Shown: positions 1 through 64,000 of the stretch, piece after piece
How the letters are laid out: the number at the start of each line of letters is the position of its first letter
Position numbering within the stretch: position 1 is the stretch's first letter
Source: Novosphingobium sp. G106
Lineage (GTDB): Bacteria; Pseudomonadota; Alphaproteobacteria; Sphingomonadales; Sphingomonadaceae
NCBI RefSeq assembly: GCF_019075875.1
Contig: NZ_JAHOOZ010000001.1
Span: 5,088,001 to 5,152,000, forward strand
Direction of reading: 5' to 3'
Length of the DNA stretch: 64,000 nucleotides
Program-made: the position numbers and the translations under genes
The notes under the pieces: model-generated
Database searches by the model: none
What the model was told of the DNA's origin: nothing
The model's input: the letters and a program-made list of their open reading frames with translations, nothing else

Positions 1-204
1 GGTTTCGCCGGGCTCTACAAGTTGCTCGGGCTGCCGGTGGTGCCGATTGCGGTCGACAGCGGCCCGCTCTACCACCGCCGCTGGAAGCGCCGCGGCACGA
101 TCACCTTCCGCATCGGCGAGACGATCCCCACGGGCCTGCCGCGCGAGGAGATCGAGGCGCGCGTGCTGGCCGCGATCAACGACCTCAACACGACACCCGC
201 GTGA
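1..204 (+). CDS. 1-acyl-sn-glycerol-3-phosphate acyltransferase family protein, C-terminal part
   Basis: Reading frame open from the first base of the window, so the gene starts to the left. The visible 67 residues contain LGLPVVPIAVDSG followed by a basic stretch and a predicted C-terminal helix, which matches the end of PlsC-type lysophospholipid acyltransferases (the PVVPVALNSG region after the catalytic HX4D box, which is outside the window). The enzyme would acylate lysophosphatidic acid at the inner membrane. Its stop codon lies inside the 3' end of the convergent transglutaminase gene. A different glycerolipid acyltransferase of the same family cannot be excluded. Confidence 0.75.
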   Translation, partial: GFAGLYKLLGLPVVPIAVDSGPLYHRRWKRRGTITFRIGETIPTGLPREEIEARVLAAINDLNTTPA

Positions 205-982
205 CCTGCACCGACTGGCTGTTGAGCTGCGCCCAGCCGTAGCTGGTGAGGAACGAGACGTCGGCCGCGTCGCGGCCCACGCCGATCTTGGCCATGTCCT
301 CGGCCTTGGCCATGCCGGTGGGATCGATCAGGTACCAGGCGCCGTCGAGGAACACCTCGGGCACCGCGTGGAAGTCCTGCGGCTCGACGCCGAGCGCATA
401 GACGCTGACGAAGCGCGCGGGGATCGCGCTGGCGCGGACCAGGGCGATCATCAGGTGGGCATAGTCGCGGCAGACGCCCTGGCGCTGGACGAAGGTTTCG
501 AGCGCGGTGGTCGAAGTGATACTGACGCCCGGCACATAGCTCAGGTGCCCGCCGATCCAGTCGCAGATCGCCATGACCCGCTCGCCGCCCTGCAATGCGC
601 CGAATTCGGCCTCGACGAAGGTCTGGAACTGGTCCGACGGGCAGTAGCGCGATGGCAGCAAATAATCGACCGTCTCGACCGGCAGCATGTGCGGCTTGAC
701 CGCGGGCAAGGTCGCGAGATCGGCGCAGATCCGCTCGACGGTGACGGTGGCCTTGTAGTTGACCGTCAGCCTGCCCTGCAGGTGCAGCCAGATCCGGTCG
801 CCGATCGTGTCGTGGCCGGGCAGGCGGGCGAAATGCTCGACCGGGCTGATGTCGATCCATGCGCCGGTCACCGTCTGCTCGGGCAGCAAGGCGGCCTCGA
901 CCTGCAGCAGCACGTCGGAGGGCGTGGCGAAGTCGTAGTCGAGCGTGGATTCGATGGCGAGTTTCACGGGGGTCTTTCTCAT
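185..982 (-). CDS. Transglutaminase-like domain protein
   Basis: 265 residues. The N-terminal half is a beta-rich domain of the kind preceding bacterial transglutaminase cores. The C-terminal half carries the papain-like triad: Cys in QGVCRDYAHL, His in DFHAVPEV and Asp in LIDPTG. Such proteins are cytosolic (no signal peptide here) and are thought to act as cysteine proteases or peptide transferases; the substrate is unknown. The gene converges on and overlaps the acyltransferase gene by 20 bases and lies downstream of tyrC on the same strand, with a gap of 60 bases. Confidence 0.85.
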   Translation of the reverse strand: MRKTPVKLAIESTLDYDFATPSDVLLQVEAALLPEQTVTGAWIDISPVEHFARLPGHDTIGDRIWLHLQGRLTVNYKATVTVERICADLATLPAVKPHMLPVETVDYLLPSRYCPSDQFQTFVEAEFGALQGGERVMAICDWIGGHLSYVPGVSITSTTALETFVQRQGVCRDYAHLMIALVRASAIPARFVSVYALGVEPQDFHAVPEVFLDGAWYLIDPTGMAKAEDMAKIGVGRDAADVSFLTSYGWAQLNSQSVQVTRVSC

Positions 983-1042
983 CGGAGAGATGGGTATCCC
1001 GCGACAATGACCGAACCGCGAAAAGGCTCCGCGCTTGTGGGT

Positions 1043-1963
1043 TCAGCCGTCGGTTTTGTCGTGATCGCTGCGCCCGAAGTCGGGCCGGGCATCGTCCTGG
1101 CCCTCGGCGATGATCGAGCGGCGGACGGCACGGGTGCGCGTGAAGTGGTCGAACAGGGTATCACCATCGCCGACCCGGATCGCGCGCTGCAGCGCAGTCA
1201 GGTCCTCGGTGAAGCGCTGGAGCATTTCCAGCACCGCATCCTTGTTCGACAGGAACACGTCGCGCCACATCGTCGGGTCCGAGGCGGCGATGCGGGTGAA
1301 GTCGCGGAAGCCGCCGGCCGAATACTTGATGACCTCGCTCTGGGTCACTTCCTCGAGGTCGGAGGCCGTGCCGACGATCGTGTAGGCGATCAGGTGTGGC
1401 AGGTGGCTGGTCACCGCGAGCACGAGGTCGTGGTGCTGCGCGTCCATGATCTCGACATTGGCGCCGAGCGCTTCCCAGAACTCGACGAGGCGGCTGAGCA
1501 GCACGAGATTGCTCGGCTCGGGCGGGGTGACGATGCACCAGCGGTTCTGGAACAGCTCGGCGAAGCCTGCGTCGGGGCCGGAATTCTCGGTGCCGGCGAC
1601 CGGATGCGCCGGGATGATCGCATGGCCGGGCAGGGCCTCGCCCAGTGCCTTGGCGATAGCCTGCTTGGACGAGCCGACGTCGCTGATCAGGGCATCGGCG
1701 GGAACGGCGTCGGCAATCTCGCGCGCGGCCTCGCCCATCGCGCCCGGCGGCACACAGAAGATCACGAGGTCGGCGTCGCGCACTGCATCGGCGGCGGTCT
1801 CGTGGACCTGGTCGACCAGCCGGCGCTCTGCCGCACGCAGCCGCGTCTCGGGATTGTGATCGTAACCCGTGGTCTGCGCATCGGGCAGATACTCGCGCAC
1901 CGCGAGGCCGATCGAGCCGCCCTGGAGGCCTAGGCCGATGATGGCGATGCGCTCGAAGCTCAT
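1043..1963 (-). CDS. tyrC: Prephenate/arogenate (cyclohexadienyl) dehydrogenase
   Basis: 306 residues. An N-terminal Rossmann fold begins with the NAD-binding motif [10 protein letters not shown]. The HPVAGTE motif with its active-site histidine and the SHLPHLIAY segment are characteristic of the TyrA/TyrC family. It oxidatively decarboxylates prephenate or arogenate in tyrosine synthesis. The start codon overlaps the hisC stop as ATGA (1960-1963), so the two are translationally coupled. HisC and TyrC are a common alphaproteobacterial pair because HisC-type enzymes also aminate aromatic keto acids. No ACT domain is visible, so feedback control through that domain is unlikely. Confidence 0.9.
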
Positions 1964-3063
1964 TTGGCTGCTTCCGCCATTTCGCGGATACCCGTGGCGA
2001 TCGCGTCCATCTGCTCGGCGGTGCCGATGGTGATGCGCAGGCCGTGCGGCAGGCCTTGGTTGGGCAGCCAGCGGGTGACGTAGCCGCGCTGCATCAGCCC
2101 CTCGAACGCGGTTTCGGCGGTGAGCTTGCCCTCGAACAGGATCAGCACGAAGTTAGCCTGGCTGGGTAGCGGGCGCAGGCCGTGGTTGCCCATGGCGTTG
2201 ATCGTCTCGACGAAACGCGCGCGCTCCGCCGCATTGTGGAGGCGCGAAGCCACGACGAAGTCCTGGTCGGCTAGCCCGGCCAGCGCCATCGCTTGGCCGG
2301 TCGAGGAGACGTTGAACGGTCCGCGGATACGATTCAGCGTGTCGACGATGGCCGCCGCGCCGGTGCCCCAGCCAATGCGTTCGCCGGCGAGGCCGTAGAT
2401 CTTCGAGAAGGTGCGCGTGACCAGCACGTTCTCGTGCGCCGCGGCAAGGGCAAGGGCGCCGTCCTCGTCCTCGGGCGCGACATACTCGCCGTAAGCCTGG
2501 TCGATCACCAGCAGGACGTCCGCGGGCAGCGCCGCGTGGAGCCGGGCGATCTCGCCGCGCGGCAGGAAGGAGCCCGTGGGGTTGTTCGGGTTGGCGACGA
2601 ACACCACGCGCGTCCGTTCGTTGACCAGCGGCAGGATGGTGTCGACGTCGCTGCCATAGTCGCTGTCGGGCGCGACCACCGGCACGGCGCCGCAGCGGCG
2701 CGCGGCGATGTCGTAGACCGAGAAGCCGTAGCGCACGTAGATCACCTCGTCGCCCAGCCCGGCATAGCCCTGGGCGGCGAGGTGCAGCAACTCGTCGGAA
2801 CCCGTGCCGCAGACGATCAGCGCCGGATCGATACCGTGGAGCTCGCCCAGCGCCCCGCGCAGTGCCTTGCTGTCGGGATCGGGATAGCGCGCGGGCGCCG
2901 ACGCCTTGGCTTCGAGCGCCGCGGGGCTGGTGCCCAGCGGGTTCTCGTTGGCGGATAGCTTGATCAGCGGACGCCCGTCCGCGCCGGCGCTCTTGCCGGG
3001 GACATAGGCTTGGATCTCGGCGATCCAGGGTTTCGGCCGAGGGCCGGATACGCGAGCAGTCAT
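1960..3063 (-). CDS. hisC: Histidinol-phosphate aminotransferase
   Basis: 367 residues, family-typical. Landmarks: LSANENPLG near the N-terminus, [11 protein letters not shown] in the middle, and the PLP-binding lysine in [16 protein letters not shown]. The reaction moves an amino group between histidinol phosphate and imidazole-acetol phosphate in histidine synthesis; related enzymes also serve phenylalanine and tyrosine synthesis, consistent with the coupled tyrC. The ATG at 3063 is preferred over an upstream in-frame TTG at 3093, because residues before it look like untranslated leader. The gene is divergent from the flavin oxidase at 3182, and the 118-base gap should hold both promoters. 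Confidence 0.92.
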
Positions 3064-3181
3064 CCGCCGCGCTTTAGGGCGGGTGGGGGGCAAAGGACAA
3101 GCACCGCATTTTCACGGACTTCCCAGATCGGCGAAAATGTTGCTTTCTCCCGCCGCGTCGAGGCGGGTGAAGGGGGCGAGC

Positions 3182-4705
3182 ATGCGGACGAGCGGACTGT
3201 TCTGGCGGGCCTTGGGCGCGGCCAACGAAGCCAATGCAGCCGATCGGCCGGCGATCCTGGGAGAGTCCCCCGGCCTTACCCGCCGCCGTCTGCTCGGGGC
3301 CATGGCGGCCAGCGCGGCGCTGCCGGCGATCGGCTGCACGCCGCTGCCGACAGCCAGTGCTTCCACCCGCGTCGCGATCATCGGCGGCGGGCTGGCCGGC
3401 CTGATCGCGCTGCGCGACCTCAAGGCGGCGGGGATCGAGGCGACGCTTTACGAGGCACGCAGCCGGCTCGGCGGGCGCGTTTCGACCTATCACGGCGGCC
3501 CGGTGCCGGCCGACGACGGCGGCCAGTTCATCAACGCCGACCATGCCGATATCCTCGCCCTGGCGAAGCAGCACGGCCTCAAGCTGATCGACCGTGCGCC
3601 GCTTCCGGGCAAGACGTTGCTGATCGACGAATACTGCCGGACCTACACCGAGGAGCAGCTCGCCGAGGACCTGCGCCCGCTCGCCGCGGCGATTGCCGCC
3701 GATGCCGCCGCGATCGACGCGGACCCCGCCGCGATGACGGCGCTCGATGCGATCACGGTCACCCAGTACCTCCAGCGCCACGACAACTCGCTCAAGCCCT
3801 ATGTCCGCATGCTGATGGACGCGACCCTGCGCACCGAATTCGGCCAGGATCCGGGCGAGGCTTCGGCGATCGAGCTGATCTTCAACCTGCCGCAGTCGGA
3901 CGGCAGGAAGGCCATCGTCATCGGCTCGAGCGACGAGCGCTACGTGCTCCATGGCGGCTCGGGCTCGCTGGTCGAGGCGCTGGTTCCGCCGCTGATGCCG
4001 CACATCGAAATGAGCCACGCGTTGCAGTCGGTTCGTCATGCCGGGGACCATGTCCGGCTGCGCTTCGAGAACGGTGCGAGGGTCGAGGCCGAGCGCGTCA
4101 TCGTCACCGTGCCCGCGCCGCTCCTGCGGACGATCGACTTCGGCACCATGCTCCCGCCGCTCTGGCAGCAATATGCGGCCGAGATCGACTGCGGCCGCAA
4201 CGAGAAGCTCAACGCCGCCTATCACGGGCGCCCGTGGGAAGCGTCGATGGGGCGCAAGGGCGACGTCTGGCCCTTGGCGGGCGGCTTCGCCGAAGGTTGG
4301 GACGCGACAACGGTCGAGGGCGACAGCGGCCTGATGACCTTCTTCATGGGCGGCGCGCAGTGCGCCGCCGCGCGCAAGCTGGACGCCGCGGCGCTGCGCC
4401 GCGATTTCGAGACCGTCGTCGCGCATGCCGTGCCGGGGCTGACCCAGGCCGCGACGACCTGGCAGCGCCGCACCAACTGGATCGGCGACCGCTTTTCACG
4501 CGGTGCCTACAGTTGCTTCAAGCCCGGCCAGCTCACGCGCTATGCCAAGCTGTTCTGGCTCGAGGAGAACGGCAAGGCCGTGCAGAGCCCCGTCGTCGGT
4601 CCGCTGGTCTTCGCCGGCGAGCACCTGTCGGACGCCTGGCCCGGCTACATGAACGGCGGCGCGCAGACCGGCCGGCTGGCGGCGCGCGCGGTGCTGGGGG
4701 GATAA
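3182..4705 (+). CDS. Tat-exported FAD-dependent amine oxidase family protein
   Basis: 507 residues from the ATG at 3182, which follows a purine-rich GAAGGGGG site. Residues about 33-52 form a twin-arginine signal (TRRRLLGAMAAS) ending in a lipobox-like AIGC, suggesting a Tat-exported lipoprotein. The dinucleotide-binding motif IIGGGLAGLIALRDL then follows, with LYEARSRLGGRV, and the C-terminus has the amine oxidase closing motif GEHLSDAWPGYMNGGAQTG. This family oxidises primary amines or L-amino acids; the substrate here is unknown. The gene sits between the hisC and metX blocks and looks independently transcribed. Confidence 0.85.
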   Translation: MRTSGLFWRALGAANEANAADRPAILGESPGLTRRRLLGAMAASAALPAIGCTPLPTASASTRVAIIGGGLAGLIALRDLKAAGIEATLYEARSRLGGRVSTYHGGPVPADDGGQFINADHADILALAKQHGLKLIDRAPLPGKTLLIDEYCRTYTEEQLAEDLRPLAAAIAADAAAIDADPAAMTALDAITVTQYLQRHDNSLKPYVRMLMDATLRTEFGQDPGEASAIELIFNLPQSDGRKAIVIGSSDERYVLHGGSGSLVEALVPPLMPHIEMSHALQSVRHAGDHVRLRFENGARVEAERVIVTVPAPLLRTIDFGTMLPPLWQQYAAEIDCGRNEKLNAAYHGRPWEASMGRKGDVWPLAGGFAEGWDATTVEGDSGLMTFFMGGAQCAAARKLDAAALRRDFETVVAHAVPGLTQAATTWQRRTNWIGDRFSRGAYSCFKPGQLTRYAKLFWLEENGKAVQSPVVGPLVFAGEHLSDAWPGYMNGGAQTGRLAARAVLGG

Positions 4706-4760
4706 GACCGAACGTCCACTCATTGACACTCGGCCATGGCTCCCCCAATTCCCCCAGCCT

Positions 4761-5870
4761 ATGGCCACCGCCGCAATCCTGTCCGCCAGCGAAGTGCTGG
4801 AACTCGCCGAACCGCTGCCGCTCGATTGTGGGCAGAAGCTTCCGGGCGTGCGCGTCGCCTATGAGGCCTATGGCGCCCTGGCGCTGGCGCGCGACAACGT
4901 CATTCTCGTCATGCATGCCACGACCGGCGACCAGCACGTCGCTAGCCCGCATCCGATCACCGGCAAGCCCGGCTGGTGGGACCGCATGGTCGGGCCGGGC
5001 AAGCCGATCGACACCAACCGCTTCTACGTGCTCTGCGCCAATGTGCTTGGCGGCTGCATGGGCTCGACCGGGCCGGGCAGCCTCGCGCCCGACGGCAAGC
5101 CCTATGCGATGCGCTTCCCCGTCATCACGATCCGCGACATGGTACGCGCGCAGGTCGCGCTGCTCGACGCGCTCGGCATAAAGAAGCTCTACTGCGCGGT
5201 CGGCGGATCGATGGGCGGGATGCAGGCGCTGAGCCTTGCCGCCAACTGGCCGCACCTGCCCGAACGGCTGCTCGCCATCGCTGCCACGGCGACGATGCCG
5301 GCGCAGAACATCGCCTTCCAGGAAGTCGGCCGCCAGGCGGTCATGGCCGATCCCAACTGGCAGGAGGGCGACTATTACGGCACCGGCAAGGCGCCCGATT
5401 CCGGCCTCTCCGTGGCGCGGATGGCAGCGCATATCACCTACCTGTCCGAAGCGAGCCTGACCGAGAAGTTCGGCCGCCGTCTGCAGGACCGTGCCTCGAA
5501 AACCTTCGGCTTCGACGCGGATTTCCAGGTCGAAAGCTATCTTCGGCACCAGGGCGTCAGCTTCACCAGCCGGTTCGACGCGAACTCATACCTCTACATC
5601 ACCCGCGCGATGAGCTACTTCGATCTCGCCGAGGAACACGGCGGCCTGCTCGCCGACGCCTTTGCCGAGTGCAAGGCGCGCTTCTGCGTGATCAGCTTCG
5701 ACACCGACTGGCTCTACCCGACCGAACTGTCGCGCCGGCTGGTCCACGCGCTCAATGCTTCGGGCGCGCCGGTGAGCTTCGTCGAACTCTCGGCGCCGTT
5801 CGGCCATGACAGCTTCCTGCTCGACGTGCCCGCGCTGGACCGGGTCATATCCGGATTCCTCAGCCGATGA
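4761..5870 (+). CDS. metX: Homoserine O-acyltransferase
   Basis: 369 residues, the usual length. Alpha/beta-hydrolase fold with the nucleophile serine in GGSMGGMQAL, the acidic residue in SFDTDWLYPT and the histidine in FGHDSFLLD. It acylates homoserine as the first committed step of methionine synthesis. Sequence alone does not settle whether acetyl-CoA or succinyl-CoA is the donor: alphaproteobacterial MetX members include both. Its stop overlaps the next gene as ATGA, starting a three-gene operon ending in metW. Confidence 0.93.
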   Translation: MATAAILSASEVLELAEPLPLDCGQKLPGVRVAYEAYGALALARDNVILVMHATTGDQHVASPHPITGKPGWWDRMVGPGKPIDTNRFYVLCANVLGGCMGSTGPGSLAPDGKPYAMRFPVITIRDMVRAQVALLDALGIKKLYCAVGGSMGGMQALSLAANWPHLPERLLAIAATATMPAQNIAFQEVGRQAVMADPNWQEGDYYGTGKAPDSGLSVARMAAHITYLSEASLTEKFGRRLQDRASKTFGFDADFQVESYLRHQGVSFTSRFDANSYLYITRAMSYFDLAEEHGGLLADAFAECKARFCVISFDTDWLYPTELSRRLVHALNASGAPVSFVELSAPFGHDSFLLDVPALDRVISGFLSR

Positions 5871-6298
5871 GCGCGCTGCCCAAGGGCTACGTCCTGGTCG
5901 ACGCGCCGGATCGCATCGATGCGGCAGCGGCCCACGCCTACCTCACGCGCTCCTATTGGGCCGAGGGCATCCCGCTCGAAACGGTCGAGCGCTCGATTGC
6001 CGCTTCGCTCTGCGTCGCGGTCCAGTACGAAGGGCGGCAGGTGGCCTTCGCGCGCGTCGTCAGCGACTATGCGACCTTCGCCTATCTCGCCGACGTCCAC
6101 GTGATCGAGGATCACCGCGGGCGCGGCCTGTCGCATGCCATGCTGGAGCATTTCCTCGCCCATCCGCGCCTGCTGGGGCTGCGGCGCTGGGCACTGTTCA
6201 CGCTCGACGCGCAGTCGCTCTACGAGCGCTATGGCTGGTCGCGCTATCCCTACCCGGAGCGGATGATGACGCGTGACGATCCGGACGTCTATCGATGA
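5867..6298 (+). CDS. GNAT-family N-acetyltransferase
   Basis: 143 residues. The acetyl-CoA pyrophosphate-binding loop appears as DHRGRGLSHAMLEHFL after the beta strand LADVHVIE, which is the classic GNAT motif A; the C-terminus has LYERYGWSRYPYPE, typical of the small cytosolic acetyltransferases. The substrate is unknown. It is translationally coupled on both sides: ATGA overlap with metX before it and ATGA overlap with metW after it. That placement inside a methionine operon suggests co-regulation, although the function need not be related. Confidence 0.88.
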   Translation: MSALPKGYVLVDAPDRIDAAAAHAYLTRSYWAEGIPLETVERSIAASLCVAVQYEGRQVAFARVVSDYATFAYLADVHVIEDHRGRGLSHAMLEHFLAHPRLLGLRRWALFTLDAQSLYERYGWSRYPYPERMMTRDDPDVYR

Positions 6299-6885
6299 CC
6301 TTGCTCCGCCCCGACCTCGCGCTGATTGCCGAGCACGTCGATAAAGGCGCGCGCGTGCTCGACGTCGGCTGCGGCGACGGCGTGCTCGCCGAAGCCCTGC
6401 GCGACGACCGCGGCTGCAACGTCCACGGCATGGAGATCGATCCGGCCAATGTCGCCGAATGCGTCGAGAAGGGCCTTTCGGTGATCCAGGGCGACGCCGA
6501 CAAGGACCTCGCCTTCTATCCCGACGGCGCGTTCGACTATGCCATTCTCAGCCAGACGCTGCAGACGACGATGCGCCCGGACAAGGTGATGGAGGAGCTG
6601 CTGCGCATCGGTCGGCGGGCTTTCGTCAGCTTCCCCAATTTCGCCCACTGGCGGGTGCGGACCTCGCTGTTCTGGAACGGGCGCATGCCGGTGACGCGGC
6701 TGCTGCCGGTCGCCTGGTACGAGACGCCGAATATCCACCATCTGACCGTCTCGGACTTCCGATCCTTCGTTGCGGAGCGCGGGATCAAGGTCGAGGAGGC
6801 CTGGTATCTCACGGGAGACCGGCTGACGAGCACCAGCGTCGCCAACTTCCGCGCCGAGCACGCGATCTTCCTGCTGTCGCGCTAG
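6295..6885 (+). CDS. metW: Methionine biosynthesis protein MetW
   Basis: 196 residues. SAM-methyltransferase-like fold with motif I VLDVGCGDGVLAEAL and the MetW-typical segment YAILSQTLQTTMRP. MetW accompanies MetX across Proteobacteria and is required for, or stimulates, homoserine acylation; a methyl transfer reaction has not been firmly assigned. The start overlaps the GNAT stop. The 3' end overlaps the convergent fdhD by four bases. Confidence 0.92.
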   Translation: MTLLRPDLALIAEHVDKGARVLDVGCGDGVLAEALRDDRGCNVHGMEIDPANVAECVEKGLSVIQGDADKDLAFYPDGAFDYAILSQTLQTTMRPDKVMEELLRIGRRAFVSFPNFAHWRVRTSLFWNGRMPVTRLLPVAWYETPNIHHLTVSDFRSFVAERGIKVEEAWYLTGDRLTSTSVANFRAEHAIFLLSR

Positions 6886-7658
6886 CGCGTAGCTCCGTCG
6901 TTCACCAGCAGCGCGCTGTCGCCGCGCGCCAGCGACCAGAGGCTGAGCCCGGCCGCTTGCGCGCGGTCCACCGCCATGGTCGTCGGTAGCGAGACCGTGA
7001 CCAACGTGGTGCCGCCGGCGCGCACGGTCTTCTCGACGATCTCGTAGGAGCAGCGCGCAGTCGACAGGACGAAGCCGGGGGCCAGTGGCTTGCCGTCTTT
7101 CGCCAAGGCCCCGATCAGCTTGTCGAGCGCATTGTGCCGGCCGACGTCCTCGCGGACGAGGCCGATGGCTCCGGCGTTATCGGCCCAGGCCGCAGCATGC
7201 GCTGCCCCGGTTGCCTGCTGTAGCGGTTGACGCGTTTCGAGCCCAGCCAGCGCGGCGAAGATCGCCTGCGGTTCCAGCGCCGCATGGGTCGCGACCGGCG
7301 GCAACGGCTTCGTCAGGGCTTCGAGGTTCTCGATGCCGCAGAGCCCGCAGCTCGATTCCGCGACACGGGCGCGCACGCGTTCGGTTAGTTGCTCGACCCC
7401 GACGCCCGAAAGCGTCGCGCGGACGATCCAGCCGTGCTCGACTTCGGCCAAGGCCAGGTCGGTAAGGTCGGCGGCGCTGCCCGCGAGCCCTTCGCTCAGC
7501 GCGAAGCCGAGCGCGAAATCGGCGAGATCGGCGGGGGTCGCCATCATCACCGCATAGGACAGGCCGTTGAATTCGAGCGCGACCGGCGCCTCGGGCACCA
7601 GGTCGCGGCTCACGGCGGCGCGGCTTCCATCGGGGAAGACGGAAACCGCGCTCACCAT
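6882..7658 (-). CDS. fdhD: Formate dehydrogenase accessory sulfurtransferase FdhD
   Basis: 258 residues. The catalytic CxxC motif is in SSCGLCGIENL, with further family motifs LVREDVGRHNALDKLIGA and TARCSYEIVEKTVRAGG. FdhD moves sulfur from a cysteine desulfurase to the molybdenum or tungsten bis-MGD cofactor so that formate dehydrogenase becomes active. No formate dehydrogenase or molybdenum-cofactor gene is visible in this window, so its client must lie elsewhere. The GTG/ATG choice is not a problem: the start at 7658 fits the family N-terminus. Confidence 0.92.
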   Translation of the reverse strand: MVSAVSVFPDGSRAAVSRDLVPEAPVALEFNGLSYAVMMATPADLADFALGFALSEGLAGSAADLTDLALAEVEHGWIVRATLSGVGVEQLTERVRARVAESSCGLCGIENLEALTKPLPPVATHAALEPQAIFAALAGLETRQPLQQATGAAHAAAWADNAGAIGLVREDVGRHNALDKLIGALAKDGKPLAPGFVLSTARCSYEIVEKTVRAGGTTLVTVSLPTTMAVDRAQAAGLSLWSLARGDSALLVNDGATR

Positions 7659-7665
7659 CCTGGCA

Positions 7666-8055
7666 TCAGCCGATCACGAGGCCGTGATAGCAGGCCAGCT
7701 TGTTGCCGTCGGGATCGCGCAGGTAGGCGCCGATCTTGCCGCCGGTCTGCGGCTTGGGCTCGGCCTTGCCTTCGCAGGTGCCGCCGTTGGCGAGACCGGC
7801 TTCGTACCAGGCATGGACCTGCTCGTCGCTGTCGGCGGCGAACAGGATCGTGCCGCCGTTGGCGTGGGTCGCAGGCTGGCCGTCGCGCGCCGGGCCGACC
7901 GCGAAGTTCGGGCCGTTCGGGATCTTGTACATGATGATCGGATATTCGGCCGGGGTCGACGAGGCCGGCAGGCCCAGCGCGCCGAAGGTCGCGTCGTAGA
8001 AGGCGCGCGCCTTGTCCATGTCGTTGCAGCCGAGGCGGAGGTTGATGAGGTTCAT
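7666..8055 (-). CDS. VOC-family (glyoxalase-like) protein, copy 1
   Basis: 129 residues forming one vicinal-oxygen-chelate fold: N-terminal MNLINLRLGCNDMDKARAFYDATF and C-terminal AYLRDPDGNKLACYHG, the standard VOC opening and closing strands. Members act as lyases, dioxygenases or binding proteins; the substrate is not predictable here. It follows the second VOC gene on the same strand by 30 bases, and the two share the NGGTCEGK/NGGKSCEE region and the RDPDGNK motif, so they are tandem paralogues. Confidence 0.85.
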   Translation of the reverse strand: MNLINLRLGCNDMDKARAFYDATFGALGLPASSTPAEYPIIMYKIPNGPNFAVGPARDGQPATHANGGTILFAADSDEQVHAWYEAGLANGGTCEGKAEPKPQTGGKIGAYLRDPDGNKLACYHGLVIG

Positions 8056-8085
8056 GTCGTTGGTTCCTTATTGGCCCAGGGGTAC

Positions 8086-8466
8086 TTATTGACCCAGCGG
8101 GTACATGGCGCAGAGCTTGTTGCCGTCCGGATCGCGCAGATAGGCGAGATGGAGCTTGGCGAAGCCGAGGTCGCGCGGCCCGGGCGCTTCCTCGCAGCTC
8201 TTGCCGCCGTTGGCGACGCCCGCGGCGTGCCAGGCGTCGGCCTGCTCGGGGCTCGCCATCTGGAAGCCGATCGTGCCGCCGTTGGCGAAAGTGGCCGCTT
8301 CGCCGTTGATCGGCTGGGTCACCATGAAGTTGGCGCCGTTGTGCGAATAGGCGATGCGCGAGCCCATGTTCATGCCGGGATTGCCCCCGATGGCGGTGAA
8401 CAGGGCGTCGTAGAACGCCTGCGATTTCTCGAGGTCGTTGCTGCCAACGACGACGTGGGTGAACAT
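8086..8466 (-). CDS. VOC-family (glyoxalase-like) protein, copy 2
   Basis: 126 residues with the VOC pattern: MFTHVVVGSNDLEKSQAFYDALF at the start (shown in part) and LAYLRDPDGNKLCAMYP at the end. It is the first gene of a two-gene unit with its paralogue downstream. Divergent from the secreted-protein gene beginning at 8633; the 166-base gap should carry both promoters. Function beyond family membership is unknown. Confidence 0.85.
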   Translation of the reverse strand: MFTHVVVGSNDLEKSQAFYDALFTAIGGNPGMNMGSRIAYSHNGANFMVTQPINGEAATFANGGTIGFQMASPEQADAWHAAGVANGGKSCEEAPGPRDLGFAKLHLAYLRDPDGNKLCAMYPLGQ

Positions 8467-8632
8467 GATTCTTCTCCCGATTTTGGTCCGTGCGGAGCGG
8501 GTTCTATCGGCCTCCGGGCCGCGGTCAATCGCTCATATTCGGGTGTCAATTCAGGCGCATATTCAGGTGAGGGCAATCGGCGCTATCCTACCCAGCGTTC
8601 TTTCGATTCGCCGGTTGGAAAGGCCCCCGTCC

Positions 8633-9085
8633 ATGCCGCTGCGCCAGAAGTTCGTCATCGCCTGTCTCGCCGCCTCGGCGCTCACCCCGCTGCCCGCCCT
8701 CGCGCGCGACAGCGAGGCGACCTCGGAGCCGAGCTCCGAAGCGGCCAACGTCGCCAAGCGCCTGTCCGATCCCGCTAACCAGGTCGCGGCGACCGTCGCC
8801 CTGACCGCGCTCAGCGAAGCGCTGCTCGACATCAAGATCGAGCCGCTGCGCAAGGCACTGTCGGCCGCCGGCAGCGATGCGGCGCGCGATCTGCCGCCCG
8901 ATGCGCGGCTGCGCGACCTTGCCGGACCGGAAGCCCGGGAATTGCCCGGCACGATCGGCAAGCGCGTGCCCCAGGCGATGAGCGCGGCCGCCGGCATGGC
9001 CGGCGCGGTCCAGGACATGCTCCCCGAGCTCAAGGCCGCGGCCGACAAGCTGAAGCACGCAATCCCCGATCAGTACGGGCAATAG
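8633..9085 (+). CDS. Secreted hypothetical protein
   Basis: 150 residues from the ATG at 8633; the frame is open further upstream but the signal peptide fixes this start. Residues 1-25 (MPLRQKFVIACLAASALTPL then PALA) form a Sec signal peptide with an ALA-type cleavage site. The mature part is alanine-rich and probably helical, with VAATVALTALSEALLDIKIEPLRKAL and a C-terminal amphipathic helix. It should be periplasmic. I recognise no named family. GGAAAGG lies about 10 bases upstream of the start. Confidence 0.75.
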   Translation: MPLRQKFVIACLAASALTPLPALARDSEATSEPSSEAANVAKRLSDPANQVAATVALTALSEALLDIKIEPLRKALSAAGSDAARDLPPDARLRDLAGPEARELPGTIGKRVPQAMSAAAGMAGAVQDMLPELKAAADKLKHAIPDQYGQ

Positions 9086-9171
9086 TACAGCTTATTTTTC
9101 CACCCGATTTCGCCAACTAATACGCGCGCCGCGGGTGGACGCCGCGCACCCGCTTGGGCATTACGACCAGC

Positions 9172-9843
9172 ATGTGGCAGCTTCATCAATTCCCCTTGTG
9201 TCCCTTCAGCCGCAAGGTCCGCCTGCTGATGAGCGAGAAGGGCGTCGCCTATGAGCTGTGGCGCGAAAATCCCTGGGAAGGCCGCGACGAATTCCTCGCG
9301 ATGAACGCGGCCGGGCGCACCCCCGTGGTGCACGATCCCGCGCGCGGCATCACCCTGTCCGACAGCCGGGCGATCTGCGAATATTTCGAGGAAACGGTCG
9401 AGCGCAACCCGATGATCAACGGCACCGCGGCCAACCGTGCCGAGATCCGCCGGCTGGTCGCGCTGTTCGACGAGAACTTCTATGGCGACATCACCGCGCC
9501 GCTGCTGCACGAACGGATGAAGAAGCGGCTGGTCTATCGCCAGTCGCCCGATTCCAAGATGCTGCGCGAGGCGATGAAGCTGGCGCACGAGCATCTCTAT
9601 TACATCGACTACCTGATAGATAACCGCCCCTGGCTGGCCGGTGCGACGATGAGCCTGGCCGATCTCGCTGCGGCGGCGCAGATCTCGGTCGCGGACTACC
9701 TCGGGGGCATCGACTGGTCGGCGCACGAGCAGACGCGCGGCTGGTATTCGGTGTTCAAGAGCCGGCCGAGCTTTCGGCCGCTGCTTTCCGAACGGATGGA
9801 AGTGATCCAGCCGCCGAGCCACTATGCGGATGTGAACGCTTAG
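9172..9843 (+). CDS. Glutathione S-transferase family protein, probable FzlA-type
   Basis: 223 residues. N-terminal thioredoxin-like GST domain (LHQFPLCPFSRKVRLLMSEK), then an all-helical domain. The C-terminal tail SRPSFRPLLSERM...PPSHYADVNA resembles FzlA, the FtsZ-binding GST homologue of Caulobacter and other alphaproteobacteria, whose conserved tail is needed for cell division. The CPFS stretch could also support glutathione chemistry. An in-frame TTG at 9154 is a weaker start. If it is FzlA, it is cytoplasmic and acts at the Z-ring. The FzlA assignment comes from remembered tail similarity. Confidence 0.75.
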   Translation: MWQLHQFPLCPFSRKVRLLMSEKGVAYELWRENPWEGRDEFLAMNAAGRTPVVHDPARGITLSDSRAICEYFEETVERNPMINGTAANRAEIRRLVALFDENFYGDITAPLLHERMKKRLVYRQSPDSKMLREAMKLAHEHLYYIDYLIDNRPWLAGATMSLADLAAAAQISVADYLGGIDWSAHEQTRGWYSVFKSRPSFRPLLSERMEVIQPPSHYADVNA

Positions 9844-9880
9844 ACCCTAGATGCTCTCCTTGCAGGAGGGGATCGAGCAA

Positions 9881-10840
9881 TCAGCCCGCTTTGGCCTTCG
9901 CGCCAAACCGCCCGTGCTTGCGGTACTGCACCAGCCAGCGATCGAGATAGAGCCCCAGCGGCCGCGGGCTCACGCCCAGCGCCTTGAGGCCCGGCAGCGC
10001 GCCGCTGGCGACATTGCCGGCCTGGAGCAGCGCAAACTGATCGGCGGTGATCGGCGCGCCGGGCAGGAAGCCGAACGTCGCGATCAGGCCGCCGACCGCG
10101 TCGGGCAGTTCGATCAGCCAGCGCGAACGGCCTTCGGCGGCGGCGATGCGCTGGTTGAGCTCGGCCATCGTCAGCACTTCGGGGCCCGCGATCTCGTAGG
10201 TCTTGCCGCCGTGCTTGCCCGGCTCGGCCAGGGCATGGGCGACCGCCTCGGCGGCATCGTCGACGAACAGCGGCTGCAGCTTCGCCGTGGGCGCGAAGAC
10301 CGGCAGCGCGGGCAGCATGGCGATCAGCCGGCCGAACATGTTCACGAAATTGTCGTCCGGCCCGAACAGGATCGAGGGGCGCAGGACGGTCGCCTTGGGG
10401 AAGGCAGTGAGCACGGCCGCTTCGCCCTCTGCCTTGGTCCGGGCATATTCGACCTTCGATTCGGCATTGGCGCCGATCGCGGAGACATGGACGAAGGCGG
10501 TCGCGCCCGCCGCTTTAGCCGCAGCGGCGATCTTGCCCGCGCCGCTGCCCTGGACCGCGTCGAGATCGCCCGCGAAAGCGCCGACGAGATTGACCACGGC
10601 ATCGGCACCGGCGACGGCCTGGGCGACGCTGGCCGGCTTGGTCACGTCGCAGCGGACGAATTGCACCTCGCCGAGATTGCCTGACGTCTTGGAGCGGAAG
10701 GCGCGTTCGGGATGACGGCTGGCGATGCGCAGCCGCGCGCCGCGCGAGAGCAGCTCCTGCGCCAGATGCTTGCCGAAGAAGCCGCTGCCGCCGATCACGG
10801 TCACCAGCTTGCCGCGCAGTTCCTTGCCGTCGCTTGCCAT
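9881..10840 (-). CDS. NAD(P)-binding oxidoreductase of the complex I NDUFA9-like family
   Basis: 319 residues from the ATG at 10840. Atypical short-chain dehydrogenase with the Rossmann motif VTVIGGSGFFGKHLAQEL, HVSAIGA and ILFGPDDNFVNMFGRLIAMLP, the signature stretch of the alphaproteobacterial relatives of the complex I accessory subunit NDUFA9/39 kDa. Members bind NAD(P)H; in bacteria a role at complex I or in quinone or lipid metabolism is proposed but not settled. An in-frame upstream start would add 20 residues without family support. Confidence 0.82.
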   Translation of the reverse strand: MASDGKELRGKLVTVIGGSGFFGKHLAQELLSRGARLRIASRHPERAFRSKTSGNLGEVQFVRCDVTKPASVAQAVAGADAVVNLVGAFAGDLDAVQGSGAGKIAAAAKAAGATAFVHVSAIGANAESKVEYARTKAEGEAAVLTAFPKATVLRPSILFGPDDNFVNMFGRLIAMLPALPVFAPTAKLQPLFVDDAAEAVAHALAEPGKHGGKTYEIAGPEVLTMAELNQRIAAAEGRSRWLIELPDAVGGLIATFGFLPGAPITADQFALLQAGNVASGALPGLKALGVSPRPLGLYLDRWLVQYRKHGRFGAKAKAG

Positions 10841-10961
10841 GTCGCTCGATTCCAACTTGCCTGTAGCGGTCCCTTTGCACAGCCGGGATGGACCGCGCAA
10901 GCCGCCGCCATGCTCCGAAGCTCGCCAAACCCCGATTGCCGTGGCAAGGCCCGCTGCGCAA

Positions 10962-12425
10962 ATGACCCAAGCCTATCCGCCCCCACTACAGCGCAATCTC
11001 ATCACGCTCTTCGCGCTGTCGGGGAGCTTCATGACGCAGCTCGACACGACCATCGCCAATGTCGCGCTGCCACACATGCAGGCGGCGACTTCGGCCTCGC
11101 GCGAACAGATCACCTGGGTGCTGACCTCCTACATCGTCATGGTCGCGACCTTCACCCCGCTCAGCGGCTGGCTGGCGGGACGTTTCGGGCGCAAGAAGCT
11201 GTTCCTCGCCTCGATCGTCGGCTTCACCGGGGCCTCGGCGCTTTGCGGCCTCGCGGCCAATCTCGATCAGCTGATCGCGTTCCGCCTGCTCCAGGGCATC
11301 ATGGGATCGGCGCTGCTGCCCATGAGCCAGGCGATCCTGCTCGATATCAACCCGCCCGAACGACACGGCTCGGCCATGGCGGTCTGGGGAATCGGCGCGA
11401 TCATGGGCCCGATCGTCGGGCCGGTCGCGGGTGGCTGGCTGACTCAGAACATGAGCTGGCGCTGGATATTCTTCATCAACCTGCCGATTGGCGTGATCGC
11501 CTTCGCCGGCCTGCTGCTGACCATGGCCGAGACGCGCGACGACAAGCCGGTACGGCTCGACCTGCTCGGCTTCGTCCTGCTGGGAACCTCGGTGGCGGCG
11601 ATGCAGCTGGTGCTCGACCGCGGGCAGTTGCTCGACTGGTTCCAGTCCACGGAGATCTGGATCGAGGCGACGGCGTTCTACCTGTTCCTGGTCCACACGT
11701 TCACCGCCCGCCGGCCCTTCGTCAATCCGGGGCTGTTCCGCGATCCCAACTACGTGATTGGCAACGTCATGGGCTTCTTCCTCGGCGGGCTGATGTACGG
11801 GGTGATGGCGCTGACCGCGCCGATGCTCGCCGATCTGATGGGCTATCCGATCCAGTTCGTCGGCATGGTCACCGCACCGCGCGGCATCGGCACGATGTTG
11901 ACGATGCTGTTCATGGGGCCGATCGTGAACCGGGTCGACAACCGCATCTCGATCCTGGTGGGGCTGGCGCTCTGCGGCGTGTCGATGATCATGCTGTCCA
12001 ACGCCTCGCTCGAGATGGACAGCGACCTCGTCATCGCCTCGGGCTTCGTCCAGGGGCTCGGCAGCGGCATCATGTTCGTGCCGATCACCACCGCGGTCTT
12101 CGCCACCCTGGCGCCGCAGTACCGCAACGAGGGCGCAGCGATGAACTCGCTGATCCGCAACCTCGGCGGGACGATCTGGATCTCGGTGCTGCAGACGCTG
12201 ACGATCCGCAACGAGGCGGTGGTCCATGCGCGGCTGGTCGAAACCGTGCGGCCGGACAATCCGATGATGGGCGATTTCGACTTCGGCGCGCTACAGGCGG
12301 TCGCGCGCATGGACATCGAGATCGGCCGGCAGGCGCTGATGGTCTCCTATGTCGACGCCTACTGGCTGCTGTTTGTCGCCTGCCTGGTGGTAATGCCGCT
12401 GGTCCTGTTCCTGCGGCGAAGATAG
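10962..12425 (+). CDS. DHA2-family MFS multidrug exporter
   Basis: 487 residues with about 14 membrane helices. Motifs: LDTTIANVALPHM in helix 1, AGRFGRKKLFLASIVGFT (MFS motif A loop), and GPIVGPVAGGWLTQNMSWRWIFFINLPIG, which is diagnostic of the EmrB/QacA subfamily. It is an inner-membrane proton-driven exporter, often paired with an EmrA-type adaptor, but no adaptor gene is next to it. The ATG at 10962 is chosen because the long upstream extension reads as low-quality sequence. Followed by a large inverted repeat. Confidence 0.9.
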   Translation: MTQAYPPPLQRNLITLFALSGSFMTQLDTTIANVALPHMQAATSASREQITWVLTSYIVMVATFTPLSGWLAGRFGRKKLFLASIVGFTGASALCGLAANLDQLIAFRLLQGIMGSALLPMSQAILLDINPPERHGSAMAVWGIGAIMGPIVGPVAGGWLTQNMSWRWIFFINLPIGVIAFAGLLLTMAETRDDKPVRLDLLGFVLLGTSVAAMQLVLDRGQLLDWFQSTEIWIEATAFYLFLVHTFTARRPFVNPGLFRDPNYVIGNVMGFFLGGLMYGVMALTAPMLADLMGYPIQFVGMVTAPRGIGTMLTMLFMGPIVNRVDNRISILVGLALCGVSMIMLSNASLEMDSDLVIASGFVQGLGSGIMFVPITTAVFATLAPQYRNEGAAMNSLIRNLGGTIWISVLQTLTIRNEAVVHARLVETVRPDNPMMGDFDFGALQAVARMDIEIGRQALMVSYVDAYWLLFVACLVVMPLVLFLRRR

Positions 12426-12431
12426 GCTGGG

Positions 12432-12531
12432 TCCAGCTGACGTTGGAGGCGGCACCGGCCCGCTCCCCCACCCGGCACCCAACGAGATTGTATGCTCTGG
12501 GTGGCCGGGTGGGGGAGTGGGCCGGTGCCGC
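12432..12531. repeat. Long inverted repeat, dispersed repeat family member 1
   Basis: Arms 12449-12475 and 12505-12531 are 27 bases each and complementary at 26 of 27 positions, with a 29-base loop. The left flank 12432-12460 reappears in inverted orientation at 17858-17885 (one-base differences at two positions), so this is a dispersed element, not only a local hairpin. It sits just after a transporter stop and may act as a transcription terminator or REP-like element. There is no transposase inside the loop. Confidence 0.75.
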
Positions 12532-12533
12532 AC

Positions 12534-12556
12534 CTGGTTCAGCCACGCTGAACCAG
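12534..12556 (+). promoter_or_regulatory. Perfect hairpin just upstream of the 12567 gene
   Basis: CTGGTTCAG at 12534-12542 and CTGAACCAG at 12548-12556 form a 9-bp perfect stem with a 5-base loop, ending 10 bases before the ATG at 12567. In the mRNA it would sit directly before the ribosome site. It could be the end of the repeat element or a translational control hairpin; no protein partner is suggested. Confidence 0.4.
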
Positions 12557-12566
12557 AGAAGAAACG

Positions 12567-13121
12567 ATGACCGCTTTCTACTTCGCCTTCCTCGCCGTGA
12601 TCCTTGCCGGGCTTGGCGCACGTGACCAGGCGACGGTGGCAGCGCTGTCGCAGAGCCAGGGGCCTCGGCCCGGCACGCTTTTGACTGGGATCGTGGTTTC
12701 CATCGGCACGGCGACTTTCGCTGCCTGGGCGGGTTCTTTCGTCGTGCCGCTGCTGGATAACACGGCGCGGCTGGTGATGGTGGTGATCGCGCTGCTGCTG
12801 GCTGCGCTGGAATCGGTCTGGCCATTCACTGGGCGGCGGTTGGAAGAGCCGACGGCATCGCTCGGCGCGCTGGGTTTCGTCCTGCTGGCACACCAGATGA
12901 CCGATGCAGCGCGCTTCCTCGTCTTTGCCTTGACGGTAGCTACCAATGCGCCGTTTGCGGCGGGGATCGGCGGCGCGGCGGGCGGCGCGGCATCGCTCGC
13001 GGTAGCCTGGATGTTGCCCGAGGTGTTCGCTGTTCCAAAAATCCGGCTGTGGCGGCGTATTTGCGGTGCGATGCTGCTGGTGATCGCTCTGCCCGTCGCC
13101 TTTCGTGTGCTGACGGGTTAA
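12567..13121 (+). CDS. Integral membrane protein, possibly a divergent GDT1/TMEM165 relative
   Basis: 184 residues with roughly five or six membrane helices. The N-terminal helix MTAFYFAFLAVILAGLGARD then QATVAAL recalls the E-x-G-D-K-T/S repeat of the GDT1/TMEM165 (UPF0016) cation exchangers, but the acidic residue and GDK are replaced, and the second repeat (LAHQMTDAARFLVFAL) is likewise degenerate. It is therefore only a tentative relative. It precedes the 6-phosphogluconolactonase gene by 9 bases and may be co-transcribed with it. Confidence 0.7.
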   Translation: MTAFYFAFLAVILAGLGARDQATVAALSQSQGPRPGTLLTGIVVSIGTATFAAWAGSFVVPLLDNTARLVMVVIALLLAALESVWPFTGRRLEEPTASLGALGFVLLAHQMTDAARFLVFALTVATNAPFAAGIGGAAGGAASLAVAWMLPEVFAVPKIRLWRRICGAMLLVIALPVAFRVLTG

Positions 13122-13130
13122 GCTGGCCGT

Positions 13131-13751
13131 ATGGCCGATATCGAGATCATCGCGGGCGCAACCGACACCGACATCGCAAACTGGCTGCTCGAAAGAGTGG
13201 AATCGGCGCTGACGCTCGATCCCGGCGAGATCGCCGTGTCGATCCCGGGCGGCTCGACGCCGTTCCCGATCCTCGCCGAGCTGGTCAAGGCGCCGCTCGA
13301 CTGGTCGCGCATTGCCGTCTGGCCCGGCGACGACCGCATCGTCGAGGAGAGCCATCCCGCCAGCAACGTCGGCCGCATCCGCGCGCTGCTCGAGCCCGTC
13401 GGCGCACGCATTGTGCCGTTGGCCGAGGGTGCAAATCCGCCACATTTTGCACTCGTCTGGCTCGGCATGGGCGAGGATGGCCATGTCGCCTCGCTGTTCC
13501 CCAACACCGATCCGCGTACCGACGACCCGCAGCTCCTGCGCCGCCTGACCCCCGATCCGCTGCCGCCCGAAGCGCCGTTCGACCGCCTGAGCCTGACGAT
13601 GCCGGCGCTGCTCGATTCGGACGCGCTGCTGTTCGTCATCCGCGGCGCCGACAAGCGCGCGATTTTCGAGCAGGCAGCGGCAGGCGGAAACGACCTGCCT
13701 GTGGCCCGGCTGCTCGCGGCGGCGCGCCAATCGGTGACATGCTTCACCTGA
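13131..13751 (+). CDS. pgl: 6-phosphogluconolactonase
   Basis: 206 residues, DevB/Pgl type. Motifs SIPGGSTPFPILAEL, VWPGDDRIV and WLGMGEDGHVASLFPNTDP are family signatures; the GHVASLFP histidine region is the active site. It hydrolyses 6-phosphogluconolactone in the pentose-phosphate and Entner-Doudoroff routes. No zwf or edd gene is adjacent. Its 3' end overlaps the next gene by 13 bases in another frame. Confidence 0.9.
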   Translation: MADIEIIAGATDTDIANWLLERVESALTLDPGEIAVSIPGGSTPFPILAELVKAPLDWSRIAVWPGDDRIVEESHPASNVGRIRALLEPVGARIVPLAEGANPPHFALVWLGMGEDGHVASLFPNTDPRTDDPQLLRRLTPDPLPPEAPFDRLSLTMPALLDSDALLFVIRGADKRAIFEQAAAGGNDLPVARLLAAARQSVTCFT

Positions 13752-14224
13752 TCCCGAAACCGCTGCACCGGCTCGCTTACCGGCTGGCCCATGCCGTGCG
13801 GCGGGTCTGGTGGCGAGTTGCCCGGCCGCGCGTATCGGGTTGCCGCGTGCTCGCCTTTGACGGCGAGGGCCGGGTGCTGCTGGTCCGCCACTCCTACGGC
13901 AGCGGCAACTGGATGGCGCCCGGCGGCGGCCTCAAGCGCGGCGAGGACCCGCTGCTTGCCGGCCCGCGCGAACTGGTCGAGGAGACCGGCTGCGCGCTCG
14001 AAGGCGTCTGGCGGGTAGCGCTCGTCGAGGAGCCGCTCAAGGGCGCGACAAACGTGGTTCATGTCCTCGCCGGTCAGGCGGCCGGCTCGCCGGTGCCCGA
14101 TGGACGCGAGGTGATCGAAGTGGCCTTCTTCGCACCCGAGGCGCTACCGCTGCCAATGTCCGATCTCCTGCGCCGTGATCTGCCAGGGTGGTTGATGCTC
14201 GCAAAAAACCACCGTTCATCCTGA
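13739..14224 (+). CDS. Nudix hydrolase
   Basis: 161 residues from the ATG at 13739, which overlaps the end of pgl. The Nudix box is complete: GGLKRGEDPLLAGPRELVEE then TG, matching Gx5Ex7REUxEExGU. An N-terminal basic helix (HRLAYRLAHAVRRVWWRV) may sit on the membrane. Substrate is a nucleoside diphosphate linked to some other moiety, not predictable. The stop codon is inside the left arm of a dispersed repeat at 14220. Confidence 0.87.
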   Translation: MLHLIPKPLHRLAYRLAHAVRRVWWRVARPRVSGCRVLAFDGEGRVLLVRHSYGSGNWMAPGGGLKRGEDPLLAGPRELVEETGCALEGVWRVALVEEPLKGATNVVHVLAGQAAGSPVPDGREVIEVAFFAPEALPLPMSDLLRRDLPGWLMLAKNHRSS

Positions 14225-14301
14225 GCTTGTCGAAGGACTGTCCTTCTTCGCGATCCGGGCGCTTGGCGCAAAGAGAAGTGCAGCCCTTCGACAAGCTCAG
14301 G
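14220..14301. repeat. Inverted repeat of the sphingomonad REP-like type
   Basis: CCTGAGCTTGTCGAAGG at 14220-14236 and CCTTCGACAAGCTCAGG at 14285-14301 are perfect 17-base inverted arms. This sequence is a frequently seen intergenic palindrome in sphingomonad genomes. It lies between the Nudix gene and the convergent dinB, and its left arm supplies the last bases of the Nudix stop codon. It probably serves as a bidirectional terminator. Confidence 0.8.
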
Positions 14302-14325
14302 GTGGGCGGATTGGGAATGTCCGCG

Positions 14326-15447
14326 TCAGAGCAGCGAAAGCTGGCCGTCCGGCGCCTGATCCTCAGGCTCCTTCTCCCCCTCCATCGCCGACAGCGTAAG
14401 CCCCATCAGCCGCACCGGCTGCGGCAATGGCAGCACCTCGTCGAGCAGCGCGTGTCCCAACTTGGCGAATTCGCGCTTGTCCGCCACCGGGTGTGGGACC
14501 GACTTCGCCCGCGTATGGCTGGTGAAGTCGGCGTGCTTGAGCTTCAAGGTCACCGTTCGCCCCTTGGCCTCGGCGCGCTGGATCCGCTCCCAGATGATGT
14601 CGATGATATTGTCGAGCGCCTCGCGCAGCACCGGCCCCGACGAAAGGTCGCGGTCGAAGGTCCGCTCGGCGCCCAGCGACTTGCGCGGCCGGTTGGCCTT
14701 GACCCGGCGCAGGTCGATCCCCCGCGCGGCGCGGTAAAGATAGTCGGCGAAGCTGCCGAAATTGGCGCGCAGGAAGGCGATGTCCTTGGCGGCGAGATCG
14801 GCGCCGGTCTCGATGCCGAGCTTCGCCATCTTCTCCGCCCCGCGCGGTCCGACGCCGTGGAACCGCCGCACGGGCAGCGCCGCGACGAACTGCGCACCTT
14901 CGCCCGGCCTGATCACGCAGAGCCCGTCGGGCTTGTTGTGGTCGCTGGCGAGCTTGGCGAGGAACTTGTTGTAGGACACGCCCGCGCTCGCGGTCAGCCC
15001 GCCGGTCTCGGCCTTGATCCGTGCCCGGATCAGTTCGGCGATCCGTGTCGCCGAGCCGATGCCCTTCAGGTCTTCGGTGACGTCGAGATAGGCCTCGTCG
15101 AGCGCCAGCGGCTCGACCTCCTGGGCATAGTCCTGGAAGATCGCGCGGATCTGCTGCGACACGCCGCGATAGACATCAAACCGCGCCTTGCGGAAGATCA
15201 GGTTCGGGCAGAGCCGCGCCGCCTGGACCGACGGCATGGCCGAGCGCACGCCGAACGTCCGGGCCTCGTAGCTCGCCGCCATGACCACCCCGCGCTCGGA
15301 CGAGCCACCCACGGCCACCGGCTGCCCGCGCAGCGACGGATCGTCGCGCTGCTCGCAGCTCGCGTAGAAGGCATCCATGTCGACATGGATGATCTTGCGC
15401 AGCCCGAGCGCTTCCTCGCCGTCGTCATGGTCTTCGTCGGACGCCAT
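14326..15447 (-). CDS. dinB: DNA polymerase IV
   Basis: 373 residues. Y-family polymerase: HVDMDAFYASCEQ holds the first catalytic aspartate, GVVMAASYEARTFGVRSAMP follows, and ALDEAYLDVT carries the second acidic pair. A helix-hairpin-helix segment (VRRFHGVGPRGAEKMAKLGI) and a little-finger domain come after it. The C-terminus QLSLL is a beta-clamp binding motif. It performs error-prone translesion synthesis. No LexA box was identified with confidence upstream. Confidence 0.93.
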   Translation of the reverse strand: MASDEDHDDGEEALGLRKIIHVDMDAFYASCEQRDDPSLRGQPVAVGGSSERGVVMAASYEARTFGVRSAMPSVQAARLCPNLIFRKARFDVYRGVSQQIRAIFQDYAQEVEPLALDEAYLDVTEDLKGIGSATRIAELIRARIKAETGGLTASAGVSYNKFLAKLASDHNKPDGLCVIRPGEGAQFVAALPVRRFHGVGPRGAEKMAKLGIETGADLAAKDIAFLRANFGSFADYLYRAARGIDLRRVKANRPRKSLGAERTFDRDLSSGPVLREALDNIIDIIWERIQRAEAKGRTVTLKLKHADFTSHTRAKSVPHPVADKREFAKLGHALLDEVLPLPQPVRLMGLTLSAMEGEKEPEDQAPDGQLSLL

Positions 15448-15532
15448 GGCGACAGCGTAGCAAGCTTGGTCCCGACCGTCGCCCCCGCGAGGGCCGGAAC
15501 CAGAGGGGTTCGCCTTTGACGAAGCGTATATC

Positions 15533-16220
15533 CTAGATCAGGAAGTCTGCGAGGGTCAGGCCGATGGCATTGTTGAACTGGATCTCGAAGTCGACCGAAC
15601 CGTTGTGGTCGGCGTCGATCTGCAGGACGGTGCCCGTGCCGTTCGCATAGGATGCGAAATGCAGGTCCGCTGCCGTGATATGCAGCGCGCCCATGATCAC
15701 CCGGTCCTCACCGGATACGAAATCCATGATGACGTCGCGCAGGCCCGCGCCGACGCCGGAATCGCCGAAGCCCGTATAGACGAACTTGTCCGCCCCGGTT
15801 CCGCCCGTCAGCGTGTCCTTGCCGGCATTGCCGTAGAGGACATCGTCGCCGTCGCCGCCGTTAAGAACGTCCACCCCGTCGCCGGCGACCAGAATGTCGT
15901 TGCCGTTGCCGCCGCTCATGATGTCGTTGCCGCTGCCGCCGGCCATGCGATCGTCGCCTTCGCCGCCGAACAGATTGTCGTTGCCGGTGCCACCCGACAG
16001 ATTGTCGTTGCCGTCGCCGCCGTTCAACACGTCATTGCCGTCGCCGCCGAAGAGGTTGTCGTTGCCGGCGCCGCCCAGCAACCGGTCGTCGCCAGTGCCC
16101 CCCGTTCAGGACGTCATTGCCGTCGCGCCCGACGACGACATCGTTGCCGCTCAGCGCCAGGATGTTATCGTCGTCGGCGGTACCGAGAATGTGGTCGTCG
16201 CCTGTCGTGCCTGTGGTCAT
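15533..16220 (-). pseudogene. RTX (hemolysin-type calcium-binding) repeat protein, frameshifted
   Basis: Two frames make one protein of about 228 residues: residues from the ATG at 16220 (MTTGTTGDDHILG) run into nonapeptide GGxGxDxLx repeats, and after a break at the C6 tract 16098-16103 the repeats continue in the next frame ([20 protein letters not shown]). Removing one base from the tract restores one uninterrupted repeat series. The C-terminus ([19 protein letters not shown]) resembles a type I secretion signal. Such proteins bind calcium outside the cell. The break may be a consensus error, a decayed gene or a switchable tract. Confidence 0.8.
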
Positions 16221-16244
16221 AGTACTACCCCCCATGATGCACAA

Positions 16245-16556
16245 AAACGTGCAATACTCATCGTGCGCTGGATCGCGCTCTCCCAGGACGGAAGCATTTT
16301 TCGGATTATGGAAGTCCCGGATTCGATTCCTAGATCATGGTTAATATTGCAGCTATTTTCAACTTATTTGACTAATTCGTTAGGTTCAATCGTGGGAAAG
16401 TAACAAATTAGTCAAATTGATGACTGTAAAAAGTCTTGCAGCTGACTAAAACTCCAATCCCTGCTTATCCGCATCGGCCCTTTGCGCCTCCGGCGAGGGC
16501 GCAACCGGGATTATTCGGCCTAGCCATGCCGCTCCCCATCGGCCAATAGGCCCCCG
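16245..16556. promoter_or_regulatory. AT-rich divergent intergenic region with a 12-bp inverted repeat
   Basis: Gap between the RTX gene (minus) and an MFS exporter (plus). Bases 16320-16440 are clearly more AT-rich than the surroundings. A perfect inverted repeat, ATTTGACTAATT at 16366-16377 and AATTAGTCAAAT at 16406-16417, is separated by 28 bases. This spacing and composition suit two half-sites for a dimeric regulator or a pair of overlapping promoters. The identity of any regulator is unknown. Confidence 0.5.
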
Positions 16557-17819
16557 ATGGATTCCCTCACCACCAAGCCCTTGGCCTCGGGAGCCAAACC
16601 CTTTGCCATGAGCGGGCGTGAGTTCGTGGCGTTGATGGCACTGCTGCAGGCGCTGCAGGCGCTGGCGATCGACGCCATGCTGCCGGCGCTCGGCGCCATG
16701 GCGCGCGATTTCGGAGTCTACGGTTCCAACGAGCGTCAGCTCGTCATCGGAGTCTTCCTGATCAGCTCGGGGCTCGGTTCGCTGTTCCCCGGCGCGCTGG
16801 CCGATCGTTTCGGGCGGCGGCCGGTGTTGTTCATCTGCGTCGGCGGCTATGTCGTGTTCAGCCTCGCGGCGGCGCTAGCGCCCAGCTTCGACGCGTTGCT
16901 GGCAATGCGCGCCTGTGCCGGCGTTCTGTCATCGGGCATGGTCGTGCTCAGCGCGACGATCATCCGCGACCGCTTCTCGGGCGACAAGATGGCGCGCACC
17001 CAGTCGCTGGTCAGTGTGGTCTTCATGATCGTGCCGATGGCGGCGCCTTCGCTGGGCCAGGCCGTGCTGCTTACCCTGGGCAACTGGCGCTGGGTCTTCG
17101 GTATCATGGCGGGCCTCGGCGCGATCGTCTTCACCTGGGCCTGGCTGCGCCTGCCCGAGACGCTGCATCCCGAGTTCCGCCAGCCGATCAACGTCAAGGC
17201 GATCGCCGGGAACATGCGCATTGCGCTGACGACGCGGGCCGCCGTCGGCTATGTCTTCGGCATGGCCTTCATCCAGGCGGCGTTGTTCGGCTACATCAAC
17301 AGCTCGCAGCAGCTCGTCGCCGAGCATTTCGGCGCCGGCGAGCTGTTCCCGCTGGTATTCGGCGGCATGGCCGTGGCGATGGCGCTGACCAACCTCGCCA
17401 ATTCGCGCATCGTCATGCGCTTCGGCGCGCGGCGCGTGTCGCATACCGCGCTGCTGTTCTATGTCCTCACTGCCGCGGCGCAGCTGATCTTTGCTTCGGG
17501 CCCGAACGAGACCGCCTGGCAGTTCATCCCGTTGATGACGCTGAACCTGTGCCTGATGGGCTTCATCAGCGCGAATTTCGGCTCGATCGCGCTGCAGCCG
17601 TTTGCCCGCATCGCGGGCGCTGCGGCATCGCTGCAGGTGTTCCTGCGCATGGTGATCGGCGCGAGCCTGGGCGCGCTGATCGGCCAGGCCTATGACGGCA
17701 GCGCGCGCCCGCTGGCCGCGGCGCTACTTGCGGCCGGGATCGGGTGCCTGCTGCTGGTTTTCTACAGCGAGCACGGCAAGCTGTTCCGTCGCCTGCACGG
17801 GCAGGTCCAGCAGGTTTAG
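16557..17819 (+). CDS. Bcr/CflA-family MFS drug exporter
   Basis: 420 residues, 12 membrane helices. Helix 1 has AIDAMLPALGAMARDFG, the D-x-x-LPAL motif of the Bcr/CflA group; the motif A loop is GALADRFGRRPVLFICVGGY; R in MRACAGV sits at the motif B position. It would be an inner-membrane proton antiporter for drugs or metabolites. It stands alone, preceded by an AT-rich regulatory region and followed by a hairpin-forming repeat. Confidence 0.88.
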   Translation: MDSLTTKPLASGAKPFAMSGREFVALMALLQALQALAIDAMLPALGAMARDFGVYGSNERQLVIGVFLISSGLGSLFPGALADRFGRRPVLFICVGGYVVFSLAAALAPSFDALLAMRACAGVLSSGMVVLSATIIRDRFSGDKMARTQSLVSVVFMIVPMAAPSLGQAVLLTLGNWRWVFGIMAGLGAIVFTWAWLRLPETLHPEFRQPINVKAIAGNMRIALTTRAAVGYVFGMAFIQAALFGYINSSQQLVAEHFGAGELFPLVFGGMAVAMALTNLANSRIVMRFGARRVSHTALLFYVLTAAAQLIFASGPNETAWQFIPLMTLNLCLMGFISANFGSIALQPFARIAGAAASLQVFLRMVIGASLGALIGQAYDGSARPLAAALLAAGIGCLLLVFYSEHGKLFRRLHGQVQQV

Positions 17820-17850
17820 TTTTCGCTCTCGGTTTCGCTGAGACGGTTAC

Positions 17851-17886
17851 GGCACCGGCCCGGTGCCGCATCCAGCGTCAGCTGGA
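17851..17886. repeat. Dispersed repeat family member 2 / bidirectional hairpin
   Basis: CGGCACCGG at 17850-17858 and CCGGTGCCG at 17861-17869 form a compact stem. The following bases through 17885 match the flank of the element at 12432 in inverted orientation, so both belong to one family. It lies between the end of the MFS gene and a convergent small gene, where a bidirectional terminator would be expected, and the run of A after 17885 gives a U-tract for minus-strand transcripts. Confidence 0.65.
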
Positions 17887-17890
17887 AAAA

Positions 17891-18262
17891 TCAGTGGGTT
17901 CTGGCAGCGTCCTTGCTGTCGATCAGCCGCAGCGTCGAACCCAGTTCGTCAACGCCGTGCGCGGCGCGGACCTCCAGCTTGTAGTCGCGCAGCGCATTCG
18001 CGCCTTTGATATGATCGATCGGATACTTGGCGACGATGATCTCGTCGGCATAGTCGATCACATAGAGCAGGCGGCCGCTGGTGCTGTCGCGCAGGCGGCT
18101 GATGTTGAAGCCGTCGGCCGGATACCAGGCACCCTTGTTCCAGCTCGTGATCGGCTTGTGACAGTGGCGGCACTCGGCCGTGTAGGAACCGTCGGGTTCC
18201 CTATGCTTCCGGCCGGCCGGAACGTGAGTGCGAGTGTACCAGCATTGGGTAAGAGCGGGCAT
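17891..18262 (-). CDS. Hypothetical protein with CxxC motif
   Basis: 123 residues from the ATG at 18262; an in-frame GTG ten codons upstream is possible. One CxxC (ECRHCHKPI) may bind metal. The rest (WYPADGFNISRLRDSTSGRL, YADEIIVAKYPIDHIKGANAL) suggests a small soluble mixed alpha/beta protein. No signal peptide or membrane helix. I do not recognise a family. It is isolated from its neighbours. Confidence 0.65.
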   Translation of the reverse strand: MPALTQCWYTRTHVPAGRKHREPDGSYTAECRHCHKPITSWNKGAWYPADGFNISRLRDSTSGRLLYVIDYADEIIVAKYPIDHIKGANALRDYKLEVRAAHGVDELGSTLRLIDSKDAARTH

Positions 18263-18379
18263 AGCGACGACCTGCAGGTTTGTCCTGATCACGAGTGGCG
18301 CAATCGCATTGTCCCGATGCGTTTGCTCAAAGCTTAGGACGGCCCGGCTTTACGCTTTTTAAGACCGATGGATGACAGG

Positions 18380-19327
18380 TTAACCACGTTCCGTCGCAAA
18401 TGCGGCAAGTTCCCGTCGTGAAGGCAGCGCGGGGCGCTCGGCCTCGCGCGCGGGAAGCAGCGATTGCGCCAGTGCGCGGGCGACGTGGCCCAGTTTGGCA
18501 GCGCTTGAAATCGTGATGCGGCGGGTCAGCGCCGCCTCGCCGCGCCGCTCGGCCTGCCGCGCGATCGCGCCATAGATTCCCGCCGCCGAGAGCACGGCCC
18601 AGCGCTGGCGGAAGGCGAGCCGCGCCGCGCCGACCCGCGCCGAGGCGGTATAGCGCGCCTCCAGGGCACAGAGCCGTTGCACGATCCGCGCTAGCGGGGC
18701 GCGGTACTGCCGCTCCATCAGCGCCTCGCGGGCGATGCCGGCTTCGGCCAGCCAGTCGCCGGGCAGATAACAGCGGCCGGCGGCGTGATCCTCTGCGATA
18801 TCGCGGGCGATGTTGGCGAGCTGGAAGGCGATGCCGAGGTCGCAGGCGCGAGCCAGCGTATCCTCGTCATGCGGCGCCACGCCCATCACCGCCGCCATCA
18901 TCACGCCGACCGCGCCGGCGACATGATAGCAATAGCGCAGCATGTCTGCCTCGCTTTCCGGCCGCCAGCCCTCCGCATCGAGCGCGAAGCCGGCAATGAC
19001 ATCGTCCGCCATGGCGCGGTTGATGCCGGTCTCGCGGGCGAGCAGGCCGAGCGCGTCGAAAGCAGGGCTGCCCGTCGGCTCGCCGGCGAAGGCAGCATCT
19101 GTCAGCCGGCGGATCGTCGCGAGCCGTTCATCGGCGCCCGACTGGTCGCCCAGCTCGCCGCCATGGTCCTGCGCATCGGCGAGGTCGTCGCAGGCGCGGC
19201 ACCAGGCATAGAGCAGCCAGACCCGCTCGCGGGTTTGCCGGTCGAACAGGCGGCTGGCTGCGGCAAAGCTCTTAGACCCGCGCGCGATGGATTGGCGGGC
19301 GTGGAGAAGCAGCGCCTCTCTATCCAC
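18380..19327 (-). CDS. crtB: Phytoene synthase
   Basis: 315 residues with a GTG start at 19327. The two prenyl-diphosphate binding motifs are present: CRACDDLADAQD and LANIARDIAED. The enzyme condenses two geranylgeranyl diphosphates to 15-cis-phytoene, the entry step to C40 carotenoids. It is the last gene of the operon crtY-crtI-LOG-crtB, starting 9 bases after the LOG gene. Its helical trans-isoprenyl synthase fold acts at the inner membrane surface. Confidence 0.93.
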   Translation of the reverse strand: MDREALLLHARQSIARGSKSFAAASRLFDRQTRERVWLLYAWCRACDDLADAQDHGGELGDQSGADERLATIRRLTDAAFAGEPTGSPAFDALGLLARETGINRAMADDVIAGFALDAEGWRPESEADMLRYCYHVAGAVGVMMAAVMGVAPHDEDTLARACDLGIAFQLANIARDIAEDHAAGRCYLPGDWLAEAGIAREALMERQYRAPLARIVQRLCALEARYTASARVGAARLAFRQRWAVLSAAGIYGAIARQAERRGEAALTRRITISSAAKLGHVARALAQSLLPAREAERPALPSRRELAAFATERG

Positions 19328-19336
19328 GGCTGTGGG

Positions 19337-19918
19337 TCAAAGCTCGCTGACCTTCATCGCGAAGATCGGCGTCGCCGGCTCGTGCACGGCCATGCGGTCT
19401 AGCAGCAGGTCGAGCTCGTGCTCTGTCAGGATGATGCCCTGGTGCGCCGGCCGCACGAAGCCGACTTCGGCCATGTGGCGGTTGAAGGCGAGCAGGTGGT
19501 CGTAGAACCCGAAGGCATTGAGGATGCCGACCGGCTTGGCGTGATAGCCGAGCTGGGCCCAACTGACCGCTTCCCAGAGCTCGTCCATCGTGCCGACGCC
19601 GCCGGGCAGCGTCAGGAACCCGTCCGACAACTCGGTGAAGGCGAGCTTGCGCGCATGCATGCCATCGACGACGTGCAGTTCGGTGCAGTCGTGGTTGGCG
19701 ACTTCCTTGCCCGCCAGCGCCTGCGGGATCACGCCGATCACCTCGCCGCCCGCGGCCAGCGCGCCGCTTGCCACGGCGCCCATCAGGCCCAGCCGACCGC
19801 CGCCATAGACCACGCCGATGCCGCGCTTTGCGAGCGTCTCGCCGACTTCGCGTGCGAGTTCGACATAGCGCGGGTCGGCCGGCGTCGCCGAGCCGCAATA
19901 GACCGCGAGCCGCTTCAT
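19337..19918 (-). CDS. LOG-family protein (TIGR00730-type Rossmann nucleotide-binding protein)
   Basis: 193 residues. The motif PGGVGTMDELWE is the PGGxGTxxE active-site signature of LOG cytokinin riboside 5'-monophosphate phosphoribohydrolases, formerly called lysine decarboxylase-like; VYGGGRLGLMGAVASGAL is the other family hallmark. It would split the N-glycosidic bond of a nucleotide monophosphate. The start overlaps the crtI stop by one base (TGATG), and crtB follows 9 bases later, so it is a full member of the carotenoid operon although no pigment role is known. Confidence 0.9.
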   Translation of the reverse strand: MKRLAVYCGSATPADPRYVELAREVGETLAKRGIGVVYGGGRLGLMGAVASGALAAGGEVIGVIPQALAGKEVANHDCTELHVVDGMHARKLAFTELSDGFLTLPGGVGTMDELWEAVSWAQLGYHAKPVGILNAFGFYDHLLAFNRHMAEVGFVRPAHQGIILTEHELDLLLDRMAVHEPATPIFAMKVSEL

Positions 19919-21396
19919 CACTTCAGATCCTCCAGCATCAGCCGCGCCGTCGCCTTGGCGCTGCCCACGACCCCCGGAATGCCCGCGCCGGGATGGGTGC
20001 CCGCGCCGACGAGGTAGAAATTCTTGATGTGATCGTCGCGGTTGTGGCCGCGGAACCAGGCGCTCTGCGTCAGGATCGGCTCGAGGCTGAAGGCGCTGCC
20101 CTGATAGGCGTTGAGATCGAGCGCGAAGTCGCGCGGCGCATAGTGGAACTTGGTGACGATGCGGTCGTGGATGTCGGGGATCAGTCGGCGGCCGACCTCG
20201 TCGAGAATGCGCTTCTCGATCAGCGGGCCGGCTTGGTCCCAGTCGATCGGCAGCTTGCCCTGGTTGGCGACGGGGATCAGCGCATAGAAGGTGCTCTTGC
20301 CCGGCGGTGCCAGCGACGGGTCGGTCACGGTCGGGTGGTGCAGGTAGATCGAGAAGTCCTGCGGCAGCACGCCGTGGTCGTAGATGTCCTCGAGCAGCCC
20401 TTTGTAGCGCGGGCCGAACAGGATCGTGTGGTGCGGGATGCCGGGCCAGGAACCTTCGACGCCGAAGTGGACGATGAACAGGCTGGGGCTGAACCGTTTC
20501 CTCGCCAGCTTGCGCGCCATCTGCGGCCCGCGCGCGGTATCGGCGAGCAGGTCGCGGTAGGAATGCATGATGTCGGCATTGCTGGCCACCGCGTCGAACC
20601 GCTCGCGCCAGCCACTGACCGTCTCGACCTCGGTCGCGCGGTCGCCCAACGTGTGGACGTGGAGCACAGGGTCGTGCATCCGCATGACGCCGCCGAGCCG
20701 CTCGAAATGCCTGACCATCGCCGCGATCAGCCGGTTGGTCCCGCCCTTGGCCCACCAGACGCCGCCGTCCATCTCCAACTTGTGGATCAGCGCATAGAGA
20801 GCCGAGGTCGTCATCGGATTGCCGCCGACCAGCAGCGTATGGAACGAGAACGCCTCGCGCAGCTTCTCGTTCTTCACGAAGCTCGAGACCATCGAATAGA
20901 CCGAGCGCCAGGCCTGGTGCTTGAGCATCGCCGGCGCGGCGCGCAGCATCGAGGTGAAGTCGAGGAACGGCACGGCGCCCAGCCGGACGTAGCCTTCCTG
21001 ATAGACCGCCGCGGCATAGTCGAGGAACTCGGCATAGCCGGCGAGGTCTTCGGCCGAGATCTTGGCGATCTCGCGCTGAAGCGCGGCTTCGTCGTTCGAA
21101 TAGTCGAAATTGACCCCGTCGGGCCAGTTGAGCCGGTAGAACGGGCTGACCGGCATCAGCTCGATGTCGTCGGCCATGTTCTGGCCCGACAGCGCCCAGA
21201 GCTCGCGCAGGCAGTTCGGATCGGTGATGACCGTGGGACCGGCATCGAAGGTAAAGCCCTCGCGCTCCCAGAAATAGGCGCGACCGCCGGGCTTGTCGCG
21301 CGCCTCGACCACGGTGGTGGCGACGCCCGAACTCTGCAGCCGGATCGCCAGGGCAAGCCCGCCGAAGCCGGCGCCGATGACACAGGCGCGCTTCAT
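19918..21396 (-). CDS. crtI: Phytoene desaturase
   Basis: 492 residues. The FAD-binding motif IGAGFGGLALAIRLQSSG opens the protein and the CrtI closing motif LVGAGTHPGAGIPGVVGSAK is intact near the C-terminus. It introduces four double bonds into phytoene to give lycopene (three for neurosporene in some relatives). Start overlaps the crtY stop as ATGA (21393-21396). It is the intact central gene of the operon. Confidence 0.94.
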   Translation of the reverse strand: MKRACVIGAGFGGLALAIRLQSSGVATTVVEARDKPGGRAYFWEREGFTFDAGPTVITDPNCLRELWALSGQNMADDIELMPVSPFYRLNWPDGVNFDYSNDEAALQREIAKISAEDLAGYAEFLDYAAAVYQEGYVRLGAVPFLDFTSMLRAAPAMLKHQAWRSVYSMVSSFVKNEKLREAFSFHTLLVGGNPMTTSALYALIHKLEMDGGVWWAKGGTNRLIAAMVRHFERLGGVMRMHDPVLHVHTLGDRATEVETVSGWRERFDAVASNADIMHSYRDLLADTARGPQMARKLARKRFSPSLFIVHFGVEGSWPGIPHHTILFGPRYKGLLEDIYDHGVLPQDFSIYLHHPTVTDPSLAPPGKSTFYALIPVANQGKLPIDWDQAGPLIEKRILDEVGRRLIPDIHDRIVTKFHYAPRDFALDLNAYQGSAFSLEPILTQSAWFRGHNRDDHIKNFYLVGAGTHPGAGIPGVVGSAKATARLMLEDLK

Positions 21397-22591
21397 GACA
21401 TGCTTCCCAGCGACGCCAGCGGTCTGCCACCACCGGCCAGGCTGGCGATCGCGCCCATCACCGGCACGGGCGGCCTGCCCGCGACGATCCGCACCATGTC
21501 CGCGCGGGTCGAGCGTCCGGCATAGAACCGTTCGATCAGCGGCGGCGGCAGGCGGTAGAAGCGTTCGAGCATGCGAAAACGATACTGCGGCTGTCCGGCA
21601 CCGAACAGCATCCGTGTGAGCATCCGGTAGAAACTCCCCCGCCGCCAATGCGCCCCGGCCCAAGCATAGCTTGCCGAAGCCAGCGCCGCACCCGAAAGAT
21701 TGGGCAAGCGGCAAATTTCCATGGCCAGGCGCACGGCATCGGGCAGCGAGTAGGAGGTCAGCGGGTGCATCAGCCCGGCACGAACGCCTGCGCGGGCGGG
21801 GCCGCTGGCCGCGCCCAAAGATGGGGGGGGCCAGAATTTCGCGAAGTCGCCCGCGCCGATCACCGGCAGCACGCCGCGGTCCTCGCGCAGCACTTCGGCC
21901 ACGGTCCAGCCCTGCTGTGCCGCATAGTCGCGCACTCTCGCGGCCAGGCACGGCGCGTCGAGCGCGGGGTCGTCGGTATAATAGGTGTCCTCGATAAAGA
22001 TCTCGGTTTCGGAGAAGGGCAGGCAATAGACGAAGCGGTAGCCTTCGAGTTGCTCGACCCGCGCGTCCATGACGACGGGCCGGGTCAGTCCATGCGGCTG
22101 CTCCAGCCGCAGTATCTGGCCGAAGAACCGCTGCCAGCCGCCGGTCATGTGGGGCATGCCCGCGCCGCCGCGGGCGTCGATGACCCCGCCCGCCTGCAGG
22201 CTGCGTCCTCCCGCCAGCGTCACCTGCGTCTGCCCGGCATCGACCGCTTCGGTTCCGGTCAGCAGGCTCTCGGCAGGCAGAACCCGGCGTAGCTCGGCAT
22301 TGAGGTTCTCGCTCAGTATGGAACGATAGGGTGTATCGAGCACGCGCGAATGGCCGGGAAAGCGGACCTCGTAGCCGTCCCAGCGCGCCGCGATCAGCGG
22401 CTCGACCAGCCAGGCGTGCTCGGGCGCGACGTCGCTGGCAAAGAACGACCAGACATGCTCGCCGCCCAGCCGTTCGCCGCGCTCGATCAGCAGGAGGCGC
22501 AGGTCCGGGCGATGCCTTGCCAGAGCCAGGGCTATCAGCCCGCCGGCAAGCCCCCGCCCAGGATGGCGATGTCACAGTCATGCTCGCTCAT
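21393..22591 (-). pseudogene. crtY: Lycopene beta-cyclase, frameshifted near the N-terminus
   Basis: From the ATG at 22591 the protein reads MSEHDCDIAILGGG and then hits a TGA. The downstream frame carries the rest of CrtY through the NAD(P)/FAD-type region (LIALALARHRPDLRLLLIE, GGEHVWSFF) to AGLMHPLTSYSLPDAVRLA. Adding one G to the run of five at 22551-22555 gives LGGGLAGGLIAL and a continuous 399-residue CrtY, the family length. Intact CrtY forms beta-carotene from lycopene. Either a consensus error, or the strain stops at lycopene. Confidence 0.88.
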
Positions 22592-22662
22592 CGCGCATAG
22601 CGTTTAGCGGGCATCCGCCGCAGCGCAACCCGTGCGCGCTGCGGCCCGGTCTGGACGGTGCT

Positions 22663-22974
22663 TCAGCCCTTCTTGTGGCGCGTGGTCTTGGCGCGATGGG
22701 TCTTCGACCCGCCGCCCTGGATGCAGCCGTCGGTGACGGTCGCCGAGCAGCGCGGATAGTCCTTGGCCGCGGCGCTCGTATCGGTGACCGGTGCCGGGTT
22801 GGCCGCGGCAGCGGCGGGCGCGCTGGCTGCCGGAGCCGCCATGGTCGGGTCGCTCGAAGGCATGGTCGAGGCGGTCGGAGGTGCGGCAGGATCGGCCTGG
22901 GCAAGAACGGCGGCGGGGGAGCCCAGCAGCAGGGCAGCGCCGGCGGCGATGAGGATCGGCTTGCGGATGTTCAT
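22663..22974 (-). CDS. Small secreted Ala/Pro-rich protein
   Basis: 103 residues. N-terminal signal peptide (MNIRKPILIAAGAALLLG, cleavage near VLAQA), then an Ala/Pro/Thr-rich low-complexity middle and a basic C-terminus KTHRAKTTRHKKG with two cysteines in PRCSATVTDGC. Probably periplasmic. No named family recognised. It follows the carotenoid operon start region and is transcribed in the same direction, but a 71-base gap separates it from crtY. Confidence 0.7.
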   Translation of the reverse strand: MNIRKPILIAAGAALLLGSPAAVLAQADPAAPPTASTMPSSDPTMAAPAASAPAAAAANPAPVTDTSAAAKDYPRCSATVTDGCIQGGGSKTHRAKTTRHKKG

Positions 22975-23087
22975 GGGATCTCGTCCTTTTTTCCTGCGAT
23001 ACTTTGCGCCCGCACGGCGAAGCCTCGGGCTACCCGCCTAACGATCCGCCACGCTTTCGGGGTTTGCCGGAGGGGGCGGATTGCGGC

Positions 23088-23642
23088 ATGGCGTTGAAAA
23101 TGAGCGACGAACCCCGGATCGAACCCGCCACGGGCGCCGAAGCGGCCGAGATTGCCGAGATCTACGCGCACCACGTCATCCACGGCACCGCGACCTTCGA
23201 GATCGAACCGCCCGACGCGGCCGAGATCGCCGCGCGGATGGAACGGTTGCACGCCGCGGGCATGCCCTGGCTGGTCGCCCGCGACGCCGCGGGCGTGCTG
23301 CTCGGCTACGCCTATGCCGGGCGCTACCACACCCGCGCCGCCTATCGCGATACGGTCGAGAACTCCGTCTATATCCGCCACGACAAGCTCGGGCAGGGCC
23401 TGGGCACTCGGTTGCTGGGGGCGCTCCTCGAGGAATGCGAAGCGCGCGGTGTGCGGCAGGTGATCGCGGGCATCGCCGCGACCGAGCCGTCGTCGGTCGC
23501 GCTCCACGCCAAGGCCGGCTTCGTCGAGGTGGGACGGCTGAGGAGCGTCGGCCGCAAGCACGGCAAGTGGATCGACGTTCTCTACATGCAGCGCGCGCTC
23601 GGCGATGGCGATACCTCGCCGCCCGCGGAGGAACCCGGCTGA
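23088..23642 (+). CDS. GNAT N-acetyltransferase, phosphinothricin/methionine-sulfoximine type
   Basis: 184 residues from the ATG at 23088, downstream of a GGAGGGGG site. The family pattern is clear: AEIAEIYAHHVIHGTATFE, YAGRYHTRAAYRDTVENSVY then IRHDKLGQGLGTRLL with the acetyl-CoA loop, and LHAKAGFVEVG. Members acetylate phosphinothricin, methionine sulfoximine or similar amines. Starting at the MSDEP methionine (23100) is an alternative. It is the first of two plus-strand genes before a strand switch. Confidence 0.88.
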   Translation: MALKMSDEPRIEPATGAEAAEIAEIYAHHVIHGTATFEIEPPDAAEIAARMERLHAAGMPWLVARDAAGVLLGYAYAGRYHTRAAYRDTVENSVYIRHDKLGQGLGTRLLGALLEECEARGVRQVIAGIAATEPSSVALHAKAGFVEVGRLRSVGRKHGKWIDVLYMQRALGDGDTSPPAEEPG

Positions 23643-23725
23643 ACCCGTCTCTCGGAACGCTTGAGAACATTCGCGCGATCAGTGCGTTAAGCGGTGGAAC
23701 ATCCACTTTTCACACTGCGAGGATC

Positions 23726-24631
23726 ATGCGCCGACTTCTCCCCGCCATCGCTTTGGCGGCCGCCCCCCTTTGCGCCCCGGCCTGCGCTGACGCCCAGGAG
23801 GTTCCCCCTCCAGCCGATCCGGCAAAGGCCGATACGCCCGCCCAAGCAGAGGCCGTAATGGCATCGAGCGTGTTCGACGGCGATTTCCTGGTGGTCGGGG
23901 TCGGCGCGGTGTCAATGCCGAGCTACGAAGGGTCCGACGACCGCAGGATCACGCCGGCGGGTGGAGTCTACGGCCGCGTTGCCGGCATCAACATCAGCCC
24001 GCGTGCGGCCGGCCTGGCGCTCAATTTCATCCCCGAACAGAAAGGCAAGCGGCTCACTTTCAACCTCGGCCCGGTCGCCCGCTATCGCTCGAACCGCTCC
24101 AGCCTGAACGGGATCAAGGACCCGGTCGTCCGGCGGCTGGGCAAGCTCGATGCGGTGATCGAAGGCGGCGCGACCGTCGGCATGACGCTGAAAGGCGTGA
24201 TCAACGCCTATGACCGGATCTCGCTCGGCGCGGACTTCCGCTGGGACGTCTCGGGCAAGGGCGGCGGCCGCGTGATCGCGCCGGGCGTCACCTACTTCAC
24301 CCCGGTCAGCAAGGGCCAGGTGATCGGCGCGCGCGTCGGCGCCGAATTCGTCGACCGCAAATATGCGCAATACAACTACGGCATCGACGCCGCCGGCAGC
24401 GCCGCCAGCGGCCTGCCGCAATATGTCGGCCGCGGCGGCTTCAAGGAATGGAACCTGGGCGCCTTCACCGCCTTCGACCTCGACGGCAACTTCCTCGACG
24501 GAGGTTTCGCGCTTGGCGCGGGCGTGCAGTATTCGCGGCTCCAGGGCAGCGCCGCCGAAACACCGATCACGGCGATCCGCGGCAAGCGAGGCCAGTTCTT
24601 CGCCGGCGCCGGCCTCGCTTACACGTTCTGA
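23726..24631 (+). CDS. MipA/OmpV family outer-membrane protein
   Basis: 301 residues. Sec signal peptide (MRRLLPAIALAAAPLCAPA, cleavage near ADA), then FLVVGVGAVSMPSYEGSDDRRITPAGGV, the classic MipA/OmpV opening, and many amphipathic strands ending in LAYTF, an outer-membrane C-terminal aromatic signature. It should form a small beta-barrel; MipA scaffolds murein enzymes in E. coli, but most members are uncharacterised. GAGG lies 5 bases before the ATG at 23726. Confidence 0.87.
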   Translation: MRRLLPAIALAAAPLCAPACADAQEVPPPADPAKADTPAQAEAVMASSVFDGDFLVVGVGAVSMPSYEGSDDRRITPAGGVYGRVAGINISPRAAGLALNFIPEQKGKRLTFNLGPVARYRSNRSSLNGIKDPVVRRLGKLDAVIEGGATVGMTLKGVINAYDRISLGADFRWDVSGKGGGRVIAPGVTYFTPVSKGQVIGARVGAEFVDRKYAQYNYGIDAAGSAASGLPQYVGRGGFKEWNLGAFTAFDLDGNFLDGGFALGAGVQYSRLQGSAAETPITAIRGKRGQFFAGAGLAYTF

Positions 24632-24632
24632 G

Positions 24633-25283
24633 TCAGGCTGCAGCCAGCTCGCCCACCTTCTCCCATGTCGTCGCCTGGACGCTCGGCCGCGCTTCCATCC
24701 GCGCGATCCAGGCCGAGAGGTTCGGATGCGGCGCGAGCAGCTCCTGCCCCTCGGCGAAGAGCGGCAGGAAGCAGAGATGGCAGATCAGGTGGATGTCGGC
24801 GAGGCTCACCGCGTCACCGGCCATGTAGGCGTCCTGGTCGAGCAGCCGCGCGATCTCGTCCACCGCGATCCTGGCATCGGGCAGCGCCGCGGCGATGGCC
24901 GCCTCGTCAACCGGCATGCCGAACTTGGGTGCGACCACGCGGCCGAAGGTCAGGCCGCCGCTGACGGTCTTGGCGACATAGCTGTCGACGATGTTGAGCA
25001 TCTGGTCCATCCGCAGCAGCGACCGGGCATCGCCGGGCGCCAGCGAAGGCGAGGGTATGACCCGGTCGAGATAGCGCAGGAAGGCCTGCGTCTCGTAGAA
25101 TTCCAGGCCGTCATGCTCGAAGGCCGGGATCTTGCCGAAGGGCTGCCGGCGCAGATAGTCGGGCGTCTTGTAAGTGCCGAAGGGCAGCGCCTGCAGGCGA
25201 TAGGCGGCGCCTTTCTCCTCGAGCGCGATCAGCGGCGAGCGGACATAGGGGCTGCCGGGGATGCCGTGGACGATGAAGGTCAT
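24633..25283 (-). CDS. Glutathione S-transferase family protein
   Basis: 216 residues. Thioredoxin-like half with VHGIPGSPYVRSPLIALEEKG and FGKIPAFEHDGLEFYETQAFLRYL (the cis-proline and Glu-Thr/Ser glutathione site), then the helical half with MAGDAVSLADIHLICHL. It presumably conjugates or reduces an electrophile with glutathione. It overlaps the stop of the SRPBCC gene as ATGA, the last gene of an arsR-SRPBCC-GST unit. Confidence 0.88.
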   Translation of the reverse strand: MTFIVHGIPGSPYVRSPLIALEEKGAAYRLQALPFGTYKTPDYLRRQPFGKIPAFEHDGLEFYETQAFLRYLDRVIPSPSLAPGDARSLLRMDQMLNIVDSYVAKTVSGGLTFGRVVAPKFGMPVDEAAIAAALPDARIAVDEIARLLDQDAYMAGDAVSLADIHLICHLCFLPLFAEGQELLAPHPNLSAWIARMEARPSVQATTWEKVGELAAA

Positions 25284-25750
25284 TGTGCGGACTCCTTGCT
25301 GTTGGCGTAGTTGGCATAGGCTTCGATATGGAAGGGCCAGCCTTCGCAGCCCCCGATGTTTTCGCGGACGGTGGGGGCGTCGCTGCCGAAGCGTTCGAGA
25401 TCGCGGTGTTCGAGCGTCACCAGCGTGCCGTCGCCATCGGGAACGAAGCTCAGCTCCACCTCGGTCAGGAAGTTCGGATCGTAGCGGAATTTGGCATCGA
25501 GCTGCCAGCCGAGCAACAGCCGGTGCGGCGGGCTCCAGTCGATCACCTTGCCCCAGTCGATCTCCGTACCCTCGGCATCGCGTTCGAACCAGCGGCCGCC
25601 CGCCTGCGGTTCGATGACGATGGCGGCATGGGGTTCGCCCAGCGTCTTGCCCTTCTTCCACCATTCGCCGATCCCTTCGACGAACACGGCGAAGGCGCGC
25701 TCGGGCGCCAGCGCGACGCGGACCGTATGGATGACGGGGGCGATGCTCAT
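25280..25750 (-). CDS. SRPBCC / AHSA1-domain protein
   Basis: 156 residues of the Aha1-like START-fold: ERAFAVFVEGIGEWWKKGKTLG, GGRWFERDAEGTEIDWGKVIDWSPPHRLLLGWQ (read in parts) and LEHRDLERFG. Small-molecule-binding proteins of this type are frequently encoded right after an ArsR-type regulator, as here, with ATGA overlap on both sides. The ligand is unknown. Confidence 0.87.
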   Translation of the reverse strand: MSIAPVIHTVRVALAPERAFAVFVEGIGEWWKKGKTLGEPHAAIVIEPQAGGRWFERDAEGTEIDWGKVIDWSPPHRLLLGWQLDAKFRYDPNFLTEVELSFVPDGDGTLVTLEHRDLERFGSDAPTVRENIGGCEGWPFHIEAYANYANSKESAQ

Positions 25751-26073
25751 TCCTTTTCCTCCTTCGCGAGATTGTTCGCGTAGTCTGCAAAATCATTCAT
25801 GGCCTGGTGCCAGAAGCGGTCGAGCCAATCGCGCATGACGCCTATTCCTCTCGGATCGATGCGGTAGATCCGGCGCGTGCCCTCGGCGATCTCGCTGACG
25901 AGGCCGGCATCCTTGAGCACCTTCAGGTGTTGCGACACCGCGGGGCGGGAGACGGGCAGGCCTTCGGCGAGCCGGCCTACGGGCTGCGGCATTTCGGCCA
26001 GCTTCTCGAAGATCGCGCGCCGCGTCGGATCGGCGAGCGTCGAGAGGATGGCGGCGGCTGATTGGTTAGTCAT
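25747..26073 (-). CDS. ArsR-family winged-helix transcriptional regulator
   Basis: 108 residues. Winged helix with LADPTRRAIFEKLAE, the recognition segment VSRPAVSQHLKVLKDAGLVSE and the wing GTRRIYRIDPRGI. No metal-binding CxC motif, so it belongs to the non-metal subgroup associated with SRPBCC genes. First gene of a three-gene unit; the upstream bases 26074-26102 contain the near-direct repeats GACTTACGGTTAGT / GACTTACCGACTC, a possible operator. Confidence 0.9.
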   Translation of the reverse strand: MTNQSAAAILSTLADPTRRAIFEKLAEMPQPVGRLAEGLPVSRPAVSQHLKVLKDAGLVSEIAEGTRRIYRIDPRGIGVMRDWLDRFWHQAMNDFADYANNLAKEEKE

Positions 26074-26104
26074 GACTTACGGTTAGTTTTGACTTACCGA
26101 CTCG

Positions 26105-26689
26105 TCAAGCGCCAATCGCCGCCGCCACTTGCCCGCGCAGATCGGGCAGTACTTCGGCTTCGAACCAGGGGTACTTGGCCATCCACAGCCGGCTGCGCCA
26201 GGCGGGATGGGGCAGGGGGAACAGGCCTTCAGGAAGCTCGGCGTAACGCTGCACGGCCTCGGTCATCAACTGCGCGAAACCGTGCGGCAGGTAGGCCGCC
26301 TGGGCATATTGCCCAACAAGTAAAGTAAGCTTGAGGTTTACCATATGGGCCAGAAGCGGCTCATGCCAGAGCGGCGCGCATTCCCGCCGCGGCGGGAGAT
26401 CGCCGCCGTTCCCTTTGCCTGGATAGCAGAAGCCCATCGGCACCAGCGCGACCTTGTCGGGGTCGTAGAAGGTCTCGCGGTCGAGCCCCAGCCAGCCGCG
26501 CAGACGGTCGCCGCTGTCGTCGTCCCAGGGCACGCCGCTGGCGTGGACCTTGCTGCCCGGTGCCTGGCCGATGATGACTATCCGCGCGTCGACGCCCGCC
26601 TGGACGATTGGTCGCGGTCGAAAGCCCAGCCCCGCCTCGCAGACCCGGCAGGCGCGGATATCGGCGAGCAGGGCGGCAAGGTCGCTCAT
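26105..26689 (-). CDS. Uracil-DNA glycosylase family protein
   Basis: 194 residues. Motif IIGQAPGSKVHASGVPWDDDSGD corresponds to the family-4-like GEAPGxxExxxGxPF loop, and the histidine motif is LPHPAWRSRLW. The CRVC pair near the N-terminus (residues about 14-17) hints at an iron-sulfur site but only two cysteines are obvious there. It would excise uracil from DNA or act on a related lesion. The start overlaps the upstream SRAP gene as ATGA, coupling two abasic-site-related genes. Confidence 0.82.
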   Translation of the reverse strand: MSDLAALLADIRACRVCEAGLGFRPRPIVQAGVDARIVIIGQAPGSKVHASGVPWDDDSGDRLRGWLGLDRETFYDPDKVALVPMGFCYPGKGNGGDLPPRRECAPLWHEPLLAHMVNLKLTLLVGQYAQAAYLPHGFAQLMTEAVQRYAELPEGLFPLPHPAWRSRLWMAKYPWFEAEVLPDLRGQVAAAIGA

Positions 26690-27312
26690 CCGCGCAGATC
26701 CATCAGCGAGGACGAATAGGGCGCGACAAGCTCCTGCGCGCGGTCCCAGCCGCCGTTCAGCCAGATGCTCTGCGCGCGCGGATCGGCGGGGAGGATAATG
26801 GGCATCGTATCGCGGCCGATCGAGCGCAGCGCGGCATTGGCCTCGCAGGTGACCAGCGCGAAGCTCGGCACTTCGCTGTCCTTCCACACCCCGGCGAGCG
26901 CGAATATCGGCTGATCGGCCAAGGTGAACCAGCACGACCGTCGCTTGCCCTCGACGTTCCGCCCTGCGCCCCATTCCATGAAGGCCGTCGCCGGGACCAG
27001 GCAGCGGAACTCGCTGTTGCGCAGGTTTCCGATCCAGAATGGACTTTCGAGATTGCGCACCGAAGCGATGCCCTGGCGCGGCGCCCCGCCTGCCGATGGC
27101 GGCGGCGGCACGCCCCAGAGCCTCGGAGTCATCCGCCGCGTCGGCTCTCCCGAGGGGCGCGGTCCGGCGACGAATTCGCGGCCCGTGGTGATCACCGGCG
27201 CGAACTGCCCGGGCGCGACGTGGCCGGCTTCCCACGGGTCCTCGCCCGCCCTCGCAGCGAAGCGGTCGGCGATCTGGTGAGCAGGCGCGTCGAGACGGTA
27301 GAGCATCGTCAT
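26686..27312 (-). CDS. SOS response-associated peptidase (SRAP/HMCES) family protein lacking the catalytic cysteine
   Basis: 208 residues. RCLVPATAFMEWG keeps the family glutamate (E113), and FALAGVWKD and MPIIL mark the fold. Canonical SRAP proteins begin MCG/MCN and use Cys2 to crosslink abasic sites; here the protein begins MTMLYRL, with no cysteine near the start. The usual histidine of HxRMP is also replaced (IGRDTMP). It is therefore probably unable to form the thiazolidine crosslink. Coupled to the glycosylase downstream. Confidence 0.8.
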   Translation of the reverse strand: MTMLYRLDAPAHQIADRFAARAGEDPWEAGHVAPGQFAPVITTGREFVAGPRPSGEPTRRMTPRLWGVPPPPSAGGAPRQGIASVRNLESPFWIGNLRNSEFRCLVPATAFMEWGAGRNVEGKRRSCWFTLADQPIFALAGVWKDSEVPSFALVTCEANAALRSIGRDTMPIILPADPRAQSIWLNGGWDRAQELVAPYSSSLMDLRG

Positions 27313-27440
27313 GGGCGCTAGATGCGCGCTCCGCCCGTCCGGGGCAACGGCCGCTAAGCGACCATTTCGGAGCTTTGTCCCTCGGGGCCTGCAGGCGGTT
27401 CGCGCCTACATTCGCCGCCGGAACTGTCGGGGGACGGACA

Positions 27441-28019
27441 ATGGCATTCGATCCGGAGAAATTCTACAATTCGCTGCGGCCGGGCCTGCTGGGGCCGACG
27501 CTGAGCCAGGGTGAAGTGGACGGCTGCAACGCCATCCTCGCCGCGATGGCCGGAACGCCGCGCGCCTATTGCGCCTATGCCCTGGCCACGGCCTTCCACG
27601 AGACCAACGCTACGATGCAGCCCGTGCGCGAGGCCTACTGGCTGTCCGAGACATGGCGGAAGAGCAACCTGCGATACTATCCGTGGTACGGCCGCGGTTA
27701 TGTCCAGCTGACCTGGGAAGAAAACTACAAGCATGCCGACAAGGCACTTGGCCTCGGCGGGGCGCTGACTCAGGATCTGGAAAAGGCGCTCGAACCCGAT
27801 ATCGCCGCTCGGATCATGCGACGAGGGATGGAAGAGGGCTGGTTCGCCGGCGACTCGAAGGGGCGGCACACTTTGGCGCGGCACCTTCCGGAGCAAGGCG
27901 ACGCCAGCGAGGCCGAGTTCATCGTGGCGCGCCGGATCATCAACGGCACCGACAAGAACAAGCTCGTCGCCCGCCATGCCCTGCAATTCCAGACAGCCCT
28001 GGCCAACGGCGGCTGGTAG
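27441..28019 (+). CDS. Glycoside hydrolase family 19-like lysozyme/chitinase
   Basis: 192 residues without a signal peptide. ATAFHETNATMQPVREAYW contains the catalytic glutamate region, and YYPWYGRGYVQLTWEENY is the GH19 signature also found in phage endolysins. It should cleave peptidoglycan or chitin. With no export signal it resembles an endolysin left by a prophage, though no holin or other phage gene is adjacent. GGGGA lies before the ATG at 27441. Confidence 0.83.
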   Translation: MAFDPEKFYNSLRPGLLGPTLSQGEVDGCNAILAAMAGTPRAYCAYALATAFHETNATMQPVREAYWLSETWRKSNLRYYPWYGRGYVQLTWEENYKHADKALGLGGALTQDLEKALEPDIAARIMRRGMEEGWFAGDSKGRHTLARHLPEQGDASEAEFIVARRIINGTDKNKLVARHALQFQTALANGGW

Positions 28020-28134
28020 CACAGCCCACCGCATGTCAGCCTGATCGCGCTTCGGAGCGCGGCGCGCTTGTCTGGCGGCTCCGTACAGTCTAGAACCCGC
28101 CCATCCCCGGGGAGCCTGCTCCCACTCCGATGTT

Positions 28135-28228
28135 TCGAGAGTGGGCAAAAACGTGGCTGAGAGGTGGGCGTAGCGCCCCACGACCCGTCGAACCTGAACC
28201 CGTTAGCACGGGCGGAGGGAAGGGTCGC
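28135..28228 (+). ncRNA. TPP riboswitch (THI element)
   Basis: Upstream of thiC, the conserved thi-box elements appear in order: GTGGCTGAGAGGTGGGC (28153-28169), CGACCCGTCGAACCTGAAC (28181-28199), CCGTTAGCACGGGCGGAGGG (28200-28219). These match the CUGAGA, ACCUGAU-like and GCGGAGGGA core of the TPP aptamer. Thiamine pyrophosphate binding should repress thiC by masking the ribosome site GAGGAG at 28260-28266 or by termination. The 5' edge is approximate. Confidence 0.93.
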
Positions 28229-28262
28229 TGACGTCAAGCGCTCCCGCCATTCGCCCACCTGA

Positions 28263-30131
<1,869 letters not shown>

Positions 30132-30140
30132 TATCCCAAA

Positions 30141-30182
30141 CCCGGACTCGGCCGGCGCATTAGGCGCTTGTCGAGTGCCGGG
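30141..30182 (+). terminator. Imperfect hairpin after thiC
   Basis: CCCGGACTCG (30141-30150) pairs with CGAGTGCCGGG (30172-30182) around one bulge, and GCGC (30155-30158) with GCGC (30164-30167) in the middle. It starts 10 bases after the thiC stop. There is no U-tract, so it is either a Rho-assisted end or only a structure that stabilises the transcript. Confidence 0.4.
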
Positions 30183-30243
30183 AGCGGGACCATACCGGGA
30201 GATCGCGGGGGCGCGGGTGGTTGAAAACAAGGGGGGAATTCCG

Positions 30244-30687
30244 ATGCGTGCACTGCTGATCCTCTCGCCGCTGCTCCTCGCCGCCTGCAACGGTCACGGC
30301 GGCGACGCGAAGGACCCGACCGGTACCAACGGCACCACGGCGACCAACTACACGGGCATCGGCAAGGACGAGACGCTGCACTTCACCGGCACCGAGCCGT
30401 TCTGGGGCGGCTCGCTGACCGACGGCGCGCTGACCTACACCACGCCCGACAACCCGACCGGCACGGTGATCCCGGTCCGCCGCTTCGCCGGCAACAACGG
30501 CCTCGCCTATTCGGGCGCGCTGGGCGCCCACGCGCTCGACATGGCCGTGACCGACGCGCCGTGCAGCGACGGCATGTCCGACCGCACCTATCCCTTCACC
30601 GTCTCGCTCCAGATCGGCGACGAGCAGCGCAAGGGCTGCGGCTGGACCGACAAGCGCGGGTTCACCGAGAAGAAGAAGAAGGCCTGA
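30244..30687 (+). CDS. Lipoprotein, COG3650-like
   Basis: 147 residues. Signal peptide with lipobox LLAAC (cysteine about residue 15), a Gly/Asp/Thr linker, then the motif FTGTEPFWGGSL that recurs in uncharacterised COG3650-type envelope proteins, and CSDGMSDRTYPF, whose cysteine could pair with the GCGW cysteine. Membrane-anchored in the periplasm. GGGGGAA lies before the ATG at 30244. Function unknown. Confidence 0.75.
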   Translation: MRALLILSPLLLAACNGHGGDAKDPTGTNGTTATNYTGIGKDETLHFTGTEPFWGGSLTDGALTYTTPDNPTGTVIPVRRFAGNNGLAYSGALGAHALDMAVTDAPCSDGMSDRTYPFTVSLQIGDEQRKGCGWTDKRGFTEKKKKA

Positions 30688-30747
30688 ACGCAGCGTCGCA
30701 TCCGTAACCCCAATCTATGGGGCAAATAAAAACGGAGCAGCGCACCG

Positions 30748-31173
30748 ATGACGTCACCGCATGACGAACCGACGAACGATGGGCCGACCACCTTCTACCA
30801 CGGCACCAAGGCCGACCTTAGACCGGGCGACCTGATCGCAGTCGGCCACAAGTCCAACTTCGACATCCTCAAAAAGCTGTCCTGGGTCTATTTCACCGCG
30901 ACGCTCGACGCGGCGACCTGGGGTGCGGAGCTGGCCAAGGGCGAAGGCCGGGGCCACATCTACATCGTCGAGCCCACCGGCGAATGGTTCGACGATCCCA
31001 ACCTCACCGACAAGAAGTTCCCCGGCAACCCGACCAAAAGCTACCGCAGCCGCGCGCCGCTGCGCATCATCGGCGAAGTGGCCGAATGGCAGGGCCACGC
31101 GCCCGAAGTGCTACAGGCGATGCTGGACGGGCTCGAGCGGCTGAAGCAGCAGGGCGCCGAGATCATCGACTGA
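30748..31173 (+). CDS. arr: NAD(+)-rifampin ADP-ribosyltransferase
   Basis: 141 residues. The whole protein matches Arr: FYHGTKADLRPGDLI with the NAD-binding histidine, WVYFTATLDAATWGAELAKG with the conserved tyrosine, and PNLTDKKFPGNPTKSYRSR with the acidic catalytic region (fragment read in two parts). Arr ADP-ribosylates rifampicin at its C23 hydroxyl and inactivates it. There is no integron or IS beside it, so it looks like a chromosomal housekeeping-type copy. Its natural role may not be drug resistance. Confidence 0.95.
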   Translation: MTSPHDEPTNDGPTTFYHGTKADLRPGDLIAVGHKSNFDILKKLSWVYFTATLDAATWGAELAKGEGRGHIYIVEPTGEWFDDPNLTDKKFPGNPTKSYRSRAPLRIIGEVAEWQGHAPEVLQAMLDGLERLKQQGAEIID

Positions 31174-31259
31174 AAACACCGCCATATAGGTAGTTTCCTT
31201 GCTTTCCCGGCGGGCGGGGCTGCGATAGCCTCGCCCCCGGGGAATTGAAGGAGAGGAAT

Positions 31260-31976
31260 ATGCGGAACCTTGCGGCCGAATTCTTCGGCACTTTCTGGCT
31301 CGTTTTCGGCGGCTGCGGATCGGCGGTGCTCGCCGCGGCCTTTCCCGAGCTCGGCATCGGCTTCGCCGGCGTCGCGCTGGCTTTCGGCCTCACCGTGCTG
31401 ACCATGGCCTATGCCGTCGGCGGCATATCGGGCGGGCATTTCAACCCGGCGGTGTCGCTCGGCCTCGCCGTGGCGAACCGCTTCGCCTGGAAGGACCTGA
31501 TCCCCTACTGGATCGCCCAGGTCGTCGGCGCGATCGTCGCGGGCGGGGTGCTATACTGCATCGCCTCGGGCAAGCCGGGGTTCGAGCCCGGCGGCTTCGC
31601 CTCGAACGGCTATGGCGACCTGTCGCCCGGCCACTATTCGCTGCAATCGGCGGCCTTAATCGAGATCGTCCTGACCGCGGGCTTCCTCATCGTCATCCTC
31701 GGCTCGACCTCGCGCGTCGCCCCTCCGGGCTTCGCCCCGCTGGCGATCGGCCTGGCGCTGACCCTGATCCACCTGATCTCGATCCCGGTGACCAACACCT
31801 CGGTCAACCCGGCACGCTCGCTGGGCGTCGCCCTGTTCGCGACGACCGACGCGCTGGGCCAGGTATGGCTGTTCTGGGTCGCGCCGCTGCTGGGCGCACT
31901 GATCGGCGGCGGCATCTGGCGCTTCGTGCTGAGCCCCGGCGAGAGCCCGGCCAACATCGGCCAGCCGGTGGACTAG
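31260..31976 (+). CDS. aqpZ: Aquaporin Z
   Basis: 238 residues, six membrane helices. Both NPA boxes are present: [14 protein letters not shown] and [15 protein letters not shown]; the selectivity-filter regions surround them (SGGHFNP and TSVNPARS). Water channel in the inner membrane. The ATG at 31260 is chosen over a TTG at 31245 because a strong GGAGAGG site lies directly between them. Followed by a REP-like element. Confidence 0.94.
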
Positions 31977-32006
31977 GGAACGACCAACTTCGCCCAAGCC
32001 CAAGTT

Positions 32007-32098
32007 CGTCACCCCGGACTTGATCCGGGGTCCCGCTTGTTGCGTTCAGCCGCGAGGCCACGAAGGCAGCGGGATCCCGGGTCGAGCCCGGGATGACG
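32007..32098. repeat. REP-like palindromic element
   Basis: Arms CGTCACCCCGGACTTGATCC (from 32007) and, in inverted form, GGGTCGAGCCCGGGATGACG (32079-32098) pair with a few mismatches around a 30-base spacer. This is the common alphaproteobacterial CGTCATCCCGGACTTGATCCGGG palindrome. It lies between aqpZ and the convergent phnA gene and may act as a terminator. Confidence 0.8.
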
Positions 32099-32155
32099 AT
32101 CCAGCAGAATGATCGTAGCGGGCAGATGGCGCCGGTGCGATCTGACGCCGGGCGT

Positions 32156-32464
32156 TCAGCGCTTGCGGACGAATTCCGCGCGCAGCACGAGCCCCTTGAT
32201 ACCGTCGAACCGGCAGTCGATTTCCTGCGCGTCGCCGGTGAGCCGGATCGACTTGATCACCGTCCCCTGCTTGAGCGTCCGCCCCGCGCCCTTGACCTCG
32301 AGGTCCTTGATCAGCGTCACCTGATCGCCATCGGCGAGGACGTTGCCCACCGCATCGCGCACTTCGACCGTATCGGCGGCGGCGCGCTTGGCCGCCAGTT
32401 CGGACGCCGGCATCCATTCGCCGCTGTCCTCGTCGAACTGGTAGTCTTCGTCATCGCTGGGCAT
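32156..32464 (-). CDS. phnA: PhnA-domain protein
   Basis: 102 residues from the ATG at 32464, 8 bases after AGGAG. The C-terminal half VRDAVGNVLADGDQVTLIKD, LEVKGAG, TLKQGTVIKSIRL and EIDCRFDGIKGLVLRAEFVRK matches the YjdM/PhnA domain. The usual N-terminal zinc ribbon is replaced by an acidic segment (SDDEDYQFDEDSGEW), so this is a short form. Despite the name, the family is not shown to act on phosphonates. Confidence 0.87.
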   Translation of the reverse strand: MPSDDEDYQFDEDSGEWMPASELAAKRAAADTVEVRDAVGNVLADGDQVTLIKDLEVKGAGRTLKQGTVIKSIRLTGDAQEIDCRFDGIKGLVLRAEFVRKR

Positions 32465-32547
32465 GGGTGGCTCCTGTCGGGGCACCTCTGGCAGGCGGGT
32501 GCCACTTTGGCCAGCCTGCGCCGCCGCCGGCGTGCTAGAAGGCCGGC

Positions 32548-32841
32548 ATGAAACACTACCTGCTGATCTATCACCTCGCCCCCGACTACCTCGACCGCCG
32601 CCCGCAGTTCCGCGAGGCGCACCTGGCGCTGGCCAAGGAAGCGGTGGCGCGCGGCGAACTGCTCCTGGGCGGCGCCCTCGCCCCCGCCGACCGCGCGATG
32701 CTGCTGTTCGCCGGCGAGGACAGCAGTGCGGCCGAACGTTTTGCGGAAAGCGATCCCTATGTGGCGAACGGGCTGGTCGAGCGCTGGGAAGTGCGGGGGT
32801 GGACGACGGTTGTGGGCGAAGGGGCGGCGGTGGCGCTGTAG
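32548..32841 (+). CDS. YciI-family protein
   Basis: 97 residues with ferredoxin-like fold: MKHYLLIYHLAPDYLDRRPQ, REAHLALAKEAVARGELLLGGALA (in parts), AERFAESDPYVANGLVERWEVR. The His/Asp pair of the H-x-x-x... D-P-Y arrangement matches YciI. Enzymatic function unknown; some relatives are hydrolases or dehalogenase-like. Its end at 32841 marks the last high-GC base before an AT-rich cassette. Confidence 0.88.
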   Translation: MKHYLLIYHLAPDYLDRRPQFREAHLALAKEAVARGELLLGGALAPADRAMLLFAGEDSSAAERFAESDPYVANGLVERWEVRGWTTVVGEGAAVAL

Positions 32842-32847
32842 GGTCGG

Positions 32848-34032
32848 TTATTTTTGTTTTGGATCGAAACCTCGCAATGCTTTAAGTTCGTCGGGATTGT
32901 TGGCTATATTAATCAGAAAGTCGACCCATTTATCTGAGTATGTATAATCTCTATGTGCAGCGTGATAGTAGCAGAAATCTTTTTTGCAATCATCCGGCTT
33001 TTTTGCTTTATTACGCGGTCTTACGCCAAATTTTTTCCAAGCTAGCTGGTGGTCATGTGATGTGAAATTTGCATCACAGGCCTCATTGATTTTCTGTAAA
33101 ACGGCGGTTGGTTTGTATGGCCATAGCTCATCTCCAACGACCTTTTTAGTCAAAATATTGGATAATTTTTCGGATTCTTTGTTGTTTTCCGTGAAAACTA
33201 TGTGGGAATCGCCTTTTGTTGCTTTTTCAAATGTGTAGTTAACTTTGAACTTGTAGCTTGGTCCTTCATTTCCGGTCTCCTCAATTGCTTGACTGATCTG
33301 TTGGTCAATTGCTTCAATTGCTGGTGACAAGTCGTATTTTTGCAAATGGGCTAGCTGATTGAGCTGCATTTTTCCGAACTGAAGGGACAGCGAAAGAGTT
33401 TGCTCTAGACCTGCATTTTCTCCAAAAAGCTTCCTAATAGTCTGATCAAAATTGAGGCAATTTGCCTGAAATAGAGGCCAGTACAGCCTGCCAACAGAGG
33501 ATAGCATGGTGTGTTCAACGCTATCTCTTAGGGTTTTGACCGCTAAAAGGTTTTTCTTTACGTCAGTATTTAGAGGGCAGTCCTCTCTATTGAGAATTTG
33601 GCTCAATAGCAGGGAGTTTCCATTGGCGTCTGTGATGGAAATTCCTTTAAGATCATAATACTCATGAAGAAGATATGTCCAGGCTATTTGACTCAGGACG
33701 GGAAATATTTCAATCTTGAAGAGAATAGATGGGCTATTGAATATCTGAACCGCGGAAATCATGGCTTCTCGGGCGCGAAATATTCGTTCATCATCTATGG
33801 GAGATAGTCCACTCTTTAGGTCGACTAGGGATTTTTCGTATTTATACCTGGAAACTTCATCATCAGAAGCCGCCTCAACATCCCAATTCGCTGATCCTGC
33901 CAGGCGCCCCGGATTGATCGTTGGAGTGCGGCCAGTGTTGATCAGCTGTTGGACATTTTGGTACGCTATCCCATCCAACAAGAGCTTCTTTGCAAGTCGT
34001 CGCTCGCGGTCAGTGAGAGCGGGTGTTCTCAT
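32848..34032 (-). CDS. DUF3644-domain protein, candidate HEPN-type nuclease
   Basis: 394 residues in unusually AT-rich DNA compared with neighbours. N-terminal segment (LLLDGIAYQNVQQLINTGRT, residues 17-36) looks like a helix-turn-helix. The DUF3644 core follows: SAVQIFNSPSILFKIEIF and SQIAWTYLLHEYY. At residues 169-174 LRDSVEH gives an R-x4-H, the HEPN ribonuclease motif. The distal half is Lys-rich and ends with YTYSDKWVDFLINIANN. Start overlaps the upstream partner as ATGA. Role is inferred, not known: an RNA-cutting effector is plausible. Confidence 0.72.
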   Translation of the reverse strand: MRTPALTDRERRLAKKLLLDGIAYQNVQQLINTGRTPTINPGRLAGSANWDVEAASDDEVSRYKYEKSLVDLKSGLSPIDDERIFRAREAMISAVQIFNSPSILFKIEIFPVLSQIAWTYLLHEYYDLKGISITDANGNSLLLSQILNREDCPLNTDVKKNLLAVKTLRDSVEHTMLSSVGRLYWPLFQANCLNFDQTIRKLFGENAGLEQTLSLSLQFGKMQLNQLAHLQKYDLSPAIEAIDQQISQAIEETGNEGPSYKFKVNYTFEKATKGDSHIVFTENNKESEKLSNILTKKVVGDELWPYKPTAVLQKINEACDANFTSHDHQLAWKKFGVRPRNKAKKPDDCKKDFCYYHAAHRDYTYSDKWVDFLINIANNPDELKALRGFDPKQK

Positions 34033-34472
34033 CGGGCAAGTAGCAGGCGGCAGGCCCACTCTTCATCGTTCCACCTTGTGGCAAAAGCGTCATGCACCTC
34101 GAACCAACTCCCATCATTTCCCGCACCATGATTTTGTCCCATGCATGAGCATTGGCATTCATGGCCGACAGCATTCATGCACGCAGGGGCGCATTTTTCC
34201 TGTTCTCGAAATGGTTGAATTATATAAACTTTTCCAAAGTGTTTCAGTGATCTGTCTATAAAATCGTTGAACCAAGCCTTCGGTATTTCCCAGTAACGTA
34301 GGCCATTAAGCCATACGGGGCGCGTCGATCGTCCGTTTCGCAACCAATCTCGATTGCCATCTGAGTAGGGCAAGCGAAGGCGGTGCTGCTGACCTCTCTT
34401 GGTGCGTCTGATAATTACCGGAATCGCAGTTTGTCGCCAAATTCTCCGTAATTCTTCATCGTTACGGCGCAT
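34029..34472 (-). CDS. Cysteine-rich conserved hypothetical protein coupled to the DUF3644 gene
   Basis: 147 residues from the ATG at 34472 (GGAG site 9 bases upstream); an in-frame ATG at 34529 would add 19 residues. Features: Trp/Arg-rich blocks IWRQTAIPVIIRRT and NRDWLRNGRSTRPVWL, YWEIPKAWFNDFI, then five cysteines and two histidines in CAPACMNAVGHECQCSCMGQ (residues 94-113), a likely zinc site, and WACRLL near the end. It is the first gene of the two-gene cassette and overlaps the DUF3644 gene. I recall similar orphan proteins but no function. Confidence 0.65.
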   Translation of the reverse strand: MRRNDEELRRIWRQTAIPVIIRRTKRGQQHRLRLPYSDGNRDWLRNGRSTRPVWLNGLRYWEIPKAWFNDFIDRSLKHFGKVYIIQPFREQEKCAPACMNAVGHECQCSCMGQNHGAGNDGSWFEVHDAFATRWNDEEWACRLLLAR

Positions 34473-34682
34473 ATCATGCACTCCATCACGATATGCTTTA
34501 GCAATTCTCAAATGCGCGTGAAATCGCATTCAGACCAAATCGCACACATATATGAACCGTTTTGGCGGGTTTCCCGTCAGTCTTGCCGGCTAAAAGAACA
34601 AGGTAACGGGAGCGCGAGGGCGATGGCCCTCGCATCTGAAAACCCTTTCCTACACCCCCCATCCTGTGCCTTATCCTGCCCG

Positions 34683-35309
34683 ATGAAGCACGAAGCCCTC
34701 CTCCCGCCGGGCGAGCCGCTCGCCTCTGACCTCACCGCCGATGAAACCCGCCCCGGCGACCGCTGGGATGCGCCGAAGATGGCGGCGTTCCTGCGCCAGC
34801 TTTCGGCCACCCATTCGGTCAGCGCCGCGGCGCGGTCGGTGGGGATGAGCCGGCAGTCGGCCTATCGGCTGCGGTCGCGGCTGAAGGGTGGGGCGTTCGA
34901 CCTCGCCTGGGACGTCGCCTTCCACCACTCCTACGACAACCTCGCCCATGCCGCGCTCGAGCGGGCCTTGAACGGCGTCGAGATCCCGGTGTTCCACCGC
35001 GGCGAGCAGATCGGTTCCTATCGCAAGTACGACGAGCGGCTGACCCTGCGTCTGCTGGCGCTGAGCACGCAGCGCGGCAACGTGCCGGTGCTCGGTCGCC
35101 GCGGACCCGAGGCCGAGCTGCACGCGCGGCGGTTCGATGCGCTGGTGGCCGAAGTGGAGATGGGCGAGGGCGACGAGGTCCCGCTCGCCGATCCCGGCCC
35201 GGCGGCCGAGGGCGAGCTGATACATATTCACTCCCTTGATCCGTCCGCTCCGTCCGAGGCCGATATTATCGCGGCCTTGCAGGAGCTTGAGGGCGAAGAG
35301 GGCGGGTGA
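34683..35309 (+). CDS. Helix-turn-helix protein, terminase-small-subunit-like
   Basis: 208 residues from the ATG at 34683. An HTH (SVSAAARSVGMSRQSAYRLRSRL) follows an acidic N-terminus, then a helical region (YDERLTLRLLALSTQRGNVP) and an acidic tail. The HTH resembles phage terminase small subunits and small DNA-binding proteins; this protein type is common in sphingomonads without an associated phage. Base composition is back to the high-GC norm. No neighbouring terminase large subunit. Confidence 0.72.
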   Translation: MKHEALLPPGEPLASDLTADETRPGDRWDAPKMAAFLRQLSATHSVSAAARSVGMSRQSAYRLRSRLKGGAFDLAWDVAFHHSYDNLAHAALERALNGVEIPVFHRGEQIGSYRKYDERLTLRLLALSTQRGNVPVLGRRGPEAELHARRFDALVAEVEMGEGDEVPLADPGPAAEGELIHIHSLDPSAPSEADIIAALQELEGEEGG

Positions 35310-35333
35310 CAGGGTGTAACTTGTGTCACCCTG
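35310..35333 (+). terminator. Hairpin after the HTH gene
   Basis: CAGGGTG at 35310-35316 and CACCCTG at 35327-35333 form a perfect 7-bp stem with a 10-base loop, starting right at the stop codon of the HTH gene. No T-run follows, so only partial terminator character. Confidence 0.4.
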
Positions 35334-35374
35334 CGCGGGTGTCTGGCATGCCGTCGAACTGTGGCAGGTCAGAT

Positions 35375-35403
35375 GAGGCGGGAAAGCCGGGCCTTCCCGC
35401 CTC
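35375..35403 (-). terminator. Strong hairpin downstream of the 35410-35694 gene
   Basis: GAGGCGGGAA at 35375-35384 pairs perfectly with TTCCCGCCTC at 35394-35403 with a 9-base loop, 7 bases beyond the stop codon of the minus-strand gene. The stem is long and GC-rich but lacks a U-tract. Confidence 0.5.
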
Positions 35404-35409
35404 GCAGGA

Positions 35410-35694
35410 TCAGCGGACGGCGACTTCCGCGGCGTTCGCCCTGGCCTCGCTCAGCGAGAAGGCGACCTGCTTGCCGTTGTATTCGCCCGAGACGCGCTGG
35501 CCGCGCACGACGAGGCGGAAGGGTGTCTGCCGGTCGGCCTTGCCGGTGATGACGGTGCGGTTCTTCTCGGTCTTGACGGAATATTCGTAGGTCACGCCGT
35601 CGCGTTCGATGGTTTCGGCCTGGGCCAGGGCAGGCAAGGCGATCGCGCTTGCTGCAAGCGCGAAGATGCTGGCGGTCTTGAGGTTGAACAACAT
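35410..35694 (-). CDS. Small secreted hypothetical protein
   Basis: 94 residues from the ATG at 35694. Signal peptide (LKTASIFALAASAIALPALA, cleavage before QAE), then a short beta-rich domain: ETIERDGVTYEYSVKTEKNR and RTVITGKADRQTPFRLVVRG. Likely periplasmic. A longer in-frame start is not credible since the signal peptide would be internal. No family name recognised. Confidence 0.75.
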   Translation of the reverse strand: MLFNLKTASIFALAASAIALPALAQAETIERDGVTYEYSVKTEKNRTVITGKADRQTPFRLVVRGQRVSGEYNGKQVAFSLSEARANAAEVAVR

Positions 35695-35901
35695 GGCATC
35701 GATCCTTGCTAGAGAGGATAATGCCCCGGGCATCCGTATGTTCTGAGTTATGTGTATCACTGCTGCACTGCAGCGCAATTGCATAGTGCGGCACGGCAAG
35801 TGCGGGTCGCGCAACGAGACGGATCGGTGTCCGAAGCGGCTTCGGGCTTGGCGCGGCGGCTGGGCGGGCTAGAAAGGAAGGGAATCGAAAAGGGTTAGGC
35901 G

Positions 35902-36309
35902 GTGAACGAACCGGTGCTCCTCTCAGGCGGCAACCCTCAGATCGCCAAGGGTGACGGCGACGCCGTCGTCCAAGCCTATATCGCCGCGATGCCGGGCTGG
36001 AAGCGGGGCATCGGGCAGCGGCTCGATGCGATCATCTCGGCCGCGGTGCCGGGCGTGCGCAAGGCGGTGCGGTGGAACACGCCGTTCTATGGCGCGCCCG
36101 ATAGCGACGGCTGGTTCCTCGCCTTCCACTGCGTCACCAAATACGTGAAAGTGAACTTCTTCCGCGGTGCCTCGCTCGATCCGGTGCCGCCGGTCGCCTC
36201 GAAGCAGGCCGAGGTGCGTTACTTCCACGTCCACGAGGACGGGTTCGATGAGGCCCTGTTCGCGAGCTGGGTCCGGCAGGCGGCCGCCTTGCCCGGCACG
36301 CGCTATTGA
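35902..36309 (+). CDS. DUF1801-domain protein, copy 1
   Basis: 135 residues. The DUF1801 (YdhG-like) pattern is VQAYIAAMPGWKRGIGQRLDAII, RKAVRWNTPFYGAPDSDGWF and VKVNFFRGASL. Function is unknown; the fold binds a small ligand or metal in related structures. The stop shares a base with the ATG of the next gene (TGATG), so it begins a four-gene operon with AraC, VOC and a second DUF1801. Confidence 0.87.
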   Translation: MNEPVLLSGGNPQIAKGDGDAVVQAYIAAMPGWKRGIGQRLDAIISAAVPGVRKAVRWNTPFYGAPDSDGWFLAFHCVTKYVKVNFFRGASLDPVPPVASKQAEVRYFHVHEDGFDEALFASWVRQAAALPGTRY

Positions 36310-36800
36310 TGACCGCGGTTTCCGGCCAGGACCCGCTGCTGCTGCGCCGCCTGCTGCGCGCCCGCGACCGAATGGACGCGCTCAGCCACGAGGACTGGCC
36401 GGTGGAGCGGCTGGCGGCGGTCAGCGGCGTTTCGGAGGCGCATTTCGCCCGCTCGTTCAAGGAGGCCTTCGGCGTACCGCCGCACCGCTATCTGCTGACG
36501 CGCCGGATCGAGCGGGCCAAGGCGCTGCTCCGCGACACCGACCTGGCCGTGACTGCGGTGGCTTTCGAGAGCGGGTGGAACAGCCTCGGCACCTTCGGCC
36601 GCACCTTCCGCGACGTGACCGGCGAGAGCCCGGGCGCGTTCCGGCTGCGCGAGAAGGCGATCGAGCATCGGTTGGGACAGGTGCCTGCCTGCTATCTCTC
36701 CGCCGCGCACCGGCCCGACCTCACCTTAGCAGTTTCGGAGAAGCGCCGGCAGGAGGCGGACGATAGAGGCAGCGGGACACAAGTGATGGAGGTCCCATGA
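36309..36800 (+). CDS. AraC-family transcriptional regulator (short)
   Basis: 163 residues. Double HTH of the AraC/XylS type: WPVERLAAVSGVSEAHFARSFKEAFG, then LAVTAVAFESGWNSLGTFGRTFRDVTGESPGAFR (both halves intact). There is no N-terminal sensor domain, so it is a stand-alone DNA-binding module with a short C-terminal extension (CYLSAAHRP). Overlaps the following VOC gene as ATGA. It is expected to control its own operon. Confidence 0.88.
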   Translation: MTAVSGQDPLLLRRLLRARDRMDALSHEDWPVERLAAVSGVSEAHFARSFKEAFGVPPHRYLLTRRIERAKALLRDTDLAVTAVAFESGWNSLGTFGRTFRDVTGESPGAFRLREKAIEHRLGQVPACYLSAAHRPDLTLAVSEKRRQEADDRGSGTQVMEVP

Positions 36801-37204
36801 GTGAAGCAATCCAGGTGGTCGGGCTCTATGTGCGCGACCAGGACGAGGCGCACGATTTCTACGTCGGCAAGCTGGGCTTTCGCGTCCACACCGATCAGCG
36901 CAACGGCGATTACCGCTGGCTGACGGTGCAGCACCCGGAGCAGCCGCAGTTCCAGCTCGGCTTGTTCCGCCCGCAGGCGCCGATGCACGATCCGGCCACG
37001 GCGCAGGCGCTCAGCGAACTCGTCGCCAAGGGGGCGATGCCGCCGCTGGTCATGGCGGTCGACGATTGCCGCGCGACCTATGAGAGGTGGCGCGCCGCGG
37101 GCGTGGAGTTCACCCAGGAACCGATCGCGCGCTATGGCAATGTCGACGCCAACTTCCGCGATCCCTCGGGGAACGGCTGGAAGATCATCGAGGAGGGCGC
37201 ATGA
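36797..37204 (+). CDS. VOC-family (glyoxalase-like) protein
   Basis: 135 residues. VOC fold with VVGLYVRDQDEAHDFYVGKL at the start and DANFRDPSGNGWKIIEEG at the end. Third VOC protein of the window, more like the pattern found beside AraC regulators and DUF1801 proteins. It is coupled to the regulator (ATGA at 36797-36800) and to the next gene (ATGA at 37201-37204). Ligand unknown. Confidence 0.87.
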   Translation: MSEAIQVVGLYVRDQDEAHDFYVGKLGFRVHTDQRNGDYRWLTVQHPEQPQFQLGLFRPQAPMHDPATAQALSELVAKGAMPPLVMAVDDCRATYERWRAAGVEFTQEPIARYGNVDANFRDPSGNGWKIIEEGA

Positions 37205-37593
37205 GCGAAGCAGCCGAACAGATTGACGCCAAGCTCGCCGGTTTGGGCGACTGGCGCGGGGAGGCGCTGACGCGGATGCGCGGTTTGATCCGCGAGGCCG
37301 TGCCCGAGGTGGTCGAGACGGTCAAATGGGTGAAGCCCTCGAACCCCTCGGGCGTGCCCTGCTGGGAGCACGCCGGGCTGATCTGCACGGGCGAGGTCTA
37401 CAAGAGCTACGTCAAGCTGACCTTCGCCCAGGGTGCGGCGCTAGAGGATCCGCAGGGCCTGTTTAACGCGGGCTTCGGCGGCGGCACGCGGCGGGCGATC
37501 GACATCCGCGAGGGCGAGGCGGTCGATGTGGCGGCGTTCAAGGAACTGGTGCGCGAGGCGGCGGCGCTCAACGCGGCGAAGAAGGAGCGCTAG
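37201..37593 (+). CDS. DUF1801-domain protein, copy 2
   Basis: 130 residues. DUF1801 pattern: DWRGEALTRMRGLIREAVPE, VETVKWVKPSNPSGVPCWEH and KSYVKLTFAQGAAL. It differs from copy 1 but shares the fold and closes the same operon. Its end overlaps a convergent gene by four bases. Confidence 0.87.
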   Translation: MSEAAEQIDAKLAGLGDWRGEALTRMRGLIREAVPEVVETVKWVKPSNPSGVPCWEHAGLICTGEVYKSYVKLTFAQGAALEDPQGLFNAGFGGGTRRAIDIREGEAVDVAAFKELVREAAALNAAKKER

Positions 37594-38090
37594 AGCGCCG
37601 GGGCTGCGGGGTCGACCGTGGGTTCGGCTTCGCGTTCCGCGGGTTCGGCGGCGGCCGATCGGGCCTCGCCGGCGGCGGCCTGGGCATCGCGTTCGGCATT
37701 CCGCGCTTCGGCTGCCTCGTCCATCGGCGTCTTGGGCCAGGTCACGATCTTCATCTGCGATGGCGGCTGGGCCTCGGCTTCAGGCTCGGGCGGCGGCAGG
37801 GGTTCGGGGACGTAGTCGGCATATTGCAGCCGGGCATAGGCCGCCGCCTCGCGCTCTGCCGCGCGGCGCTTCCAGGTCGGCGTGCGGTCGACGAACCAGT
37901 TTGGGCTGAGGTCCTGCGGCCCGTAGTCGACGATCCGCTGCGGGTCCTTGCTGTAGATCGGATCGGGCCGCGCGCTGCGCCAGCTCGGTTCGGGCGGCGG
38001 GGTCATCGTCGGGTGGGCCGCGATGCCGAGCAGCATCCCGACGAGGGGACCGCCGATCACCGCGGTCAGGATCATGTTGCGCGCCTGCAT
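37590..38090 (-). CDS. Membrane-anchored hypothetical protein
   Basis: 166 residues. N-terminal membrane anchor (NMILTAVIGGPLVGMLLGIAA, shown as residues about 5-25), then a soluble region with SPNWFVDRTPTWKRRAAERE and a Pro/Glu/Ala-rich C-terminus. Topology suggests a periplasmic domain on one N-terminal helix. Probably a sphingomonad-specific family. It converges with the DUF1801 gene. Confidence 0.7.
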   Translation of the reverse strand: MQARNMILTAVIGGPLVGMLLGIAAHPTMTPPPEPSWRSARPDPIYSKDPQRIVDYGPQDLSPNWFVDRTPTWKRRAAEREAAAYARLQYADYVPEPLPPPEPEAEAQPPSQMKIVTWPKTPMDEAAEARNAERDAQAAAGEARSAAAEPAEREAEPTVDPAAPAL

Positions 38091-38245
38091 GACGTCGTCT
38101 CCTGTCACCGCCCGCGGAAAAAACGCGGGGCGCGGCGAGGGGTTCCGGGTCGCGGCGTGAGAGAGTCGAGACGACAGCAAAAATGGGCTTGAACGAATCG
38201 GCTGGCGATGAGAACATTTAGAGAACATAAATCGGAGTATGTGCG

Positions 38246-38803
38246 ATGTCCGGCAGAATTCCCCGACCGTCCCGCCCTTGGCAGCCCAAGCAGTCGCAGC
38301 CAAAGCGGCCGCTCTACCTGCAAGTGAAACCTGGCCCTGACACAGTATCTCAAATCGCGGCTTTGCCTCGCAACGACGGCAGCCGGGAGGCTGGCCTGCT
38401 GCATATGACCGTGCTGGCTCTCGTCGACCTCGCCGAATGGCCCGAAGACTTCATTCCGGCGTTCCACCGCACGATGGAAGGCTTCGAAGCCGGGGTCTTC
38501 GACGTCCAGTTCGATCGCATCGTCGAACGCAAGGCGGTGACCCTGCGCGGCAGCAAGCGGCAGAAGGGTGCGCTGGCGTTGCAATGGCTACTGCGCGCGC
38601 ATTTCGAGGCGCGCGATTTCCGCTTCTTCGGCGCCGCGCCGGACCCGCATGTCACGATCAACTACAAGGGCGACGGGCTGGGCAACGAGGCGATTGCGCC
38701 GATCGGCTGGACGGTCGAGGACATCATTCTGGTCGAAAGCGTTTACGGCCAGGCGACGCATATCGAACATGGACGTTGGCCGCTGCGGCGCAGGCTGCTC
38801 TAA
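38246..38803 (+). CDS. 2H phosphoesterase (LigT/2'-5' RNA ligase-like)
   Basis: 185 residues. The two HxT motifs of the 2H superfamily are HMTVLAL (residues about 53-59) and HVTINY (residues about 135-140). Proteins of this type open 2',3'-cyclic phosphates or process 2'-5' linkages in RNA. A basic, Pro-rich N-terminus (RIPRPSRPWQPKQSQPKRP) may bind nucleic acid. Stands 38 bases before the DUF72 gene. Confidence 0.82.
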   Translation: MSGRIPRPSRPWQPKQSQPKRPLYLQVKPGPDTVSQIAALPRNDGSREAGLLHMTVLALVDLAEWPEDFIPAFHRTMEGFEAGVFDVQFDRIVERKAVTLRGSKRQKGALALQWLLRAHFEARDFRFFGAAPDPHVTINYKGDGLGNEAIAPIGWTVEDIILVESVYGQATHIEHGRWPLRRRLL

Positions 38804-38840
38804 GGTCGCGCGGACGAGCATCAGGACAAGGATCGAACCG

Positions 38841-39596
38841 ATGAGCGGCAAGGCAGGCAACATCCACGTCGGCGTCGGCGGCTGGACCTTCGAGCCGTGG
38901 CGGGGGGTGTTCTATCCCGAGAAGTGGCCCAAGGCGAAGGAGCTCGACTATGCCGGTCAGCACCTGACCGGGATCGAGGTCAACGGCACCTTCTATTCGA
39001 GCCAGAAGCCCGCAAGCTTTATGAAGTGGCGCGATGCCGTGCCCGAGGGCTTCGTGTTCACGCTCAAGGCCAACCGCTTCTGCGTCAACCGCCGCGTCTT
39101 GGCCGAGGCCGGGGAGTCCATCGGGCGCTTCGTCGGGCAGGGCATTACGGAACTCGGGCCCAAGCTCGGCCCGATTCTCTGGCAGCTCGCCGCGACCAAG
39201 AAGTTCGATGCCGGGGACATGGCCGCCTTCCTTGCGCTGATGCCCAAGGAGCAGGACGGCATCCGCCTGCGCCACGCGATCGAGCCGCGCCACGAAAGCT
39301 TCGACGATCCGGCCTTCTTCGAGATGTGCCGCAAGGCAGGCGTCGCCGTGGTCTATGCCGAGGCCGAGAAGTATCCGCGCTTCGACGAGCAGACTGCGGA
39401 CTTCACTTATGCGCGCATCCAGAACGCACAGGAGGACCTCGGGGCCGGCTATACCGATGCCGAGCTCGACCGACTGGCCGACCAGGCGCGCACCTGGGCC
39501 AAAGGCGGGCGCGACGTGTTTGTGTTCTTCATCGCCGGCGACAAGGTGCGTAATCCGGCTGCGGCGATGGCGCTGATCGCACGGCTGAAGGACTAG
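38841..39596 (+). CDS. DUF72-domain protein (YecE-like)
   Basis: 251 residues of the TIM-barrel DUF72 family: VGVGGWTFEPWRGVFYPEKW near the start, EVNGTFYSSQKPASFMKWRD, FVFTLKANRF and YARIQNA. The family is widespread and of unproven function, possibly nucleic-acid related. It follows the 2H phosphoesterase closely and probably shares its transcript. Confidence 0.88.
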   Translation: MSGKAGNIHVGVGGWTFEPWRGVFYPEKWPKAKELDYAGQHLTGIEVNGTFYSSQKPASFMKWRDAVPEGFVFTLKANRFCVNRRVLAEAGESIGRFVGQGITELGPKLGPILWQLAATKKFDAGDMAAFLALMPKEQDGIRLRHAIEPRHESFDDPAFFEMCRKAGVAVVYAEAEKYPRFDEQTADFTYARIQNAQEDLGAGYTDAELDRLADQARTWAKGGRDVFVFFIAGDKVRNPAAAMALIARLKD

Positions 39597-39597
39597 G

Positions 39598-40482
39598 CTA
39601 CTTGGCCCGGAAGCCGGCCAGTGCGACGAGTACGAGGAGCGCGAGGGTGATCACCGTCGACGCGGCGAAGTTGACGATCAGGCTCCAGCTTGGCTCGGCG
39701 TGGTTGGTCAACGTGTAGACGACGAAGGAGACGAGCGTGCCCGTCGCCGACAGACCCACCGCCGACCAGCCGAACTTGCGCCTGGCCTCCTCCATCAGCG
39801 GCAGCGCGTTGAGCGTCAGCGCCCCTGCGAGAATGATCGCGATGAAGGGCACGGCCGAGGCGAGCGGGGTGAAGCCTGCCGCGATCAGGCTTTCGCCCAG
39901 CGCGTTGCCCGCCCGCAGCGCAGCGCAGAACGCGAGCGTGACGAAGGCGCCCGACAGTAGCAGCATTGCGAGCGCGGCCGCTTTCAGCCGATCAAGCCGC
40001 CGCTGCGCGACCGAGCCGGGCACGTCGATCGCCAGCACCTTGGCGAGGCGGTTGACGTCGAATTCCCAGCGCTCGTCGGTGACGGTTATAGCATTGCGCC
40101 GCGACAGGTCGCCGAGCGTGTCGGGCAGTTCGCCGGGGCGCGGCATGGCGGCATTGCCGATCAGCACCGGTATCACCGGGATCGCGCTGCGCAGCGCCGC
40201 GGCGATCTCGCGGATCACGTAGTCGCCGGGATCGTCGAGCCGGCGGGCGCCCTCGGCATTGGTGGCGCTGCTCCAGCGATCGCCGATGACCACGACCAGC
40301 GCGCCCGATTCCGCCAGCTTCTCGTCGATCACCCGCTCGAAATCGTCGCCGTAATCGATGCCGGTGACGTCGCGGAAGACGCGGCCCGGGCCGAAATAAG
40401 CGGTCAGGCTGTCGGCCAGCCGACCCGCGAAACCGCCGGCGTCGTCGCGGCGGTAGTTGATGAAGATCTTGTCTTTCTGCAT
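39598..40482 (-). CDS. TIR-domain protein with C-terminal membrane helices
   Basis: 294 residues from the ATG at 40482. N-terminal TIR domain: KIFINYRRDDAGGFAGRLAD, FRDVTGIDYGDDFERVIDE, ALVVVIGDRW and DYVIREIAAAL. E92 in the last piece is at the position of the catalytic glutamate of NAD-cleaving TIRs. After a linker, about four hydrophobic helices follow (about residues 178-290), so the TIR would face the cytoplasm from the membrane. Bacterial TIR proteins often act in immunity or NAD metabolism, but no immune partner is adjacent. Converges with the DUF72 gene, 1 base apart. Confidence 0.85.
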   Translation of the reverse strand: MQKDKIFINYRRDDAGGFAGRLADSLTAYFGPGRVFRDVTGIDYGDDFERVIDEKLAESGALVVVIGDRWSSATNAEGARRLDDPGDYVIREIAAALRSAIPVIPVLIGNAAMPRPGELPDTLGDLSRRNAITVTDERWEFDVNRLAKVLAIDVPGSVAQRRLDRLKAAALAMLLLSGAFVTLAFCAALRAGNALGESLIAAGFTPLASAVPFIAIILAGALTLNALPLMEEARRKFGWSAVGLSATGTLVSFVVYTLTNHAEPSWSLIVNFAASTVITLALLVLVALAGFRAK

Positions 40483-40572
40483 CGGCGCCTCCCCGCAGGC
40501 TCGGCGGTTGTGCGCGATCCACCCTGCGAGGGCAAGCTTGCGCCGCGCCCCGCCGCACCGCATAGGGTCGGC

Positions 40573-40866
40573 ATGGATCAGAAAACTTTGCATCAGCTCC
40601 AGACGATCGGCGGCGATCTGTGTGCCTTGTGGACCGAAGCGGCCTCGGTGGTGTGGCTGCGTTCGAAGAAAATCGCCGAAGGCGGACCCGGGGCCATGGC
40701 GGAAGCCGGGCTAATGGTCAGCGAGAAGCTGGCGGCGAACCAGGAACTGCTCGGCAAGCTCGTGTCGGGCAAGCTAGGCAAGGATCCCTTGGCGGTCACA
40801 GCGAAGACGACACGCTATTTCCTCGACGGCGTGCGCGCCAACCGGCGGCGTCTGTCGCGCGGCTGA
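40573..40866 (+). CDS. Small helical hypothetical protein
   Basis: 97 residues, entirely helical in appearance (SEKLAANQELLGKLVSGKLG, AKTTRYFLDGVRANRRRLSRG) with a phasin-like pattern of heptad hydrophobics, though no phasin motif can be asserted. No signal peptide. Divergent from the TIR gene; the 90-base gap holds both starts. Confidence 0.65.
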   Translation: MDQKTLHQLQTIGGDLCALWTEAASVVWLRSKKIAEGGPGAMAEAGLMVSEKLAANQELLGKLVSGKLGKDPLAVTAKTTRYFLDGVRANRRRLSRG

Positions 40867-40978
40867 GCCCCAGAAATCCCCTGTCGACGAACGTCCCCGA
40901 ATTGGACATGGATCGGGTTGCACGGCCGCCTGCTTGAGCTAAGACTTTCAGCGGGAGCAAAATAGGGGGAAGGGACGA

Positions 40979-42514
40979 ATGCGTCTGGCATTCTGGCTGG
41001 CATTGCTTGCGCTGGTCCCGGGCACGGCGAAAGCCGAATGGCTGCAGGCTTCGAGCGTGCATTTCGTGGTCTATGCCAACGACAGCCAGGCCGATATCCG
41101 CAAGATTTCCGATCAGCTCGAACGCTATCACGCGGCAATGGCCTCGCTGGTCAGCGTCCAGCTTGCCCCGCCGAGCCCGTCCAATCGGGTGACGGTCTAT
41201 GTCGTCAACGGCGAGGCGGAGGTCCGCAAGCTCTACGGCGAGGGCAGCAAATATATCGGCGCGTTCTATCTGCCGCGCGCCGGCGGATCGCTGGCGATCG
41301 TGCCGCGGGTGACGACGGGCAGCGGCGACCTCGAATACTCGATGATCGCGTTGCTGCATGAATATGCCCATCACTACATGATCTCGGCGAGCACCTTCCC
41401 GATGCAGCGCTGGTATTCGGAAGGCGGGGCGGAGTTCTTCGCGTCGGCCAGTTTTCGGTCCGACGGAGGCGTGGATGTCGGCAAGCCGGCTTTGCACCGA
41501 GCGGCCGAATTGCTCATCCCCGGTTTCGCGCGCGATGTGAAGGTGGCCGACCTGCTCGATCCGCCCGCCGCGAGCGCCAAACCGCGCGCGGGCTATGACG
41601 CGTTTTACGGCAAGAGTTGGCTGCTGTTCCATTACCTGACGTTCAACCAGGCGCGCGCGGGGCAGATGACGCACTATCTGCAACTGCTGGCCCAGGGCAA
41701 GAGTGCGCGCGAGGCGGGTCTGACGGCGTTCGGCGATTTCGACCAGCTCGAGCGCGAGCTCGACAGCTATCTCAACCGCTCACGCATGATGATGCTCAAA
41801 CTCCCCGCCTCGATGCTCACGGTCGGGCCGATCGATGTCCGGCGCTTGAGCCCGGGCGAGGCGGCGATGATGCCAGTGCAGATCCGCTCGCGCCGCGGCG
41901 TCGATGATGAACAGGCCAAGGCGCTGCTCGTCGAGGCGCGCGCGGTCGCCGCCCGTTTCCCCGACGATCCGGCGGTGCAGGCGGCGCTGGCCGAGGCCGA
42001 GTACGATGCCGGCAACGACAAGGAAGCGATCGCCGCTGCCGACGCCGCGCTTGCCAAGGATCCGTCGCAGGTGAACGCCTATGTCCAGAAAGGCTATGCG
42101 ATGTTTCGGATGGCAGCCCACGCGCCTGACGAAGCCGCGGCCTATGCGAAGGCGCGCGCGGTCTTCGTCGCGCTCAATCACCGTGAAAGCGATCATCCGC
42201 TGCCGCTGATCTACTATTACCGTAGTTTCGTCGAGCAGGGGAAGGAACCGACACCGCTGGCACTTCAGGGCCTGTCACGCGCCGCCCAACTCGCGCCGTT
42301 CGATCTCGGCTTGCGCATGACCCTGGCGATGGAGCAGATTCGGCACCACGAGGTCGCGGAAGCCCGACGCAGCTTAGGACCGGTCGCCTACAATCCGCAT
42401 GGTGGCGGACTGGCGGAAGCGGCGCAGAGAGTGCTCGCGCGGCTCGACGCCGATCCCCAATGGGATGGCCGCGACGCGGCCTTGCTGACCGCCGGCTTGG
42501 ACACGTCGGAATAG
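40979..42514 (+). CDS. Secreted HExxH metallopeptidase-like protein with TPR-like region
   Basis: 511 residues. Signal peptide (residues 1-19, LALLALVPGTAKA). A gluzincin-type zinc motif HEYAHHYM (H127, E128, H131) follows an N-terminal strand-rich part, with the downstream GGAEFFA (residues about 145-151) possibly providing the third zinc ligand. The C-terminal half (from residue about 320) has TPR-like helical repeats: ALAEAEYDAGNDKEAIAAAD and NAYVQKGYAMFRM. Probably a periplasmic or exported peptidase of unknown substrate. Confidence 0.78.
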   Translation: MRLAFWLALLALVPGTAKAEWLQASSVHFVVYANDSQADIRKISDQLERYHAAMASLVSVQLAPPSPSNRVTVYVVNGEAEVRKLYGEGSKYIGAFYLPRAGGSLAIVPRVTTGSGDLEYSMIALLHEYAHHYMISASTFPMQRWYSEGGAEFFASASFRSDGGVDVGKPALHRAAELLIPGFARDVKVADLLDPPAASAKPRAGYDAFYGKSWLLFHYLTFNQARAGQMTHYLQLLAQGKSAREAGLTAFGDFDQLERELDSYLNRSRMMMLKLPASMLTVGPIDVRRLSPGEAAMMPVQIRSRRGVDDEQAKALLVEARAVAARFPDDPAVQAALAEAEYDAGNDKEAIAAADAALAKDPSQVNAYVQKGYAMFRMAAHAPDEAAAYAKARAVFVALNHRESDHPLPLIYYYRSFVEQGKEPTPLALQGLSRAAQLAPFDLGLRMTLAMEQIRHHEVAEARRSLGPVAYNPHGGGLAEAAQRVLARLDADPQWDGRDAALLTAGLDTSE

Positions 42515-42531
42515 CAACGGAGGAACTTGCC

Positions 42532-42861
42532 ATGGACTATGTGCGGGTAGCCGGAACGGGCGATGTCGCCGAAGGTCGGATCGTGCCGATCGAGGCAGGC
42601 GGGCGAAAGCTGCTGCTGGCGCGCGTCGGAGGCGCCTTTTACGCGGCGCAGCACAAGTGCCCGCACCTCGGCTTCAACCTCTGCCGCGGATCGCTCGACG
42701 GGGCGGCAGTGGTCTGCCCGCTGCACAAGGCCAAGTTCGACCTCGCTACCGGCGTGATCGAGCGCGATCCCAAGCTGCTGTTTCTGAGCATGAAGGCAAA
42801 GAGCGACCTCGCCGTCTATCCCGTGCGGGTCGAGGGCGAGGACGTCTTCGTCGGCGTCTAA
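42532..42861 (+). CDS. Rieske [2Fe-2S] ferredoxin-like protein
   Basis: 109 residues, no membrane anchor. The cluster ligands are CPHLGF (Cys-x-His) and VVCPLHKAKFDLATG (Cys-x2-His), the Rieske pattern. Stand-alone Rieske ferredoxins pass electrons to oxygenases or reductases, but no oxygenase gene is next to it. The ATG at 42532 follows GGAGGAAC. It follows the peptidase gene by 17 bases and may be co-transcribed. Confidence 0.9.
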   Translation: MDYVRVAGTGDVAEGRIVPIEAGGRKLLLARVGGAFYAAQHKCPHLGFNLCRGSLDGAAVVCPLHKAKFDLATGVIERDPKLLFLSMKAKSDLAVYPVRVEGEDVFVGV

Positions 42862-42881
42862 TCGGCGTTGCTGATTGCAGC

Positions 42882-43028
42882 CTAGGCTCTGGCGCGGCGG
42901 GCAAAATGCGCGATGAGCGCGATCACCGCGAAAACCAGCAGCAGGTGGATCAGCGCGCCGGTCACCTTGAAGGCGAAGGCCCCCAGCAGCCAGAGGACGA
43001 TAAGGACGACGGCGATGCCAGCCAGCAT
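42882..43028 (-). CDS. Lmo0937/DUF5670-type small membrane protein
   Basis: 48 residues. ATG at 43028 after AGAGGAA. Two adjoining hydrophobic helices (MLAGIAVVLIVLWLLGAFAF and GALIHLLLVFAVIALIAHFA) and a basic tail RRARA. This matches the pattern of small lmo0937-family hydrophobic proteins, which are often stress-induced. Convergent with the Rieske gene and just upstream of the DUF3617 lipoprotein region. Confidence 0.75.
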   Translation of the reverse strand: MLAGIAVVLIVLWLLGAFAFKVTGALIHLLLVFAVIALIAHFARRARA

Positions 43029-43225
43029 GGTGGAAATTCCTCTCTAGGGGCGGCTCGCCTTACGGTGTCCGCGGGTTTCGTTGCTGCGGGGAAAACGGTC
43101 GAGCCGCGTGCCTGTTCCAGGCGGGACCAATGCAAGGGCTTGGCAGCGATATACTTTCGACGAAACACTTTGGCAGCGCTGCACCTGCCTGTTACCTTTT
43201 CGATCGACCCAGGGAGAAGATCCGT

Positions 43226-43780
43226 ATGACCTCGTTCCGCGCCGCCGCGCTTGCTACCGCCGCCGTCCTTGCCGCCGTTTCGCTCGCCGCCTGCAAGAAG
43301 GAGGCAGTCGTCGCCAAGGACGAGAGCGTGGAATCGGTCGCCAAGAAGGTGGAAGCCGCTAATCTCAAGCCGGCGCCTGGCCGCTGGGAAGCCAGCATGA
43401 AGTTCGAGAAAATGGACATCCCCAACATGCCGCCGCAGGCGAAGGAGGCGATGAACAAGCAGATGAACGTTTCGCAGACCTTCGCCAGCTGCCTCACACC
43501 CGAAGAAGCCAACAAGCCCAACGGCAGCTTCTTCCAGAAGGGGGCGGAAAACTGCAAGTATGAGCACTTCGTCATGGCCGACGGCAAGATCGACGCGGCG
43601 ATGGTCTGCAAGGAGCGCAATACCGAGGTCAAGATGACCATGGCCGGCAACTACAGCACCGATCAGTACGACATGCACGTCACGTCGCAGGGTGAAATGC
43701 AGCCGGGAATGCCCATGTCGGTGTCGATGTCTATTTCGGCGCGCCGCACGGGCGCCTGCAACGGGACCGAGAACAAGTGA
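43226..43780 (+). CDS. DUF3617-family lipoprotein
   Basis: 184 residues. Lipoprotein signal ending in SLAAC (cysteine about residue 23), then PAPGRWEASMKFEKMDIPNM, CLTPEEANKP and NCKYEHFVMADGKIDAAMVC, the conserved cysteine-bearing blocks of DUF3617. This periplasmic family is frequent in sphingomonads and Caulobacter; no function is known. AGGGAGA precedes the ATG at 43226. Confidence 0.87.
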   Translation: MTSFRAAALATAAVLAAVSLAACKKEAVVAKDESVESVAKKVEAANLKPAPGRWEASMKFEKMDIPNMPPQAKEAMNKQMNVSQTFASCLTPEEANKPNGSFFQKGAENCKYEHFVMADGKIDAAMVCKERNTEVKMTMAGNYSTDQYDMHVTSQGEMQPGMPMSVSMSISARRTGACNGTENK

Positions 43781-43839
43781 ACGCGCAGTCCGTGCCCATC
43801 GTTCAGCCGGTGTAAGGAAAGGACTGGTAACCGGGCCGG

Positions 43840-44598
43840 ATGTCCACGACGACCATGATCGGAAATCTCCTCGGAGCACGCAAGGAACTGGCCCGGCGCA
43901 CCGCGCTGGCGCGCCAGCCGCGTCCCGACGGGGTGAGTGGACCGCCGCTCAAGCTGCTGCTCGGTGAACTCGGCGCGCTGGCCGCCCGGCATCGCCCGGC
44001 CAAGCTCGACCGCCACGTCGCGCGCGACCCGCAACCGGTGATGCTGCTGCCCGGCTTCGGCGCCCACCCGGGCCGGATGCGGCGGATGCAGCTCGCGCTC
44101 GAGGCGGCGGGCCACACCGCCGACGACTGGGGGCTCGGCTTCAACCTCGGCCCGACGCAGGACAACTTCGTTTTCCTGATGCGCCGTGTGGGCGCCATGG
44201 CGCGGCTGCATGGCGAGCCCGTGGCGCTCGTCGGCTGGAGCCTCGGCGGCCTGTTTGCGCGCGAGATCGCACATCGCCAACCGGATTCGGTGCGCTGCGT
44301 CATTACCATGGGCACGCCGTTTTCGGGCGACCGCCGCGCCAACAACGCCTGGCGCGCCTATCAGCTCATTACCGGTCATCCGGTCGACGAGCCGCCGATC
44401 GAGTGCGAAAGCACCAAGCCCCCGGTGCCGACGATAGCCTTGTGGAGCCCGCGCGACGGCGTCGTCGCGCCGCGCTCGGCCTGCGGCTGGCCCGGCGAGC
44501 GCGACCGCGCTATCGCGGTGCGCTGCAACCACCTGCGTTTCCCCAGCGATCCCCGGGTAATCGCCGAAGTGCTGCGCCAGCTCGATTTCGACGATTGA
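43840..44598 (+). CDS. Alpha/beta hydrolase
   Basis: 252 residues. Nucleophile elbow LVGWSLGGLFAREIA, preceded by the oxyanion loop PVMLLPGFGAHPG, and a late histidine region RCNHLRFPSDP. Short N-terminal basic segment (LLGARKELARRTALARQPRP) without a signal peptide. Esterase/lipase-like with unknown substrate. Convergent with a membrane protein gene 12 bases away. Confidence 0.85.
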   Translation: MSTTTMIGNLLGARKELARRTALARQPRPDGVSGPPLKLLLGELGALAARHRPAKLDRHVARDPQPVMLLPGFGAHPGRMRRMQLALEAAGHTADDWGLGFNLGPTQDNFVFLMRRVGAMARLHGEPVALVGWSLGGLFAREIAHRQPDSVRCVITMGTPFSGDRRANNAWRAYQLITGHPVDEPPIECESTKPPVPTIALWSPRDGVVAPRSACGWPGERDRAIAVRCNHLRFPSDPRVIAEVLRQLDFDD

Positions 44599-44610
44599 TC
44601 CCGGAGCAGG

Positions 44611-45327
44611 TTAGCGGGCAGGCGTTTCGAGCCGCCAGGGATTGACCGCAGGCGCGGCGCAGCGTTCCAGCGCGATCGGCGCCGGCCGTTGCAGGGTGAA
44701 CTCGCCATCGGTGCGGATCTCGATCGCGCCCGAGGCCGACGTGCGCTGCTGCACGGTCACGCAATAGTCGCTCGCCTGGCCGAACAGCGCGCGGTATTGC
44801 TCGGGCGGCACGGGGATATGGGTTGCTTCGCCCGTGGCATAGGGATCGATCTCGATGGAATCGCGGCTACCCTTGCGGCCGTGGTCGACCGACTTGATCC
44901 GGTAGCTCGCCGGGCTGAACGGCGCCGACGACAACCCGAATTCCCACCAGTCCGCCATTCGCCAGGCCAGCCCGTCGAACAGGAAGCCGATCATGAACGG
45001 CAGGAACAGCACCGTCACGATCTTGCGGAACTTGCCGATCTCGCGGTCGCTAACGGCGACGATAATGCCGCAGGCCAGCCCCACTAGCGCGCCGAGCCCG
45101 CGCATGGCGTCGAGGAAGAACCGGTTGATCGGCGTGATCAGAGCCGTGCTCGACAAGGCCGCCTCGAGGGTGAACAGCGCAGCGATGGCCATGGCCAGCA
45201 ATAGCCACGATCGTCCGCTCCAGGCTTTGTGCGATGACGCTGGCTCATGGGCATCGGGCGCGCCGATCGTGACCGGTCGCCGCGTTCCGGCCTGTCTCTG
45301 CCAGTCGAGTTCTTGCCGATCGTCCAC
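44611..45327 (-). CDS. Hypothetical membrane protein
   Basis: 238 residues. About three or four hydrophobic helices lie between residues 40 and 130 (SWLLLAMAIAALFTLEAAL, GALVGLACGIIVAVSD, VTVLFLPFMIGFLFDGLAW), then a soluble C-terminus with DSIEIDPYATGEATHIPVPP and a CVTVQQR cysteine. Topology suggests a cytoplasmic N-terminus with a Trp-rich periplasmic or cytosolic domain. No named family recognised. Confidence 0.68.
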   Translation of the reverse strand: MDDRQELDWQRQAGTRRPVTIGAPDAHEPASSHKAWSGRSWLLLAMAIAALFTLEAALSSTALITPINRFFLDAMRGLGALVGLACGIIVAVSDREIGKFRKIVTVLFLPFMIGFLFDGLAWRMADWWEFGLSSAPFSPASYRIKSVDHGRKGSRDSIEIDPYATGEATHIPVPPEQYRALFGQASDYCVTVQQRTSASGAIEIRTDGEFTLQRPAPIALERCAAPAVNPWRLETPAR

Positions 45328-45450
45328 GCGCAGTTGCCCCCTAGCCGCAGTCTAGCGATCGATCGGGACGGGACAATGGCATGCGCGTGACAGGGTTTGA
45401 CTCTGCGTGCGCAACCGGCTGCATTGGCAGCAGAAATTGGAGAGATGGCG

Positions 45451-46527
45451 ATGCTTGAAATCTGGCGCGCAGGCGGATCGAACACGGGCGCGACGCCTGA
45501 ACTGGCGCGCGGCGTTGAGGCCGAGGGCTGGGACGGCCAGATGTTCATGGACTCGCAGTCGCTCTCGGCCGATCCCTATGCGCAGATGGGCGCCTGGGCG
45601 GCCTGGACCGATCGGCTCAAGCTCTCGCCCGGGGTGACAAATCCCTTCACCCGCAACCTCGCCGTCTCGGCCGCGTCAATCGCGACGATCCAGGCGATTT
45701 CGCAGGGTCGCGCGGTCATGGGCATCGGCCGCGGCGATTCGGCGCTGGCCTACCTCGGCTATGCACCGGTGAAGCTCGCCTGGTTCGAGAAGTCGCTGGA
45801 AACGCTGCAGGCGCTGCTGAGCGGCGAGGAAGTGCCCTTCGCCGATAGCGGCTCGACCACTGGCGCGGCGCCGTCGCACGAAGGGCTCTCGCTCGGTGCC
45901 CGGCCCGAGGGCGTTAGGCTGCGCTGGCTCTCGCAGGGGTCGGCCAAAGGCCTGCCCAAGGTCCCGCTCGACGTCGCCGCGACCGGCCCCAAGGTGATCG
46001 CCATGGCCGCGCGGATCGCCGAGCGCATCACCTTCAGCGTCGGCGCCGAGATCGAGCGGATGGAATGGGCGCTGGGCGTAGCGCGCGAAGCCGAGCCGAC
46101 GCCGCGGTCCTATGGCGCGCAGCTCGTCGTCGTCTGCCATCCCGACCCGGAAACGGCGATGGAAGTCGCGATGCACATGGCACCGCCGCTCGCGCGCTTT
46201 CAAGTAATCCAGGGCAAGACCGTCGGTCCGGCAGACGCTGCCATGGCCGAGAACATGGACGCGATCAAAACCGGCTACGACATGCGCAAGCACGGCGTGC
46301 ACGATTCGCAGGAACGGCTGATCGGCAGCAGCCTGACGCCGGACTTCGTCAAACGCTTCGCCATCGTCGGTTCGCCCGATCATTGCACCGAGAGGCTGCT
46401 CGCACTGCGCAAAGTCGGGCTCGAGCGGCTTGTCGTGGTGGGGCCGGGCTTCTATCCGCCCGAATGGGGTGAAGCCGGCAAGCTGTTCGCGAGAGAGGTC
46501 ATCCCGGCGCTGCGCGCGGCGGGCTAA
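45451..46527 (+). CDS. LLM-class flavin-dependent oxidoreductase
   Basis: 358 residues. Luciferase-like TIM barrel: [37 protein letters not shown], and [19 protein letters not shown] near the end. Likely uses reduced FMN or F420 to act on an unknown substrate. Start at 45451 (MLEIW) keeps a normal gap after GGAGAG; the ATG at 45445 is directly abutted by it. Followed after 11 bases by the GMC gene, giving a likely two-gene redox operon. Confidence 0.87.
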
Positions 46528-46538
46528 GGGGGGGAATA

Positions 46539-48131
46539 ATGGACGATACCGCGGACTACGTGATTGCGGGCGGCGGCAGCGCGGGCTGCGTGCTGGCCAA
46601 CCGGCTTTCGGAAAATCCGGCCATGCGCGTCGTGCTGCTCGAAGCGGGCGGCAGCGCGGACGGCTTCATGAACCGGATGCCCGCGGGCGGCATGAAGATG
46701 ATGTTCGGCGAGAACGACTGGCAGCACCTGACCGAGCCCGACCCCTCGCTCAACGGCCGGCGGGTGCCGTGGAATGCGGGCAAGTTGCTTGGCGGCGGCT
46801 CGTCGATCAACGGCATGATCTATATCCGCGGTGACAAGTCCGACTACGACGAGTGGCAGCAGGAACTGGGCTGCACCGGCTGGGGCTGGAACGACGTGCT
46901 GCCCTACTTCAAGAAGTCCGAAGGCTTCACGGGAGAGCCGGACCAGACTCATTCGGCGATGGGCCCGCTCGGCGTCAGCAAGCCGAAAATGCAGCATCCG
47001 CTGGCCAAGGTCTTTGTCGACGGCTGCGAGGAATATGGCCTGCGCCGGGTCGAGGACTATTGCGCGGGCGACGTCGACGGCGCCTTCCTGATGCTCACCA
47101 CGCAGGCAGACGGCCAGCGTTCGAGCACGGCGCGGGCCTTCCTGGAAGAGGCGATGCTGCGGCCGAACCTCACCGTCGTCACCGGCGCACTGGTCGACAA
47201 GGTGCTGATCGAAAATGGTCGCGCTGTGGGTGTGCAGTACAGCCAGAGCGGCGAGGTCAAGACGATCGCCGCGCGGCGCGAGGTAATCGTCAGCGCCGGA
47301 GCGGTCTGCTCGCCCGCGGTGCTGATGCGCTCGGGCATCGGTCCGGCCGACCACCTGAAGTCGCTCGGTATCGAAGTGAAGGTCGATGCGCCCGAGGTCG
47401 GCCAGAACCTGCAGGAGCACGCGAGCTTCCATTCGACCTTCCAGGTCACCGGCCGCACCTACAACCAGATGATGAAGCCGCTGACCCTGGCGCGCGAGTT
47501 CCTGCGCTATGTCCTGCTCAAGGACGGGTTGATGACGATCATCCCGGTCGAGGCGATGGCCTATCTGCGTTCGAAGCCCGATCTGGACTTCCCCGACGTC
47601 AAGCTGTCGTTCGGGCTGATGTGCTACGACATGGCCAAGCGCAAGCCGCACCACCTGCCGGGCGTCACCGTCTATTGTAACGTCGCCAAGCCCAAAAGCC
47701 GCGGCGAGATCCGCCTCAAGAGCACCAATGCTGCCGACAAGCCGGTGATCGACCACCGCCTGATCGGCCACCCCGAAGACATGGCTGCGATGATCAGCGG
47801 CGCCAAGCAGGTGCAGGAGATCTTCAAGACGCCGGCGCTGTCGCAGGTTACCGTGGGCCGTTTCACGCCCGAGCCGCTGCCGATGACCGACGCGGAGTGG
47901 GAGCAGCGCATCCGCAACGAAAGCGGCATCGGCTACCATCCGGTCGGCACCTGCCGGATGGGTGGCGATGCCGGGTCGGTGGTCGATCCGCGGCTGCGCG
48001 TGCGCGGCATTGCCGGTCTGCGCGTCGCCGATGCCTCGATCATGCCGATCATGCCCGCGGCGAACACCAATGCGCCGGCGATCATGATCGGCGAGAAGGC
48101 GGCCGACATGATTGCCAAGGACGCCATCTGA
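46539..48131 (+). CDS. GMC-family oxidoreductase (choline dehydrogenase-like)
   Basis: 530 residues. FAD motif [23 protein letters not shown] signature [20 protein letters not shown]; second signature near [17 protein letters not shown]; catalytic histidine region [15 protein letters not shown] and the closing [15 protein letters not shown]. Oxidises an alcohol to an aldehyde or ketone. Lies just after the LLM oxidoreductase; no substrate is indicated. Confidence 0.92.
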
Positions 48132-48201
48132 CGCGAACGTGCAAAAGGAACCTTAGCGCGTGCCGCTCATTATGAGTTTCACGCAAATGGAGGGAGAACC
48201 C

Positions 48202-48525
48202 ATGCGAAAGACCTGGATTATCGCTCTGTCGCTGAGCGCGGGCCTGGCTCTGGCCGCCTGCTCGCAGCAGACGCAGGAGAACGCCGACAAGACCGTCGAC
48301 TCGGCTGCGACCGATGCCGGAGCGGCAGCGAGCAACGCCGTCGGGGATGCCGCCCAGGCGGCGGGCAAAGCGGCCGATCAGGGCGCCACGGCGATCAGCG
48401 CGGCAGCCGACAAGGCCGCAGCTGCTGCAGAGAAGGCTGCGGACACGGCCGGCGACAAGATCGAGGAAGGCGCGACCAAGGCCAAGGCGCGCATCCACGA
48501 GGAAACCGCGCCCGACAAGCACTAA
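48202..48525 (+). CDS. Small Ala-rich lipoprotein
   Basis: 107 residues. Lipobox LALAAC (cysteine about residue 20), then a low-complexity helix of Ala, Asp, Lys and Glu with repeats such as AADKAAAAAEKAADTAGDK. It looks like an extended coiled helix anchored to a membrane, similar to alanine-rich envelope lipoproteins that bind peptidoglycan or stress partners. GGAGGGAG lies before the ATG at 48202. Confidence 0.75.
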   Translation: MRKTWIIALSLSAGLALAACSQQTQENADKTVDSAATDAGAAASNAVGDAAQAAGKAADQGATAISAAADKAAAAAEKAADTAGDKIEEGATKAKARIHEETAPDKH

Positions 48526-48616
48526 GACCTCGATCGCGGGGACGGTTTGCCCGCACGGTCATTCCTGCGCTGAACGCGATCGGCTAGATGCCGTTCAAGT
48601 AGCGCAGGAGCGATCC

Positions 48617-49258
48617 ATGGTCACCGTCCACCACCTCTCCAATTCGCATTCTCACGTCGTGCTCTGGCTGATGGAGGAGCTCGGCCTGTCCTACGAGTTG
48701 GTGCAGCACCGGCGCGAGGCCAACGGCCGTTCGCCCGACAGCCTGCGGGCGATCCATCCCGCAGCCAAGTCACCGACGATCGAGGACAATGGCATTGCCA
48801 TGGTCGAATCGACCGGCGTGCTGCTCTACCTGCTCGAAACCTACGGCGAAGGCCGTTTGCGCCCCGCGCCGGGCACGGCCGACGCAATGCGCTTCTTTCA
48901 GTGGCTGACCTATATCGAAGGCTCGGCCAAAGGCCCGACGCTGCAGTTCATCCGTCTCGCCATGGGGCCGGCCGACGATGCCACCCGAACGATGGTCGAA
49001 CAGATGGCCGCCGCGGCGCTCGGCCAGATCGAAACGGCGCTCGAAGGCGTGGAGACGATCGTCCACAGCCAGTTCACCGCGGCCGACATCCAGCTCGCCT
49101 TCCTCGAGGAACTGCTCGAAGGCCTCGGCCAGATCGGCAACTGGCCGAACATGCAGGCGCACTTGGAGCGCATGCGCCGGCGCGACGCTTACAAGCGCGC
49201 CGAGGCCAAGGGCGGGGCGGTCGGGCTCAAGCAACTGTTCAGCGGCTTGGCGCGGTAG
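48617..49258 (+). CDS. Glutathione S-transferase family protein
   Basis: 213 residues. VHHLSNSHSHVVLWLMEELG and HPAAKSPTIEDNGIAMVEST give the glutathione-binding thioredoxin half (including the Ser/Glu-Ser pair), followed by the helical half (FTAADIQLAFLEELLEGL). Third GST-like protein of the window. AGGAG precedes the ATG at 48617. Substrate unknown. Confidence 0.87.
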   Translation: MVTVHHLSNSHSHVVLWLMEELGLSYELVQHRREANGRSPDSLRAIHPAAKSPTIEDNGIAMVESTGVLLYLLETYGEGRLRPAPGTADAMRFFQWLTYIEGSAKGPTLQFIRLAMGPADDATRTMVEQMAAAALGQIETALEGVETIVHSQFTAADIQLAFLEELLEGLGQIGNWPNMQAHLERMRRRDAYKRAEAKGGAVGLKQLFSGLAR

Positions 49259-49346
49259 AACACGCCGCAAGATCCTTAGGGAATAGGTGCTAGGGAACGC
49301 GCAGCGCGATCCTCGGCCGATCGCTGCACGAACCCAAGGAAAAGAT

Positions 49347-49757
49347 GTGTCGCACAGCAGCCTCGATCTAGAATGCGATCGGCTCTCACAAGCCATAGAC
49401 CGCGCCGAGTTCGGTCGGCTGCAGTGGGCAAAGAACGAAGGGCCGATGCTGGCCCGATTGGTGGAGCTTGCTCACGCCGCATTGGAGGAGCGCTCCGAAT
49501 TCGCGCTGGCCGACGAAGGTTCCACCAGCGAAGCCAAGCGCTTCGTCCTGAAGGTGCACAACAGCCGCGTCGTGGCGATCACCATTTCCCTGAATGGCGG
49601 CCGGCCGATGGTTCAGGCTGGCGAGATCGAGCGAAGTCCCTACAGGTTGTCGGAGGGACCCCCGCTGTCGGCCGATTTTCAGCAAGTTGACGATGCCTGG
49701 ATGGCGTCGACGCTTCAGGAATTGTTCGGCCGCGTCCAGTTCCAAAGCCGCGACTAG
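49347..49757 (+). CDS. Hypothetical protein
   Basis: 136 residues from a GTG at 49347, placed 7 bases after AAGGAAAAG; an in-frame ATG-like start upstream adds residues without support. Predicted helices then a strand pair (KRFVLKVHNSRVVAITISLN). Contains an Asp-rich C-terminus ending in FGRVQFQSRD. Soluble, no known family. Six bases separate it from the following membrane protein, with which it probably forms an operon. Confidence 0.6.
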   Translation: MSHSSLDLECDRLSQAIDRAEFGRLQWAKNEGPMLARLVELAHAALEERSEFALADEGSTSEAKRFVLKVHNSRVVAITISLNGGRPMVQAGEIERSPYRLSEGPPLSADFQQVDDAWMASTLQELFGRVQFQSRD

Positions 49758-49763
49758 GCCTGG

Positions 49764-50102
49764 ATGAGCGATATCGCGATACGATTTGACGGCCTGCTGC
49801 TCGCTGCAGCGATCGCTTTCTCAATGCTCGTATTCGCGATCATCTCTGCCTTGGGTCTGGTCCTGACGGCTTTTGCCAAGACCCAAAAGGCGGATCGCCT
49901 CTATCAGGCGAAGGCTGCCGCGGTGCTGGCCGGTTTCAGTTTTCTCTGCCTTGTTGCGGTGCTCGCCTACATGGAGGCGGGATCGCCGTGGATGTCGTCG
50001 GTCGACTGGATCGACTGGATCACGTTGCCCTGGGCGATCTCTTTTGTGTTCAGCTTGGCATGGTTGCTGCGTGTTCGCAGAGGCGCGGGCAAACCCTCCT
50101 GA
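49764..50102 (+). CDS. Small hypothetical membrane protein
   Basis: 112 residues with three or four membrane helices (LLLAAAIAFSMLVFAIISAL, AAAVLAGFSFLCLVAVLAYM, ITLPWAISFVFSLAWLLRV). Follows the preceding small gene closely. Its stop touches the end of comM on the other strand. Function unknown. Confidence 0.65.
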   Translation: MSDIAIRFDGLLLAAAIAFSMLVFAIISALGLVLTAFAKTQKADRLYQAKAAAVLAGFSFLCLVAVLAYMEAGSPWMSSVDWIDWITLPWAISFVFSLAWLLRVRRGAGKPS

Positions 50103-50990
50103 TCATGCCCGGGGCGCTTGCCGTCGGTAGCTGAGCGCCTCGGCCACGTGGATGCGCCCCACCGTTTCCGTGCCCGCCAGATCCGCCACGGTCCGTGCGA
50201 CGCGCAGCATGCGGGTATAGCCGCGCGCCGATAGCCGCATCGCGTCGGCGGCCTGGAGCAGGAGCTTTCGGCCGGCATCGTCGGGCGTGGCGAACCGTTC
50301 GAGCGCTGCGCCGTCGAGCTCGGCATTGGTGCGTGCGCCGGTGGCGTCGTATCGTGCGGTCTGGAGCGCGCGGGCGGCGGCTACCCGGGCCGCCACTTGC
50401 GCCGATCCCTCGCTGGGCGGCGGCAGCGCAAGATCGGCGGCGCTGACGGGGTCCACTTCGACGTGGAGGTCGATGCGGTCGAGCATCGGGCCGGAGACCT
50501 TGCTCTGGTAGTCGGCGGCGCAGCGCGGCGCGCGGCTGCAGCCTAGCGCCGGATCGCCGAGATGGCCGCAGCGGCAGGGGTTCATCGCCGCGATCAGCTG
50601 GACCCGCGCGGGGAAGGTGACGTGGGCATTGGCCCGCGCCACGGTGACCTCGCCGGTCTCGAGCGGCTGGCGCAGCGAATCGAGTACGGCCCGCTGGAAT
50701 TCGGGCAGTTCGTCGAGGAACAGCACGCCCAGATGCGCGAGGCTGACTTCGCCGGGCCGGACTTTGAGCCCGCCGCCGGTCAACGCCGCCATCGAGGCCG
50801 AATGGTGCGGCGCGCGGTAGGGCCGTGCGCGACTGATGCGGCCATCGACCAGCGTGCCCGCGACCGAGGCGACCATGGAGGATTCGAGCGCGTCGGCCGG
50901 GGTCAATTCGGGCAGGATGCCGGGCAGGCAGCTTGCCAGCAGCGACTTGCCCGCGCCGGGCGGGCCGATCATCAGCAGATGCGGGACACA
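50103..50990 (-). pseudogene. comM: ComM/YifB (Mg-chelatase-like AAA ATPase), C-terminal part only
   Basis: Open frame for about 296 codons: Walker A MIGPPGAGKSLLA, PYRAPHHSASMAALTGGG, LFLDELPEF (Walker B), NPCRCGHLGDPALGC and the closing SARGYTRMLRVARTVADLAG. The Lon-like N-terminal half (about 200 residues) is missing. Around 50983-50992 the ComM sequence (PHLLMIGPPG) is replaced by unrelated DNA reading SC/V. ComM is a hexameric DNA-branch-migration helicase in natural transformation. Disruption by the island to the right is the simplest reading. Confidence 0.88.
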
Positions 50991-51082
50991 AGACCTCTCT
51001 TGTTGCCAAATGTACGCATGGCTTGCGGGAGGTGCGACAGGGCCCGATTAGAGCGGTAGTTTCATTGTTAGGGGAAAGTGCG

Positions 51083-51469
51083 GTGTTGGAAGCTGAGCTG
51101 GAATATTCGCGCCGTGCTACGCACATAGTGGCGTGCATGCAGGCCGCGATGACCCGGAGGATGTCCGCACTGAAGGCGTCCGTCTTCCTCAAGGTTGCAC
51201 TGAAGGAAGGGCAGAGCATACGAGAAATCGCCAGTGCCGTGGATGCCAGTCCATCTACGGTTTCAAGGCTCTTGTTGGACATGGGGCAGGTCGATCGCAA
51301 CGGAGACCCTGGCAACGGGCTGATAGAGGTGCGTCGTGACCCGCTGAACTCCACCATTTCTCGTCAGTTCCTGACGGCCAAGGGGCGGCAACTACGCCAG
51401 GATATTGCGAGAATTGTAGATGGGGAGGCGGCAACTGGAATGTCGTCGCCGCTTTCGGTGGGGCCATAG
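51083..51469 (+). CDS. MarR-like winged-helix regulator
   Basis: 128 residues from a GTG at 51083 (AGGGGAAAG site just upstream). Contains an HTH (GQSIREIASAVDASPSTVSRLL) with a wing-like segment RRDPLNSTISRQFLTAKGRQ, in the order of MarR-family proteins. It is the first gene inside the island, 90 bases from the comM junction, a place where island or phage regulators are common. Target unknown. Alternative start at the second methionine is possible. Confidence 0.7.
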   Translation: MLEAELEYSRRATHIVACMQAAMTRRMSALKASVFLKVALKEGQSIREIASAVDASPSTVSRLLLDMGQVDRNGDPGNGLIEVRRDPLNSTISRQFLTAKGRQLRQDIARIVDGEAATGMSSPLSVGP

Positions 51470-51512
51470 GTGGCGTACATTGGGGAACCGTCAGTTGCCG
51501 GGAGAACCGGAG

Positions 51513-51665
51513 ATGATCGAGTGGGCGGACACCTTCGAAGACCAGCTCAAGGCCATGAGTGACCGAGAGCTGCTTGAGGCTGTGCGGAAGGGACCGGAGC
51601 GGACGGGGCGGACTGCCCACGATGCGTATCTTGCGGAGGCCGAGCGGCGCGGCTTGGACCTTTAG
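51513..51665 (+). CDS. Small acidic hypothetical protein
   Basis: 50 residues: MIEWADTFEDQLKAMSDREL, then AVRKGPERTGRTAHDAYLAEAERRGL. Purely helical, no membrane region. GGAG lies at the start. Orphan island gene, low confidence. Confidence 0.45.
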   Translation: MIEWADTFEDQLKAMSDRELLEAVRKGPERTGRTAHDAYLAEAERRGLDL

Positions 51666-51799
51666 CCTGGAATACAGGCTCGCCAGTGACGCTTGAGGTC
51701 CCAAGGCCGGCTCTCGCCTCCTGTGGGCGAACTAACCCGCCTCCGCGCTTGTCCAAATGCTCGATGGTGTGCGAATAGATGCGCGGGGGGCGTGGGCAC

Positions 51800-52114
51800 A
51801 TGGAAATCTTCGTAATCATATGGGTCCTGATGGGGGTCGCGGGTGCGGTTGTCCTGTCAAACAAGGGGCGCAGTGGTTGCGCCGGGTTCGCTCTGGGGTT
51901 CTTGCTCGGCCCGATCGGACTTCTCATCGCGTTGGTGATGAGTACGGACCACCGTGCACTCGAAAAGCAAACGCTTCAAAGTGGTGGGGGACGGAAATGC
52001 CCTCAGTGCGCAGAAATCATCCGACCGGAGGCGAAAAAATGTCGGTTCTGCGGGAGCGATGTGCCGCCTCTGCCGGGACCAGTTGATGCCAGCAGCCCTT
52101 GGGACAACGGGTAG
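51800..52114 (+). CDS. Membrane protein with C-terminal zinc ribbon
   Basis: 104 residues. Two N-terminal hydrophobic helices (EIFVIIWVLMGVAGAVVL, GFALGFLLGPIGLLIALVM) followed by a zinc ribbon KCPQCAEIIRPEAKKCRFCG with two CxxC pairs. The arrangement resembles small inner-membrane proteins found in phages and islands. Starts at the ATG at 51800. Role unknown. Confidence 0.65.
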   Translation: MEIFVIIWVLMGVAGAVVLSNKGRSGCAGFALGFLLGPIGLLIALVMSTDHRALEKQTLQSGGGRKCPQCAEIIRPEAKKCRFCGSDVPPLPGPVDASSPWDNG

Positions 52115-52176
52115 CGTGGTCCAGGCGCATCCTGGAGGTCTCCGATCCGACCTATCGCCGTGACGGGCAGCGAAAG

Positions 52177-52440
52177 CTACTTTCCGAACGCTTCGCCCAC
52201 TGCGCCAGCGATGATGGCAACGAGCACGATAACGGTGCCGACTTTGGCTATCTGGATTGCCATGTATCCTGCGAACTCTCGGTGCTCGCCATCGCCATTG
52301 TCCGGAGGCATCTGAAGCGATCGATCGACGACCGGCAGGGTCTCTCGCTCAGGTTGTCCGCGCTCTCTTCGCCTGAAGCGCTCCACGACAACGGCAGCCG
52401 CAGCCAGGAAGTTGAATATGGCGTGGACGCCTTTGCTCAT
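52177..52440 (-). CDS. Hypothetical protein with C-terminal membrane helix
   Basis: 87 residues, basic-acidic N-terminus (ERFRRRERGQPERETLPV) and C-terminal hydrophobic helix (MAIQIAKVGTVIVLVAIIAGA). ATGA overlap with the upstream gene at 52437-52440, so the two are coupled. No homologue recognised. Confidence 0.5.
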   Translation of the reverse strand: MSKGVHAIFNFLAAAAVVVERFRRRERGQPERETLPVVDRSLQMPPDNGDGEHREFAGYMAIQIAKVGTVIVLVAIIAGAVGEAFGK

Positions 52441-52676
52441 CGTAATGATGAAGACGGGATGTAGATCAGCGCGAGGAAGGCGAACGTCCAGCCCGGCGCC
52501 GCGCGTCCCGCCCGGAAGTAGAAGTAGGCCATGTAGGCTGAGTACCCGGTGACGATCAGCCGCAGGAATTGGTAGTAGCCGTAGGGCAGGTCAAGGACTG
52601 CAAGGACGCACGCAATCGAAACGGCCCAGGAAAGCCAACCCGGCGGCAATGGGGTAGCCCGTTCTGAATGTTGCAT
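52437..52676 (-). CDS. Small membrane protein, DUF6804-like
   Basis: 79 residues: WLSWAVSIACVLAVLDLPYGY, YQFLRLIVTGYSAYMAYFYF and WTFAFLALIYIP form about three membrane helices. The LPYGYYQFLR motif resembles DUF6804 proteins as I recall them. First gene of a two-gene unit. Function unknown. Confidence 0.55.
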   Translation of the reverse strand: MQHSERATPLPPGWLSWAVSIACVLAVLDLPYGYYQFLRLIVTGYSAYMAYFYFRAGRAAPGWTFAFLALIYIPSSSLR

Positions 52677-52971
52677 TTCGCCCTCCGTTGCTGCGCTCCT
52701 CTATTCGATGGCCGGCGTCTGGCAAGGGACTTGCTGTGACGGATTGGCCCGACTTGGCGGTTAGCCGAGATGGCCCCTCGTGAGCCTTGCCTCCAAAAGG
52801 CGCTCAGTACTCCTCAGGGGGCCAATGAGGGCCTTGGCGATAGTTTCGGCAATCCGGGTTCCATCGCGTCCTTTTGGTACTCAGTGGATTCCTGAGGCCA
52901 ATTTCGGGACGGTTGCCGTTCTTGTTGTCTGCCACCCCTCACGATACCATCCGCTACCAGGGGGGTGAAAC

Positions 52972-53064
52972 ATGCGCGGACGAATATTGCTGCCGCTGCT
53001 GGGTTTGTCCTTGGGCGGCTCTATTGGACCTTGGGCCGGCGGAACAGGGGGCAAGCATGTCTGA
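52972..53064 (+). CDS. Possible short leader peptide, coupled
   Basis: 30 codons starting at an ATG after the strong site AGGGGGGTG (52959-52967) and ending at 53064, seven bases past the start of the next gene. The peptide (MRGRILLPLLGLSLGGSI...) is hydrophobic. It may only couple translation of the following gene or be an unimportant ORF. Confidence 0.3.
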   Translation: MRGRILLPLLGLSLGGSIGPWAGGTGGKHV

Positions 53065-53470
53065 TGACTTCGCGAACAGCGTAAATGAACAGGCCATAGA
53101 AGCGTCCAATATGGTCCTAAAGACGCTAATCATTTTGCACGGAGGCGCGTCCATCGGGCTACTCGCATTCCTCGGTAATCTGATAGGGAAATCTCCGCCC
53201 CTTCGAGCCGATAAGGTGGCTAATGTTGCTATGTCGATCACCTCATTTGGTTGGGGTATCGTGGCCGCAGTCGTTGCCATGGTCTTAGCTTATGCGACCC
53301 ACTACCTGACGGTAGCCACTCAATGGGGGCGCGAAGAACGGCGGGATGACTATCGGGCAGGCAAGACCATTATTCATGGCCTCGCGATATGCCTGACGAC
53401 GGTCTCTCTGATTTTATTCGTATGTGGCATGTTCAGCGTGCGGGATTCGATCATTCAGATTTTGGACTAG
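53057..53470 (+). CDS. Small island membrane protein
   Basis: 137 residues, about three membrane helices (LIILHGGASIGLLAFLGNLI, SFGWGIVAAVVAMVLAYA, GLAICLTTVSLILFVCGMF) with a cytoplasmic loop of charged residues between the second and third. AGGGGG lies 6 bases upstream. In layout it recalls small holin-like or accessory membrane proteins, but no family can be named. Confidence 0.6.
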   Translation: MSDDFANSVNEQAIEASNMVLKTLIILHGGASIGLLAFLGNLIGKSPPLRADKVANVAMSITSFGWGIVAAVVAMVLAYATHYLTVATQWGREERRDDYRAGKTIIHGLAICLTTVSLILFVCGMFSVRDSIIQILD

Positions 53471-53497
53471 GAAATTTTCCTAAGGCAGGGGGCAGTC

Positions 53498-53932
53498 ATG
53501 TGGCCATTCAAGCAGAAGCAGAAGCCCGCACTGCGAGCGTTGGTATTCAAGACTGGTGAGGCGTTCTTGGAGTACCATTGCAAGTTCATGATGACCCGCC
53601 TTGAGCGGGGGGTGAGCTTAGCGGCGTTGGTCCTGGACCCTGGTGAAAGCTTCGGTAGCGTCCCGGTAAAGGCGGACGCTGAGGGCATCCAGACCGCAAT
53701 GCTCCGCGTCGCTTCCCGAGACGGGGGCTTCGTCGTGCTGGCTCAGACGGCATCCAAAGGTGAACTTTTGAAGCCAGGCGACACCGTTGCTTGGATCGCC
53801 GGGGAATACATCCCCTTGTTAGCAGAGGGTGCGGATGATCCGCGTTTCGGTTGGCTGGGTTTGATAGCCGCGAAGATAGCGCCCGAAATCAGCATGTCGA
53901 AAGATGAGATGACGGTCCTCTGCCACTACTAG
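53498..53932 (+). CDS. Hypothetical island protein
   Basis: 144 residues. Ala/Gly-rich globular domain (RGVSLAALVLDPGESFGSV, GGFVVLAQTASKGELLKPGD, TVAWIAGEYIPLLAEGADD) with Trp and Gly turns and no membrane segment. It follows the membrane gene by 27 bases and may be co-transcribed. No recognisable motif. Confidence 0.6.
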   Translation: MWPFKQKQKPALRALVFKTGEAFLEYHCKFMMTRLERGVSLAALVLDPGESFGSVPVKADAEGIQTAMLRVASRDGGFVVLAQTASKGELLKPGDTVAWIAGEYIPLLAEGADDPRFGWLGLIAAKIAPEISMSKDEMTVLCHY

Positions 53933-54439
53933 GCGGTTGGCGATAACCACAGCGAGGCCCAGCTCAAGCTCGATGCGCACCGGACGCACCCTGCGTCGCG
54001 TTCGCCCCCCGCAGGTCCGCCACCAGAAGCGGACGCGGGCATCCGGTAAGCTATCGCTTCAACCGCGTAGAGCGGCTCCAACCGGGTAGAGCCGGAGAGC
54101 GGCATTCAAGAATGCACGTCGGCTGGCGCGTGCCTTCTGCTGTCCAGCGCACGGCTCACAAGGACAGCGTGAGTTGGTCTGGGGACGCTTTCGGTGCACG
54201 GTCCCCTAGGACCCATCGAGCAAGCTCAAAGGCCATGTCTTCGCGTAGCCTTTCGACAGGTGCTGTCGTGCCGATCCAGGCCTAGCCGAGGAATGCCAAA
54301 TGCCGCCCGTCGATGCCGGCGACGATGAACTGCGCTGGGCTCCAAGGTCGGCGATACGTCCAACAACTAAGGAGGCCAGTATCCGACCCGGCAGCGATGA
54401 AGTATTCGGGGTTGGCGATCAGGTCGGCATTGCTGTTTA
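53933..54439. other. Non-coding stretch of the island
   Basis: About 500 bases without a supported gene. Short ORFs on both strands have neither good start sites nor protein-like composition. A degenerate repeat of AACCGCGTAGAGCGGCTCC / AACCGGGTAGAGCCGGAG occurs at about 54060-54098. No tRNA was recognised. It may be a decayed gene or a regulatory region of the minus-strand gene to the right. Confidence 0.5.
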
Positions 54440-55210
54440 TCATGGAAGATCGCCGTCCAGGTCGTCACGGGGAAACCCGACGCTCTTGGAACTGGTCAAC
54501 CATGTGCCATTGCTCTGGATCTCCAGCCGGGGCGCTGAGAGTGCTTTGAGAGCCTCGGTCACCGGCAGTTGGAGCTGGCCTTTTTCGGCCTCCTTCGCCT
54601 CCGCGACGCCATGCATGAGATTACTCAGGAGCTTGTTCGCAACCTCATATGAAGCCCAGGCAGCTCCCGGCGCCGCCCAAATCTCAAAGACGACCCGTGC
54701 AATGGTCATCATGTTGACCCGGCGCTTATCTAGCTCGGCTTCGAGCGCCGCCAGCCGTTTCAGCAACGCCTCGCGCTTAGAAACAGTGAGGTTGGCATTC
54801 TCGATGCACTCGCGGAGGCCATTTATGTAGCCGCGAAGCGTATTCTTAGTTTTCGGGAGTATTTCAACGGTGTCCGACCTAGACTGAAGCGCTGTGTCCA
54901 GAACGGTAGACGTAACGAAATTATCTATATCGAGCTTGAACTCGTGATAGTCGAACTCATTGCGATGGGGTATTGGGAGGGACGCGAACGGCTCTACCTT
55001 GAGCCGCATGGCCGACCCTACCATGGCGTTCATGAACGAGTATCTGATCGCTTCCAGCCGACGCCACTCAGTCGCTTCCTCTTCATCGAGATTTTGCGTC
55101 CGCTCCTCCAGGGTCCTCTGGGCCATCGTGATCAGTTCCATGAACGCGACCTTCGGGTCCTCGTCGAGGTCGTTTAGCTGTTCCCGGCTGACGAAATCCA
55201 AGATGCTCAT
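54440..55210 (-). CDS. Coiled-coil-rich hypothetical protein
   Basis: 256 residues from the ATG at 55210 (AAAGAGAG site before it). N-terminal acidic helices (SILDFVSREQLNDLDEDPKV, ERTQNLDEEEATEWRRLEA), a middle with TLRGYINGLRECIENANLTV and a heptad-rich segment ALLKRLAALEAELDKRRVNM. No signal or membrane helix. Probably a structural or regulatory protein of the element. Family unknown. Confidence 0.6.
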   Translation of the reverse strand: MSILDFVSREQLNDLDEDPKVAFMELITMAQRTLEERTQNLDEEEATEWRRLEAIRYSFMNAMVGSAMRLKVEPFASLPIPHRNEFDYHEFKLDIDNFVTSTVLDTALQSRSDTVEILPKTKNTLRGYINGLRECIENANLTVSKREALLKRLAALEAELDKRRVNMMTIARVVFEIWAAPGAAWASYEVANKLLSNLMHGVAEAKEAEKGQLQLPVTEALKALSAPRLEIQSNGTWLTSSKSVGFPRDDLDGDLP

Positions 55211-55370
55211 TCGCTCTCTTTCGTGGTTACAGGTGAACATTACCACTGGGCGCGGCAAACGCTCAAGTTCCTCCTCCGACCTTTGGGTGCCTAGTCGGTG
55301 ACCCCGAGCTTCGCGACGCTTTCTTTCCCGCTCCTAGGGCGTACTATGGTTGCGTTGGGCGGGGGCGGCC

Positions 55371-55754
55371 ATGCATATCGTCATTGTTATCGCGTGCGTC
55401 ATCCTCTGGGTCTTCATACAGGCGTCTTTGAAGGACCGGGGCAACCCGCCTCGCACGCGCGGCTCCCTCCGCTACCAGAGGCGAAAGGCCAGCAAGATGG
55501 GGGTGGCCCCGGAAGATGTTGAGATTTCTCCCCGGCCCGTCGACTGGGAGCCTACCGAACCGATCGGGGATGGTCACGTCAGCGACTTGGCCGACGGGCT
55601 AAGCGGGGGGTGCCTGTCGGTCGTGGTGATGTTCGCCGGTATCGTCGTAATCTTCGCCAGCGGGGGCAGCGGCGACCTCATGTTCCTGTGGATGCTGGTG
55701 GTCCTGGTCGGGACGGCCTTGGTCCACTATGACCGCACGGGGCGCTGGTTCTAG
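55371..55754 (+). CDS. Small membrane protein
   Basis: 127 residues from the ATG at 55371. N-terminal helix HIVIVIACVILWVFIQASL, a charged middle (RYQRRKASKMGVAPEDVE), then two helices (LSVVVMFAGIVVIFASGG, LMFLWMLVVLVGTALVHY). Orphan island gene without neighbours in the same operon. Confidence 0.55.
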   Translation: MHIVIVIACVILWVFIQASLKDRGNPPRTRGSLRYQRRKASKMGVAPEDVEISPRPVDWEPTEPIGDGHVSDLADGLSGGCLSVVVMFAGIVVIFASGGSGDLMFLWMLVVLVGTALVHYDRTGRWF

Positions 55755-55882
55755 CTCTCGCCCGCCAGCCGCGAAAGCCGCCAGCCGAGGAGACGGCCAC
55801 CACTTCGGACCCATTCGGGCCTCCCGCGCCCACTTCGCCCGCTGTAGGATCGCTCGGAGCAATTCAGCGGAAGGTTGTGCTT

Positions 55883-56107
55883 ATGAACGACCCCTTGGTG
55901 AGTGCGATCGGCAATGCGCTGACCGTCCTCACGACCCTCTTGCAGCGTCAGGGAGCCTTGGACATGGCGCGGTATGCAAGCGTGCTTTCACTAGTGGGGA
56001 CCGTCGATGCCGACGACAAGCCGGAAGAGAGCAAAATCCTCTGCACCTGGGCGGCGATGGTCCAGGACGTTGCGGAGGGTATCGCCGAGGGCGACAGGCC
56101 TCACTAG
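55883..56107 (+). CDS. Small helical hypothetical protein
   Basis: 74 residues: NDPLVSAIGNALTVLTTLLQ, QGALDMARYASVLSLVGTVD, EESKILCTWAAMVQDVAEG. Fully helical. GGAAGG sits about 8 bases upstream of the ATG at 55883. No family recognised. Confidence 0.55.
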   Translation: MNDPLVSAIGNALTVLTTLLQRQGALDMARYASVLSLVGTVDADDKPEESKILCTWAAMVQDVAEGIAEGDRPH

Positions 56108-56226
56108 CTCAGGGCTTCCGGGGGGCCTAGGTCCAAAACAGATGCAAATCCCGTGGACCACTCGGCCTAGCGTCTGGACACACCGGGCATCGTGACCGAA
56201 CACAGCCATCAATACGGAGTTGCGCC

Positions 56227-56741
56227 ATGTTCCTTCCCGCCGATGCCATCAAGTCAGGTACGATACTGGACGTTCCGACCGGCGCCCTTTGGCTGCCCAC
56301 GCGCCGGCTCTCGGTTGTGTTTTGGAAGCTCGGAAACGGCCATGACGCGCGGTACCTCTCGTTCGGGGGGAAGTCAAAATCTTCACATGTTTGACGGCAG
56401 CGGTTTTCACGAAGACGACCTTGGCCTGATCATCTCGGATGTCCGCCTGGAGGTTGATGTAACTAGCATGGTCAAAGATGAGGAGGGGGGCTCCGGGTCT
56501 TCTGCGCGTTATGGGGGACAAGGCCGCCTTGATCGCTTTGGGCTTCGGGGCATTTAGCCAGCTTGAAGCCTTCTGGCACGACCTCGACACGCCAACCAAC
56601 CGCAGCGACGCATTCTTGGGCGCACGCGACGCGATGTTTAAGCGTTGGCAGCTCATCACTACCGTGCGGGACGAGACCGTCGCGCTGATCACAGTGGGGG
56701 ACGATGTGAACTTACTGTGCCGAGCGCCTGCTAAGGACTGA
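56227..56741 (+). pseudogene. Hypothetical island protein, broken by two G-tract frameshifts
   Basis: Three frames make one protein: MFLPADAIKSGTILDVPTGA up to a G6 tract at 56365-56370, then SQNLHMFDGSGFHEDDLGLI up to a second G6 tract at 56485-56490, then GDKAALIALGFGAFSQLEAF through RAPAKD. Removing one G at each tract gives a continuous 170-residue ORF with uniform composition. The same single-base pattern occurs in other genes of the window. Function unknown. Confidence 0.7.
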
Positions 56742-56763
56742 TCGTCGCCGCAGAGTATCCGCT

Positions 56764-57648
56764 TCAGATGGCCAACTCATCATCGGGACCATCGGGACCG
56801 TCCGGGCCAAACTGGCTATTCCATTGCTCGCGAGCGGCTCGGGCTTCTATCATCTCGTCGAACAGGTGGCTGTCATAGGCCTCCAAGGCCTCCAGGACCA
56901 ACAGCGGCCTAGCCCCCAGCTCCATTACGGGCTTCAGTCTCTTCGCCAGCTCCCGCCTAGTCTTAGCGTCCCGATCGAAATCCCCCGTCCAGTCACGATC
57001 GCTTTCTAGGCCCAGGACCTCGGCTTTGGCGCGTGCCCAGGTAGCAACGTGCTCCAGGTCCCTTCCGGCCCCCTCAAGCTTGCCCCGGTGCTCCCGCATG
57101 TTGGCGATCGTCCGCTCGCTCACTCCGAAGCGGTCGGCCAACTCGGCCTTCGATCCAGACGCGGCTCGCGCTACAGCCTGCCACGCCCTGGTCAACTTGT
57201 CGGCCTCCACCAGCGGCAGGCGGTCCTTCTTGTTCTCGGCTAGGCTCAGCCCGATCGCCCATTCGATCCGGTCGGGTCCTCTCCGGTCCGAGTGCTCCAC
57301 AAGCACCGGGATGTCCTTCGACCAGCCCGCCCGCTCATAGGCCTTGATACGGTGATGCCCATCCGCGAGGACCCATCGGTCACCGAACGCGACGACAGTA
57401 ACGGGATCGAGAGGCCTCCCGGCCTTGGGCTCTCTGGACAGCTTGGCGATATGCGCCTCGCTTCGGCCTGGGGCGTACATGACCCCCTCAAACCGAGGCT
57501 GGAACAGCGCCGGAATATGTTCGATCGCTGACCGGGGGAGGCTCGCGGGGCTATCGGCCCTGGGGTCCTGCCATGCCCACCGCTCTAGGTTGTCGAATGC
57601 GCCGGCAGTCTGTGAAGGGGCGGCTATGTCTACGTCAGGAATCTTCAC
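56764..57648 (-). CDS. ParB-like nuclease/HTH domain protein
   Basis: 294 residues from the GTG at 57648, spaced 6 bases after AAGGAA. Core ParB/Srx-like motif WVLADGHHRIKAYERAGW, then a ParB-type HTH block GSKAELADRFGVSERTIANM and a helical acidic C-terminus. Such proteins act as partition proteins, as regulators or as nuclease-like phage proteins. It is divergent from neither; it shares its strand with the serine recombinase upstream, separated by 375 bases. Confidence 0.78.
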   Translation of the reverse strand: MKIPDVDIAAPSQTAGAFDNLERWAWQDPRADSPASLPRSAIEHIPALFQPRFEGVMYAPGRSEAHIAKLSREPKAGRPLDPVTVVAFGDRWVLADGHHRIKAYERAGWSKDIPVLVEHSDRRGPDRIEWAIGLSLAENKKDRLPLVEADKLTRAWQAVARAASGSKAELADRFGVSERTIANMREHRGKLEGAGRDLEHVATWARAKAEVLGLESDRDWTGDFDRDAKTRRELAKRLKPVMELGARPLLVLEALEAYDSHLFDEMIEARAAREQWNSQFGPDGPDGPDDELAI

Positions 57649-57960
57649 GTGGTTCCTTGGCGGCCAGCGGCCATCAGAGTGCAAATGGGTTGTGCATGGT
57701 GCATAGGTAGCCTCGGGGCCGATAGCAAGCCCCACGGAGCCCCTGCGGGCACCTGAGGGCGCCTTGAGGCCCCTGTCGACTGCACCTGTCGCCGGCTAAG
57801 GCGCCTCTGGCTTTCCTATGGGCCGGGCGCGACCTTGGGGACCTGTCGGCTTCTGGAGGTCCCGGAAGGCCCGACTTAGTCCCTTTCAGACCACGCCTAC
57901 AGGGCACAGCAACAGCGCTCAAAGGCACTGCGGTTTCCTGAGGTATCTTTGATAAGCCAT

Positions 57961-57980
57961 TGTGTGATAATTATAACACA
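57961..57980. promoter_or_regulatory. AT-rich dyad between ParB-like and recombinase genes
   Basis: TGTGT and ACACA frame ATAATTAT, itself a perfect palindrome, with one asymmetrical base. It lies in the 375-base gap upstream of the ParB-like gene and downstream of the recombinase gene. Candidate operator, ParB site or recombination subsite; sequence gives no further support. Confidence 0.4.
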
Positions 57981-58023
57981 CTCATTTTGCTACCCGATTA
58001 TTTCCCGCGCCCAAATCGGCCCC

Positions 58024-58698
58024 TCAGGCCTCCAGGCGGGCCAACAGGTTCCGCACGGACGTAGGATACCACTTGCCTCCGCGAGGGGTCTCCATGCGCA
58101 GCTCATTCAGCTCGGACGCGATGCCTTGCAGAGAGGTGATACCCCGGCCTTGTATGTCTTCGACGACCGAGCGGAGCTTGGAGGCGTGGCGATCGGCGGC
58201 CTCTTTCAAGGCCCCCACGGCAGCGTGGTTGCCCTTCGCGGCCTTGCGGAGAGGAGCGGCACCGTTGGGATTGCCCAAGCGCTGTCCTCGGGCCTTAGCG
58301 GCGGCCAAGGCGGCTTTGGTCCTCGCCGAGATGGCCTCACGCTCCTGCTGCGCCACAAGCGCCAAGATGCCCACGGTGAGATTGCAGGCCTCGGGCATGT
58401 CGGCAGCCATGAACCGGACGCCGCTCTTCTGGAGCTGGAGGAGGAACGCGGCATCACGGCTGAGCCGGTCCAGCTTCGCAATGATCAACGTGGACCCGGT
58501 CACCTCGGCTCTGTGCATCGCCTTCGCCAGCTCGGGCCTGTCGTCCCGCTTGCCGCTCTCGACCTCAGTGAACTCCGCGAGGACCTCACAGCCCCTGGAC
58601 AGGCAGAACTTTCCTACGGCCTCCCTCTGGGCCTCAAGGCCGAGCCCGGACCTACCCTGGGAGGAGGTGGAGACGCGGAAATAGAGAACAGCCTTCAT
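58024..58698 (-). CDS. Serine recombinase (resolvase/invertase type)
   Basis: 224 residues. N-terminal catalytic domain: LYFRVSTSSQGRSGLGLEAQ with the nucleophile serine, ESGKRDDRPELAKAM, TLIIAKLDRLSRDAAFLLQL and LVAQQEREAISARTKAALAA. The C-terminal part (LQGIASELNELRMETPRGGK, WYPTSVRNLLARL) is a short recombinase-type DNA-binding segment. Smaller than large serine integrases but bigger than plain invertases. It may integrate the element or resolve it. Confidence 0.9.
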   Translation of the reverse strand: MKAVLYFRVSTSSQGRSGLGLEAQREAVGKFCLSRGCEVLAEFTEVESGKRDDRPELAKAMHRAEVTGSTLIIAKLDRLSRDAAFLLQLQKSGVRFMAADMPEACNLTVGILALVAQQEREAISARTKAALAAAKARGQRLGNPNGAAPLRKAAKGNHAAVGALKEAADRHASKLRSVVEDIQGRGITSLQGIASELNELRMETPRGGKWYPTSVRNLLARLEA

Positions 58699-58722
58699 GG
58701 TCCTGTAGGTCCCTGTAAACTT

Positions 58723-58740
58723 GCCTGACGTTCGTTAGGC
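58723..58740. promoter_or_regulatory. Near-perfect palindrome upstream of the recombinase
   Basis: GCCTGACGTTCGTTAGGC is a dyad with one mismatched pair, 25 bases upstream of the recombinase ATG. Serine recombinases frequently act on or are controlled by sites beside their genes, so this is a candidate operator or crossover-proximal site. An AT-rich stretch (GATTTTATAAG) follows on the plus strand at 58741. Confidence 0.45.
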
Positions 58741-59679
58741 GATTTTATAAGACTCTGTCAACGTCCCCATTCATCCGGTCTGGATCATTCCCCGCCTTGG
58801 TCGATCCGACCCTTGTGGTTAGCCTGGAGGTCCTCAGTCGTTTCGAGTGCGACCGAGGCATGGGGGGGCTTGAGTGGCCTGGGCCATGCTCCAAGCTTGG
58901 GCGACGGCTTACGCACCCCGTCCCGCCGTCGCCCACCCTGGCCTCCCGGAGACGGAGCGGTATGACCCGGACTTGGTCGGCCAAATGTCGGCGCAATGTC
59001 GACGTGAGCGGGCATGAGACTGCGTAGGGTCCAAGCGGCATCGAGTGGAGCGGCAGCGGCGATCGGCGAGGGGGAGGGGTGTTGGGCGCTATCCAATGTT
59101 CACAATGACTTATGTCGTTTACGGGTCCCCTCCAGGCGGTCTGATGTTACTCCGGGGATCGGAGAATGCGCGTTTCAAAACCTGGGGCTTCGCTGCGACG
59201 GCTGTGATTTTGCCTCGGACCTCTCTGTCACCCCCGGTTTCCCTGAGTTTTCGCACGGCCTTGGGTCCCCTTTGGCCGCCTTCTGGTTCCAGCGATAACG
59301 GGGGTTGGCCTCGCGCTGCCGAAGGGGGGCCGCTCCTGTGCAAGAGGCCTCCTTCAGGTGGCCGCAATCGCGTCCGTTTCCCCATCCCGCACTGGTTGTT
59401 TCCCGAGCCATGAGAGGCCCCCATGGGCGCTGAAAAGAAGGCTAAGAAAAACCACGTAATATCAGGGCGTTGGCATTAGTGCTAACCTTAGGACAAACAT
59501 GCGCCTCCGGCCTGCCCCCCTATTAGTACGGGCTTAAGCACAACCGGCCCTGCCGCATCGCTAAATCCCCCCACCGAAATCGACGGGTTAATTGGCCGCC
59601 TTCGGGCGCCTGTTGTCCACCTCACCGCCCTTGACGATTAGCTAGCGTCCCTCCGGGCACCCAACTCCTAGGAACCATC
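58741..59679. other. Region without a supported gene
   Basis: About 940 bases between the recombinase and the phage-like module. Several overlapping ORFs exist on both strands but their translations are Gly/Pro/Arg-rich shadows with no motif and poor start sites. The last 200 bases contain AT-rich runs (59440-59500, 59560-59600) suitable for a promoter for the plus-strand module. I see no confident gene. Confidence 0.45.
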
Positions 59680-59880
59680 ATGAACACCACCAACGAAGCC
59701 GCTTCTGCGGCCCCTCAGTCGCGTCCAGACCCCTTGGCTTCTGACGCCCCACCATCGCCACCACCAGAATGCCAGACCTGCCGCAGCGCTCTCTGGATCG
59801 ACCTTGACGGAAGCCCGATCGACGCTCCCACCGCCCCATCGTCTCAGGCGGATTGCACCACGTCGAGGCCTAGGTCATGA
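59680..59880 (+). CDS. Short Ala/Pro-rich hypothetical protein
   Basis: 66 residues, low complexity (ASAAPQSRPDPLASDAPPSP) with one CQTCRSALWIDLDGSPID segment. An AGGAACC site lies before the ATG at 59680 and the stop overlaps the next start as ATGA, which supports it as a translated member of the phage-like operon. No family. Confidence 0.45.
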   Translation: MNTTNEAASAAPQSRPDPLASDAPPSPPPECQTCRSALWIDLDGSPIDAPTAPSSQADCTTSRPRS

Positions 59881-60531
59881 GCAATATGATGCTTATGGGC
59901 GTGGGCCGTGCGCCGGCATTCGTGATGCCTCCCCCAAGCTCGACGCTGGACCCCGCGAACACAAGCCCCCGCGTAAACCTGTCAGCCGGCAACCTCATCA
60001 TGACGATGAACGCTGGCGCAGATCGCTATGACATGTCTCGCTGCACAGTCGGTCGCGGCAACGTGGATGGTAAGTTCGCGTTCTCAGCGCGTCCTGCTCC
60101 AGTTTCAGGGGGCGCTACCGATGTCGGGTTCTGCGACAGCACTACACCACTCAACGGCTCGTCGTTCGCCTCGCCTACGCCCTCACTGAATCTCGCTGGC
60201 AACGGAGGTTACTACTTCAACGGCGACGGTGCCTTCTCTGGCTATCCCGGAATACCCTTCAATGGGTCCAACTGGATCACCCTGCTGATGATCGTCAGCG
60301 GTAGCGGCACGGTTCGGAAGCTGTACGAGTATTATCTTGGCTACGGCTGGGGGGGACATCTGCGGTGATCCGGGCGCCGGAGGTACGGGTCATGACATCT
60401 CGTCATACTTCCCAAGTCTCATCTATCCCACCGGCACTACGCTCAAGGCCGGCGATGCGATCGAATTCATCTTCGACACGGCATCGCTCAAAGGTGCGGG
60501 TTCAATGCCTACCGGAACGGTGGGGTGGTAA
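59877..60531 (+). pseudogene. Phage tail/receptor-type protein, frameshifted
   Basis: First frame MSNMMLMGVGRAPAFVMPPP through YEYYLGYGWG, second frame DICGDPGAGGTGHDISSYFP through GSMPTGTVGW, joined at the G7 tract 60349-60355 by removing one G. The product of 217 residues has a Gly/Asn-rich, possibly beta-sandwich core (RCTVGRGNVDGKFAFSAR, VGFCDSTTPLN, GNGGYYFNGDGAFSGYPGIP) that reminds me of SPRY-like or receptor-binding phage proteins. Assignment is tentative. Confidence 0.6.
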
Positions 60532-60532
60532 C

Positions 60533-62714
60533 ATGAGCGGAACCATCCAAGTCCGTCTCCCCGATGGGAGCCTCGTCGCCATCGCCACCGACGACCCGCA
60601 GGCAGCGGCAGCGGCAGCCCGCAAGCACTGGGCCAACAAGAACACCAGCACCCTCGACGACTGGAAAGATAACCTCATCGACAACGTCACGCCCAACTGG
60701 GCTGACGAAATCGCAGGCATCGGGGGCGGCATAGGCTCATTCGTCACAGGGCGAGGCTGGAGCCAAGGCTTCAACGAAGCTCAACAGCGGACCCTGGAGC
60801 GACAGGCAGCCTACAAGAAGAACCACCCGATCGCCCATGCGACGTCGGCCACTGCAGGCACGGCGGCATCGCTGGTCCTTCCGGCTGGCCGTGCGCTCGA
60901 AGGCGCCTCTCTGGGCCGCAAGGCTCTCCAGGGTGCCAAGGTGGGCGGGGCCTACGGTGTCATCTCTGGTGCGGGCGAAGGCGAAGGTCTAGATTTGGGC
61001 CGCCGTGCGACCAACGCGAGTTCCTCTGGAGCTTATGGAGCCGGAACGGGTGGCGTGCTGCCTTTCGCCGCCGCTGGGACCCAAAGGCTCGGCAGAGCGG
61101 CCCGCGAGTACATCCCCGGTGTGGACTATGTCGCCCGGAACCTTCCCCGTGTGCCGCGTGCTATCATCCAGGCGGCAACTAAGCGCCCTCAGCCGCCCGT
61201 GTTGAGTGCCGGAGCCCAGCAAGCGAATAGGTTGGCTGCCCGAACGATGGGCCAGGGTCGCATCGTCAACGGTCGTAATATGTCCGGCATTGATGCCAGC
61301 CCTTCGGCCATCCGGGATGAGGTTGCCCGCCGCAATGCTCAAGGTGTGCCTGCGGTCCTGGGGGACATCACAGAACCAATGCGGGGCCTGACTAACCGAG
61401 CATCCCGTGGTGCAGCTCCCGCACGCCAACGACAGACGACCGGCCAGGACATGGTCAAGAGGGTCCTAGCGGATCGGAAGGCGACCGAGGCCACCCGTGT
61501 TCGCCAGCACATTCGCGAGACGATGCCCACGGTCGACGACCCGATAGCCTTTTTGGAGCAGCAACAGCGGTCGGCCAAGCAGGCGGCGGCACCTCTGTAC
61601 CAAGAGGCGTATCAGAAGCCCGTCTATCGGTCGGCGCCTATCCAGGCGATCGAGCAGACCCCCGCGTTTCGGGACGCCCTGCCGCAAGCCTATCGCAACG
61701 TCCGAAACCAGATCGACGAAGTCACTGGGCTCCCGAAGGTTCCGAACGCCATGGGCTTCCGGGACATGCCGAACATCGACCCGAACGGCCTACCGCCGAA
61801 CTTCCCTTACTTCCCGCACCCCGATGGGCGTGGATATGTAGCGGTTGATGATGGCCTGTCCTTCGAGGGCTACGACCAAGTCACCCGCGCCATGCGGGAT
61901 GCTGGCGAGGCGGCTGGGACCCTCAATCCGCTCACGGGTCGGGTCCGGGATAACGGCAGCTCGGTACATATCAACGCGAGGGCGAACGACCTCCGGGGCC
62001 ACCTGCGTTCCCAGAACTCGGCTTACGACCAAGCCGTAGGCCGCTATGGCGACGACATGACCTACACCAACGCCTTCGAGCAGGGTGGAGAAGTCGGGAC
62101 TCTCACCGGCCATGAGGTCAATGCCCAGCATAGGGCGCTGCCGGAACAGGCCCGCGAGGCTTGGGCAACTGGCGCGGGTACGGCTATGGCGGATGCGGCC
62201 TCTCAGTACGGCGCGAGGGTCCCGAACGGCGACACGGCCAACCACGTCAGGCAGATGCTCGGGGACGACATCAAGCAAGGCGCGATCGGTGAGATGGGTG
62301 GCAACACTGGCGGCGTCCAGGCGCTCCAAGACCGGCTGGATGCCGAGAGCCAGGGTCACTTGAACTGGCAGGCAGTCGACAGAAGCGCTCGGAGCGCCAG
62401 TAGGCAAGGCCTGGACGAAATGGGCGGGGGAGGGGTCCCCACTTCCATGCGGGGGGGCGTTCGGCAAGCTGGTGGATTATATGTCGGCCCACGCTGCCCC
62501 TCGCTACCGGCAGGACGTCAAGGACCGCATCGGTGCAATCGTGACGGCTTCCGATGCCCACTCCGTCGACCAAGTCATGCGAGAGCTGAACGAGCAAGCC
62601 CAGCGGGACCAGAGCTTCGGAGACCTCCTGCACAAGTCGGGAGTGGTGACCTCCGGCGTCTACGGGGCCAACGTCGCCCCAAGTGACCCGCTGCCCGAGG
62701 AGTACGGGCGTTGA
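60533..62714 (+). pseudogene. Phage ejection/internal-virion-like protein, frameshifted near the C-terminus
   Basis: About 726 residues when the G7 tract at 62451-62457 is read as G6, joining QGLDEMGGGGVPTSMRG to AFGKLVDYMSAHAAPRYRQD and ending PSDPLPEEYGR. The N-terminus IQVRLPDGSLVAIATDDPQA and Ala/Gly helical pattern with GRGWSQGFNEAQQRTLERQA resemble large phage internal (ejection) proteins of podoviruses. The middle holds many conserved Pro-Asn-Gly turns. Family inference is by style, not by a diagnostic motif. Confidence 0.6.
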
Positions 62715-63289
62715 GCGAGCAAGTGTCTATCTACGGCCCGTGCATGACGTTGGCCCACAAAGGCCACCCCATTCGGATTCTCATGGTCCGAGGGGTCCCA
62801 TGGTTCAGCCTGCGCGATGTAGGCGACGGCCTGGGGCTGAGCGAGTTCGGATTGGACCAAGTCAATGCTGCAGGTTTCCCGGCCTATGCAAAGATGGTCG
62901 TGGCGGAGGAGGCGGACCCCGCGATACCGGGCGATCCTGAGGACCAGATTGTCTTGAGCCCCGTCGGCGTCTGGCACCTTACGACCTTCCTGTCCGATCC
63001 GGGCAGGGGCCAGCACCTCGCGAACTGGGCCAAGAAAGAAGCGGCCCTGCTGTGCCCCAGTCCGGCGCCCGGCGATCCAGCCGTCTTCCTTCGCCTTCTG
63101 GAGGTCAACGGTCGCAAGGAACTGCCACCGTACCCTTGGAAATATTCCGGTCGCCGCTCGGAGTGGCACACCCTCCGGGATAGCGATGATTGGCTCTACG
63201 CCCAGATCGCGAACAGGGGGCTAACCCTCAAGCCGCGCCGGGTCCTCAACGGTCGCCCAGGCGTGCCCGAGATAGCTGCTACGGCCTGA
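62711..63289 (+). CDS. BRO-N-like phage protein
   Basis: 192 residues, TTG start overlapping the previous stop (TTGA); a later ATG at 62744 is possible. The N-terminus GHPIRILMVRGVPWFSLRDV GDGLGLSE (in parts) matches the BRO-N domain of phage antirepressors, and PEDQIVLSPVGVWHLTTFL follows with the same spacing. C-terminal half is basic. Likely an element-encoded DNA-binding regulator. Followed by a strong terminator. Confidence 0.65.
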   Translation: MSEQVSIYGPCMTLAHKGHPIRILMVRGVPWFSLRDVGDGLGLSEFGLDQVNAAGFPAYAKMVVAEEADPAIPGDPEDQIVLSPVGVWHLTTFLSDPGRGQHLANWAKKEAALLCPSPAPGDPAVFLRLLEVNGRKELPPYPWKYSGRRSEWHTLRDSDDWLYAQIANRGLTLKPRRVLNGRPGVPEIAATA

Positions 63290-63302
63290 TGGCCCACTAA
63301 CG

Positions 63303-63352
63303 AAAACGCCTCCAGAAAGCCCTCACGGGCCGACTGGGGGCGTTTTTTTTTC
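63303..63352 (+). terminator. Rho-independent terminator
   Basis: AAAACGCCTCCAG at 63303-63315 pairs with CTGGGGGCGTTTT at 63334-63346 (one G-T wobble) around an 18-base loop, followed by ten T from 63343. It ends the phage-like module and can also work for minus-strand genes because the stem starts with A-run on that side. Confidence 0.85.
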
Positions 63353-63556
63353 GAGTGCCGGCTGTACGATCGCTAGCGCAGCAAGTTCTGGACCCCCCCT
63401 CGATGTGCGTTCCACGTCTGAGACACGGCGCTCCAGCTCTTGGTAGGTGACAATCCTCCGCGCATCGACCTCCCGGAGGGCTTCGCGCAACTCATAGTTT
63501 TCCCATAGGGCGATGCCGAGCCCGATGCCGACGATTAGCCATTCCCACCAAGCCAC
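63323..63556 (-). CDS. Small membrane-anchored hypothetical protein
   Basis: 77 residues with a GTG start at 63556. N-terminal hydrophobic helix WEWLIVGIGLGIALWENYEL then a coiled-coil-like region (REALREVDARRIVTYQELER). This is a pattern seen in phage spanin-like or accessory membrane proteins. Its 3' end lies inside the terminator. Confidence 0.55.
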   Translation of the reverse strand: MAWWEWLIVGIGLGIALWENYELREALREVDARRIVTYQELERRVSDVERTSRGGPELAALAIVQPALEKKTPPVGP

Positions 63557-63561
63557 AGCGG

Positions 63562-63711
63562 TTAGGCCTCGGCTGCCAGGAGACGCTCAAGGTCCCCACG
63601 GGTTATCACGACGCTATGAGGCACGCCGCGCTCGTCCCGCTGGCAGACCACGAACACGCCGTCTCCCATGGGCACCGCATCGCCGTCGCCGAGCTTGATG
63701 TTATTCTGCAT
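63562..63711 (-). CDS. Very small hypothetical protein
   Basis: 49 residues: MQNNIKLGDGDAVPMGDGVF, VVCQRDERGVPHSVVITRG, DLERLLAAEA. Beta-rich small domain in appearance. It overlaps the end of the next gene (63701) by 11 bases. No RBS of note was identified. Family unknown. Confidence 0.5.
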   Translation of the reverse strand: MQNNIKLGDGDAVPMGDGVFVVCQRDERGVPHSVVITRGDLERLLAAEA

Positions 63712-64000
63712 GGACTTCCTCCTCTTGCGACCAGACCCACCCTGGGCCGGACCATTCTGTAAAGCTGTTGTAGGGGACTAGGCATGTGCCGCCGTGGGTC
63801 CACTCTAGGTGTATGAGGTGGCCCTCCCAGTCGATGACCGCTCGTTTGAAGATCGACCGGAGCGCTAGGTTGATGCGGGCTGGATCGGGTTCACCGTCTG
63901 CAGGCTCTAGGGCCTCCAGGGCTCTGTTGACCCTCGCGCCCACCGTGAGGCCTGTCGCTATTTCCTGCCGGTCCTTGAGGTTCCTAGCGGCTTCCTTAGC
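63701..64000 (-). CDS. Hypothetical island protein, partial at the window edge
   Basis: Frame open to the last base of the window, so the start lies to the right. Visible: AKEAARNLKDRQEIATGLTV then GARVNRALEALEPADGEPDP, FKRAVIDWEGHLIHLEWTHG and CLVPYNSFTEWSGPGWVW. Basic helical N-terminal piece and a Trp-rich C-terminus with one cysteine. No motif recognised. Confidence 0.55.
   Translation of the reverse strand, partial: AKEAARNLKDRQEIATGLTVGARVNRALEALEPADGEPDPARINLALRSIFKRAVIDWEGHLIHLEWTHGGTCLVPYNSFTEWSGPGWVWSQEEEVHAE

Follow-up and report, generated by a model that had tools for sequence, protein, structure and literature searches.

Introduction

In its passages on the EC042_2821 family, the 2013 survey of HEPN proteins (Anantharaman et al. 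2013, PMC3710099) states that this family "overlaps with DUF3644", and describes fusions to HTH (wHTH), nuclease-like (REase) and zinc-ribbon (ZnR) domains as well as an occurrence in R-M operons. The same source ties the pattern Rx4-6H, with a polar residue after the arginine, to RNase activity. Here we describe a locus in which a DUF3644 gene is preceded by a gene for a small cysteine-rich protein, hereafter P. It lies in a 64,000-nucleotide stretch (the window) of the 7.2 Mb genome of Novosphingobium sp. G106. The DUF3644 protein falls within the PADLOC candidate PDC-S19, the prefix PDC-S denoting a single-gene candidate; we found no literature on PDC-S19, and nothing to the point on a defence-island or HARP-like protein resembling P.

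Gene layout and setting

The features of the cassette are given in Table 1. GGAG lies 8 nt ahead of the P start codon, and a second in-frame ATG is present at 34529; several close relatives of P start at the position corresponding to 34472. For DUF3644, the list of reading frames also offers a GTG at 34059 that would give a longer frame.

Table 1. Features of the cassette (window positions for genes and codons, residue numbers for protein parts)
Feature	Position	Strand	Details
P gene	34472..34029	-	147 aa; ATG at 34472, stop ends at 34029
DUF3644 gene	34032..32848	-	394 aa; ATG at 34032 inside ATGA
ATGA overlap	34029..34032	-	P stop and DUF3644 start; context GATGA
R169-H174 motif codons (HEPN Rx4H)	33511..33528	-	position computed from start at 34032
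DUF3644 N-terminal helical segment	residues ~1-70		HTH-like
DUF3644 HEPN-like domain	residues ~70-215		holds R169-D170-x-x-E173-H174
DUF3644 C-terminal region			weak EC042_2821 nuclease-like match at 315-382
P alpha/beta core	residues ~14-87
P cysteine-rich segment			C94-x3-C98...C106-x-C108-x-C110-M-G...H115
P C-terminal part			beta hairpin

The first-pass annotation had described two genes overlapping at ATGA in a cassette of low GC, and this description stands. The GC content of the cassette is 44.5% (42.4% in the DUF3644 gene and 49.8% in P) against 65.3% for the whole window, whose lowest-GC stretch of cassette size begins at 32851. Therefore, the cassette is compositionally foreign. The sole repeat identified was a two-copy 19-mer (79% alike) within the cassette, and no flanking repeats were seen around it. 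Across the whole window there was no Rfam match at gathering scores and no tRNA was found, whilst promoter and terminator scans performed near chance.

The flanks had been called ordinary chromosomal genes, which holds only in part, as just one (G585) of 24 other same-genus genomes contains a counterpart of the gene at 32548-32841. In G585, this counterpart has relatives of two window genes, those at 30175 and 35410, no more than ~3 kb away in a changed order. Neither cassette gene was found there and other genes are in place. The idea that the cassette inserted recently and left its empty site visible elsewhere was considered and rejected, the cassette-free neighbourhood of G585 being rearranged; no clean empty site was seen, and only G585 of the 24 genomes has the neighbouring gene. 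Separately, a short sequence at window positions 34601-34637, which contains the inverted repeat gcgagggc-gatg-gccctcgc, recurs in the same genome and in several same-genus genomes; in some of them it lies close to a relative of the gene at 34683-35309.

The DUF3644 protein

The DUF3644 core claimed in the first-pass annotation is borne out by PF12358 (E=1.7e-35; 122.7 bits against a cut-off of 27.6), and the proposed defence setting by seven PDC-S19 models of PADLOC that match the protein (best E=1.8e-47). That annotation had also read R169 to H174 as an Rx4H motif of HEPN ribonucleases, and had suggested checking the conservation of the R/H pair and the presence of a four-helix fold. Both were found. 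In an alignment of 79 rows, our protein included (A3), R169 and E173 are invariant (79/79 each), H174 is kept in 78 rows and D170 in 77. The predicted structure is a four-helix HEPN-like fold whose helix 3 ends with the motif. Sequence searches yielded no convincing solved relatives of the protein. Given the near-invariant R-D-x-x-E-H together with the HEPN-like model, the ribonuclease reading fits the kind of protein described in 2013. The HEPN assignment is therefore likely and already known in kind, and the protein is probably an RNA-cutting defence protein of that kind. The C-terminal region gave 22.5 bits against the REase-like model PF18740, below its cut-off of 24.9.

Protein P: conservation and predicted fold

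P has 696 relatives at E<=0.001, of which the best 120 were listed. Its family has no matching model in Pfam, NCBIfam or PADLOC, and when 68 members (alignment A4) were compared with Pfam nothing convincing appeared among the 12 families listed at E<=10, HARP (PF07443) not being one of them. The first-pass annotation had noted a cluster of five cysteines and two histidines. The five cysteines and H115 are kept in all 99 full-length P proteins, ours included; H104 is present in 68/68 rows of the closer set A4 and is substituted in some remoter members. Therefore, the invariant core is five Cys and one His.

The model of P has an overall pLDDT of 80.3, falling below 50 at residues 103-107 and 113-118 within the cysteine segment. 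The predicted core topology is beta-beta-alpha-beta-beta-alpha-beta, and the structural matches are HARP, MutS domain I and the archaeal XPB damage-recognition domain, all of them binders of DNA structures. Alba, SpoVS, DHFR, methyltransferase and ribosomal-factor folds were set aside, as these are common folds and scored about level with the MutS rows or lower. No solved relative of P was convincing by sequence, and hhalign against the UvsW N-terminus returned 0.3%. The likeness to HARP, MutS domain I and XPB is therefore offered as a structural lead only, found in predicted models with no accompanying sequence relation.

With regard to phage proteins, phrog_6842 matches 68/68 rows of A4 at E<=10 (best 1.4e-6), the match in our P being confined to residues 88-117. 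In the plasmid pPZG101 of Streptomyces rimosus (L175, ~3890-4660) a single reading frame combines an annotated endonuclease domain with a part that resembles P.

Pairing of P with DUF3644

Both genes occur with a -4 overlap in five loci (ours, L161, L047, L089 and L030), all within one DUF3644 subclade. DUF3644 identity to our protein is 69% in L161, 71% in L047 and 64% in L089, whilst the Sphingomonas arenae protein P0208 (222 aa) aligns with 56% of our protein at 72% identity. In the S. arenae locus (L030, 6995-8615) P is intact and the adjoining DUF3644 frame is broken into two. Since L030, L047 and L089 were found through P, only our locus and L161 are free of that bias. Outside the subclade, no P was found at 21 DUF3644 loci, 20 of which are informative, as L152 begins inside the gene and its upstream side is missing. 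These loci show <50% identity to ours where aligned, and five of them are full-length or nearly so at 43-44%. The Novosphingobium genome itself carries a second, remote DUF3644 gene (C1:5746639-5747697, L159) without P. Sub-threshold DUF3644 matches in two genomes (G040 and G165) were left out of the locus set. Viewed from P, DUF3644 is present in 3/80 genome loci, these being the best 80 of 164.

A class-level search of 385 genomes identified P in at least 2 and DUF3644 (A3 profile) in at least 12, and a family-level search of 199 genomes identified P in at least 4 and PF12358 in at least 13 (11 over the cut-off); all of these counts are lower bounds because the first pass scores only part of the candidates. 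Moreover, when the listed database proteins were compared by the size of the largest contig, a P row of equal size was found for 11 of the first 43 rows of DUF3644 and for one of the later 77, where the contig of 1593 nt could not hold both genes in full. This comparison covers the best 120 of 696 P relatives and the best 120 of 1057 DUF3644 relatives, with chance equality possible, and we regard it as an independent but weaker sign of co-occurrence.

P beside other defence systems

Many of the 80 genome loci without DUF3644 have recognisable defence genes nearby, and relatives of P adjoin AbiE, IetAS, CBASS, Gabija, AbiJ, BstA, RmrA, restriction enzymes and others. Same-strand neighbours of at least 200 aa fall into 45 clusters, from which we took 30 representatives; 17 of these have a PADLOC match at E<=1e-10: IetS, AbiEii, SoFic, PDC-M54A, RmrA, NsnA, dCTP deaminase, BstA, PDC-M34B, PDC-S02, Ppl, type IIG, type IV and type II restriction enzymes, PDC-S51, a CBASS phospholipase and GajB. 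One further representative has a Pfam match to AbiJ_NTD3. The 13 with no PADLOC match at that threshold include MutS, GlnD, DnaN and AlkZ-like genes. For comparison, 24 control genes lying over 4 kb away from P were chosen by hand from 107 and gave ~8 PADLOC-matching members at E<=1e-10, a figure that assumes that same-name models hit the same protein. This comparison (17/30 against ~8/24) is made wholly within P neighbourhoods. P lives in defence islands, in which the gene directly adjoining it may or may not be a defence gene more often than the rest of the island.

On plasmids, P adjoins CBASS, Shedu, AbiEii, HipA, SbcCD-like, NERD and relaxase genes, in one case lying behind the relaxase gene traA. 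Short distances recur with two partners: the gap between IetS and P is 31-65 bp in 7 loci, and that between the gene of cluster c27 and P is 2-6 bp in 4 loci.

Particular arrangements include the following. A gene of 300-319 aa (L086:6020-6979, with relatives in L061, L077 and L103) ends 2-6 bp before P in these four loci; the representative scanned has no Pfam or PADLOC match, and a HipA-like gene lies nearby in L061 and L103. In L163 a P relative (6989-7474) separates a mutS-like from a glnD-like gene, the gaps being 32 and 3 bp, and in L076 (279-2834) two related genes of ~342 aa stand to either side of P at distances of 21 and 10 bp.

Exchange of P between contexts

P was collected from 104 loci; six with a partial P were left out, and the remaining 98 together with ours make up the 99 proteins. 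Some loci are non-independent, with identical P in L032/L162, L099/L003, L091-L097 and others, and 14 of the 99 were removed because their context already held an identical P, leaving 85 rows for a tree. Context labels were assigned by hand, and in this quick tree 36/81 inner branches have support below 80. Four of the five DUF3644-linked P proteins form one clade (support 98), with L089 elsewhere. A clade of 21 rows (support 88) mixes P linked to CBASS phospholipase, AbiE, AbiJ, a HipA-neighbour gene and others. Eight pairs picked by hand across such contexts gave a dN/dS of P of 0.04-0.10 in seven cases and saturation in the other. By eye, DNA likeness between some contexts (L113, L066, L164, L046) ends ~20 nt before the P start. 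Purifying selection on related P in differing contexts means that P is kept either for a function of its own or for one useful to many systems, and the presence of such close relatives beside at least three recognised systems argues that this function does not seem to be bound to a single neighbour.

Interpretation

The reading that we tentatively favour, short of even confidence, is of a mobile defence unit that combines a HEPN abortive-infection effector with an acquired, promiscuous nucleic-acid-binding accessory, P. The cassette would have been acquired horizontally as such a unit. The effector would be the EC042_2821-type DUF3644 protein, with an HTH-like head, a HEPN domain whose Rx4H is intact and possibly a nuclease-like tail; judging from its family, it would on infection most likely cut RNA and so halt growth. 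P, translated just ahead of it, may act as a promiscuous defence-island accessory rather than a private antitoxin. It would most likely bind branched, forked or single-stranded nucleic acid through its HARP/MutS-I-like core, stabilised by the putative zinc-type cysteine cluster, and could mark or sense foreign replication intermediates for whichever effector adjoins.

A less probable, still credible account is that mobile elements or defence islands carry P as an autonomous gene, either a single-gene defence factor or a plasmid or phage DNA-metabolism protein, which hitch-hikes and was captured beside DUF3644 by chance, sharing transcription alone. The close relatives of P beside differing systems, on either side or strand, speak for this, as do the DNA similarity that stops just ahead of the P start and the presence of P on plasmids. 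A weak relative (E 9e-3) is also found in Mycobacterium phage Moonbeam, where gp40 (L224 2755-3246) lies between integrase and repressor genes. However, the -4 overlap is constant in all five DUF3644 pairs and short gaps recur with IetS and the c27 gene, and these point to selected coupling. The same overlap of a small upstream gene with a larger putative RNase gene, together with the five pairs in one subclade and the 11 listed pairs of equal contig size, is what a classical toxin-antitoxin module would offer, in which P directly neutralises the DUF3644 RNase. That no P was found at the 21 other DUF3644 loci, 20 of them informative and five (near-)full-length, and that P is conserved beside many unrelated systems, whatever the neighbour, make this very unlikely. 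Antitoxin-style linkage across the DUF3644 family was thus not found: the co-occurrence that the first-pass annotation had proposed to check is split, present inside the subclade and not seen at the 21 loci outside it, and the dedicated sensor-effector or toxin-antitoxin pair that it had suggested was therefore rejected as the main reading.

As for the effector, its HEPN domain could be structural, with the protein serving chiefly as a regulator that binds DNA or working through its nuclease-like C-terminal domain. We consider this quite improbable, as the motif residues are invariant or nearly so, a pattern linked to RNase activity in the survey, and as the PF18740 match falls under its cut-off. 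Beyond the mobile defence unit that we favour, a broader and unlikely proposal is that P is a system-agnostic plug-in, a zinc-type HARP-like protein that would recognise foreign replication structures and license or restrain many unrelated adjoining effectors, among them HEPN RNases, CBASS, AbiE, IetAS, Gabija and restriction enzymes.

Comparison with known systems

In its predicted core and its structural matches, P is similar to HARP, MutS domain I and archaeal XPB, without a sequence match. It differs from them in being a small stand-alone protein rather than a portion of a helicase or of MutS, and in having a cysteine cluster besides. The phage protein group phrog_6842, which has no assigned function, is matched by the A4 rows, and by our P only over residues 88-117. 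P stands as a conserved family lacking a Pfam, NCBIfam or PADLOC model that is found beside members of at least 12 PADLOC families. It is either a single-gene defence factor that has escaped notice or an accessory shared between systems. The latter would be out of the ordinary, since defence partners mostly belong to one system.

The DUF3644 protein is an effector of a described kind, already catalogued as candidate PDC-S19. It is alike to the EC042_2821/DUF3644 HEPN proteins in PF12358, in the Rx4H with a polar residue after the arginine and in the HEPN-like model, and may also have in common with them an HTH-like head and, from a weak match, an EC042_2821 tail. The difference lies in P, which here precedes the effector with an ATGA overlap, whereas the survey's passages on the family name no such partner (PMC3710099). 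Set against PDC-S19, the locus likewise adds P, and it is the promiscuity of P that is the interesting part of the locus.
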